Positions 1 through 44,683 of a stretch of DNA of 44,683 nt are shown here, piece by piece. The notes below the pieces were generated by a model. It did no database searches, was not told the DNA's origin, and saw only the letters and a list, made by a program, of their open reading frames with translations. Each line of letters starts with the position of its first letter. Positions within the stretch are counted from its first letter, which is position 1. The stretch spans positions 1 through 44,683 of the forward strand of contig PJAB01000086.1 of assembly GCA_002887195.1 (NCBI GenBank), read 5' to 3'. Made by a program: the position numbers and the translations under genes. Origin of the DNA: Chrysochromulina parva. Lineage: Eukaryota > Haptophyta > Prymnesiales > Chrysochromulinaceae.

Positions 1-80
1 AACACCTGTCTTAACACCTGTTTTCCTGTCTCAACACTTGGTGTCTTAACACCTGTTTTAGTGTCTCAACACTTGATACT
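1..80. repeat. 35-bp imperfect tandem repeat
   Basis: Two full copies of a 35-base unit (11-45 and 46-80) and a partial copy at the left edge. Each begins TTAACACCTGTTTT and contains GTCTCAACACTTG. The array lies just beyond the stop codon of the first minus-strand gene and may continue to the left of the window. Confidence 0.85.
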
Positions 81-103
81 TAACGCAAAAAAGTGTCTTA
101 ATG

Positions 104-1921
104 TTAAACCCGCTCCTCTGTGTCAAGGAGGACACTCGCCCATGCTGTCGTGAGCCACGGCTCTGCCGCGCGCACCGCGAGCAGCGCCGTCGTGAGCTCT
201 CGCCCGCGGAGCGCGTCGCGCAGCTGACGCGGGGTTGCCTCCATCGCCACCTCGCTCCCTGCCGTGCCTGCGCCCACCGGTACGCGCCACAGGTCTCCCT
301 TGTCGTCTCCCATGCCGCAACGCATGTCACCACGCGTGCCGTCAAGCGCCGCCGTGGGCATGCCGCCATGCGTGCCGCCAAGCGCCGCGGTGGGCATGTC
401 GCCATGCGTGCCGCCAAGCGCCGCCAGACAGCACTGCACGATGCGCACAACGAGTGCGACCGGCGGCGGCAGAGGAGATGATGGCAGCAGCTCCGCTAGT
501 TGAGGGTTAGCTGGTTGAGGGTGCGAGTGCGGCCTCTGCTCGTCGGCGTGGCGAGGCGGCCTGCACGCCCCGGCCAAGCGGAGCGCACCCGCCTCGGCGC
601 CCAGCTCCTTACCATGCAGGAGCAATCCAGTGGCGAGCGCCGTGAGTGGCCCTACCAACGGCCCTACCGGTAGCACCAACGGCTGCCCGGCTCCCCATGT
701 CTCCCCGGCTCCCCATGGCTCCCCTACCTCCAGCGACTCGCCTCTTTCACACAGGAGGCTCACGAGCGTGAGCAGCCTCTCGCGCAGCCCGGGTGGAGCG
801 CCGCTCGAGAGGCCGAGCGGCAGCAGGCGCATGTACATGAGCAGCACACGGCTCTCGAGCAGCCAAGGGTACCATATATGGTAGCACCCCTGCGACGACC
901 ACACCTCGCCATTGTGTTCGCAGCCGCTGCCAGTCGGTGCGTAGTCCGGCATCGCGGCATCCTCCAAAGATCGCTCCAGCAAGCCAGCTAGCAGCGCGGT
1001 TCGAGGCTCGACCTCGCCCAGCCATTCCTGCAACGCCTCACCCATCCCGAGGGTCGCTGCCAGCTCGCACGTACGCTCACCTGCCCGCTTGCCCGGCGAG
1101 GAGTCGCGCTCAGATGCAGCCTCGCGCAGAGGAGATTCGTGCACTGGCATGATCAGCCACCTGAGCACTACCTCCTGCAGCTGAGCACTGTATGCGTGCC
1201 TGGCTCGGTGCGGCGCAAGGGCAACGCAGACGAGGTCGCGGCATGCCTTGGCCACGTACTCGGTCGCATCGCCGAGGCACGCGAGCACACGCTTCGCTGG
1301 CAGAGCACACGTGACTGCTTTGTAGAGCGGCGCCATCTCATCACTCATCTGCTGCAACAGCGTCGTTGCTAGCTTCACAGCCGCCTCGAGTGGTGCCGCC
1401 CAGCGGGCCGCGTCGCCAGCTGCAGATGAAAAGCCACACGCAATGGCTGCTGTCACGAGGGATGTCACTCGTGCTTCGGTTGCTTGGTGAGCGTCGTCAG
1501 AAATCGCTCTCGGCACATGGTGATCGTCGTCAGAAATCGCTCTTGGCCGCTTCCTCGTGCCCGAACCGGCCCAGACGCCTCCGAAATTCGCGCGTCCTGT
1601 GAGCACGTCGAGGAGGCGGATACACGTGGCTGTGACGTGCGCGTCCTTGTGAGCAAAGCCACGGCGGAACAAACGCTCGCCCGCGGGGCTGATAATTGCA
1701 TCAGCCATCCTCGCGTCCGTTGCCTCCTGGACGAAGGTGAGAAACTCTTCGCACGCCACATCATCGATGCCGCAACAATCGTCTGGCCAAACCGCCCCCG
1801 CCTCATCTGAGCAAGAGGTGGCTACTGGCACCGCAGGTAGGCAGCGCATGCGGACTAGCGCGGTCAAATTCGCCAAGACCACAGCTTCGGTCGGCATTGC
1901 CCCATGAAAAGTGGAGGACAT
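104..1921 (-). CDS. Unrecognised 605-aa protein, possibly helical-repeat
   Basis: I do not recognise this protein. The frame is open to a GTG at 1933; the first ATG is at 1921 and gives 605 residues. The sequence is rich in Leu/Ala helices (for example around residues 75-100, 150-230 and 300-400), which would suit a HEAT-like alpha-solenoid, but no repeat consensus is clear. It has no signal peptide or membrane segment. Near residue 110 a short block RAISDD is repeated. Near the C-terminus a 12-residue unit, AALGGTHGDMPT, occurs three times with changes. It ends at a TAA at 104. The neighbour upstream is also on the minus strand, 345 bases away. The even reading frame across 1.8 kb supports a real gene; function unknown. 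Confidence 0.65.
   Translation of the reverse strand: MSSTFHGAMPTEAVVLANLTALVRMRCLPAVPVATSCSDEAGAVWPDDCCGIDDVACEEFLTFVQEATDARMADAIISPAGERLFRRGFAHKDAHVTATCIRLLDVLTGRANFGGVWAGSGTRKRPRAISDDDHHVPRAISDDAHQATEARVTSLVTAAIACGFSSAAGDAARWAAPLEAAVKLATTLLQQMSDEMAPLYKAVTCALPAKRVLACLGDATEYVAKACRDLVCVALAPHRARHAYSAQLQEVVLRWLIMPVHESPLREAASERDSSPGKRAGERTCELAATLGMGEALQEWLGEVEPRTALLAGLLERSLEDAAMPDYAPTGSGCEHNGEVWSSQGCYHIWYPWLLESRVLLMYMRLLPLGLSSGAPPGLRERLLTLVSLLCERGESLEVGEPWGAGETWGAGQPLVLPVGPLVGPLTALATGLLLHGKELGAEAGALRLAGACRPPRHADEQRPHSHPQPANPQLAELLPSSPLPPPVALVVRIVQCCLAALGGTHGDMPTAALGGTHGGMPTAALDGTRGDMRCGMGDDKGDLWRVPVGAGTAGSEVAMEATPRQLRDALRGRELTTALLAVRAAEPWLTTAWASVLLDTEERV
323..430. repeat. 36-bp in-frame tandem repeat
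   Basis: About three copies of a 36-base unit within the 605-aa gene, coding on the minus strand for AALGGTHGDMPT and variants. The period is a multiple of three, so copy-number change would keep the frame. Confidence 0.8.
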
Positions 1922-2266
1922 GTGTGCTGCCACACGAAGAACGCGCGCTCGGATTTTCGACTGTGAACGATCGCCCCCGGTCCGCCGGGCCGGTCAAGGG
2001 GGGCTGATCGGAGTCCGCGGCTCCTACGCAGCTCCCCCGGTGTCTTCACGGGACCGAGACCAGGACAACCAACTCGCGACGGCGACGAAGCCTCCCGGTA
2101 TTTCCTATTTGAATTTCGTTCGGGTACCCGGTATAACCGACCCATGAACCGACCGCACTCGCCGTGTTGAACTCTCAACTTTCAGCGAATTCCACACAAA
2201 AATAATCGCGGTCTCGTCTTCGGTCTTGGTCGTATTGTATATCCTAGGTTTGTATATCCTACTATC
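1922..2266. other. Intergenic, 345 bp
   Basis: Region between the start of the 605-aa gene and the stop of the proline-rich gene, both minus strand. It should hold the promoter of the first. The part near 2235-2285 is AT-rich, with a direct repeat TTGTATATCCTA (2235-2246 and 2250-2261). I see no RNA gene here. Confidence 0.5.
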
Positions 2267-2279
2267 TCAAGATATACAA
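2250..2279. repeat. Inverted repeat around the stop codon of the proline-rich gene
   Basis: TTGTATATC (2250-2258) and GATATACAA (2271-2279) are exact reverse complements with a 12-base loop. The TGA stop of the minus-strand proline-rich gene (2267-2269) lies in the loop. It could form a hairpin in the mRNA 3' end; function is inference. Confidence 0.55.
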
Positions 2280-3220
2280 CATATCGATTCCAAAGCGTCG
2301 GGTGGCGGCGGTCCCTTCTTCTGGGCAGGCCTTGGGGCGGGTGGATCCTCCGCTGAGACGGCGGCTCGCTCACCCTCGCCCTCGCCCTCAACCTTTTGCT
2401 TCGCATCCACCGGAGCGGCGTCGACTGCACCAAGGGAAGCAGTTCCTTTTGAGGCCTCCTCGCCCACGCCGTCGACGTTTACCAGGTCGGCGGGAACCGC
2501 TGACGATGCGGTGCCCTCGTCGTCCGTGGCGCCAGGCTGATGGTGCTCGCGCAAACCGATCGCAACGACCGGCGTCATCTCTGGCGCTGCAGCTCCTGGC
2601 ACCTCGATGCCCACGAATCTCAGAGTGGGTTTGAGCCACACGCGTGGTGCCGGCGCCTCCTCCGCCAGCTTCGCCTCGGCCTCGGCGAGCTCAAGAGCGT
2701 GCACTTGCCTCTTCCGGCGCCACTTTGGCATAAGCACGTAGACGAGATACAACAAGCACGCGCCCCATAAGCACGCGAACACCACCGCGCATGCGACAGA
2801 GATGAGCAACATTACTAACGTAAACTCGGTGCCCTCGGTGACGAGTGGTGCGGCTGGCGGACCCGGAGGAAGAAGCACGGCTACTGGTCGACCCGCCCAC
2901 AAATTTGGAGGTGGGCTCAGAGGCGAAGGTGAGGGCGATGGTGGTGGCATATTGGGTGGTCGCAGGGGCGGCAGCCCTGGTGGAGCAGGCGAAAGCGGCG
3001 GCTGGGGCGGAAGCGGCGACGGCGGAGGCCGCGAAGGGGGCGGGGGCGAGGGAGAGGGTGGCGGGGGCGAGGGCGACGGAGGTGGCGGGAATGGCGGCAA
3101 CGACGGAGGTGGCGGTGATGGCGGTGGCGACGGAGGTGGCGGAAGTGGTGGCGGCGGCCGTGGAGGCAACAAAGGCGATGGCACGTCGTGACTGAGCCTA
3201 CGACCTGAGAACGGCGACAT
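2267..3220 (-). CDS. Proline-rich single-pass membrane protein
   Basis: Predicted 317 residues from the ATG at 3220. Residues about 13-105 are dense SPPPP/PPPSP repeats like those of algal hydroxyproline-rich (extensin/pherophorin-type) proteins. A hydrophobic segment at about 133-165 (FTLVMLLISVACAVV onward) is followed by the basic stop-transfer KWRRKRQ, then an acidic, Ala/Glu-rich tail of about 150 residues. This suggests an outer Pro-rich stalk and a cytoplasmic tail, but no signal peptide precedes the Pro-rich part, so a 5' exon is probably missing from this model. The frame stays open upstream to an AG at 3288 that could be a 3' splice site joined to the LRR gene next door. The last four residues are CCIS, which fits a CaaX prenylation motif. 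Confidence 0.6.
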   Translation of the reverse strand: MSPFSGRRLSHDVPSPLLPPRPPPPLPPPPSPPPSPPPPSLPPFPPPPSPSPPPPSPSPPPPSRPPPSPLPPQPPLSPAPPGLPPLRPPNMPPPSPSPSPLSPPPNLWAGRPVAVLLPPGPPAAPLVTEGTEFTLVMLLISVACAVVFACLWGACLLYLVYVLMPKWRRKRQVHALELAEAEAKLAEEAPAPRVWLKPTLRFVGIEVPGAAAPEMTPVVAIGLREHHQPGATDDEGTASSAVPADLVNVDGVGEEASKGTASLGAVDAAPVDAKQKVEGEGEGERAAVSAEDPPAPRPAQKKGPPPPDALESICCIS

Positions 3221-3287
3221 GTTCCAGGCGGTTAGTTGAGTTGAGTGAACAGTGATCAATGTGTGAACAGGCAGGGGAGAGGGGCAG

Positions 3288-3359
3288 CTGTTATGTTGTG
3301 CGGAGAGTCACCCAAACACTCCTCGAGGCCTCGAGGACCGGACGAAACTAAAAACTCAC
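3288..3359 (-). other. Candidate intron joining the LRR and proline-rich genes
   Basis: Minus strand, 72 bases, beginning GTGAGT after CACAG and ending AACAG. Splicing would remove the LRR stop codon (TGA at 3358-3356) and leave two bases that join in phase with the frame running into the proline-rich protein without a stop. Only the donor strength and phase support it. Confidence 0.4.
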
Positions 3360-5689
3360 CTGTGGACCTGGTGTGCCTCTACTATTGTATGCTTGGCCTC
3401 CTCTTGCTGCTCCCGCAGCGCCTCCTCCTCTACCTCCTTGCGCAACGCCTCGCGCTCCGCCTGGAGGGTTCGGCGTGTCTCGTGCAAGAGGACGTTCTCA
3501 GCTTGCGTCGCCGCGCGCCGCTCAGCGAGCGCACTCAACTCCAGCTCCAGCTGGGCAATCTCGGCCGCCAGCGGGGCCGCCTCGTGCAGCCGCGCGGCCA
3601 GCTCGAGGCTCGCGCACGCCCAGGAGTAGAGCGGCCCGCATGCAGTCGAAGCCTTATCGACCGCGGCCAAGCCCCCCGCACCTGCGGGCAGCGCCGCGCG
3701 CACCGCAGCGCACACTCCCATTGAGATGCGCGCGGCGTCGAAGCTTTGGACGCGCTTGACAAAGTTCTTTTGCAGCGTGCCCCGCACGGCCTCCCACGGC
3801 GCGGCGATCGTGCTCATCGCCACCGCGGCTCCCGCGAGATCCCGGATGCCACCGGCTCCTCCTGCCACGTTGACGGACTTGCCTGGGATCGCACCGCCGC
3901 TCGCGCCGCTGCTCGCGCCCATTGCTGTCAGCGCCACGTGTCGAAGCCGAGCGGTGCCGGCGGACGCGACGGATGCAACCATCGCGGCCGGTTGCGGACT
4001 GAGCGAAGTGGAGAGCGGGAGGCCGCTGCTTGCGCTGCTGCGGTCGCTACCCAATCCGCTCCCAGCCGCGTCACAATTGGTGGCTGCTCCTGGCCCAGCC
4101 GCCACCTGGCCGGTGGCAGAGGAGGCGTCCGTGGGGGTGCTGGCCATGTTGGCGCCACCCAAGCTCGGAGCACAATACCAGGGCCGCACGTGCCCCTGGC
4201 CCTGGCCATGCCCGCTCGAGTCGCTCGCCTCAAGAAGCGCATGGACAGCCTGCAGAGTGGTTATCACCGGTCGCGGAGGCGTGAGGAGATTTCGCAATTC
4301 TTCCAAGTGTCGACGAGGGATCGCCGCCACGTGTGCCGCCGCCTCCTGCACTTTGCGCTCATCCGCCGCCGCCTGCTCGAGCTTCGCGGCTCTCTTGGCG
4401 CCCAGAGACGCCTCCGCGACCACCATGATCGACTCGGCCTCCGCCGCCGCCGTGATGGCCGCTCGCAACTTCGCCGCATGCTCGTCACTCGTGGCCCGGA
4501 ACCTCTCGTAGCAGCTGCGCAGCGCGCAGCGCTCTGCCTCGCGATGAGCAGCGGCAACGAGTTGAACCACGAGCTGAGTCACAACAGTGGCAACGAGATC
4601 TTCGGCGAGAGGGGCGACGAGCTCGTCGAAGCGAGGCGGTGGCGGTGGCGACGGATCGCGAGGCGACGGCGGTCGCGGCGGCCCACTCGAGTGCGCGCGC
4701 AGCCAGGCGAGTATAGCGGGCAGCTCCTGCTGCATCACGGGCGGCGGCGGCCAGGCGAGCTCCGGCGTGCAGCTCACATCGAGCTCCTCGAGCTGCGTGC
4801 ACTGACCAAGCTGCGGTGGCAGCGAGCGTAGCGGCGTGTGGTGGAGGGCGAGATGGCGCAGGATCGGCGCGAGTTGACCCACCTCGGCGGCAAGGGTCGT
4901 GAGCCGATTGGCGCTCAGATCGAGCGCCTCGAGCATGCGCAACCCCCACACCGCCATACTCGGCACGGCCAGAAGGCCATTGTCCGCGAGGGAGAGGTGC
5001 TGGAGACGCTTTGTCCCTTCAAACGGATCGGTGAGAACGCCCCCAGAGCTCATCGAGAGCCGATTGGATGACAGATCCAGCCGCGTGAGCGCACCGGCGC
5101 CACTGAGGCACCGCGGCATCTGCTGCAGCTTGTTGGCGCGCAGGTCGAGGCTCTGCAGACGAGGCAAGCCACGCGAAAACAGCTCAGCGGAGCACTCGAC
5201 AACGGTGAGCAAATTGCGCGCGAGGCTGAGCGTCGTGAGCGCTGGCAAGCAGCAAAGCGCGATCGGAAAGTTCGTCAGCCAATTACGCGAGAGGTCGAGC
5301 TCCAGCAGGCCAGCCATCGGTTTTGTGAGCGATGTGGGCACGGAGCTGAGCTCGTTGCCACTTAGGTCGAGCGCTGTGATGCCTGCGGCGACGTTCGCGC
5401 CGAGTGCAGCGGGGTCTAGAAGATCACGGGTCGCTGCACGGAGCCCACGGTCGCTCAGGTCGACGATGCCGCTCGGCGCGAAGGTCTCGAGATGGCGGTG
5501 TACTCCGGTGAGCTCCTGCAGGATCAGGCTGGCGCTCACCGCCTCCTCTTCCGCGAGCAGGCGCAGTTCCGCATCGACAATGAACTCGGACTCCTCAGCG
5601 GCTGTCAAGAGCTCGGACACTTCGGAGTGTTCAAGCTCCTCGGAACACTCCTCGGTTCCCTCGCGCGTGATCGCCAAGTCGGCGGCCAT
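3356..5689 (-). CDS. LRR protein with dynein-stalk-like microtubule-binding domain
   Basis: 777 residues from the ATG at 5689 (the open frame reaches a TTG at 5821). Residues about 74-320 hold some 9-10 leucine-rich repeats of the LxxLDLSxNxL type. A Pro-rich linker (about 336-355) follows, then an Ala/Glu coiled coil (about 360-455). The block LLTPPRPV...LQAVHALL (about 469-487) matches the end of the first stalk coil and the start of the microtubule-binding domain of dynein heavy chains. After a low-complexity insert of about 140 residues come WEAVRGTLQKNFVKRVQSF (about 632-650) and VDKASTACGPLYSWACASLE (677-696), then a second coil (about 706-765), as in dynein's second stalk helix. No AAA+ motor is present. 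The last codons overlap a perfect donor, CAG|GTGAGT, so the gene may continue. It shares a 132-bp upstream region with the TPR gene. Confidence 0.75.
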   Translation of the reverse strand: MAADLAITREGTEECSEELEHSEVSELLTAAEESEFIVDAELRLLAEEEAVSASLILQELTGVHRHLETFAPSGIVDLSDRGLRAATRDLLDPAALGANVAAGITALDLSGNELSSVPTSLTKPMAGLLELDLSRNWLTNFPIALCCLPALTTLSLARNLLTVVECSAELFSRGLPRLQSLDLRANKLQQMPRCLSGAGALTRLDLSSNRLSMSSGGVLTDPFEGTKRLQHLSLADNGLLAVPSMAVWGLRMLEALDLSANRLTTLAAEVGQLAPILRHLALHHTPLRSLPPQLGQCTQLEELDVSCTPELAWPPPPVMQQELPAILAWLRAHSSGPPRPPSPRDPSPPPPPRFDELVAPLAEDLVATVVTQLVVQLVAAAHREAERCALRSCYERFRATSDEHAAKLRAAITAAAEAESIMVVAEASLGAKRAAKLEQAAADERKVQEAAAHVAAIPRRHLEELRNLLTPPRPVITTLQAVHALLEASDSSGHGQGQGHVRPWYCAPSLGGANMASTPTDASSATGQVAAGPGAATNCDAAGSGLGSDRSSASSGLPLSTSLSPQPAAMVASVASAGTARLRHVALTAMGASSGASGGAIPGKSVNVAGGAGGIRDLAGAAVAMSTIAAPWEAVRGTLQKNFVKRVQSFDAARISMGVCAAVRAALPAGAGGLAAVDKASTACGPLYSWACASLELAARLHEAAPLAAEIAQLELELSALAERRAATQAENVLLHETRRTLQAEREALRKEVEEEALREQQEEAKHTIVEAHQVHR

Positions 5690-5821
5690 TGGGTCTCGCA
5701 AGTGACGACCGGGTTTCGTGTGGAAGAGGATTTTGAGATGGTCTTGCGAGAGATATTGTGTTGTTTGTGTTTTGTGTGTTTCGTGTTTCGCCTCAAGTGT
5801 TTCCACAGCGGAGGCAACCAA
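5690..5821. promoter_or_regulatory. Shared upstream region, LRR and TPR genes
   Basis: Only 132 bases separate the two divergent ATGs (5689 minus, 5822 plus), so both promoters must lie here or overlap the coding regions. The middle is T-rich on the plus strand (repeated TTGTGTT near 5755-5785). I see no convincing TATA box. Confidence 0.5.
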
Positions 5822-6640
5822 ATGCCTGACTCGCCGACAACGAGCAGGTCTCCGACCACCGCCGAAGCCGGTGACTCGCCTTCGTCATCCCCGACGCCGA
5901 GTGCTCGGCCATCGGCGGCTTCTCACGCATCGCGGCGGCTGAGCCGCTCCGCCAACCGGCTGACACCGTCCCAGCAGGCGACCTGCGCACGGCTGCTGGC
6001 CGAAAAGGGTGACAGGCCGGGTGCGATCGCGTTGCTGCGCGAGGCCGTCGAGGCGCAGCGCTCAACCTCCGGCGAACGCCATCCGGATGTCGCTAGAGCG
6101 ATGAACAACCTTGGCTGGATGCTCAAGGCAACCGGCGGTGACCCGGTGGAGTGCCTTACGGTGCTGCGCGCGGCACTGCAGATGCAACGCGAGCTGATCG
6201 GGATCGAGCACCCGGATACACTCACTTCTATGAACAAGCTCGCCCTGATCCTGCAGGACCAGGGAAATGCGAGCGAAGCGGCAGAGCTTTGCAGCGAGGC
6301 GCTCGTGGCGCGCCGCGCAGTGCTTGGCAACCGCCACCAGGGCACGCTGCTCTCCATGTGTAGCCTCGGCTCGCTGTACCTCGAGATTGGTCACGTGATG
6401 CCGGCACTCGCCCTCTTCAAGGAGGCGGTCGATGGCGCGCACGAGACGCTCGGCGATGAGCACCCTTACACGCGCAGCTTCACGCAGCACCTCGCCATGG
6501 CTGTGCGAGCTGCGGAAAGGGCACAGGCAGAGGGCCGCGCGGCGGCGCGCAGCGCCACGGCGACGTCGCTGGGCAGCCCGAACCGTGTGCCCGAGCAGAG
6601 GAGGTCAGAGAATTTCTCGCAGGCTGTGAGCGTAGAGTGA
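5822..6640 (+). CDS. Kinesin-light-chain-like TPR protein
   Basis: 272 residues from the ATG at 5822; the frame is open further upstream but that part is antisense to the LRR gene. The first 45 residues are Ser/Thr/Pro-rich and likely disordered. Residues about 50-235 hold four 42-residue tetratricopeptide repeats of the kinesin-light-chain type, each with the G-x-x-HP-x-T/V-x-x-x-x-x-N-L pattern (GERHPDVARAMNNLG, GIEHPDTLTSMNKLA, GNRHQGTLLSMCSLG, GDEHPYTRSFTQHLA). Such repeats bind peptide ligands. There is no heptad region as in true kinesin light chain, so it is best called a TPR protein of that repeat family, partner unknown. It is convergent with POC5. Confidence 0.75.
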   Translation: MPDSPTTSRSPTTAEAGDSPSSSPTPSARPSAASHASRRLSRSANRLTPSQQATCARLLAEKGDRPGAIALLREAVEAQRSTSGERHPDVARAMNNLGWMLKATGGDPVECLTVLRAALQMQRELIGIEHPDTLTSMNKLALILQDQGNASEAAELCSEALVARRAVLGNRHQGTLLSMCSLGSLYLEIGHVMPALALFKEAVDGAHETLGDEHPYTRSFTQHLAMAVRAAERAQAEGRAAARSATATSLGSPNRVPEQRRSENFSQAVSVE

Positions 6641-7245
6641 ACGCACAACTGCCGCGCCGCCTAAAAGTCGAGATCGGAGAGAGCCCGCGAGCCCGCGCGC
6701 CATAGCCGTTTCGAGGCGACGGCCGGGCCTCAGACCTGTCGTGTATTAGTGTGTGAATAAGAGCTCCCCGTCCTGCGTCCAACGCGCATCGGCGCCGCGC
6801 GCGTGGGACCAGCAGCCCGGGCTCGCCGCGACTCACGCCGCGACCCGTCCGCCGCGCGGGGTCCGCGGGGGAGCGGACCACCCGGACCAGGCGCGGCCTT
6901 TCTGCTGTGCTAGTGCTTGATATAGCACGCAGGCGATTCTCGGCCCCACCCCGGGGCCCCTCTATTGATCACGGCCCTACACGGTCCGTCGTCAAGATCC
7001 CCGACGTATCTAGACGTGTCCGGACGCGCCGGAGTTCCCCTGTTCCGCGTTCGCTCGACGCCCCGGGCACGACACGCACCTACACACTCGCAGCGCGTCG
7101 CTCTAAACCGGGGTGCGTCTTCTTCGCCTGGTGCTCCGCACGCGTGCTTGGTCGCTCGGGGTCGCTGCAGCACGTGCAACCCGGCGAGTCACAGCCCTGA
7201 TTCATATATTCATATTCGCGGCTCGGCCAGTGGGATTCGTGGGAG
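6641..7245. other. Convergent intergenic, 605 bp
   Basis: 3' regions of the TPR gene (plus) and POC5 (minus). GC-rich with short open frames on both strands but no recognisable domain, RNA gene or repeat. Confidence 0.5.
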
Positions 7246-8133
7246 TCAGGGCAGCATCGGGCGCGGCGGCGCGCCGTGCGGCACTGGCATTGCGCCCTCC
7301 ACCGCCGCCAGGGCGGCCGCCACCTCCTCCTCGGCGTTACCCGTGTTCCCGAGGATGCCCGCGGTCTCGAGATTCAGCTGGCACACGCCGCGCATGAAGG
7401 CTGCCTTGAGGGAGCGCCCCTGCTGCTCCTTGGCCACCCACGCTGCCTGCGTCTCCTCGCGCGCGAGCCGCACCTCCGTGCGAAGCGCCTCGAGCTGCGG
7501 CTGGTAGTGCGCCTGCAGTGCGCCGCGCAGCTCGAGCACGGAGCGCTCCCAGAACTGGTCGATGCGCATGTGACGCAGCTTGCGCGCCGAGCTGCGCCAG
7601 CGGCCAACACACATGCGCAGCAGAGAGCGCGCGTAGTGCCGCGGCGCGAGCCGCTCGCAGTGCGCCTCGCGCTTGATCGCTGCGAGCGAGCGCTGCCACT
7701 CGGCTAGGACTGTGTGCGCAGCGAGGCGCGCGGCGCCGTCGTCGCGCGTTGTGGCGAGCGCGTCGGCGAGCCGATGCTGGACGCGCCTTGCCTTTTCAAG
7801 CCGCGCCTCCACCTCCTCGCGCGCCGCCGCCTCGTCCATCAGCATGGCCTCGAGACGTTGCTGCTCTTCGGCCGCTATCGCGTTCTGCTGAGCCTGACGC
7901 ATCTGCGCGCGCTGCGCGAGCGTACTCTTGGCGGCGAGCATGCGGCTCGAGATGCGTCGAGCGAGCTCTGCTGCCATTGCCTCGACAGTGCCGACGAGCG
8001 CCTGGCAATCCGCGTCGTCCATCTCGTCAGCAAGCCCCGAGGCGCTCGCCAGCGAGGCCCAATCGCCGTCTTCCTGGAGGAGCTCCATCGAGAGCGACTC
8101 GCTGAGCGGCGGCGGCGCCGCCATCGAGAACAT
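7246..8133 (-). CDS. POC5-like centriolar protein
   Basis: 295 residues from the ATG at 8133 (an in-frame TTG lies at 8232; a second ATG is three codons in). POC5 is a centrin-binding protein of the centriole inner scaffold, needed for centriole elongation. The C-terminal signature KAAFMRGVCQLNLETAGIL (about 244-262) closely resembles the conserved POC5 box (F-x-R-G-V-C-x-L-N-x-E). Upstream are helical segments with spaced Leu and Trp, such as HTVLAEWQRSLAAIKRE (140-156) and LLRMCVGRWRSSARKLR (171-187), which look like Sfi1-type centrin-binding repeats, and a coiled coil (about 75-125). It is about half the length of human POC5, mostly through a shorter N-terminus. It is divergent from the GPS2-like gene, 160 bp apart. 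Confidence 0.8.
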   Translation of the reverse strand: MFSMAAPPPLSESLSMELLQEDGDWASLASASGLADEMDDADCQALVGTVEAMAAELARRISSRMLAAKSTLAQRAQMRQAQQNAIAAEEQQRLEAMLMDEAAAREEVEARLEKARRVQHRLADALATTRDDGAARLAAHTVLAEWQRSLAAIKREAHCERLAPRHYARSLLRMCVGRWRSSARKLRHMRIDQFWERSVLELRGALQAHYQPQLEALRTEVRLAREETQAAWVAKEQQGRSLKAAFMRGVCQLNLETAGILGNTGNAEEEVAAALAAVEGAMPVPHGAPPRPMLP

Positions 8134-8293
8134 CGCCAGTGCGAGTTTACCCAATCGGTTTACCGCGAAAACTTCGCGTCGACATGAACCGATGTTTTTC
8201 CGTACGCCGCCGCAGAGAAGAGAAAGGGGCAAGGGCCCCCGACCGTAAAGCGCTCTCGTGAAACTTTATGTTTTTAGTGAAGGCGTGGCCACA
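8134..8293. promoter_or_regulatory. Shared upstream region, POC5 and GPS2-like genes
   Basis: 160 bases between divergent start codons. Contains near-inverted AATCGGTTTACC and GAACCGATG blocks and a T-rich patch. Likely holds both core promoters. Confidence 0.45.
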
Positions 8294-9787
8294 ATGAAGC
8301 GCACGCTGCAGCTGAAGATGGTGGACGCGCGGAAGCACAGCGAGGCCAAGCTTGCCCGCATGGCCGATATCGTGCGGGAGCGCGTGCGTCGTGAGCGGCG
8401 CGAGGCGGCCGAGGCGGAGAAGAAGGCGGCGGAAGAGGAGAAGCGTGCCAAGGCCATGCCGCACGTCAATGGGATCGCCAAGGCCGACGAGTCCGGGCCA
8501 CCGTTGGTTGTGAAGACCGAGTCCGGGCTGGTCGTGAAGACCGAGTCCGCAGGCTCCTCGGGCGCGCCGGCCACGCCGGCGCCGCCCAAGGAGCCCGAGC
8601 CGAAGAAGGTCGAGCCGCCGAGCGACGAGGCCATTGCGGAGATGCAGGAGGAGCTCGAGACGCTGCAGCACAAGAAGCACCTGCTCTTCGTGAAGCTCAA
8701 AGGTATGCTCAAGGAGGAGGAGGAGCAGAAGGCCGCCGCCGCCGCCGCCGAGGCCGAGCGTCGCGAACGCGAGCAGCAGCGCGTCGAGGAGCAGGAGCGC
8801 GAACGCGAGCAGCAGCGCCTCGAGGAGGAGGAGCGAAGATACCTGGGCAGCGGCGCCGGCCCGAGGCCGGCACGTAGCAGCTCGTGCAGCAGTCTGCAGA
8901 GCAGCAGTATTGGCCGGCGCGACTCGTTCGACATGCGCGAGCTACCCCAGGATCCGCGCGACGTCGGCCCGGGTTCCAGCGGTGGTGGTTCGTGCTCGTC
9001 GTCCATGTGGCCCCCACGGCTGGGCGGGGGCTTCGGCGGCGGCGGGCCGGGCGGCGGTGGCGGCCGCCCGCCTGAGAGGATGCCCAGCGGCAGCTGCACC
9101 AGCAGCTACCACGCCCCACCCCTAGGCCACCAGCTCAGCTCCAACGGCTATCGCGCGCCTCTGAGCGCTCCGTTTGAGCCTCGCGTCGGCGTCGTCGGCG
9201 GCGGCGGCGGCGGCGGCGGCGGCGACCCGCGCGACCTACGCGACGCGCCGCGCGACCTGCGCGGCGATCCGCGCAGCGATCCACGCGATGCAACGCGAGA
9301 TCCACGTGGCGACCCGCGTGGTGGCGCAGGCTACTCATGCTGGGGCGCGCGTCCCTCATCATGCTCCTCGTCGTGCATGGGTGGCTCCTCGTATGGATCG
9401 GCCAGCGGGTATGGCGTCGGCGGCGGCGCTATGTGGGGCGTCGACAACGGCGGCCCCGGCGGCGGTGGCGGCGACCCGCGTGGCGACGACCCGCGGCGCG
9501 GAGGGATCTTGACGAATCTTGACGACCCGCGGCGCGGAGGGCCGCCACCGCCGCTGCCACCGTACAAGAGCTGCGGCAGCCTAGGACCCCCGCCCGCTGA
9601 CGGCGGGTACAAGGGCGCCGGCCCCCCCATGGCGCAACGATATCCGCCCGGCCCGCGCAGGGAAGAGGGCCCCGGCGGGCGCGGCATGCCCCCTTCTGGG
9701 CGCGGAGGGCCGCCGCCGATGGGTGGCTACGGGCAGGGCAGTGGTGGTTACGACCCGCAGGGCTTTCGCGGGAACGGCTGGCGCTAA
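8294..9787 (+). CDS. GPS2-like corepressor subunit with Gly/Arg-rich tail
   Basis: 497 residues from the ATG at 8294 (a GTG at 8258 is in frame). An N-terminal basic helix (MKRTLQLKMVDARKHSEAK) is followed by a charged coiled coil. The segment MQEELETLQHKKHLLFVKLK (about 117-136) and the following GMLKEEEEQK match the signature of G-protein pathway suppressor 2 (LQEKLSALQEEKHQLFLQLKKVL-type), the coiled coil by which GPS2 enters the NCoR/SMRT-HDAC3 corepressor. Residues about 200-497 are low-complexity: Ser-rich patches, poly-Gly, and many DPR/DPRG/DPRD units, resembling disordered RNA-binding or condensate-forming tails. Two short KTES repeats (VVKTESGLVVKTES) precede the signature. The match is a short motif plus overall layout, so the family call is moderate. 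Confidence 0.6.
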   Translation: MKRTLQLKMVDARKHSEAKLARMADIVRERVRRERREAAEAEKKAAEEEKRAKAMPHVNGIAKADESGPPLVVKTESGLVVKTESAGSSGAPATPAPPKEPEPKKVEPPSDEAIAEMQEELETLQHKKHLLFVKLKGMLKEEEEQKAAAAAAEAERREREQQRVEEQEREREQQRLEEEERRYLGSGAGPRPARSSSCSSLQSSSIGRRDSFDMRELPQDPRDVGPGSSGGGSCSSSMWPPRLGGGFGGGGPGGGGGRPPERMPSGSCTSSYHAPPLGHQLSSNGYRAPLSAPFEPRVGVVGGGGGGGGGDPRDLRDAPRDLRGDPRSDPRDATRDPRGDPRGGAGYSCWGARPSSCSSSCMGGSSYGSASGYGVGGGAMWGVDNGGPGGGGGDPRGDDPRRGGILTNLDDPRRGGPPPPLPPYKSCGSLGPPPADGGYKGAGPPMAQRYPPGPRREEGPGGRGMPPSGRGGPPPMGGYGQGSGGYDPQGFRGNGWR

Positions 9788-10189
9788 CCGCGCTGGCCGT
9801 GCTGTGCCGTGCAAGTTAACGCCGCGGGCCATGGCAGGGATATGACAGGGCGGTTGAGCATGTGTGCATAACTGTCCGATGTCATGTAGTGCTGCAACGC
9901 GGCAATCGCAATCTCGTTCTCGAGATGTGGGCGATCCGTGCCACGCGGCCCCGGCGCCGCGCGAATACAGGGTACCCTACACTGCACCAAGTGCGTAACA
10001 TTCGGTCTAGAGCTCTCATAATGCCGATGCATTTGTTATATTGTTCGTACGGCTACGCGCTCGTACTGTTGTGGGTCATGACGTTACTTGTAACTTGACG
10101 TATACCATTGCGCGTGATTCTTGTACTGTGCTCGGCTGTGGACCGCGCTCTGCCTCCGGTTACTGAGGGCGCGGCGGTCCGCCTCCCGG
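9788..10189. other. Convergent intergenic, 402 bp
   Basis: 3' regions of the GPS2-like gene and the signal-peptide TPR gene. The stretch 9990-10110 is AT-richer than its surroundings. No RNA gene or repeat recognised. Confidence 0.5.
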
Positions 10190-11257
10190 TCACGATCTTG
10201 GTATTGAGCGTGCCAACAGGCTGCCCAGGTCCGAGACCAACAATGCCACAAGCCCTGCTGTCTCGCTCGGTAGCGATACCGCCTGCGTCTCGGCCACCGA
10301 CTCGGCCACCGAGAGCTTCTCATTCAGCTTCTGCTCAGCAAGCGCGGCTCGCACTTGACGATGCAAGGCCTCGAGCGCTTCGTGTAGCTGCGCCAGGTTG
10401 CTCGGGCTGCGTGCTGTGCACGTCAAAACGGGCCTGGGACATGGGGCGCTCCACTCTCGTGCCCCACGCGCAGCACTCTCGTCTGGATCCACGCCTCGAG
10501 AATCCCACGTGCAGCGTTTAGCACGACGCCCATCAGAGGGACGGTCGTCCGCCTCGGCAGCTTCTGCAGATTGCTCAGCACGACGCCCATCAGAGGGACG
10601 GTCGTCCGCCTCGGCAGCTTCTGCAGGTTGCTCAGCACGACATCCATCAGAGGGACGGTCGTCCGCCTCGGCAGCTTCTGCAGGTTGCTCAGCCAGCGGT
10701 GTCTCCATCGCGGGGCTCGTCGCTGCGGTCGTGCCGAGCAGCTCCTCAAGCAGCTCCGTCGCCGGCTCAAATGAAGGAGAAAGCTGCTGGCAGCGGCGAA
10801 GCGCGCTGATGGCCTCTGTCTCACGGTCGAGTAGCTGCAGCGCGAGCGCGCTGTTGAACTCGGCGTGCGCTTCCAAGCCAGGCGGCCACTCTTTCAATCT
10901 GAGCGCCGAGCGGTAGTGCGCCAGCGCCTCCTCTGGGTGGTCCTCGAGGGTGCTCCACACCGATGCGATGTTCATGTGAGCTTCGGCAAGATTAGGCAGG
11001 AGAGCGAGCGCAGCTTCATAGTATTTGAGAGCTTCGCGTGGCCGATCCAACGAACGCGCCGTCAAACCCAGGTAGAAGAGTGGTTCGTGGCGAAATGGAT
11101 GCTCTCTGGCCGCCTCACGATATTTCGAGTGTGCTTCCTCGAATGCCCCAGCCTTTCGCAATGCATCGGCCACGCTCAAACTGGCGGCGAGCGCTTCGCT
11201 CTGATCAGGACGAGCTGCCGCGCTCGAGAAGAGCAGGACGCACAAGAGGCCCGGCAT
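10190..11257 (-). CDS. Signal-peptide TPR protein with 19-aa repeats
   Basis: 355 residues from the ATG at 11257, chosen because it starts a clear signal peptide, MPGLLCVLLFSSAAARP; the long upstream extension of the open frame is antisense to the next gene. After the signal, residues about 25-165 carry four TPR units (for example FLxLGLTARSLDRPREALKYY and ALLPNLAEAHMNIASVW), so the TPR part should lie in the secretory pathway. Residues about 185-245 are three 19-residue tandem copies of AEQPAEAAEADDRPSDGRR. A short coiled coil (about 285-325) and a weakly hydrophobic C-terminus follow. Role unknown; lumenal TPR proteins often scaffold enzymes. Divergent from the rhodopsin gene with 324 bp between. 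Confidence 0.7.
   Translation of the reverse strand: MPGLLCVLLFSSAAARPDQSEALAASLSVADALRKAGAFEEAHSKYREAAREHPFRHEPLFYLGLTARSLDRPREALKYYEAALALLPNLAEAHMNIASVWSTLEDHPEEALAHYRSALRLKEWPPGLEAHAEFNSALALQLLDRETEAISALRRCQQLSPSFEPATELLEELLGTTAATSPAMETPLAEQPAEAAEADDRPSDGCRAEQPAEAAEADDRPSDGRRAEQSAEAAEADDRPSDGRRAKRCTWDSRGVDPDESAARGAREWSAPCPRPVLTCTARSPSNLAQLHEALEALHRQVRAALAEQKLNEKLSVAESVAETQAVSLPSETAGLVALLVSDLGSLLARSIPRS
10521..10691. repeat. 57-bp tandem repeat, three copies
   Basis: Copies begin at 10521, 10578 and 10635 with few differences and encode the 19-residue acidic repeat of the TPR protein. High identity suggests recent expansion. Confidence 0.9.
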
Positions 11258-11581
11258 GAAATTTTGGCGGTGCGACGCGCGGCGGGAGCGAGCGAGCGAG
11301 CGAGCGCCGCTCGGACACCCTCGGCGCTCCGCATTTTTTGAAAATGTCCGCAAAGGAATTCGCTCAGGTGTGAACGAATTAGATAAAAATGTATCTGCCT
11401 TTTCGAGATACGAGCAAGGTGCCACAGCAAGCCTGAAAAACTTCACACCGATTTTTCCGTGAGGAATTTTTTCCTTCGACTGGACAACCTCGGCACGTGA
11501 GGAGTGACCTCGACGTGCTGTGACCTCGCTTTCAGGCCGAGAAGGCCTTGAGTGACCGTGCTGAGCTTTATTGTGGTTGCC
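11258..11581. promoter_or_regulatory. Shared upstream region, TPR and rhodopsin-kinase genes
   Basis: 324 bases between divergent start codons. More A/T than average, with runs such as CATTTTTTGAAAATG near 11333 and GGAATTTTTTCC near 11463. No named element is clear; it probably holds both promoters. Confidence 0.45.
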
Positions 11582-14500
11582 ATGGAGACGAAGGTCGTAT
11601 CGGAGCCCAGAGGAGCGGAGGTTGAGAGCGAGCCAGGCGCAGAGTTTCAACCACTCCTGTGGGATGTTGATGTCGGTCGTCGCCTTTGTACGGGGACCGT
11701 GGTTGCATATTTGAGCCTTTTTGCACTCGTCACTTCCTCGCTGCACACCTGCGGCAACCCTGACTCGACTCAGAAGTCAAGCTGCTTTGGTGCTGCTGCG
11801 ATGATGCTGACGGCGTTCGCCATGACCAGGCTGCCATGGCGTCGTGAGAAGAATGCAACCTGGGCGCGCTCTTGTACGCATGTCACCATCTTTGTCTCTG
11901 CTGCTACCAACGTGGCAATCGGTCTGGGCATGTCACCAGTCTGCGTCGACATGATGACAGGGCGGCAACACTACATGCTGCGATGGGTTGAATGGAGCGT
12001 CCTATCGTTCACGATGACCTTTGCGACGGAGTCAGCCGCTGCGGCCAGCAGCAAGACTGCATTGCGCACGGCATTGACACAAAGTGGGAGCACATTGTGT
12101 GGCTTGCTATTGCCTCTTTGCCGCAGCAGGGTCGTGTGGATCGCTGTCGCTATCATCTCATTTGCACTTTACATCTTCATCTTTTGGCGCGTCTACGACC
12201 ATTGGCTGAACTTCCAGAACGCCAAAGCCTACGAGTCGCGAACTTCTATGCGGCGGCGGTCCATGGAGTTGTCTTTTTACCTCATCTCAGCGTGCGCAGC
12301 CACCTGGTCAGGCTTCGTGGTGATCTGGTCCGCCGATGCCCTTTTGTACGGCGTGTTTGGCGTGCCGCGCGGCCCATTCGACTTCTCATTCTACTGGGAC
12401 CTTTTCATCGATGTCTTAGCCAAGCTGGTGTATGCAGATGCCATCGAGTCGAGCGCACCCCTGCTCAAGATCCGCTTCTCTTTGGACGCCCTCGAGACCG
12501 CCGGTGAGCTGCGCCGCCTCTTCGACAAAGCCAACGCGCCGATCTTCGGCGTCGACGACCAGTGCCGCGTTGCCGAGTGGAACGAGAAGGCGACGTCGAT
12601 CACTGGCTACTCGGCACGCGAGACGATCGGGCAGGACCTTGTGGAGCGATTCGTCGCGCCTGAAATTCGCGCTTCCGTACGCCGTGTGCTGCAGAAAGCC
12701 CTGCGCGGGCATGAGACGTCCAACTTTGAGCTAGTCCTTGTCGACAAGGCTGAGAATCGTGTGAGGGTGCTGCTCAACGCGACGACACGTCGCAATGTTG
12801 ATGGCGCCATTGTCGGCGTCGTGGGTATAGGGCAAGACGTCACTGAGATGCGCAAGGTAGAAGACAAGGCGCGCCAGTATGCAGGAGCTTATTCGGAGCG
12901 GCTGTTGCGGAGCTTTGATCTCTCTCTTGATCTCGTCACGCAGATTGATTTTGCCAAGGAGAACGCCCCGTCCATCTATTACGCCTCACCTTCGTTCAGG
13001 GCGGTGCTTGGCCACTCACCCCACGACGTGCTCGGCGACTGCGCCCAGCTGGAGATGCTCTTCTCAACTCAGTCGCTAGAGCTCCTGCGCTTGTTCATTC
13101 AGCAGATGCGCTCCGGCAAAGACGGCGTGACAGTCGAATACCCGATGCTCCACATCGACGGCCACGAAGTGTGGTTTGAGCACAAGGCCTCACGACACCC
13201 AGAAAACCCAGACTGTGTGATCGTGGTTTCACGAGACATCACCGATAGACGAGAAAGGCATCGATTAGAAGTGGAGAACGCACGCCTGTCTGCCGCGCGC
13301 GAGCGCGACATCGAGGCGATGCATTTCCTCTCGCATGAGCTCAAAAACCGCTTCGTGGCGGTGCGGAGCTGCCGTCTTCCTCGCACCCCCGCCTTCGCAT
13401 CGTGCTTCCTCTCCTTTCATAAACCCCTTTTCCAACTCATGCCCGGCCGATATCTCTGACCCATACAATATCTGGCCCATTTCCTGCCCGCGCAGATTCG
13501 TGGTCTCACGGAGAGCGCACAACTTTCTGTCGCCGAGTACGCGCCCAACCTGCTCTCTGCGCCTCACAACGTTCGTGAGGTCTTCTCAGACACGCTCGCT
13601 GGTATCGATCGCGGAATCTTCCTTTGCATGAATCAGGGGATCGCTCTGCAGCTCGCGCACGAAACTTACCGGCCGCACGCGACCCATGTCGACCTGCGCT
13701 CAGCGCTGCAAGCGGCGAGTGGCCGGCGTGCCGAAGTGTCCGTCGATCCAGAGCTGCCTGAGCTCGTACACCTCGACATGAACCTCGTGATGCATGTGCT
13801 CGAAAACTTCATCACGAACGCCGTCAGGTATGGAGCCGTGCAGTCGCGCATCACACTACATGCCAAGCGCCAAGCTGGCAGGCTGTGCTGCGAGGTCATC
13901 AACATGCCTGGGGTGCGCCACCGGGAGGCTCGCACCCGATACGGCGACACAGAAGCCTCCGCTAAGATCGAAGCCGAACTTGCCGAAAACAGTAGTAGGC
14001 TGCAGCGTGATGCGACGAGCACCGGCAACGGCCTGCGCATCGCGCGCAAGTGCACGCTCCTGCTCGGCGGCGAATTGACTCTGCACTTTCTGGCGGACAG
14101 AGTCGTTGCGGCGATCACGTTGCCGCTGAACGTACTTGAAACCAACGTCAGGCTGTCGATCCCAGCCGGGTTGCGAGTAGCATCACTCGACGATGACGAT
14201 GTCATTCGCCGTCTCGATGTACGCTTATTTGCAAAGCTCGGGATCGACGCCCATGTGCGAGGCGCCACGCCGGAAGAGATCCTAGGATTCCCCGCCTTCG
14301 TTGCCAGCCTAGACCCACAACCTCACCTCGTGCTCCTTGACCAAATGCTCGACCATCCTCTCACGGGCGACCCTCTTGCCAGAGGCACGGATCTTGTGGC
14401 GCCTCTGCGCGCCGCCGGCTTCACCGGAAGGATCGCCATCAAATCTGCCAATCAGTCCTCCGCAGAGCGGGCCGAGTACCTCGAGAGCGGTGCTGACGGC

Positions 14501-17500
14501 TCACTTGACAAGGCGCTGCAAGGAGAAGCCTTCGCCCGCGAGCTCGCCGCGATTGTGCACAGGACGACGGCGCAACGCGTCGAGCCCATAGCGGTGAATG
14601 TGCTCGGCGCTCTGATGACCTTTGATGACCTCTGATGACCTCCGATGACCCTCTGATGACCTCTGATGACCTCTGATGACCTCGCTCCATTGGATATCGC
14701 AGGTGAATGTGCTCGGCGCGGTGGACGTGCTCGACGCCAAAGAGCAAGTGAGTCTCTTCCAAACGCGAGCTGCATCCCTCGCCCAAGCAGCCAGTGACCG
14801 CTACGCAGATGGCAGCCTCGACCGCGCGTGGAACTGCGCGCATAAGCTCAAAGCCCTGGCGAGCCTCGTAGGTGCCGTGCCCCTTTCCGAAGCGTGTGAA
14901 GCCCTTCGGTCACTCAAGGGGGCCGCTGCGTGGAGCCAAGGACTCAAGAATCTACATGAGGAGACTCAGCGGGCGCTGATGGGTCTTGCCGCCCTGGGCT
15001 TTCTGGAGGACAGCCCTTTGGCGCCTCTTTGGTGTCCTCACGACTCCCAGTGGCCTCTGTCGAAGGAGCAACTGACGTCTCTCTTGACAGAGGCTGCTGC
15101 GATGCTAGAGGCGCTGCGGCCGTCTCTCTCGTGTCTCTCTTCGGACTTGCCTCTCGACGCGGACGCCCTCATCAACGTGAGGCACCGCCTGCACAAGCTA
15201 GCGGGGGCGTGCGAGACGCTTGGCGCCCAGCGCCTTGGGCAGCGTGCCCGCAAGTACGCGGCCAAAGAAGTGCTCGGTAAGTCGGAGTATGATGATTTGG
15301 AAGCGGTGCTCAGAGCCACTTTTGGAGCACTGGAAGCTTCCAGCTCACGCGCCGCAACCAGCTGCAACGAGACGACGATCGAGACGACGATCGTTCACGA
15401 AGCGCAGCCGACGCTCTCGAAACCGAGAACACTGGATGGTTTCTCCGCGCCTGAGACTCCTAGTACTGGCAAAGAAGTCGAGGATGAATCGGCTGTGAAG
15501 ACCCAACGTTGCACTCGTCATGAGCCTTTTGTATGCGTGGGCATCGATGATGATCCTGTGTGCCGGGTATTGATTCAGATGGTCCTTCAGGAGCTGAGCC
15601 CCGACGTGAGTGTCACGCTGGGCGCGACGCGTAGAGAGCTGCTGTGCGTGGTCGACATGGCGCTCGGTCGCTGCAGTGTGCACATGCGGCCCATTCCATC
15701 GAGCCAGCAGCGCGCCGTCGATCTGATGATCATAGACCAGCATCTGCTCAGTGACGATGGCCACGTGATTTTGGGGACTGAGCTGGCTGCCGATCTGCGG
15801 ACGCAGGGCTTTGAAGGGATCATATGCATCCTGAGTAGCGCCAGCCGCGCAGAGCTCGAAATTCTCGAGGCCCATCCCGCCGTGGACCTGGCACGAGGCA
15901 AAGGCCAGATCACCAGCGAGCTGACCACGGAGCTCAAACGGCACCTCGCGGCGCGGAAGAAGGGTCAGCAGTTCAGCAGCGACGGCAGAGGGAACGGTGG
16001 CATCGCGAGAGGCAGTTGCGGTGGCGGTGCGAACAGTGCCAGTGGATGCGGAAGGGGCGATTGCAGCAGCAGTGGTGGCATCGGCGGTGGCGGCATTGGG
16101 GGCAGCAGTGGGGGATGCAGTGGGGATATTATTGGTGGCAGCGGCGGCAGCGGTGGTTGTGGACATGATCTCCACGTCAGGGCCGATAAGCTGACACACG
16201 AAGACTGCTATGCAGCGCCGTTGCAGCACCTCTTGTCTGACAGCGACTACCTCGCCAGCTCAGCTAAACGAGAACTCGACGGCAAGCGCGACGACGAGAT
16301 TGTCGAGGATGAGCTCTCCATCCCTGTGAATGTGAATGTGAATGTGAATGAGCTCTCCATCCCTGTGAAACTCATGCATCAGCTGCTAGACTCATTGCAA
16401 GAAAGTCTATTGGGCTTTGATGCTCACGGCCTGTCTTGGGCTCACGGCGCAGAGCACATTCACAGACTTTCAGGGGCAGCCGCAGTGCTTGGTCATTACG
16501 AGCTCGTGCACGCCGCACGTCAGCTGGAAGCTGTGCCGACAAGAGAGAGCTTACAGGCCGTGCACAATGCCCTTGACAGTCTTCGGCTTGCCTCTCGCGT
16601 CGACCAGGCGCTGCCATTCGTTCCCACAAGCGCCAACACGTGTGTCAGCTGCCACGAGCCTCTGCTCTGTGATGGACGCTCGTGGCGTCTACAACTCTCA
16701 TGCTCTCACTGCTGCCACTTCGTGTGCATGCTGAAGAGTGTGGAGCTTGGTCACCACGCGTGTCCTCTGTGCACCATGCCTCTCGGGTCTTTGCACCGTG
16801 TGCATTCAGACGAGGCCTTAGAGGAGCTCGTGCCCGCACAGCTGCGGTGCGTGGGTCTCTCTGCCGATCCGTTGTGGCGCAGCTTGCACGGTCACACGTT
16901 TGCGCTGCTGGATGTGGACGCGATATGCCTGGGCGAAACTGAAGAGGAAACGGAGTCGTTCGTTGAAGTCGCAGCTGGGCTTGGAAAATCAACGCCGTGG
17001 CGGCCAGCGGATGCGGTCTTGCTTGACTCACACGTGGGCACGGACAGCGCGGCCGAGCTTGCAGTGAAGCTACGAGCGGCCCACTTTCAAGGCGTTATCT
17101 GCGTGCTGACGGCGCTGCCGCGCGAGGCGTGTCATGCACTCGAAGCAAGCGTCCCCGAAATCGACCTCGTGCTTCGCAAGGGGATCCCGCCGAGACTCCT
17201 CGGAGCTCGCCTGCGGCTCTGCTTAGCGGCCAAGCGCCAAGCAAGAGCCGCCGAAAGCAAAAGAGGCCCGAGCGCTCCAAGTGAGTCATCAGACCACGTC
17301 CAGGAGGCGCGTGCCACAAGTGCTCTGGCTGAGCCTGCAGCGAAAGCAATAGATGTCGAGTACCGCAATGACGTCGAGATGACCTCTGATGTCGCTCTTG
17401 CCACACCTTTGATTCTTGGAAGGGGTGGCCAATCATCTGCGACTGTTGTTGAAGCGATTCACTTGCATCCGCGCGATGAATTGCTTCCAAAGCCCTCAGA

Positions 17501-18953
17501 GGCTTCAGTGCCGATGCGTCTGCAGGAGATCTTCAAGGTAACGGTGGAAGCGCTCGACATCAATACTGGCAAGACCTGGGAAACGGTGCGCTCGACGCTG
17601 CTTCCAGCACTCGAAGAGGCGCTTCTAGCCGAGCACCATTCACGCTACGAGAAGGGGGTGCACAAGCTCTACACTCTCGTGCAGGTGCACGGCCAGCTGG
17701 AGCCTAAGCGCTCCTACTCTATGGCTAGGTCCTACGTGGACGAGATGGGGTTGGAAATCCCCGAAGGTCTTCGCAACAGCGTGCGCCGGCACGTTGAGAC
17801 TCGCGTACTCGCCTTTGGTGCGGTTCTGCGAGTGGTGACGGGTGGGTTCTTGCTGTCCTCTCAGAAACTACCAGAGCTTCTGGATGAGTTCCGATGGGAG
17901 CGTGGTACCGAGCGCGAGAGCATGCACACCCTTCTCGCCGAGCTCTTGAACGCCGTCACCACCTTTCGGGTTGACGAGACACACGTGTTGGTGTCTACCG
18001 AGGACCTCCGGGGAGGGTTAGAGCGGGCCCGTGAGCACTTGTGCCGGGCTTCGCAAAGCATACTCACAGCTCATGGTCAGGCGCTGCCCACTGAGATCAC
18101 GAAACGTGTGAAGGAGGGAATCGAGAGTGTCTGTGCGGCCAGCCTTGCTCGAAGCCTTGCGCCAGAAAGGACGAGTCCAGAGGCGAGTGGTGGGGCTCAA
18201 CATATCAGCGCCGATGCTGCCAGGAATCCTTTGTCCAAAGCGGCAGCAAAGGTTGTCGCACGAAGACCAATTAGCCCACCAGCCAGCGACGCGCAAGGGG
18301 GGCGCTGTGCATCTGGCTCAAGCGAGATGGCGGATGCGGACGGGAGAATGCTGTGGAGCGCGTGCCAGCACGGCAAAGTCGCGTTCATCCGGCAGCTTAT
18401 GAATAGTGGCGTTGAGATTAACACGCCTGTAGAGCACAGCAGGGAGTCGGCACTTCACATTGCCGTGCAATACGGGCAGCTGAAGGTCGTGCAGTGCCTT
18501 CTCAACCATCCAGCCATCGACCCGAATGCAATCGCACCCTACGCTGGCACCCCATTGCACCTTGCCGCGCATAAGGGAGACAAGAAGATGGTTGCGCTGC
18601 TGCTCACGCATAAGGCTGTCGACCCTAACATAGTGAACGAAGAGCTGGCGCGCATGACGCCATTGATGTTTGCTGTGCAGCAAGGTAATATGGGAGTGCT
18701 CAAGTTGCTGCTCAGGCACAAGGCCATACAAGTGAACATGCTGTCGAGCATTGGCTTCAGTGCACTGCATATGGCCGCATACAGTGCGCCTCTCGACGTT
18801 TTACAGTGCTTGCTACAGCACCCGGAAATTCTAGTGGACCTGCCAGCACACAATGGCACTCGACCACTGCAAGTTGCAATGTCTGAGGGCAGAGAAGATG
18901 CCATCCAGCTATTACTCGAAGCTGGTGCGGCACCGTGTTGCATCGTGGACTAG
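11582..18953 (+). CDS. Histidine-kinase rhodopsin with multi-step phosphorelay, RING and ankyrin repeats
   Basis: Model: exons 11582-13360, 13496-14593, 14703-18953, all phase 0, 2375 residues. Rhodopsin, about 35-290: helix C has RWVEW (R134, E137 at the counterion site), helix G has DVLAK (D277, K281 for retinal). A hydrophobic segment before helix A gives eight TM segments. PAS1 is about 310-425, PAS2 about 440-560. The kinase has H585 in SHELKNR, N701 in the N box and a Gly-rich G2 box (TGNGLRIA), but no clear D-x-G-x-G. REC1 is about 819-947 (D875, K932). HPt domains are centred on H1006, H1123 and H1546. REC2 is about 1235-1365 (D1304, K1359). A RING-H2 finger lies at 1606-1649 (C-x2-C-x16-C-x-H-x2-H-x2-C-x11-C-x2-C). 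REC3 is about 1674-1800 (D1734, K1785). About six ankyrin repeats span 2165-2370. Likely a membrane light sensor feeding a phosphorelay; outputs are inference. Confidence 0.85.
13361..13495 (+). other. Intron 1 of the rhodopsin kinase
   Basis: 135 bases, GTGCGG...CGCAG, phase 0. It falls just after the phosphoacceptor helix; removal gives SHELKNRFVA|IRGLTES, a normal HisKA continuation. Unlike several other introns here, its start does not resemble the downstream exon. Confidence 0.8.
14594..14702 (+). other. Intron 2 of the rhodopsin kinase, repeat-built
   Basis: 109 bases, phase 0. GGTGAATGTGCTCGGCGC occurs exactly at 14593-14610 (intron start) and 14702-14719 (start of exon 3). Between them lie seven copies of a roughly 10-base unit, TGATGACCTC with variants, then CCATTGGATATCGCAG. 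Confidence 0.85.
16010..16165. repeat. Gly/Ser-rich low-complexity stretch in the rhodopsin kinase
   Basis: GGC/AGC-rich simple sequence encoding a Gly-Ser-Cys linker between REC2 and HPt3. Further on (about 16311-16369) GAGCTCTCCATCCCTGTGAA is duplicated around a GTGAAT tandem run. Confidence 0.75.
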
Positions 18954-19296
18954 TCTTGCATGTGCAGTGCGGACACCGAATGGACTTATTAACACTACCT
19001 CACCCGTGGCTCTCATACCACGGTCCACGCATTCACGCGGGTTCTATACACTTTGTGTTTGGGGACCGTGTCGGTCCATGCGTGGGTGCGTCCTAGCTAT
19101 GGGCTATGGGGGTTTGCGCGGTTACAGTATGCAGATTACTGTGTACTGAGTGAGTATAATACTGTACAGGAATCAACAGGCCACGATCATGTTTCGCTTA
19201 AAACCGACACACCGCGGCTACAGTTGTGGTGACTAGTGTAGTCGGGCCCGACCTATTCACTTCGAACGGCGACCGGCACGCGTGAAGAGCTGCTGC
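18954..19296. other. Convergent intergenic, 343 bp
   Basis: 3' regions of the rhodopsin kinase and the coiled-coil gene. CCACGCAT and ATGCGTGG form a distant inverted pair (about 19026 and 19078), too weak to call. Nothing else seen. Confidence 0.5.
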
Positions 19297-21753
19297 TTAC
19301 AAACTGGCACGGCGTGGCCGCGGGAGCGGGAGCGGCATCGACCCCGCATCGGCGGTCCACGGAGGCGGCGCTTGCAAGTCCTCGAAGTCGGGGAGCATCG
19401 GCGTACGCTCGAGCATCTCGAGGCGATTACGCCCGTGCATCTCGCGTGCAGTGTGGGCAGTGGAGCATGGTGTCTCAGCCGTCCTTAAACTGACCAGCCC
19501 GCGTGCGCTCAAGCTCCCTTCATGAGATCGGGTCGCGCGCGAGTCGCCCTGTGGAGGTCTGGGCGCAAGGCTCGCGGATTGGGGGGGCGCAGTCGGCTGC
19601 AGCACGGGGGTGATCGGAATGGGCTTGGGGGGTGGGATGGGCTTGGGGGGTGGGATGGGCGGCGGATTGGCCGTTCGTGGCGAGACCCAGCCGCGGGGTG
19701 GCTGCTGGTCAACGCTCACAAGGCCTTTGTGCAGCCGCGGCTGCACGCCATATCCCACTGCCAGATTGATCGGCGGCATCTCGACGCGCAACACGAGCAG
19801 GTCCTGCCTCCCCTCCGATGCGAGCACCCACCGCTTGTGGAGAGGGTGCCAGGCGAGATGCTGCTGAGACGGATCCGCCGCGTCGCGCAGCCCGCTCAGC
19901 GCGCGCGTCAGGTGGGATCGCAGCTGGCTGAGCGAGTCGAGAGCCGCTAGCACCAGCACATGTCGCTCGCGCTTCGCTTCCGCCCTGACCTCCTTCACAC
20001 GTACTTCGAGCCCTCCTTCAGCTTGTTCGAGCCGCTGTCGCACTTCGAGCACCGCACTCGCGGCCCTGGCCAGCTCGTCTTGCATCTGGACGTACGATGC
20101 CTCGACGCTCATGTGCTTCCGCACGAGCGCCTCGACGTACTGGAGCAGCGGCGGCCGGCCGTCGGCGTCCAGGATCGGTTTGGGTGCGTCTTCGCCGGCT
20201 TTCGCGGGTGCGGGCGGGTGTGGTCGGATCTGTGTCTCGGCGATCCGGGCCTTGCACCGCGCAACCTCGGCTTCGAGGCGTAGCTTCTCGTCACGCAAGA
20301 AGACCACCGCCTTGTCAGCGGACCCGCCCAGCATGTCCTGCTCCTTGCGATGCGCTTGGAGCTGGGCGGTGAGCACCGCACTTTCGGCCTTGAGACGCTC
20401 ACACTCAGAGACGAGCTGCTGCAGCGACTGCGCGAACGTCTGCTTCTGTGTGCGCTCGATCTTCAGATGATCCAATGCCGTCTCGAGCTTGGTCTTCGCC
20501 GTCGTCGTCTCGCGCACCAGGTGCTCCACGCGCTGCTGGACGCTCGCATTCTCATCCTTGACGAGGTGCAACTCCACGTAAGCCTCGTCAAGCATCCGCA
20601 TCGCGCTCTGCAGCTCCTCGACGGCCGCGAAGCCGCCCGCACCTGCTGGCTTCACGGCCGCCAGCTCCGCGCGCACCTTGTCGAGCTCCGCCTCGCGTAC
20701 CATGAGCTTCTCGAGGACGGATGCGAGCTCAACCTCGAGCGTTGCACTCGCATCGGTCGCGCGCGCGGCCTCGAGCTGCGCAAGCAGCGTGCCCACCTGG
20801 TGCTCCAGCGCTGCCTTCTCCTTGCCCGTCTTGGAAAGGGCCGCCTGCAGCATCTGCGCCTTTTCGTGCGCAGCCTCGGCCGATGAGTTGCGCTCGCGCA
20901 TCTCGGCAATCTCCGCCTTGAGATTGCCGATCTTGGCTGACATAGCATCGTGCTGCTCCATCGCCTGTTCAAGCGTTGCGAGGTTGGCATGCAATCGCTC
21001 GCGCTCTTCGGCCGCGCCTTCGAGCTCTCTCCGCGCCGCCGCCAGCTGCCCTGCCAGCGCATCCGTCCGCTCGAGTCGCTTCTCCACCTGCTGATGCAAA
21101 GGCTCGTCGGCGTCCAAGGGAACGTCGAGGAGGGCGAGGCACTTGCGGATCTCGAGCACGTGCGCTGATGCAGCCTCGCGCTCCATCGCAGCCTCCTCCC
21201 CAAGCGTGACCATGCGCGCCTGCTCCGTCTGCAGCATGTTCTTGAACATCAGGAGCTGACCTTGATCGCCCTGGCGCTTGAGCTTCTCCTCGTTGAGCTC
21301 CTCCTTTAGACCCTCGATCGTCTTGAGCGCTTTATAGAGCTCGGCGCCGCCTGCACCAAGCAACTCCTGCACCCTCTCATCGAGTTTCCGATTGAATGTC
21401 GCTTCCATCTCGGCTGCCTGGTTACCCGCCTGCACGCTGTTCGCCTTGCGCATCGTGGCCATCTTCATTTCAGAGACGACCGATTGGGCCTTGAGGCTAT
21501 CTTTCGCCGTCAGCTTATGCTGCTCCGAGAGCTTCTCGGCGACCTCAACGCTTGAGCGGCTCAGCGCATCGAAAACATCCTCCACGACAAACAAGACCCT
21601 TTGGCCTACACCTGGTGCGTTGGATTGCGCCTCCTCAACAAGTTTGGCCTTCGCCTGCACGAGCAGCGCTAAGAGGCTGCGACAACTCTGTGCGAGACTT
21701 TCCGCGTACTCCTTGGGCGCGTCCACTTTGCGCATCCCTGGGGGGCTTGCCAT
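19297..21753 (-). CDS. Long coiled-coil protein, unrecognised
   Basis: 818 residues from the ATG at 21753 (an in-frame GTG lies at 21855). Residues about 15-130 are a mostly helical N-terminal region that might fold as a small domain. Residues about 130-590 are almost continuous coiled coil with heptads rich in Glu, Leu, Lys and Ala. A further helical part (about 600-660) ends near ALDSLSQLRSHLTRALSGLR. The C-terminal 150 residues are Pro-rich, with PPPKPIPPPKPIPITP repeats, and likely disordered. There is no motor domain, signal peptide or membrane segment. The layout suits a centrosomal, basal-body or cytoskeletal scaffold, and POC5 and MKS1 lie in the same window, but no family motif was recognised. 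Confidence 0.65.
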   Translation of the reverse strand: MASPPGMRKVDAPKEYAESLAQSCRSLLALLVQAKAKLVEEAQSNAPGVGQRVLFVVEDVFDALSRSSVEVAEKLSEQHKLTAKDSLKAQSVVSEMKMATMRKANSVQAGNQAAEMEATFNRKLDERVQELLGAGGAELYKALKTIEGLKEELNEEKLKRQGDQGQLLMFKNMLQTEQARMVTLGEEAAMEREAASAHVLEIRKCLALLDVPLDADEPLHQQVEKRLERTDALAGQLAAARRELEGAAEERERLHANLATLEQAMEQHDAMSAKIGNLKAEIAEMRERNSSAEAAHEKAQMLQAALSKTGKEKAALEHQVGTLLAQLEAARATDASATLEVELASVLEKLMVREAELDKVRAELAAVKPAGAGGFAAVEELQSAMRMLDEAYVELHLVKDENASVQQRVEHLVRETTTAKTKLETALDHLKIERTQKQTFAQSLQQLVSECERLKAESAVLTAQLQAHRKEQDMLGGSADKAVVFLRDEKLRLEAEVARCKARIAETQIRPHPPAPAKAGEDAPKPILDADGRPPLLQYVEALVRKHMSVEASYVQMQDELARAASAVLEVRQRLEQAEGGLEVRVKEVRAEAKRERHVLVLAALDSLSQLRSHLTRALSGLRDAADPSQQHLAWHPLHKRWVLASEGRQDLLVLRVEMPPINLAVGYGVQPRLHKGLVSVDQQPPRGWVSPRTANPPPIPPPKPIPPPKPIPITPVLQPTAPPQSASLAPRPPQGDSRATRSHEGSLSARGLVSLRTAETPCSTAHTAREMHGRNRLEMLERTPMLPDFEDLQAPPPWTADAGSMPLPLPRPRRASL

Positions 21754-22599
21754 CGCCCGGATGCTTGCGTCGCGGACGCGAAGCTCCCGTCCGCGCGCGC
21801 GCCGCCCGCCCGCCCGCCCGCGTCGCGGAACTCTGTCGAAGCAACGACAAAACACATAAAAGGAACCCTGGTGCGGAATTCATTCTGTTCGGGTCCTTGC
21901 AGGTGCCGAAAAGTGACGTGGTTCGCGCCTCGAGGGCACCGGCCACCTCCGCACTTCGCGCCGCGGCCTCGGTGCGGGGTGCGGGGTGCGCAGCGCGGCG
22001 CCCTTGGCCTAGCTCGCGCTCGTGGCGGTGTCACGTGCCCACTGCATCGTGCTGGCCTCACACATCCGCGCCCGAGGCCCTTGGCCCGAGGGAACCATCG
22101 TCGTAGGCTCTCGTCCCAAGGGCCAAAAGCCGCCCAGACGTCTCGCTAGCCTGTTCTCGAGGCTCAGTCGCTCGCGCATGTGTCATTGTGGCGGAAGGGT
22201 CAAAAGGGTCAAGGCCCGGATCGAGCGGCGGCGCACGCGCACAGCCTCTCGACCGGGCATGCCTCCGCGGCGCTCCGCCTCCGCGCTCCGGCCGGATCGC
22301 CTCGACACCGTCCAGCGCGCGCGCAGACCAGAAACACCAGATCCGTCTTTCCGTGCGTCCGGCGCGCCGCCGTCAGCTCGAACAGCTGCGCAGGCACACA
22401 CACGGGCACCTTTTATAGGGGCTCGCTCGACCGATTGCTAATTGACAGTCACGGAACACCTACTGTAACGTGTACAGCATGCCAACCACACGGTTCGTGC
22501 AGCAAACACGCACAGCTGCAAGCCAGGGCGTGGGATCCATGGTGGGGGATCGAGCATCGAGGACTCTCGAACTCTCGTGGCTCAGTTTGACGTTGTGAC
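21754..22599. other. Intergenic, 846 bp
   Basis: Upstream of the coiled-coil gene and downstream of the plastid protein gene, both minus. GC-rich; small frames on both strands lack domain signals. GGCCCTTGG-like words recur near 22000-22130. No RNA gene was recognised. Confidence 0.45.
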
Positions 22600-23200
22600 T
22601 TATTCGTCCTCGTCGAGGGCCAGCTCCACGTCATCGCCAAAGCGCTCCCGGAGTCCCTCCCAATACTTAATGGCGCTCTCATCCACCTCTTCTCCCTCAT
22701 CGGGGTGGAGGATGGCCGACAGAAGCGGGGCGCGCTCTTCACCGAGGAGGCGAACGATGCGCAGCGTGCGGCCGTCTGGTGTGTCCTTGGTCGCAAACTG
22801 GGCGCTACGCACCTCATTGAGCCGGATGTGGCACTCGAAAGAGTTGTCGTCATTAGAGACCTGCATGAACAGACGTGCCGAGCTTTCGGTGATCGGGCGG
22901 GAGGGCATGCTTTTTCAGGGTTCGATACGCCTCCCTGATTATTACGGTCGCTAAGCCCTTCTTTGACTCTCGAAGGCCTTCAAACGCGCCGACCGCCTCT
23001 AGGATGGCGCCCTTGCCGCTGACGATGAAGCGGCAAGGTCCGAGAAACTCGAGATCGGAGATGAGATGCTTGACGCCGAGCGCCGCGCGGACATCTCCGC
23101 ACGTACGGGTGATCATGCGGCGCGCCGGCTCATGGACAGGCACGCGCGTCAGCTGGAAGGCTGCGCCCGACGAGAGTAGCAGCAATATCATTGGAGCCAT
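22600..23200 (-). CDS. Plastid-targeted ChuX/HutX-like (heme-utilisation or DRI-type) protein
   Basis: Two exons, 23200-22946 and 22860-22600 (phase 0), giving 171 residues. The N-terminus MAPMILLLLSSGAAFQLTR is a signal peptide with Phe at the expected cleavage site, followed by an Arg-containing segment: the two-part presequence of secondary red plastids. The mature part includes GPCRFIVSGKGAILEAVGAF and, across the junction, KKGLAT|VSNDDNSFECHIRL, then GRTLRIVRLLGEE and a terminal YWEGLRERFGDDVEL. This order resembles the small heme-utilisation/split-barrel proteins of cyanobacteria and plastids (ChuX/HutX, DRI1-like). Family assignment is from remembered motif style, so moderate. The ATG at 23200 overlaps a plus-strand ATG; the next in-frame ATG (23191) is possible. 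The gene is divergent from MKS1. Confidence 0.6.
22861..22945 (-). other. Intron of the plastid protein gene
   Basis: 85 bases on the minus strand, GTAATA...TGCAG, phase 0. Joining restores GLAT|VSNDD within a continuous conserved-looking segment. Confidence 0.7.
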
Positions 23201-23456
23201 GGTCTGGGACACGGACCTCATCTTCGGTAGCCGAAGTGACGAAATCGACTGGGACGATCCGCGATACGAACGGGAGCTCATCTCCAATTTGCACGCGAGT
23301 CTGTTGGCCCAGAATTCCGGGGCACCTTTTCCGAGCTTCCTAGACTCGACTGTGAACTCGCGCTCGCCGCGCTCACAACGCCATTTTGCGCGCCGCCCTC
23401 AGTGTGGTGAGGCACCACAGGTTCGTATCGCACCCAGTGTCGTCAGCGGCACAGCG

Positions 23457-25539
23457 ATGGCCTACATTGCCCCGCAAACGTACCGAATCACCGACCCGAT
23501 CGAGAATCTGCGGCTCTGCGTCACGGTACGCAAGCGCGCTACTGAGGGTGTGCGGAAGCTCAAGCAGGAGGAGGCCGAAAAGCCAGAGCGTCGGCTGTCA
23601 CAAAAGCGGCTGTCGCTCACGCGACGCGCGTCTGGCGCGGGGAAGAGCGATGACGATGATGAAGGGGAGAACGATGCGGGGGACGCCGACTCGAAGCTGC
23701 TCCACGGCGAGCGCGAGGAGCCGGAGGAGTTGCTGTGTGAGCCGCGCACCTTCCGGTGGCAGGAGAAGGCGTTCAGCCGCGAGGAGGTGAAGGACATCCG
23801 CACAGATCTCGAACCGGGAGGTCGAAAGGGCCTCATCGGCGGCGCTGTCAACATCGCGACCGGGGTGACGCGGGGAGCCGTCAACGTTGCGACCGGGGTC
23901 ACGAAGGCAGCGACCTTGGGCATCGTCGACCTGGGTGGGATGTCGACGGGGACGGTGACCAACTACCAGCGCGCGGAGCTCGAGCGGCTGGACCGCGCCG
24001 CGCGCGACGCGGGGAGCGGCCCATATGAGGGCGAGATCATCTACACGCGTGTACATTCGGAGCGGTTCTCAACAGAGTGGACCTCGCGATTCACCGACTC
24101 TGCGGCCGAGGTGCCCACGCCGCTCGCGCGCGCGGTGGATGAGGGCCTTCACCTGCGCGAGCACCGCGATATGATGGGCGAGGCGGCGTGTGTGTCGATG
24201 CACGTACTCGCGACGCTGCCGATCGACAAGGCCGACGACGGAAGGCGGAGGCTCAACCGTTCGGCGACGCCGTACTTGGGCAAGGCTGTGAAGGCCATCG
24301 GCAAGGCGACGAACGACCTTCTGCTCGGCGCGCAGGCCGAGCGCAGGGAGGAGGAGGTGGTCCTGTGTGAGCTGCGGCTGTTCCCGCAAGGGCGACTCGA
24401 CATACGACCTCCGCTCTCGTATGACGTCGACTCGGCACCCGAGGCCGGTAGGCTATGACGAGCTCCTCTAATGACCGCTGATTGCATCTGAGTGGCCTCG
24501 GATGGCCCCTGATGGTCGCTGAGTGCGCCCCTCATCAGGTACGCTCGACGAGAGCGCCCCGCGGCTCGCGCGCTGGTACGGGGTGCCCGGCACGCGCTTC
24601 GAGTACCGTATAGAGAACCTCGCCGAGAGCGACGGCGCCGAGGAGCACGAGCAGGCCGCGATCGCAGAGCGCCTCGCCAAGCTCGGCATGACCACGAGCA
24701 CGGCGGGCGGCGGGCTCGGCGGAGGCCGGCCCATGGCCGAGCTCGACTTCCCCATGCCTCCGCGAAAGGTCGCCCGCGTCCACTACTTCCTCACCCTCGA
24801 CAGCGCGAGCGGCTTCGACGCGGACTCACTGTACGTGGCGTACTACGCTTTGGCGGCGCCTGGCTGGAAGCTGCTGCCGAACTGCGCCGCCTCGGCGGTC
24901 ACGCAGACCTCGCACGTGCGCGCGCTCGATCAACGCGCCGTGTTGGGCTTCCCGATCGAGCTTGCGCTCGAATCGGAGGGGCCTCCCACTGCGGCGCGGC
25001 CGCCGCTCTCGCTCTTCTTCTCTGTCGTGTCGCGCGACATGCACGAGCGGATGGCGCAGCTCGGGTACGCGCACATCAGCCCGCCGGCGGAGGCCGGCAT
25101 GCGCACGGTCGAGGTGCAAGCGTGGCGGCTTGCCGAGGAGCGCACCGACGCGCTCCGTCGCTACTTCATTGGCGGCACCGAGGAGCTCTCCGACCTGCGC
25201 GCGCTCGCGCTGCCCGACGGCTTCGACATCACGTCGCAGCCCCAGTGCCTCAACAAGCACGGGCTGCAGACCGTCACCACGGGCATGCTCCACCTGCAGC
25301 TGCACACCGTCGTGCAGCAGTACCAGACGCCCAAGCCGGCCGCCAGGGGACGCCCCTTCTCGGCCAAGAGCATGCCACAATTCCAGCGCGAGAAGCCCGG
25401 CTTTGGCGCGCTCAAGGGCGCCATGATGGTCGGCGCGCTCGCGCGCCAGCCCTCAGCCGTCGATCGCGTCTTAAAGCGCCTCCAGGAGCGCAAGCGCGCC
25501 GAAGGTACAGACGACGACGACGGAGCCGCAGCGCGTTAG
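23457..25539 (+). CDS. MKS1, B9-domain ciliary transition-zone protein
   Basis: Exons 23457-24447 and 24539-25539 (phase 1), 663 residues; the human protein has 559. MKS1 is a core part of the MKS/B9 transition-zone complex that gates the ciliary membrane. The N-terminus YRITDPIENLRLCVTVRKR matches the MKS1 start (Y-R-x-x-D-P-x-x-N-L-R-L); FRWQEKAFSREE matches its GWQEK motif. The B9 domain in exon 2 includes VHYFLTLD, SLYVAYYALAAPGWKL, SAVTQTSHVRA and the diagnostic LRRYFIGGTEELSDL. Start: the ATG at 23457 gives an N-terminus of MKS1-like length; an ATG at 23199 in the same frame is possible but overlaps the divergent gene's start. An insert near residues 125-165 has a tandem GAVNIATGVT/GAVNVATGVT repeat not known to me in MKS1. 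Confidence 0.85.
24448..24538 (+). other. Intron of MKS1
   Basis: 91 bases, GTAGGC...CATCAG, phase 1, splitting a Gly codon. The intron start GTAGGCTATGACGAG resembles the downstream exon start GTACGCTCGACGAG. Inside are loose CTGAT/TAATGACC units. Confidence 0.85.
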
Positions 25540-25758
25540 CAGCGCGTGGCGCGAGATGAGTCCAAAGATGGCCCGGTCCAATGAACGCTCTCTCGACACT
25601 GTCCTGCCCTCCGTTCAGAGAGTGCAGTGTGTTGTACGCTGAAAAAAGATTGTGTGCATGCATTTCGATTGAGGACGAAACTGACTTTCTTCCTGGATGC
25701 GCTGGCGAACTGGAGTGCGTTTTGAGCAGGTTTGAGTCGGGACCTCATTTACCGGGCG

Positions 25759-26841
25759 ATGTCGGCCATGGACGTCGAGCCTGTGCTCGAGAAGCTGCGC
25801 GCGCATATGAGGTCGCGGGGAGTGGAGGGCATCCGCGGGCTCGGCCGGCACTTCAAGATGGTCGATCGTGGAGGCAGCGGTAGCGTCAACGCCGATGAAT
25901 TTGTGTACGCGTGCCGAATCAACAATCTGGGTCTTTCGCCCGCGGAGGTACGCTTGCTGATGCAAGCCTTCGACCTGCATGACAACGGGCAGGTCAACTA
26001 CCAGGAATTTTTGCGCGGCGTCCGCGGGCGGCTCACGCAGCAGCGCAAGAAGCTCGTCCGCATGGTCTTCGACGCGCTCGATGCCATCGGGGGCCACAAC
26101 GGCTACCTGATGATGGACGATCTCAAGCCCGTCTACAGCGTCACCAACCACCCGCTGGTCAAGGCGGGCAAGATGACCAAGGACGGGGCGTTGCAAGAGA
26201 TGATCAACGGCTTCGAGGGCTTGAAGGAGGCACCACATGACGGCAAGGTGTCCCTCGAGGAGTGGGTCAGATATTATGAAGAAGTTTCTGCCTCGATCGA
26301 CCACGACGACTACTTTGGCAATATGCTCGCCGGCACGTGGGCGCACCTCAAGAAGAAGAGGGCAGACGGCACGACCGCGCCCGTCCTCAAGTTCACGTCC
26401 TCGGCCGAGGTCGAAGCCTTCGAGAAGATCCTGATCAACGCGATGTATGCGAAGGTGACCTCCGACGTGCAGCTCAAGATCCAGGTAGAGAAGCAGTTTG
26501 CGAACATCGACAAGAACAAGAGCGGGACCGTCTCGATGGACGAGTTCATGCTCGGCCTCGAGAAGTTTGGCATGCACGTGGAGGGTCGGCGCCAGGGCCC
26601 CGGTGGCAGTCGGATGAGCTTGGTCCAGGGGCTCTTCGACAAGTATGACGTGGACGCGAGCGGCGCCCTCAACTACCACGACTTCGTCGAGGCGATGCTG
26701 AGCAAGTATGAGCCACCCTTGAAGCCGCATGTCGATCCCGGCATGCCCTCGGGCGGCAGGTCACGCAAGGGCGCCATGTACCCGGGCACCGAGTACCTGG
26801 CGAGGTCGAACGGAGTCTTCCGCGAACTCGGCCAATCGTAG
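25759..26841 (+). CDS. Calcyphosin-like EF-hand protein
   Basis: 360 residues from the ATG at 25759 (TTG at 25732 in frame). The first 210 residues follow calcyphosin: GIRGLGRHFKMVDRGGSGSV, FDLHDNGQVNYQEFLRGVRG, VYSVTNHPLVKAGKMTKD and WVRYYEEVSASIDHDDYF all sit in the expected order. A further pair of EF-hands follows, IDKNKSGTVSMDEF (about 261) and YDVDASGALNYHDF (about 303), so the protein is nearly twice calcyphosin's length. Loops 1, 2, 5 and 6 keep the acidic Ca-binding positions; loops 3 and 4 are degenerate. The C-terminal tail (SRKGAMYPGTEYLARSNGVF) is basic and unstructured-looking. Calcyphosin relatives with this layout are frequent in ciliated protists, so a ciliary calcium sensor is plausible. 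Lies 219 bp after MKS1 on the same strand. Confidence 0.75.
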   Translation: MSAMDVEPVLEKLRAHMRSRGVEGIRGLGRHFKMVDRGGSGSVNADEFVYACRINNLGLSPAEVRLLMQAFDLHDNGQVNYQEFLRGVRGRLTQQRKKLVRMVFDALDAIGGHNGYLMMDDLKPVYSVTNHPLVKAGKMTKDGALQEMINGFEGLKEAPHDGKVSLEEWVRYYEEVSASIDHDDYFGNMLAGTWAHLKKKRADGTTAPVLKFTSSAEVEAFEKILINAMYAKVTSDVQLKIQVEKQFANIDKNKSGTVSMDEFMLGLEKFGMHVEGRRQGPGGSRMSLVQGLFDKYDVDASGALNYHDFVEAMLSKYEPPLKPHVDPGMPSGGRSRKGAMYPGTEYLARSNGVFRELGQS

Positions 26842-27202
26842 GCCGTGAGGCGCAGTGAGAGGGTTATGAGAGGGTTGAGCCGTCGAGGCGATGTGCATGG
26901 CCAAGACCATGCAAAGACCATGCCAGGCCCTGGGTTTTGCCGGCTGGCCGCCGAGCATAGCAGCATCGGATCTGAGTCCCGGTCAGTAAAGAAATGCTTC
27001 GGTGTATCCATTCGCGTGTTGGAGTAACGTGACCACGGTAAGTGTTCACATACCGAACGCGTGGGTCGCGCATGTTGTCGATGTCGTTTGTTACGGGGGC
27101 GTGAGAACAGAGATCTATAAGGATGAACTAAAGTCAGAATATATCCACTTACGCAAGATCACTTACGACACTTATGGATATGGTTATGCCAGGATCACAC
27201 GT
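26842..27202. other. Convergent intergenic, 361 bp
   Basis: 3' regions of the EF-hand gene and the metallo-beta-lactamase gene. The half near 27100-27190 is AT-rich. No element recognised. Confidence 0.5.
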
Positions 27203-28584
27203 TCACAGAGGCTCACACGGCTCACACGCCTCGGCAGCACCGGCGGCAGCCGCGTGTTCGCCGCCCGCGATGCCTTGATGGCCAGCTGCGGCTCCGCTGC
27301 TACTTAGAGCCGCATCCGCATCCAGACCGAACGCCGCAACCCACAGCGGTACGACGCCACTGTCGAGCCAGAGCACCAAGTCCGGTGGGCGCACTCCTTC
27401 CAGATCCGTGCTCTCGAGCACGATACCGCTGCGCAAGGGGTCGCGAAAGAAGCCACAGATATCCTCATCCGAGTAGCGCAGGCTGAAGTGGATCAGCACC
27501 CACGTGGTCGGCCTGTCGGCGGCGCGCTGCGCGAGGGCGTGCGGCCGCAGCCCGTGCCACGTGATGTGCCCGCGGCGCTCGGCTTCGGCCGATAAGGACT
27601 GCTCGAGATAGGTGCACTCGATCATGATGGTTGAACAGCGAAGGATTGGCCCATTGATGGCGCGGTCATGCGCGAGCGCCTGGATCGCGTCGTGTCGGTA
27701 GCAGATATCATCAGAGGTCATCACAGGTCATCAGAGGTCATCGGTGGCGATCAGGCGCACTCATCTGGATCGTCGTATCGGTTACAAAGGCGAGCACAGG
27801 TTATCAGAGGCCATCCGTGGCCATCAGTGTGGCCAGCAGGCGCAAACACCTGGATCGTCGTATCGGTTACAAAGGCGAGCAAGAGCCTCGCCTCCTTCTG
27901 AACCTCCTCGTACACCGGCTCGCCGCGCGCCTGTGCCGCCTTGACGTTGGCGGCGGTGACGCGCTTGTCGGTACCGATGAGCTCGCGACGAAATTTGTGT
28001 GTCGACCGCGCCGGCTCGCCGAGTACATATCCAATCGCCGTCGAGCGGTGCCAAAGTTGGGTCGTGTGCACTTCGAGAGTGGTGGCCGCCTTCTTGCCGA
28101 CCGCGACTTGCAGCTTCATCCCGCCCTCGACGGGCCGCCAGGTTTGAAGTCCCTGCTGGAACATCGATCCTGGACTCGCGTGCGCGTCCTCATCTGGCGG
28201 CGGCGCGTACTCCGCTGGAAGCTCCTCATCAGCGTCAACTTTACATGCCCAAGAGAGTTGGCAGAATTCGCGAAGGCGGTGCACGATCGGTGCAGGCGCC
28301 ATGATGTGGATGGGCGGTGCGCCATCGCCATAGTGCCTCAGCAGAGCTGGCAACGCGTTCATGTGATCTATGTGGCCATGACTGACCAGGATGGCTCGAA
28401 CTCCGTTTCCAACAAGACTCGATTGCAGAGGGAGGTCGACGCCCGCGTCCAGCACCACCCCTATTTCGGGGAGGAAGAATCCGGTGCGTTCCATCGCACG
28501 ACTATGGCCCGCAAGGGTCCATTCGGTGTGTGGCACTCGCCAACGGTGCTTGAAGTACTCGTGCTGCGGAAGCGTGCGCGACAT
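27203..28584 (-). CDS. RNase Z-like metallo-beta-lactamase hydrolase
   Basis: Two exons, 28584-27850 and 27679-27203 (phase 0), 403 residues. The MBL fold is shown by the metal motif SHGHIDH (H-x-H-x-D-H, about residues 69-75), LAFVTDTTIQ (the later Asp motif, GDT-type), IMIECTYLE after the junction, and VLIHFSLRYSD near the end (final His). The opening GHSRAMERTGFFLPEIGVVLDAG is the usual first strand pair. Order and spacing match RNase Z-type hydrolases that process tRNA 3' ends or act on related phosphodiesters; the true tRNase Z exosite is not obvious, so substrate is uncertain. The C-terminal 45 residues are Ala/Gly-rich. The intron carries duplicated exon sequence. Divergent from the SET gene. 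Confidence 0.8.
27680..27849 (-). other. Intron carrying a copy of the upstream exon end
   Basis: 170 bases on the minus strand, GTGTTT...ATCCAG. A 32-base stretch of the exon end (27850-27881, coding for AFVTDTTIQ) is repeated exactly inside the intron at 27765-27796, and a degenerate third copy abuts the 3' splice site. Several gene-sense TGATGACCTC units lie between. Confidence 0.85.
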
Positions 28585-29127
28585 TTAGACTGAGTGTGTA
28601 GAAGAGAGGTCGAGCGCAATTCGCGAAGTGAAGAGCTTGCCTTTTGCAATCAGCAAAAAAGCGCCACGCTCTATTTGAGGCAACTTCTGGCACCCCTTTT
28701 CAGGTTGGAAACAGCAAAAACCCCAAACGCAAACGAGCCTTGCGGCAAATCGAGAAAGAGTCGTTCGACTCCCTCGGAAAAAACCAACCTGTTTTGATTC
28801 ATTAGATGTTGATCCCGTCCGGTATCGAAGTACAAATGTACCAGTCAAAATTGTACACAGCCGAAATACTCGGACCGCACTAAGAACTTAAACACACAGA
28901 GGGTATACAGAGAGCTGCGCTCGGACGCCCGCGGCTTGAAATATGTCGGTAGAGATGTTTGCGACGTGGTGGGTCAGGAAACTTTGGGTGTCGGTGTGAT
29001 TTTTCGGAGTTTTATCGAAGACTTTGAACTGTACAGTACTGTGTAGAAGTCACACAGACACATTCACATTCACACACATATTCACACCACTTTTTTCCTG
29101 AGCGTGCTTGCTTGCTGCAAGAGGGAC
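28585..29127. promoter_or_regulatory. Shared upstream region, MBL and SET genes, 543 bp
   Basis: Divergent promoter region, AT-richer than the genes. Holds A-rich tracts near 28640-28790 and a CA/TTCACA simple run at about 29048-29092. No specific operator recognised. Confidence 0.45.
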
Positions 29128-31427
29128 ATGCTCGCGTCCGTCCTCCTTCGCTTCATTCTCCTCCTCCCCACATGCGCTCTTGTGGGCGCGATGGTCGCGC
29201 GCAAATTCGTGGAGCTTCCGCCAGCGAAGGGCATGATGCTCGCCAAGACGTGGCAGGCCTTATTGAAGGACGCTGATGCGTTCACAATCGTGCCCGATGG
29301 TAAGTCGGGCAAGAAGCTGAAGGCCGTGCCCATCCAAGGCGACGAAGTCGCCCGACGAAAGCTCTGCCGGCAACAGCTGCAACTGCTCCAGGAAGCGACG
29401 CAGGAGATGGTGGCCGCTGACCTCTCCGACTACCCGCGGGCTAAGCGGCAACTCATCGAGACGCTCAGACTCGGCGGCGCTCCGCGAGGCGCGAACACCA
29501 AGTGTTTCGTCTCGCTCCCAGTAAATGGGAGTGGAGCGACCACCCTCTCGCTGGTGGAGACGCTCGACGCGCACTGGTCAGTCCTCGCCTTGTGCGTGCG
29601 GCCCGACGAGAAGCAGCTGCCTGGCATCATCGAGGCAGAGGCTGCGACGCTGGACGCACTTCGCGGGCTCTGCACGAGCGAGGGCGCTGCACTAAGCGTG
29701 CTCTCCGACGCCGCTGCCTCGTTTGCGGCGAGCTGGGAGCGCCTTGCCCTCACCGCGTCCGCACCGGATGGCATTCAAAGCATTTGGCTGCGCTGCGCGT
29801 CTCCCTCGGAAGCTGGTGGAGCTTCACAGCTGGTCGAAGACGACCCCGCGGCGGCACTGTTTGAGTGGGCATCACGAGGTGGCGCGTACGTCAGCGAGGC
29901 ACTTCGCCTCTCCGTAGAGAGCGCCAAGCGGCCGCGTGGCCTCGTGATTTCGGCGACTGACGTACCTGCAGGTACCTTTTCTCTGAGTGCACTGAGGGAC
30001 ATGAATGGAATCCCTGAACTGACTCGAGTGACTGTATGTACTGGACTGACTGGACTGTCGTGCCTGCAGGCACCGTGCTTCTGACGCTGCCTGGTGCACT
30101 GCAGCTCGGTGTGGGCTCGGCATCTAAGGGCAGCGAAAGCGACGGCACCGCGAGCGGCGAAGCTGGACGAAGCGTTCTAAGCGTGCTACTCGATGCTACG
30201 CCTGCCGCCATGAGAAGCCTGCGGCTCGGCATTTCCCTCTGGTCCGAGATCAAGCGTGGCGCAGCATCACCCTTCGCTCCGTACCTCGACCTTCTGCCCG
30301 AGACCCTCAGCTGTTGCCTTGCGCCCGGTTACACTGCCGAGGCCTCCGAGGCGCTCAGAGCCTGGCCACCGACGGCGGCGCGTGTAACCGCCATGCGTGC
30401 GGCACTGCGTGCGCAGCATGCTACACTCCGGCGTGCCGCCGCCGTGGCGTCGGTCGAGGCACCGACACTCGACGAGCTCGGCTGGGCCTCGGCGATCGCC
30501 GGCTCGAGAGCATACCGCGTGCGCGGCTCTCGGGGACAGGCGGGCGACTCGGCGTGCTTGCTCCCGATCATCGATTTGGCCAACTACGCTCCATCGGTGC
30601 AGGCAAACGCCGAGCTGCGCAATGCTCCTACCGGAGAGGCGTTGGGCGCGAGCGCCGACCCTCTTGCTGTGTCGCTCTACGCAAGCCGCGATCTGCAAGC
30701 GGGCACCGAAGTGCTCATCGACTACGGGAGCGGCACTCCGCTGACCAATGAGCGTCTGCTGCTTGAGTATGGCTTTGTGCTGCCGCCAGATCATGGCAGT
30801 TTGGATTCTCTCGAGCTACCATTTGGGGCCATCGCCGTCGGCATGCAGGCCATTGCAGGCGCGGAGGGCGAAGCATCTGCGGTGGGCGCAGCCGACGGCG
30901 GCGCTGGTGTCGCCGAGGCGACCACTTCAGAGGGAGATCAGGGAGATCAGGGAGATCAGGGAGATCAGGGAGATCAGGGAGATCAGGGAGATCAGGGAGA
31001 TCAGGGAGATCATCGCATACTCCTCCTGCGTCAGCAACAGCTGCTGGCCGAGCTGGGCGACATTGAGCGTGCGGGTCTCGTCTTCGCAGCTGATGGCGCC
31101 CCCAACGAGGCCACTCATGCTCTCGCGCTCATCCTCGCAGCTCGGCGCTCCGGCGAACTCCCCCCCGGTCTCTCCGCGAGCGATCTCGTCGCCAGCGCTA
31201 GGGCAGGGACGGCGCCGAAGGCGGCTGCGGCTGGTGAGCTCGCGCTGCGGGCGCGGCGCGCTTTGCATGCGGTCGTGCGCGTGGCGCTCGAAGAGCTCCT
31301 GGCAGGCGCGGCGGGCGATCCTCGAGCCGAGGTGAGGGCTGTGGGCTTTGAAGCGGCCGCCCGCGACTTTTGCGAGACGCGACGGGTAATCCTCGAGCGG
31401 GCATGCGAGAGGCTCTCCTCAGCTTAG
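29128..31427 (+). CDS. SET-domain protein of the Rubisco-LSMT/SETD type, signal-peptide bearing
   Basis: Exons 29128-29971 and 30070-31427 (phase 1), 733 residues. The start MLASVLLRFILLLPTCALVGA looks like a signal peptide, so the protein enters the secretory pathway or a complex plastid. Residues about 35-250 form an N-terminal region I cannot name. The SET part begins at GGAYVSEALRLSVES...GLVISATDVPAG|TVLLTLP, continues with SPFAPYLDLLP and SACLLPIIDLANYAPS (equivalent of the N-H-x-x motif; His is replaced by Tyr), and ends with AGTEVLIDYGSGTPLTNERL and LLEYGFVLP. These are the landmarks of SETD3/SETD6/Rubisco large-subunit lysine methyltransferases. A run of about eight Asp-Gln-Gly units interrupts the C-terminal substrate-binding region. 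Target unknown. Confidence 0.75.
29972..30069 (+). other. Intron of the SET gene
   Basis: 98 bases, GTACCT...CTGCAG, phase 1. The intron start GTACCTTTTCTCTGA resembles the exon 2 start GCACCGTGCTTCTGA, and CTGCAG precedes both. It contains repeated CTGAC/CTGGACTGA words. Confidence 0.8.
30932..31011. repeat. 9-bp tandem repeat (GGGAGATCA)
   Basis: About nine copies, in frame, coding for (Asp-Gln-Gly)n in the SET protein. Almost uniform copies suggest a young, unstable array. Confidence 0.95.
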
Positions 31428-31695
31428 GAGAGCCGAAAGTCGAAAGTGACCGCGCCGAGCGCCGTTAGCATTTTACGATGCGTCGTCTCGAACGCTTAAA
31501 TTCGAAGTTATACATGAAGTTATAACACCACAGTATAAAACAGAACGCACTTTCACGTTTCAGCTCGCTCGAAAGCGCCACCCGGTCAATACCGGTCGAA
31601 AATTGTACCCCGCGGCACCAAACGGCGACACAACACGACCTGCACACCACAAGATAGATACAAGATAGTGCGCCATATGCACACCCCCAGCCCCA

Positions 31696-31886
31696 CCGCA
31701 ACCACACTCATTAGTTGCATCCTCAGACCCGGAACTGCGCGGTGGCAGTGCAGCATCGGCTTGTTCAGATCTCATCTCGCCACAGAACGGTTTCCTCACC
31801 GCAACCACGCTCATTTGTATCCTCAGACGACGGTGGCAGCGCAGCATTGGCCTGGAATCGGCCTATTCAGGGCACCTCGCCAGAAC
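31696..31886. repeat. Imperfect ~95-bp direct duplication
   Basis: The block from ACCGCAACCACACTCATTAG (31696) to the CTCGCCACAGAAC near 31788 recurs from ACCGCAACCACGCTCATTTG (31799) to CTCGCCAGAAC near 31886, with shared GTGGCAG.GCAGCAT and substitutions or small indels. Confidence 0.75.
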
Positions 31887-31990
31887 ATGTACGTTGCCCC
31901 AGGAGCTCAAGAACCTCTCACGGTTTCCCTGTGTGAACCTTCCTCTGCACCACCTTCCTCTGTGCACCTTCCTCTTCTCCTCTGCTCGTA

Positions 31991-32098
31991 ACGATGGCGA
32001 TGAGACGAACCCACATAACGATGGCGATGAGACGAACCCACATAACGATGGCGGTGAGACGAACCCGCATAACGATGGCGGTGAGACGAATGCGACTC
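31991..32098. repeat. 27-bp tandem repeat, four copies
   Basis: Unit ACGATGGCGATGAGACGAAC plus CCACATA, starting at 31991, 32018, 32045 and 32072, the last diverged. Non-coding on both strands as far as I can tell. Confidence 0.9.
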
Positions 32099-32162
32099 GC
32101 ATTCGGAGCTCGCATGCTTCGTCGCGCAGCCACAATTGAAGCCCCTTTCCGTTCAAGAGCCT

Positions 32163-34542
32163 TCAAAGCATCTCCAGCTCGCGCGCGTGTTTCTCTTTCT
32201 CGCGCGCCTGTCTGCCGCGCAAAACCGCCTGCACCTTGATCGCCGCGGTCTGTTCACGTGTTCTGTTCAAGAGGTCCATCGCGAGGACGGAGCAGATCGG
32301 GAAGACGGATGCGCACGCCAGGATGCCGAAGCCTTCTGAAGCGGAGGAGGCCAGGGAGCAGCCGACGCCGATGTAGAGGACGAACGGCACGGTAACGGGG
32401 CCCGTGGTGACACCGGCAGAGTCCCATGCGATGCATCGCAAATCTTCCGTGGAGGCCGCGGAGAGGGAGAGGGCGATGAAGTACATAATCAGGAGGATGA
32501 TGATGAGGGGCACACCGAAGAGGATCTTGGAGACCCCCACGCCCATGCCGATCGCCACGCCGAACGAGACTGCATAGACGAGCATATTCTTCGAGAAGCT
32601 GCCCTTGGACAGGTGCTGTACAATCCCACCGAGTACGTTGAGGCCCGGCTCGGCGCGTGTCGCAAGGAAACCCAGGAGGAAGAGGACGAGGAAGGCGATG
32701 AAAATGCCCGACGTGCGCGGGAAGTACGGGCTCTCTGAGCAATAGTCCGGCTTCTTGCATGTGGGGTCGTCGGCGTGGTGGTGCGGGGATCGTGTGCAGT
32801 ACTCCGGCAGCAGTGCCGTATCGCACAGCTCGGGGTTCTCGGAAAGGTCCATGTAGGACGCAGGGATCAGGCTGCCCACATTGCCGCCGAGAGAGGAGAA
32901 CCCAAGCGTCAGGCCCACATTGAACAAGAACATGCCCACGATGCCCTCGAACATGCCGGCAATCATCACGACATTGGAGCCGAAGCCGGTTTCGTCACCA
33001 ACATGGGCAGGAGCCGACTGCCCGACTGTAGAGCCGGCCAGTCCGTGATGCCTCATCATCATGACAGTGATGGGGATGTAGGTCTTCAGCGAGGTCTTTT
33101 GTCTCTTCAGTTTCCTACTGTCCTCCGAGGGCTGGGGGGATGGGGGGGAGATGCAAGGGAGATGTAAGGGAGATGCAAGGGAGATGCAAGGGAGATGCGT
33201 CAGAGTGGTGAGAGAGATGCAAAGGAGATGCGGGAGGAGATGGGCGCGAGCGTGTACCTTGGTACTCTTCACAAAGAACGTGAAATAGGGGAGCGGCTTG
33301 CCCAGCACGACCTTGACGAGGAACAGGAGGATGAGGAAGAGGGGAGCGACGGCACGCGTGGCGCCGTAGATCTGCGAGGGAGATGCAGGGAGATGCCAGG
33401 GGGTATGAGGAGGAGAGGAAGGAGGAGAGCGAGGCGCGCGTGCCCTGGTAGAGAGTTGCGCGCCCGGGATCGTGCTCCAACATGTGCGCTCAGGCTCGAG
33501 ATGTAGCGGAGATTCGCACCTGTGCCCCCGGAGTCACATCAAAGAACCCGAGCTCCGGCTCAATGTACTCGACTCCACAACCGCGGGCCGCGATAGGGCT
33601 CATCTGGCAACGGGCGGCCTTGCCTCGGGCGATGATGTCGTCCTCGTCTTGCGTGAAGGAGAGGTAGGTGCCGTAGCACTGCACCATCATGATAGGGAAG
33701 ATCGAGGCGAGGGTGACAATGCCAAAGCCCTCGAGCGCATTCTCCTTCTTCTCAGCGGGTGCATCCGAAGAGAGCGCGGCCTCGGCCGCCTTCTGAGCGT
33801 TGACGGTCTTCATGACGCCGATGCCGAGGGCAAGGAGCACTGGGACGGTCACGGGGCCCGTCGTGACGCCGCCACAGTCCCACGCGAACCCGAGCACCGG
33901 CCGCAGCCGAGGGTCTCCCCACCACATGTAGCACGAAAGGCCCATGGTCGGCAGCAACGTCGAAAAGATGAGCGGGAGCAGCGGCCAGTCCTTGACGAAA
34001 CGCAGAGTGCCCAGAATGGCGGCCAACCCGACGCCGATGCCCACCATCAGCACGGTCGTCTGCGTGTTCTCCTTGAGCGCGCAGTAGAGGTATGCTGCCC
34101 TCTCCGGGTCGACTTTGTTCGCGAGCGGCGCGAGGGACGCGATCGCTGGCTCAGCGTACGTGACCGTGACGCCCAGAACGAACGCCACGAGGAGGATCGC
34201 CGGCAACGGCAGCACCTGGGGCAGCTCGACGCCCAGCTGGTCACTCAGTGGCATGATGGTGACGCGCAGGGCGTCGACGAAGAAGACGAGGCCGACGACC
34301 GCGCAGCTCAAGCCGAAGATCATTTCGGTGCTGGGAGGCATACCCTCCTGGAAAAAAACGTACATCCACGCCATGAGCAGGATGGTGATCGGTAGGATGG
34401 CCATGAGTTGCTCCTTGGCCAGTTCGTAGTAGTGGCAACTCAGATCCACATCCTGGTCCTTCCATTCGCACGTAGAGGAGAGGAAGGATCGGAGACTCTC
34501 GGAGCTGCCCATCGCAGCCAACCCCTCCAAGAAGATCGACAT
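32163..34542 (-). CDS. Two-module DUF1538 membrane transporter with C-terminal IQ motif
   Basis: Exons 34542-33520, 33371-33258 and 33131-32163 (phase 0), 701 residues from a true ATG. Each half is a DUF1538 module: the first has YAEPAIASLAPLANKV, AWDCGGVTTGPVTVP and GFGIVTLASIFPI; the second has RAEPGLNVLG, AWDSAGVTTGPVTVPF and GFGILACASVFPI. About 12 hydrophobic segments are visible. Bacterial relatives have been described as Na+(K+)/H+ antiporters (UmpAB); transport of ions here is inference. A Cys-rich, His-containing loop between segments of module 2 (LCDTALLPEYC...CKKPDYCSESPY) is probably extracytoplasmic. The C-terminus AIKVQAVLRGRQAREKEK fits an IQ calmodulin-binding motif, not typical of the bacterial proteins. 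Both introns are pyrimidine-rich in gene sense. Confidence 0.85.
33132..33257 (-). other. DUF1538 intron 2, iterated pyrimidine repeat
   Basis: 126 bases on the minus strand, GTACAC...CCCCAG. About five gene-sense copies of an 11-base unit CATCTCCCTTG precede the 3' splice site. The frame stays open through the intron, so retention would add 42 residues. Confidence 0.8.
33372..33519 (-). other. DUF1538 intron 1
   Basis: 148 bases on the minus strand, GTGCGA...CTCGCAG, phase 0, with a TC-rich 3' part (CTCCTTCCTCTCCTCCTC, CATCTCCCTG). Splicing joins TPGAQ to IYGATRAVAPLFL. Confidence 0.8.
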
Positions 34543-34762
34543 CCCGATCCCTCAACGGATGCTGCAGCCGTCAACTGCCAGCTGGGACTAGCGCAGATGA
34601 GAGCGCTTGCGACGCCGTCCAAAATGTGGAAAGCGCGTGCGTCGGCCAAAAAATCTGTAAAATGTTCTGCTAATTGGCCAGAAGTTCTTTCTTTTGACGA
34701 ACCCCATGACACGCCCCCCGCGCCTCTCACGTGTCCAGTCGTCGCCTGCTACCGTCAGCCCG

Positions 34763-37700
34763 TCACAGCTCCTTCGAGGCCTTTCGTGCTGCCGGCTGCC
34801 GGAGCTGGATCTCGACCATCACCCAGCCTGTGATCGCGTCTTTGGACGCGTCCTTATCGTACTGGTCGAGCCACAACTTGAGCTGATGCGGCTTGCCATC
34901 AGCATAGCGCGACAAGTCGAGCAGGCACTCGCCGAGGTAGTCATCCGAGCCGTGCCGGTCCCAATCGAAGCACACGAGGTGGAGCAGGGCACGCTCGCTC
35001 ACGAGCGGCGCAAGTCCCCAGTCAACCTTGTTCCACTTGGGCTGGAGCGTCTCATGGCAGGTCTCCGAGCGCCACATGTGCTCGCACGTGAGCTGCGCCT
35101 CGGGGCACCACACGTGGATGTCGCAGTACGGGTCCGAGGCGCCGTTGTCATCGGCCGCGAGCAAGTCAGCCCCGTGGAGGAGCTTGAGCGTCAGAGAGTG
35201 CGACGTGTGCTCGCGCGGCACGCTGCCAATGCTCTCGCCCACACCCTGCGCGCCGCGTCCAAAGAATTGGAAGATCTTACCCTCGCGCACGCGGTGGCTG
35301 CCCATGCGCTTGCGCACGGCCTCGGCGTACCTCGCTGCCGACAAGTCGTACACGGACGGCGCGCTCGGCGCGCGAGCGAGCACGCTTCGCCAAAAGGTAC
35401 CGATTTGGACCTCGTCGCCGAGCGCTGGCGCTGGCGCTGGTGGCCCGACGCCCTTGAGCACGTTCTTGGTAGTTGGCACGGCCCCTTTGCCTGTGTTGGC
35501 GAGCCCCTTGGACATGACGCGCCCCGGGGTCGGTGGATCCTCCGAAGGCCCCGCTGCGCTTGCCTTGCTGGGATTGGGGGGGGCTCCGCCTCCGCCTCCG
35601 CCTCCGCCTCCGCCTCCTCCTCTGCCTCCGCCTCCGCCTCCGCCTCCATCTCCGCCTCCACCTCCGCCTCCGCCTCCGCCTCCGCCTCCTCCTGCGTCGT
35701 CATCGTCGATGAGCTTAAGCACCATGCGCACCTGCCCGCTGACCGGCTCGCCTTGGCGATCGAGCGGCGCCTGCACTTTGAACCACGCGTCGAGCTCGCC
35801 GGCGCCGTCGTGCGCCTGCAGCGCGCTCAGCGGCAGTAGCACCTCGCCCAGGTAGTCGTCTTTTTTGCCGAAATCGTAGTCAAAGATCACCACGTGCAAC
35901 AGAGAGTCGATGGACGCGAACGGGATCTCCCGCGGTCCATCCTGGGTCCACTGCGGGCTGCACGTCTTTTCCACCGTCGTGGTCGACCAGGCAGATTGCT
36001 CCAGATGCACCGAGCAGTACGGATCCGAGGTGCCCTGCGTCCGCTTGGGGCCAAACAAGCCGTCTCGGCTCGGCTCGTCCGCGGCGATGAGATCTCGTGC
36101 CTCCTTGATGACCATGCGCAGCTTGCCCAGTGGCCGGGCAAGAGCTACGATCTTATCCTCGGGCCTGCCTCCACCCATCGTCCGCTCCTTGCTGAGGGCA
36201 TCGGTGCTGCGGTGCCCACTTAGCTCGGTGAGCAACGTCCCCTTGAGCTCCTCGAGGACGTCGGTTGCGCGGTCCGGCTTCCAGCGCTCGCCATGGGCCT
36301 CGAGAGCCACCGTCAGGTGCACCTCGCCCGTCACAGCTCCTTCGATGCTCGCTGGCTGCTCGAGGCGAAACCAGTCTTCGATGGGCGCTCCGCCGGGCAC
36401 GAGCCCGCACAGATCCAGCTTGACGTCGCCCATGAATGTGTGCGCGTTCATATTGTTCTTGTCGAACATGACCAGGTGAAGCAGCTCGTTGGTCGCCTCG
36501 ACATCGAAGATGGCGCTCTCATTCCAAGTCGGGCTGAGCGTTTTTTCCTTGCATGTGGTGCGGTAGTAGCGTCCGCTGGCCTCACGCCCGTGACCCACCC
36601 ACAGCTCGCAGAACGGGTCGGACGTGCCGCCCAAGTCTTTAGCCGCCAGTTCCCGCCCACGCCCGATGGTCACGCGGATCGTGGCGATGGCAGAATGGGC
36701 CGCAAGTCGCGCTGGCGGCGACGACGAGGCGCTGTAGTCCGTCTTGGGGCCAAATAGACCTCTTGGGTGGTGCTTGCCGTGTCGGCGCGCCTCGAGCGCG
36801 GCTGTGCGCTCCTCACGTAGGAGCGTCAGGTGCACTATGCGGTCGAATGGGCCAACAGCGGCGGCGCTCTTGGCGCGAGAAGCGTCTTTTGCGCCCTTGT
36901 CGCTGGTCGTTGGCGGCCACTGGCTGGTGGGATCCGGAATGACGAGCTCGGGATGGCGCTCCCGCAGCGCGCGATCGAGCCGGTCCATGTCGGTGTGCAC
37001 CTCACGTAGAGCGGCCGGGCTGAGAGGACCGCGCGCCGCCTCGAGCACGTTCCACGGGCTGTATGAGTGCCCGCCATGGCGCCCAAAGTCGGGCCCAGGT
37101 GAGTAGCCATGCCGCATCCATCCCGGACGAGGGTCGGGCAAATGCGCGGGCCAGTGGCTGGCATGCTGCGGATCGTACGAAGACGGCGGCGGCCTGTCGT
37201 AGCCGGCGGACGGCGGCGGCATGTAGGCCTGCCAGGCGGGCGGCTGCATTGGCCTGCCTGCTAGCCGATGTGGCGAGCCGACGCGCGGCGGCACGCCTAA
37301 GCGCAGCGGCGATGGCTGGCTGCCGGTAGGCTGCCAGCGCGCGGGCATCGAGTGGGGTCTCCAGTGGGCCGAAGGGCTCCAATGCACCTGAAGAGGGAGG
37401 TCATCAGAGGTCATCAGTGGCAATCATTCATCATCTCGAGTGGAGTGGGGTCTACAGTGTGCCGAGGGGCCAATATGCACTCAGTGGCAATCAGTGTCCA
37501 TCAGTGTCCATCAGTGTCCATCAGTGTCAATCAGGGGCCAATATGCACCTCCATGTGCAGTAAGACATCAGTGAGGACGCCACGATACTCGAGCTGGAAT
37601 GGCCCATGAAGCGAGCCAAACTCGCGCACGTCGACGAGCGCGACCACACACCGTCCGAGCGACTGCGGCATGGCGCCGCCGCCGCCCTCCCGAACCGATG

Positions 37701-40700
37701 GGAGCCATGGGCGCAGCTCGATCTCGAGATTGCCCTGCAGCGCCACGTGGGCCTCGACTGGCAAATTGTACGCCTGCCACTGCTGCGTGGGGTGGATCGT
37801 GCCGCTGGGCAGCAAATCAGTCTCGATCGTCTTGCCGTCGCACGTGAGGCGCGCGGTCGCTCCTTGATAGTAGACGCCGGATGGTGTGCCAACCGAGGGC
37901 AGTCCGCTCGTGCCGCCCATGAGCACTCGGAGCTCGCCCGCAAAGTCGGCCGAGCTCGCGAACGTGCCGGCGCCCGCGCTCGAGGCAGCGCTGCCCAACG
38001 ACCATCCTAGAGATCGCGCCGAGCTCATGGCGGGGGGAGCGGGCGCAGGGGGCGCGACGGGCGGCGAGGGGGCGGGTGGCGAGGGTTCGGGAGGCGCGAC
38101 GGCGGGTGGCGCGACGGCGGGCGGTGGCACCGCCGCAGGCGGCGGCTCGGGCGCGGGCTCCCGCGGTGGAGTGGGAGGTCGGCGCCTCTCGAGCTTGGTG
38201 ATCTCTTGCGAGGCGTCCGACCGGTAGGTGGGAGCAGGCGTCGAGGCCATGCGCCACGTGGCAGGGGCGCCGTACTGAGCACTCGCCTGCACGGGGGAGG
38301 GCTGGCGAGGCTGGCGCTTCGGCGCGACGGGTTGAGACGAAGGCGCAGCCATCCAAAATCCACCGTGCTCCTCAATGTCGCACACGAGCTGCGCGAACTC
38401 GTCAAGATCGAGCTCGCCATCGGGATGGGCGTCGTAGGCGCTCAGAATGTCCATGGCCGCTCGCACGTTCGTGTCGATCCCGTAGTGCTGCAGCGCCGCG
38501 CGCAGCTCGCGATAGTCGAGGTACCCCGACCGGTTGGTGTCAAAGTGACTGAAGGTGGCGGCGACGCGCGGTGGAATGTCGCTGGGCCCTTCAGGCCCTG
38601 TGTCGGGCGCGGCGGGGTAGTAGGTCTCCCCGAGGTCCACCCCATCCCATGCACCGCCGTCCCACAGCGCACGGCGCTCGTCACGGGGCGTGTCGGCATA
38701 GGTGTCGGCATAGGTGTCGGCATAGGTGTCGGCATAGTAGCCGCCCGGCCCCTCGGCGCCTTCGCCTTCCCACACCTGCCCGCCCGTCGGCATGCCTCGT
38801 GAAAAAGGGTGGCCGGCGCCGGCGCTGCCGCCGAGGCGCGATGGCGGCGGCGGCGTGCGGCTGCGCGCCGATGCGGCGGCGTTCCCACGTCGGCGCGCGC
38901 TGGGCTGCGCCGCGGCGGCGCCGACGTCTGCTGCGGCCTGCGAGAGTGTGTTGATGGCGTAGAGCGAGACACAGAGCTGCCCAAGGAGCCGTTGGTGCTG
39001 TGGAGCGCCGACCGCCTGCACGGGCAGCTCGGCGTGCTTCAAGTCGGCCCCCGATCGAAGCAGATCCGCGAGGTTGAGCACAGCCGTTCCGACGTGCAGG
39101 CCTCGGCTCGTCTCGACCAGCTGCAGCCCTAGCTCAGCCTCATGAGGTATGCCGCTCGCGAGGACGGCACCGAGCTCATTCCACCCCTCCGAACCGGGCG
39201 TGATCGTGATCAGCTGCTGGGTCGCCCAGAGCACCGGCTTGCCCGGCTCCTTGCGCGCCGAGGGCGTCGAGATGGGCGGGTAGCACAAGCGCAGGAAGTC
39301 GGTCTGCACCTGAAGCCACTCGACGGCGCCATCGCGCTGCAGTTTCTGGCACGGCAGGAAGTGATGCACTTCGAGCGTGAGCTGACCCGGCGGCGGCGAG
39401 TTGGGCGCGAGGGCCTCGCGGGAGGGCACCAGGGCCGAGGGTTCAGCCTCCCTCAGAGGTCTTGCCGCCAGCCCTCCCGTGCCCCATCGACGCGCCGACG
39501 AGCCGAACGCGGCGGCGGAGGCGGGGGTGGTGCACGCGCTGCCTTGCCCATAGACGTGTGCGCCGAGTTGTGAGGAACTGCCGGCCACCTTCTTGCGGTA
39601 CGACGAGTGCGGGTCGAGCCACGCAGCGAAGGCGGCAAAGTCGATCGACGGGCCAGCGCGCGCTCCCGACTCATCCGCCGCGCGCTCGCCAAAGCGCTCG
39701 CGCAGCGCGCGATGGACGAGCGGCTCGTCGTGTGGGTGGACGGGCATACCTGATGAGGGAGGCCATCAAGAGGCCATCAGAGGCGATCGAGGACTCGTCG
39801 TGCACGTGGACGCGTGGCCGCGGGCATACCGATCTGCGCGGCGCCTGCGAGCAGCTCGTCGACTGAGAGCCGACCGTCTTCATCACGGTCCCACGCGCGG
39901 AACAGGTCGTGCGTTCGGATCAAGTCCTCGTGCAGCTTGGCACGGATGCCCGCCGCGAGTGCGCCCAGTAGACGCTCCGGACGAATGTCGTCGGCCGCGT
40001 GGCTGCCAACGGATCCTTCCGAGCGTGCACCTGTGGGGAAAGGGGCGACGGCGCGCCGTGGTGAGCACTTGCATGCTGCACGGCTGCAGTCGGATCGTGG
40101 CTGCTTCGTAGCGCGGACCTTGCGAGAACGGCGCGGGAACACGCTGCTGCCGGCGTGGCGAATTAACCCGCGCGGCCGCCACCCGCGCGGCCGCCGAGCG
40201 CTGCAACGACGCGCTCGGCGAAGCCGAACGTGCGGAGGAGGCGCGCGACGAGGGCGAGGGCGCGCGCAGCGGCGGCGGCGGCGGTGCATAGTGCGGCGGC
40301 GGTGCATAGTGCGGCGGCGGTGCATAGTGCGGCGGCGGGCCCTCGAGCGCAAAGGGCGGCGGCTCCTCGACGGCACGCCACGTGTATCCGGGCCCACTCT
40401 CTGGCATGTACGGCTGCGGCGCTGCGTCGACCACAAGCGGCTCGTCCCGAGGACCGTCAGGAGGGGGCATCCACCCCGCGGGCACGTGGTTCTGCACGAA
40501 GGTGGGCACCTCGTGCAACCACTGGCGTAGCTGTGCCGAGAAGACGAAGGAGCGACTGCACCGGCCGTGCGCGCGCTCGCCCGTGCCGCAGATCTCCTCC
40601 GAGGGCGAGCCAAAGTCACCCGTCAGCTTTCGGTACAGGTCGACGACATACTCTTGGCTCACCCCGGGTTGAGCGGAAACGGCCCATCCCGGCTTGAGCG

Positions 40701-40941
40701 CCGCAAGGGCGCACTGCTTGCCGTGCACCGCCTCCCAAGCAGCCTTCATCACCCAGCGCGTCGGCACCCAACGCTGGAGTTGACCCTCGGCGTCCACCTC
40801 GGGCAGTGGGTACGGCGACTCGAGGAGCCGGCGCACGAGGCCTTCGCCGAGCTTGTCGTAATTTGCGTCCATCACGCGCGATCCCGGGCGCCACGAGGCT
40901 TCGGCCTTCTTGGCGCGCACCATGCGGAGAGGCTCCGACAT
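34763..40941 (-). CDS. Giant EF-hand and multi-C2 protein
   Basis: Exons 40941-40119, 40030-39830, 39749-37549 and 37387-34763, 1949 residues. The N-terminal 270 residues are unrecognised, with a Pro-rich part holding three PPPHYA units. EF-hands: DRDEDGRLSVDE (322-333), DTNRSGYLDYRE (745-756) and DAHPDGELDLDE (781-792). Two divergent beta-rich C2-like regions are at about 463-612 and 927-1075. Three clear C2 domains follow at about 1308-1448 (AAKDLGGTSDPFCELWVG), 1511-1653 (GTSDPYCSVHLE, FDYDFGKKDDYLGE) and 1798-1933 (LAADDNGASDPYCDIHVW, FDWDRHGSDDYLGE). The SDP(F/Y)C and DxDxxxxDD(Y)LG loops keep the Ca-binding Asp residues. A poly-Gly run separates C2B and C2C. No transmembrane segment is seen, so likely a calcium-dependent membrane-binding scaffold rather than a ferlin or synaptotagmin. 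The start could also be an ATG at 41043. Confidence 0.8.
35581..35697. repeat. (CCGCCT)n-like hexanucleotide array
   Basis: Imperfect CTCCGC repeats coding on the minus strand for a Gly run of about 40 residues between C2 domains. A likely length-variable site. Confidence 0.9.
37388..37548 (-). other. C2-gene intron 3, built of downstream-exon copies
   Basis: 161 bases on the minus strand. It starts GTGCATATTGGCCCCTGATT; a second internal copy (from about 37480 downward in gene sense) reads GTGCATATTGGCCCCTCGGC and continues to match the real exon start GTGCATTGGAGCCCTTCGGC for about 38 bases. Five CTGATGGACA-like units lie between the copies and two CTGATGACCT units before the acceptor. Confidence 0.9.
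38690..38737. repeat. 12-bp tandem repeat, four copies
   Basis: GTGTCGGCATAG repeats coding on the minus strand for Tyr-Ala-Asp-Thr units in the EF/C2 protein. Confidence 0.9.
39750..39829 (-). other. C2-gene intron 2
   Basis: 80 bases on the minus strand, phase 1. Intron start and downstream exon share GTATGCCCG exactly; the intron then keeps a diverged copy of the exon (TCCACGTGCACGACGAG against TCCACCCACACGACGAG) after a 10-base insertion, then TGATGGCCTC twice before CATCAG. Confidence 0.9.
40031..40118 (-). other. C2-gene intron 1
   Basis: 88 bases on the minus strand, phase 1. Start GTCCGCGCTACGAAG resembles the exon 2 start GTGCACGCTCGGAAG (11 of 15). Splicing switches to the frame carrying the first EF-hand. 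Confidence 0.8.
40283..40336. repeat. 18-bp tandem repeat, three copies
   Basis: GGTGCATAGTGCGGCGGC repeats, coding on the minus strand for PPPHYA units of the EF/C2 protein. Confidence 0.85.
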
Positions 40942-41080
40942 CGCACGCGCTCTCTTGCTCAGCGAGCTGTAGCAGCTGCTAGGAGGATGGACAGGACGCA
41001 GGACGCCCTTCGGAATTTTGGGTCGCGTAATTGACAATTTCATCAACGTCTTTGTTCCTGTCGGGAGCCTCTCCGCATGC
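40942..41080. promoter_or_regulatory. Shared upstream region, EF/C2 gene and small basic gene
   Basis: 139 bases between the chosen divergent ATGs. No TATA-like element is obvious. An alternative ATG of the EF/C2 gene (41043) lies inside it. Confidence 0.4.
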
Positions 41081-41835
41081 ATGGTTGGTGTGCAGGCAAG
41101 AGGTCAGCATGCAATCGACGGAAACAAACTGCGTGAACGTTTGCGATTCGAGTCGCGGGAAATCGAAGCGAAGACTGAAATCATGAAGCAAGATGCTCTT
41201 TACGGCGTGCGCAGCGATCGCCACCAGGCGATCATGATGATGGATGCGGATGAGTTGCATGCCGCCCACACGTTCACCGCTGAGTTGACCTTCAACGAGG
41301 CAATGCTCAAGAGTCAGTTCGACGAGGCGAAGGTGCCCGACGCGTCGTGCATTTTTGGTGTGAGCATCAAGGATGCAGGCAAGCCGCACCGCTTCTGCGT
41401 GGGTAATGAGGACGCTGAGATTCTGCCGAAGTTTCTCATGGGTAAGAGCGCGCCCGATCGAACGCATGCATCCAAGCCAGAGTGTGTGCACTCATGCAAG
41501 ATGACATGAAGACAGCAAGATCTCATGTTTGCAAGAAGCAAGATCTGTTCTGACATGATCGGACGTGTGTGCTCGCAGCGAAGCTGATCGCCATCGAGAG
41601 CGGCAAGGTCTTCGGCGCCCAGATGTCGATCACGATCGATGATGAAGAGCGCGACCGGTTGTACGCGATGGTACGTGAGGCACAGCTCCGCGGCATCAGT
41701 CCACTCGCCATCACCAAGCAGCAGAAGAAGATCAAGCTCTCGGCGGCCGCAACGCACAAGGGCGGCGGCGCAGCGAAGAAGCAGAAGGTGAACAAAATGG
41801 CTCCAGAGTCGTCCGATGGCGAGGCCGTCGAGTGA
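41081..41835 (+). CDS. Small two-exon protein with basic tail, unrecognised
   Basis: Exons 41081-41441 and 41579-41835 (phase 1), about 205 residues. The intron has a consensus donor (G|GTAAGAG) and ends TCGCAG; splicing gives ILPKFLM|AKLIAIESGKVFG. I do not recognise the family. It begins with a charged helical part (GNKLRERLRFESREIEAKTEI), then an alpha/beta-looking middle (AHTFTAELTFNEAMLKSQF, SCIFGVSIKDAGKPHRFCVG), and ends with a Lys-rich tail (KQQKKIKLSAA, AAKKQKVNK) suggesting nuclear location. No signal peptide or membrane segment. The start is uncertain because no long conserved N-terminus guides it, and another 5' exon is possible. Confidence 0.55.
41442..41578 (+). other. Intron of the small basic gene
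   Basis: 137 bases, GTAAGA...CTCGCAG. It holds repeated AAGATCT/GCAAGA/GACATGA words. No clear copy of the downstream exon. Confidence 0.75.
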
Positions 41836-42801
41836 AGGTTCGCCGATGCGAGGCCGCTCGAGTGACATCTTGCACTTAGTTCGCATGACGAACGGCGGAA
41901 CGGGGACACCCAGAGTGAGTGAGTGTCGCGGCGGGGTGTGCTCGGCCTCAGTGGCTCTGACGTCGTGACGTGCTCACGTCAAGCTCTGACCGGCATGGCC
42001 GGAGCCGTCCCGAGACGCAAAGCGAGACGGCACGGGACTCGCGGGTCGGTCGGGTCCGAGCAGGGGTCCACCAGTGTCCGGTGGAGTCGTCGCGTTTCAC
42101 GGCGCACGCGGTCTCGCGCGGCCGACGCAGCCGAGGGAGCCCGACGGAGCGCCCAAGCGGGGTCGCGTCTCGCGAGCGGGTACCGGGCAACGCGACGGGC
42201 CCACGGGGAGCGGGTGGGAGCAGCAACACCGGCAGGGGCCAGGGAGGTTAAAGATTCGTACAACTCGTACCCGCGTTGGATACCGTACACGACAGTTCGC
42301 GCAAACACACACTGAATGAGTTACGCTACGAGCAGCCCTGGAGTACAGCCCTGGGGAGTACCCGACCGTCCTGCTGGGTCCTCGACCTGGGTCCTCGACC
42401 TGGGTCCGGTCATCGTCGGACCCGCGCTCAGGGTAGCTACGCTCAGGATTCCACGGCGCACGCGGTCGATCTCCTTGTCGGTTCTTGCTCCACGCAGCTG
42501 CCACAGCATGCTCCACTGCGGCACAGCCGCATCTCCATTCCACAGCCCGCTCGCCATCCGTACTTCGTGCACGTCACCCGAGCGCGCGAGGCATACCCCT
42601 CCCCCCTGCTGCCCCCCCTCCCCCTGGTCCGCCAGCTCTGCCTGTCTGCGCCTTCGTCTGCGCCTCCCTTGCACCCTGTCGAGCCCCTCTGCGTGCGTCT
42701 GCCCACACCCATGCACGCCGTCGCAGCGACGCCGCCATGCGAGTTGCGCGATGGTCTGCCTGCAGAGCGCTGCCTGCGGAGCGACTCGCGGCACGCTCCG
42801 A
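41836..42801. other. Convergent intergenic, 966 bp
   Basis: The longest gene-free stretch. Open frames on both strands have skewed composition and no domains. TGGGTCCTCGACC is tandemly repeated at 42375-42400. Other parts are GC-rich with no RNA gene I can identify. Confidence 0.5.
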
Positions 42802-44166
42802 TCAGTCGACTTCCTCGATGCCACTCGGCGTATCATCATCTACTTTGGTGGCACCGCCCCTCGGGGCGCCGCCGGGCATGCCGCCCGGCATGCCGCCGGG
42901 CATGCCGCCCATGCCCGGCATGCCGCCCATGCCCGGCATGCCGCCGCCCATCATGCCCGCCATCGCCGGGTTGCCCATCATCTTGCCCATCAGCTTGCCC
43001 AGCACGGGGCCGACTTCGGGGTCGTTCATGTACTGCATGGCCGCCATTGGGTTCCCCATGCAGCCCTGCAGCGCCGCCATGACCTTGGGGTTGCTCATGG
43101 CCGCCATCATCTCGGGATCCTGCATGAGCTCGCCCATCATGTCCGCAGCGCCTGGGGGCATGCCCATGCCGCCCATCCCCGGCATGCCCCCCATCCCCGG
43201 CATGCCGCCCATCCCCGGCATGCCGCCCATCCCCGGCATGCCGCCCATCCCCGGCATGCCGCCCATGCCGCCCATGCTCGGCATGCTGCTCTCTGCCTTC
43301 GACCTCTCGTACTCGGCCCGCGCCTTCTCGCGACGCGCCTTGGCCTCGGCCTCGGCCTTCTCGGCCTTCTTGGCGGCCTTCTTGGCCAGCCGCGCTTGGC
43401 GCTCAACACACCGCTTGTTGACGAACTTCTGGATGCCGTCCACCGCGTCGTCGTAGTCGATGCGCTGCGCGGTCGCCAGGTCCTTCTGCGCCTTCTCGTA
43501 CTCGCCCAGGTACCGGTACGCCGAGCCGCGCACCTTGAGCGCCTTGGCCGAGTCGGGGTTGGACTCGAGCGCCTTGTTGCAGTCGCGCACCGCCGCGTTC
43601 GGCCTCTTCATCTTTAGGAAACTGTCGGCCCGCTTGGCGTACAGCAGCGGCGACGGCGTGAGCTGCAGCACCGCGGTGAGCGTCTCGATGGCCTTGGCGT
43701 GATCGCCATTCGAGGCCGCCTCCGCCGCCGCGGACTTGAGCTCGGCCACCTTCTCGTAGTCGGCGTCGCTGAGCTCGGGCGCCTCCTCGGGCCCCATGGC
43801 CGCAGGCGCGTCCGTGTCGACCGTCATCAGGTCGGGGTCGGCCGGCTCGGGCTCGTCGTCGTCGTCGTCGTCATGGCCGTGGGCGTGCTCATGGGCGTGC
43901 TCATGGGCGTGCTCATGGGCGTGGTCGTGATGCCCGTGGTCGTGACCGCAGCAGCCCCCCGGCGCGTGCTGATGCGACGACTCGTGATGCGAGGACTCGT
44001 GATGGCCATGGCTGTGCTCCTTCTTCTTCTCCTCCTTTGCGGGGATTTTCGCCCCCAGCCTCGTGAGGTATGCCTTGAAGAAGCCCAGCTCCGGCGCGTG
44101 CAGCTTCTGCGGGTTGGCCTCCAGCTCGCCGACGAGCTTCTCGAGTGCGGAAAGGCTCGAAGACAT
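42802..44166 (-). CDS. Hsc70-interacting protein Hip (ST13) with His-rich insert
   Basis: 454 residues from the ATG at 44166. Hip is a cytosolic cochaperone that binds the Hsp70 ATPase domain and slows ADP release. The N-terminal dimerisation region (LGFFKAYLTRLGAKIP, about 25-42) is followed by three TPRs at about 130-245 (AIETLTAVLQLTPSPLLYAK, AAVRDCNKALESNPDSAKAL), a highly charged helix (RLAKKAAKKAEKAEAEAKA), a GGMPGM repeat tract (about 285-325), an STI1/DP domain (ELMQDPEMMAAMSNPKVMAAL), a second GGMP tract and an acidic end (SGIEEVD). All are in the canonical order. The oddity is an insert at about 50-105 with more than 20 His residues in HESSH, GHDHGHHDHAHEHAHEH-type runs plus a Cys pair, then an Asp run, where usual Hip has a short acidic linker. 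It may bind Zn or Ni. Confidence 0.9.
   Translation of the reverse strand: MSSSLSALEKLVGELEANPQKLHAPELGFFKAYLTRLGAKIPAKEEKKKEHSHGHHESSHHESSHQHAPGGCCGHDHGHHDHAHEHAHEHAHEHAHGHDDDDDDEPEPADPDLMTVDTDAPAAMGPEEAPELSDADYEKVAELKSAAAEAASNGDHAKAIETLTAVLQLTPSPLLYAKRADSFLKMKRPNAAVRDCNKALESNPDSAKALKVRGSAYRYLGEYEKAQKDLATAQRIDYDDAVDGIQKFVNKRCVERQARLAKKAAKKAEKAEAEAKARREKARAEYERSKAESSMPSMGGMGGMPGMGGMPGMGGMPGMGGMPGMGGMPGMGGMGMPPGAADMMGELMQDPEMMAAMSNPKVMAALQGCMGNPMAAMQYMNDPEVGPVLGKLMGKMMGNPAMAGMMGGGMPGMGGMPGMGGMPGGMPGGMPGGAPRGGATKVDDDTPSGIEEVD
43150..43275. repeat. GGMPGM-coding tandem repeats
   Basis: 15-18-base units (CCCATCCCCGGCATGCCG) repeated about six times, coding on the minus strand for the Gly-Gly-Met-Pro tract normal in Hip proteins. 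A shorter array lies at about 42870-42945. Confidence 0.9.
43877..43925. repeat. 12-bp tandem repeat coding for His-Ala-His-Glu
   Basis: GTGCTCATGGGC repeated about four times, encoding the minus-strand HAHE run of the Hip insert. Shows the His-rich insert grew by microsatellite-like expansion. Confidence 0.9.
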
Positions 44167-44311
44167 CTTACGAATGACGTGGTCATCAGCAAAAGAGTTT
44201 CGTCGATTGATACATGCACAGACGTCGGCAAGGCGTCCTGATACACGGCACTCCTTCCACACATGTTAGTTGTTTTTGATGTTCCCGCATCTTTGCGCCG
44301 CTCGGTTTTAC
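44167..44311. promoter_or_regulatory. Shared upstream region, Hip and edge gene
   Basis: 145 bases between divergent ATGs. Relatively AT-rich around 44255-44285 (GTTAGTTGTTTTTGATG). Likely both core promoters. Confidence 0.4.
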
Positions 44312-44683
44312 ATGTCGGACTCGGAGCGGTGCGAGGCGGACCAGCTAACGAGCGATGGCCCGGCGCCCGAAAAGCCAGACGTGCGCGCCAAACGCCTTGG
44401 CGCACTCGATAAGCGGCAGGCCGCCGGCTGGGCAGCCCCAGAGCCTGCTGCTGCGGCCTCCAAGGACGTCACTGCCTCGCAGGATGCGGTCTCGGGGACC
44501 GGCTGCCCGGCCTCGTCAGAGGCCGACGTTGACAGGCTCGTCGAGACTGGCGCGATCACCCCCGAGATGGCCAAGCTTATGAAGTCGTCGATCCGCAAGG
44601 CCAAGGCTCCTCCAACCCCGGCCTCGTCAGAGGCCGACGTTGACAGGCTCGTCGCGACTGGCGCGATCACCCCTGAGATGGCC
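44312..44683 (+). CDS. Incomplete gene at right edge, repeat-bearing, unrecognised
   Basis: An ATG at 44312 opens a frame of 124 codons with no stop before the window ends, so the gene is cut. The start MSDSERCEADQLTSDGPAPE is acidic and likely disordered; RAKRLGALDKRQAAGWAAPE follows. Then a block reading PASSEADVDRLVETGAITPE appears twice (about residues 68 and 106), nearly identical at DNA level over 60 bases. No family recognised. No signal peptide. Divergent from Hip, 145 bp apart. Confidence 0.55.
   Translation, partial: MSDSERCEADQLTSDGPAPEKPDVRAKRLGALDKRQAAGWAAPEPAAAASKDVTASQDAVSGTGCPASSEADVDRLVETGAITPEMAKLMKSSIRKAKAPPTPASSEADVDRLVATGAITPEMA
44506..44683. repeat. Direct repeat of ~63 bp in the edge gene
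   Basis: CGGCCTCGTCAGAGGCCGAC onward (44508) recurs at 44621, with near-identical sequence up to GAGATGGCC, spacing 114 bases. The multiple-of-three period keeps the frame. Confidence 0.85.

Follow-up and report, generated by a model that had tools for sequence, protein, structure and literature searches.

A predicted hybrid histidine kinase of Chrysochromulina parva with a candidate rhodopsin-like sensor and a receiver, HPt, RING and ankyrin tail

Analysis of a 44,683-nucleotide stretch of the Chrysochromulina parva genome (contig PJAB01000086.1, referred to as a whole as the window) revealed an open spliced frame that we read, with a probability of roughly 60%, as a hybrid histidine kinase anchored in the membrane, whose sensor is a diverged type-1-rhodopsin-like domain, and so as a photoreceptor resembling the histidine kinase rhodopsins (HKRs) with a His-Asp-His-Asp-His tail. 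We call it HKR-like and do not file it as an HKR because the Pfam rhodopsin model PF01036 leaves its N-terminal domain unmatched. The domain order is the one described in the initial annotation: PAS, ATPase, HPt and ankyrin domains have profile matches, and the rhodopsin, receivers, DHp region and RING are recognized by residue patterns and sub-threshold matches.

Gene model and predicted introns

The frame of 2375 codons covers positions 11582-18953 after removal of two predicted phase-0 GT-AG introns.

11582-13360 + 13496-14593 + 14703-18953, + strand: spliced frame (predicted splicing)
11582..13360, + strand: exon 1, residues 1-593 (open frame; relative P0001), with the rhodopsin-like domain, PAS1, PAS2 and the kinase phospho-His box
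13361..13495, + strand: predicted intron 1, 135 nt, GT-AG, phase 0, splitting the presumed DHp region
13496..14593, + strand: exon 2, with the DHp end, ATPase domain (HATPase_c 7.2e-7, above cut-off) and REC1
14594..14702, + strand: predicted intron 2, 109 nt, GT-AG, phase 0, introner-like (decamer array)
14703..18953, + strand: exon 3, residues 960-2375 (open frame; relatives P0004 and P0005), HPt1 through the ankyrin tail

These coordinates, the length of 2375 amino acids, H585, N701 and the motifs DVLAK (D277-K281) and RWVEW (134-138) were all correct as first given. Splicing of both introns is predicted from the genomic sequence, the chosen intron 1 being one among 11 listed in-frame GT-AG pairs and intron 2 one among 6. 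The ATPase domain and REC1 lie together in exon 2, and predicted splicing joins them to the rhodopsin-like part.

Relatives of exons 1 and 3 were sought by scoring the 8000 candidate proteins that shared most words. P0001 is 96-97% identical to exon 1, and its translation ends on nearly the same residues as the window frame; P0004 is 99% identical to exon 3, and P0005, which covers its C-terminal part only, is 93% identical. Identity between the window and P0005 is 82/82 in HPt3, 41/44 in the RING, 125/134 in REC3, 201/211 in the helical module and 194/201 in the ankyrin repeats, compared with 70/94 in the linker at 1806-1899, which is thus less conserved than the modules. Another protein, P0002 (source '-', 99-100% identical), was dropped, as we took it for the window's own prediction. 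No long relative was found at E 0.01 among 4197 candidates between 0.55 and 1.75 times as long, and a search for PsaA/PsaB gave no match.

The joined frame might be a reader's construct laid over a head-to-tail set of two or three genes (rhodopsin-PAS-PAS; kinase-REC; HPt to ankyrin), since exons 1 and 3 each have a database protein of their own, although both appear to be single-frame predictions. We consider such a set of genes quite improbable, because it would separate an H box that sits just before the end of exon 1 from an ATPase domain that continues in exon 2, across a gap of just 135 nt; the second gap is just 109 nt, both junctions are GT-AG and phase 0, and intron 2 holds a genome-wide repeat together with an exact duplication. 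The decamer array of intron 2 (14613-14680) has an identical copy of an 18-bp stretch on either side, and the intron is built like a precise insertion whose excision leaves one copy of its 18-bp duplication.

Intron 2 is one member of a family of decamer repeats found throughout the genome, often with long duplications at their flanks, and this intron family is relevant to the origin of spliceosomal introns.

The N-terminal membrane domain

11663..12481, + strand: rhodopsin-like membrane domain, residues 28-300 (motif register and conservation; helices in a low-confidence model)

The domain carries R134, E137 and W138 in helix C, W242, F245 and W249 in helix F, and D277 and K281 in helix G, K281 being a candidate Schiff-base lysine. 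The corresponding motifs R-x2-E-W, W-x2-F-x3-W and D-x3-K occur in order and with bacteriorhodopsin-like spacing, which none of 300,000 residue shuffles reproduced, for a pattern picked post hoc after the sequence was seen. All eight signature residues are invariant in the relative P0003, which is 36-40% identical across the domain depending on the alignment. Full-length hhalign realignment of a three-row family against 14 rhodopsins, blind to the motifs, placed all three motifs in register; the rhodopsin profile left out L029 and L030, as the same two genomes were already represented by L031 and L032. The local match beneath this realignment, which reaches the motif of helix C but not those of helices F and G, scored 23.8 (60 column shuffles, ≤22.8; reversed, 13.9), with an hhalign probability of just 3% (P 0.014). 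The distance from E137 to K281 is 144, inside the range of 128-188 computed from the table in PMC7693036, and the position 89 equivalent is a leucine (L141), a residue that this table does not have there.

The helix C, F and G motifs, of which the initial annotation had named those of helices C and G, stand in rhodopsin register, whereas a curated profile match is lacking: Bac_rhodopsin (PF01036) does not match the domain, though the same model matches another rhodopsin of this genome. The initial annotation had treated absence of rhodopsin and HPt profile matches as telling against its reading; HPt matches are present and a rhodopsin match is absent. Neither an NCBIfam search nor PDB sequence searches with the single sequence and with a profile returned a rhodopsin for this domain, and no paralogue of it was found in this genome at E 0.01. 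Two more genome matches to P0003, at E 0.35, were taken as chance. Viral contigs searched with the rhodopsin alignment gave 29 pattern matches, none confirmed.

The rhodopsin, diverged and missed by profiles, is the weakest element of the proposed domain order. The domain could instead be a non-rhodopsin membrane sensor, or a rhodopsin relic that no longer binds retinal; the remainder would then be a multi-step hybrid kinase of the ordinary sort, with its membrane domain or its PAS domains detecting a chemical or redox signal. This alternative, which we regard as unlikely yet deserving of weight, draws on the absence of profile-level similarity to rhodopsins, on the two PAS domains as alternative sensors and on other kinase genes of this genome, read by eye, that have hydrophobic N-terminal stretches in which no rhodopsin pattern was noticed. 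Decoys also equalled or beat the window domain or P0003 in two comparisons. Compared as single sequences, the window domain scored 19.8, above the 11.6-17.2 obtained with six further membrane domains from the genome, and P0003 alone scored 16.3, below the top decoy (17.2). HMMER without filters ranked the decoy membrane domain L021_TM1 first, P0003 second and the window domain fifth of eight, and so fails to separate the window domain from decoys. A diverged rhodopsin nevertheless remains our preferred reading of the domain, because the lysine, counterion and pocket positions are ordered and invariant in the distant relative P0003 and because the profile alignment with rhodopsins is in register. 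The structure model lists nine helices at a poor mean pLDDT of 42.7; a VIA fold comparison of it returned helical bundles, with GPCRs in 11 of the 50 rows listed and microbial rhodopsins in none, and for so poor a model carries no information either way.

Kinase core, receivers and HPt domains

12497..12853, + strand: PAS1, residues 306-424 (Pfam PAS_4/PAS; best PDB sequence matches, plant phytochrome PAS)
12929..13255, + strand: PAS2, residues about 450-558 (Pfam PAS_3, 467-539)
13334..13336, + strand: H585, candidate autophosphorylated histidine in a SHELKN box (motif only)
13754..14131, + strand: HATPase_c (CA) domain, N701 in the N box (Pfam 7.2e-7, above curated cut-off)
14168..14566, + strand: REC1, with acidic D825 region, D875 acceptor, S910 and K932 (Response_reg 1.1e-4, below cut-off; alignment with genome receivers)
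14718..15005, + strand: HPt1, H1006 (Pfam Hpt above cut-off)
15060..15335, + strand: HPt2, H1123 (Pfam Hpt above cut-off)
15528..15953, + strand: REC2, with D1241 region, D1304, S1338 and K1359 (Response_reg 0.08, below cut-off; alignment)
16362..16616, + strand: HPt3, H1546 (Pfam Hpt 6.2e-7, above cut-off)
16839..17240, + strand: REC3, degenerate, S1679-A-D replacing the acidic pair, with D1734, T1762 and K1785 kept (alignment; sub-cut-off match)

Both PAS domains score above curated Pfam cut-offs (PAS_4 2.5e-23). HisKA gave no match even with the DHp region spliced, and the phospho-His box is therefore assigned by motif. Pfam Hpt gave three matches above cut-off (2.6e-15 for the exon), with H1006, H1123 and H1546 the active histidines by motif. 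The receivers were examined in an alignment of the three window RECs with four other genome stretches, from L021, L022 (two) and L025, chosen from a genome search of which 15 rows were listed, some of them non-receivers. The acceptor Asp and the Lys are kept in all three window RECs, and the full set of acidic pair, Asp acceptor, Ser/Thr and Lys is complete in REC1 and REC2. For REC2, a stretch at C1673 shows 37% identity (E 7.5e-19).

REC3 has no Response_reg match, and its match to the NCBIfam RstA regulator model (7.2e-6) lies far under that model's cut-off; the site of the acidic pair reads S-A-D in the window and S-T-D in P0005. Without the acidic pair REC3 probably serves as a pseudo-receiver, and HPt3 may be the last site of the relay. 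The alternation of receivers with HPts proposed earlier is supported as a layout.

In the mechanism we propose, K281 would bind retinal with E137 as its counterion, and light would isomerise the retinal. From helix G the change would be transmitted by way of PAS1 and PAS2 to the DHp helices, where it would alter autophosphorylation of H585, from which phosphate may pass to D875 (REC1), H1006 or H1123 (HPt1/2), D1304 (REC2) and H1546 (HPt3), within one chain or between subunits. REC3 would probably have a docking or structural role. The most likely output would be scaffolding and partner recruitment through the RING, the helical module and the ankyrin repeats, and HPt3 could also feed soluble regulators.

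RING finger, ankyrin tail and comparison with known systems

16641..16772, + strand: RING-H2 finger, C1606-C1649, C-x2-C-x16-C-x-H-x2-H-x2-C-x11-C-x2-C (pattern; weak profile and PDB RING matches)
17523..18155, + strand: unannotated module, residues about 1900-2110, probably helical (similar stretches on other contigs)
18333..18935, + strand: ankyrin repeats, residues about 2170-2370 (Ank_2 1.8e-28, above curated cut-off)

The helical module has no Pfam match; similar stretches of ~110-127 aa, 26-29% identical, lie on five other contigs, of which three were read. The link from the RING to ubiquitin is speculative. The RING might be a working E3 module, with the relay gating ubiquitination of ankyrin-bound substrates in a light- and phosphorelay-controlled ubiquitin ligase, an interpretation we hold to be possible but doubtful. 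It is favored by the eight zinc ligands, all present in C3H2C3 order with a RING-H2 spacing found in 0/20,000 shuffles, by the place of the RING between HPt3 and REC3, by the ankyrin tail in the same chain, and by the PDB sequence search, in which RING proteins, EL5 and TRAF6 among them, make up 11 of the 14 sequences listed (best 7.9e-4). The zf-RING_2 score, however, is below cut-off (E 0.043; 14.5 bits against 27.3), and the adjoining REC3 lacks its acidic pair. Residues beside C2, before C7 and after C8 of a RING have a role in E2 contact, and here the finger departs from E3 ligases, with Ser adjoining C2 (Ile in P0005), no Trp before C7 and Thr after C8. More doubtful still is a direct light-to-proteolysis device without a second messenger, in which a light-set His-Asp-His-Asp-His relay would allosterically switch the RING ligase against substrates on its own ankyrin repeats. 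A RING found beyond the 3' end of an HK-REC gene on contig C1106 (L024) was considered as part of a second HK-REC-RING fusion and rejected: the receiver frame there runs into a stop, and the RING belongs to a coiled-coil-like frame taken as a separate gene.

Like the HKRs (COP5/HKR1, COP6/2c-Cyclop, Ot-HKR), our HKR-like candidate combines a rhodopsin-type domain and candidate Schiff-base Lys with a histidine kinase and a receiver, and it has Glu at the position-85 equivalent, as listed for OtRh, OlRh, BgRh, MspRh and MpuRh1 in PMC7693036. It differs in a sensor that PF01036 fails to recognise and in its additional domains, three HPts, three RECs, the RING, the helical module and the ankyrin tail; a cyclase was not found in it. 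HKRs in the literature searched combine a kinase with receivers and in some cases with a cyclase or further domains, and neither HPt nor ankyrin occurs in the main text of PMC7693036. Should the sensor be a rhodopsin, its divergence has put it beyond the reach of the standard profile, and the number of rhodopsin kinases in sparsely sampled protists may be underestimated.

Like multi-step hybrid kinases of the HK-REC-HPt (ArcB/TorS) type, the protein unites kinase, REC and HPt modules in a single chain, and the NCBIfam ArcB and TorS models match it below cut-off; it differs in its second and third RECs, three HPts, RING, ankyrin repeats and rhodopsin-like sensor. Two contigs of this genome, read by eye around their Hpt matches with the sensor parts outside that reading, also have a REC followed by HPt: C72 carries two HPts, and on C252 the profile matches a single one. 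Chains of this kind are thus not peculiar to this gene. What had been put forward as a new architecture is therefore new in its combination of rhodopsin, RING and ankyrin, for which the literature searched offered no counterpart, and not in its REC-HPt chaining. If a receptor did carry its own multi-step relay and a RING/ankyrin output, it would couple light to cell behaviour in a new way and would be an obvious model on which to base light-controlled recruitment of proteins.

RING-H2 E3 ligases (Arkadia, RNF38, RNF24) share the zinc-ligand spacing of the window RING with weak PDB sequence matches, whereas the window RING is below the Pfam cut-off and embedded in a kinase. The protein differs from plant phytochromes in that no bilin domain was seen in it; among the PDB chains compared, its PAS region matches the C-terminal PAS repeats of phytochrome B in two stretches (E 1.8e-23).

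A single predicted reading frame

The initial annotation had proposed one spliced frame of 2375 residues, and as a prediction this is borne out: with two introns removed, 2375 codons form one frame on contig C86 (assembly of 45.07 Mb in 2199 contigs), its ATG lying at 11582 and the last base of its stop at 18953.

13361-13495, forward strand: intron 1, GT-AG, phase 0
14594-14702, forward strand: intron 2, GT-AG, phase 0, containing a decamer array

Because ten further codons are open in the same frame 5' of this ATG, the true start is uncertain. Alternative in-frame GT-AG pairs are present for the predicted junctions; junction 1 as chosen retains the H box and reads on toward the ATPase domain. 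In intron 2, an array of CTCTGATGAC decamers lies between two perfect 18-bp copies, the donor GT starting at base 2 of the left copy and the acceptor AG ending on base 1 of the right copy, so that splicing restores exactly one copy.

Among related database proteins, P0001 (637 aa) matches exon 1 with 96-97% identity, and its translation closes on almost identical residues. Identity to exon 3 is 99% for P0004 and 93% for P0005 over its C-terminal part. The modules are almost unchanged in P0005, while 70 of 94 residues are retained across linker 1806-1899, a pattern to be expected if the protein is translated and under constraint. A search of 4197 candidates found no long relative.

The N-terminal domain

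Pfam, NCBIfam and PDB sequence searches did not find the N-terminal 300 residues. The domain carries R134, E137 and W138, W242, F245 and W249, and D277 and K281, ordered and spaced nearly as their bacteriorhodopsin counterparts R82, D85 and W86, W182, Y185 and W189, and D212 and K216. D85, D212 and K216 are also given in passages of PMC7693036. This pattern, picked after inspection of the sequence, occurred in none of 300,000 shuffles, and all eight residues are invariant in the distant relative P0003, which is 36-40% identical across the domain.

When a three-row family alignment and 14 rhodopsins were given to hhalign as sole input, full-length realignment placed all three motifs in register. 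The local part, which covers one of the three motifs (helix C), scored 23.8 versus a maximum of 22.8 for 60 column shuffles and 13.9 for the reversed alignment, with a probability of 3%. Single-sequence scores were 19.8 for this domain, 16.3 for P0003 and 11.6-17.2 for six other membrane domains, and P0003 alone is therefore not above the best decoy; plain HMMER separated neither from decoy membrane domains. A low-confidence AlphaFold model (mean pLDDT 42.7) has helices at 29-57, 61-82, 91-114, 132-152, 159-168, 183-215, 223-258 and 268-290, eight that would hint at an extra N-terminal helix ahead of seven, together with a ninth helix (292-312) and a pair of 2-residue strands around 121-130. 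We put the probability that the domain is a type-1 rhodopsin by origin at roughly 0.8, and consider it likely, with somewhat less assurance, that it binds retinal today.

Proposed relay and tail modules

The domain chain proposed initially stood in part: both PAS domains, HATPase_c, all three Hpt domains and the ankyrin repeats exceeded curated Pfam cut-offs, while Response_reg (REC1, 1.1e-4; REC2, 0.08) and zf-RING_2 (0.043) fell below and rhodopsin and HisKA were unmatched, the latter even on the spliced DHp stretch, where the histidine was assigned by motif. The best PDB-chain matches of the PAS region 12497-12853 were plant phytochrome C-terminal PAS repeats. REC3 gave no Pfam Response_reg match and reached 7.2e-6 against the NCBIfam RstA regulator model, far under its own cut-off. 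Aligning the three receivers with four others of the genome gave ten invariant columns, including the acceptor Asp and Lys. Six of the seven rows have the acidic pair, the exception being REC3, which lacks it in P0005 as well. Among the 14 PDB matches listed for the RING segment at E up to 10 (best, 7.9e-4), 11 were RING fingers, E3 ligases or TRAF6 and three were other proteins; EL5 and TRAF6 we take to be RING proteins.

17523-18155, forward strand: probably helical module between REC3 and the ankyrins, no Pfam match

This module recurs on five other contigs (C1230, C1322, C707, C1627 and C287; three read) and is common to otherwise dissimilar proteins of this genome.

A six-frame search of the whole genome returned seven Hpt matches: the three of this gene, a pair on C72 and single ones on C252 and C84, the last in a 183-aa frame. 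By eye, the surroundings read as REC-HPt-HPt on C72 and ATPase-REC-HPt on C252, and several HK-REC frames have different, hydrophobic N-terminal stretches; the genome therefore has multi-step hybrid kinases. In the present gene, this layout is combined with a rhodopsin-like sensor at one end and a RING/ankyrin tail at the other.

Conservation and domain order are read directly within the predicted frame. Phosphate would pass from H585 to D875, H1006/H1123, D1304 and H1546, with REC3 as a putative pseudo-receiver and partner recruitment as the probable output. Ubiquitin transfer by the RING is possible, the zinc ligands being its sole support. In histidine kinase rhodopsins, light controls the attached kinase, an effect said to be inhibitory in passages of PMC12558739.

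In open-licence literature we found no combination of rhodopsin, HPt, ankyrin and hybrid histidine kinase, no histidine kinase rhodopsin with ankyrin, and no co-occurrence of four or more among histidine kinase, ankyrin repeat, RING finger, phosphorelay and microbial rhodopsin. Enzymerhodopsin and ubiquitin ligase were met together in PMC7693036 alone, passages of which describe HisK-RR fusions to cyclase, SAM, SMC_N, transposase, TPR, bromodomain, proteasome ATPase (RPT1) and other domains. A single SPRY fusion, which has no kinase, is described there as ubiquitin-related, and the main text mentions neither HPt nor ankyrin.

Pfam-matched neighbours (five of ten frames) are ordinary LRR, TPR, C2, EF-hand and DUF1538 proteins. 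Stretches L019, L020, L021, L022 and L025 hold HK-REC-type frames with diverged receivers and, in several, a conserved VD-x-ALG stretch; three of eight frames scanned matched Response_reg, all below cut-off. The L019 minus-strand frame 3446-6034 has a terminal receiver preceded by a long near-identical SVKAHAxTQAxCDxExxKL repeat run. The genome has one other rhodopsin.

C232 (L001:1483-2145): xanthorhodopsin-like rhodopsin by best PDB match

It is 50% identical to one on a Legionella-assigned MAG contig.

Decamer-repeat inserts

The CTCTGATGAC inserts form a genome-wide, introner-like family of introns or intron-like inserts, intron status having been judged from reading frames in a few cases.

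14594-14702, forward strand: family member (intron 2)
37400-37416, minus strand: family member
L052, L054, L068, L071, L072, L074, L075, L081, L082, L085, L086: stretches with other members

The 21-mer CTCTGATGACCTCTGATGACC has 1090 exact places in the assembly versus none for the reversed control, counted per overlapping position so that arrays contribute several each. Flanking direct duplications scored at least 18 in 4 of a first 11 arrays, a set for which some random controls self-overlapped and gave high scores, and at least 12 in 13 of a second 30 (mismatched pairs, 43/840). At least three of these 13 consist of the repeat unit itself; the other ten span 16-29 bp, apart from one of 48, and exceed the target-site duplications of 3-9 bp given in passages of PMC9860276 for some earlier introner families. 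A good part of the inserts is flanked by 16-29 bp duplications, and several arrays have AG at the right duplication copy.
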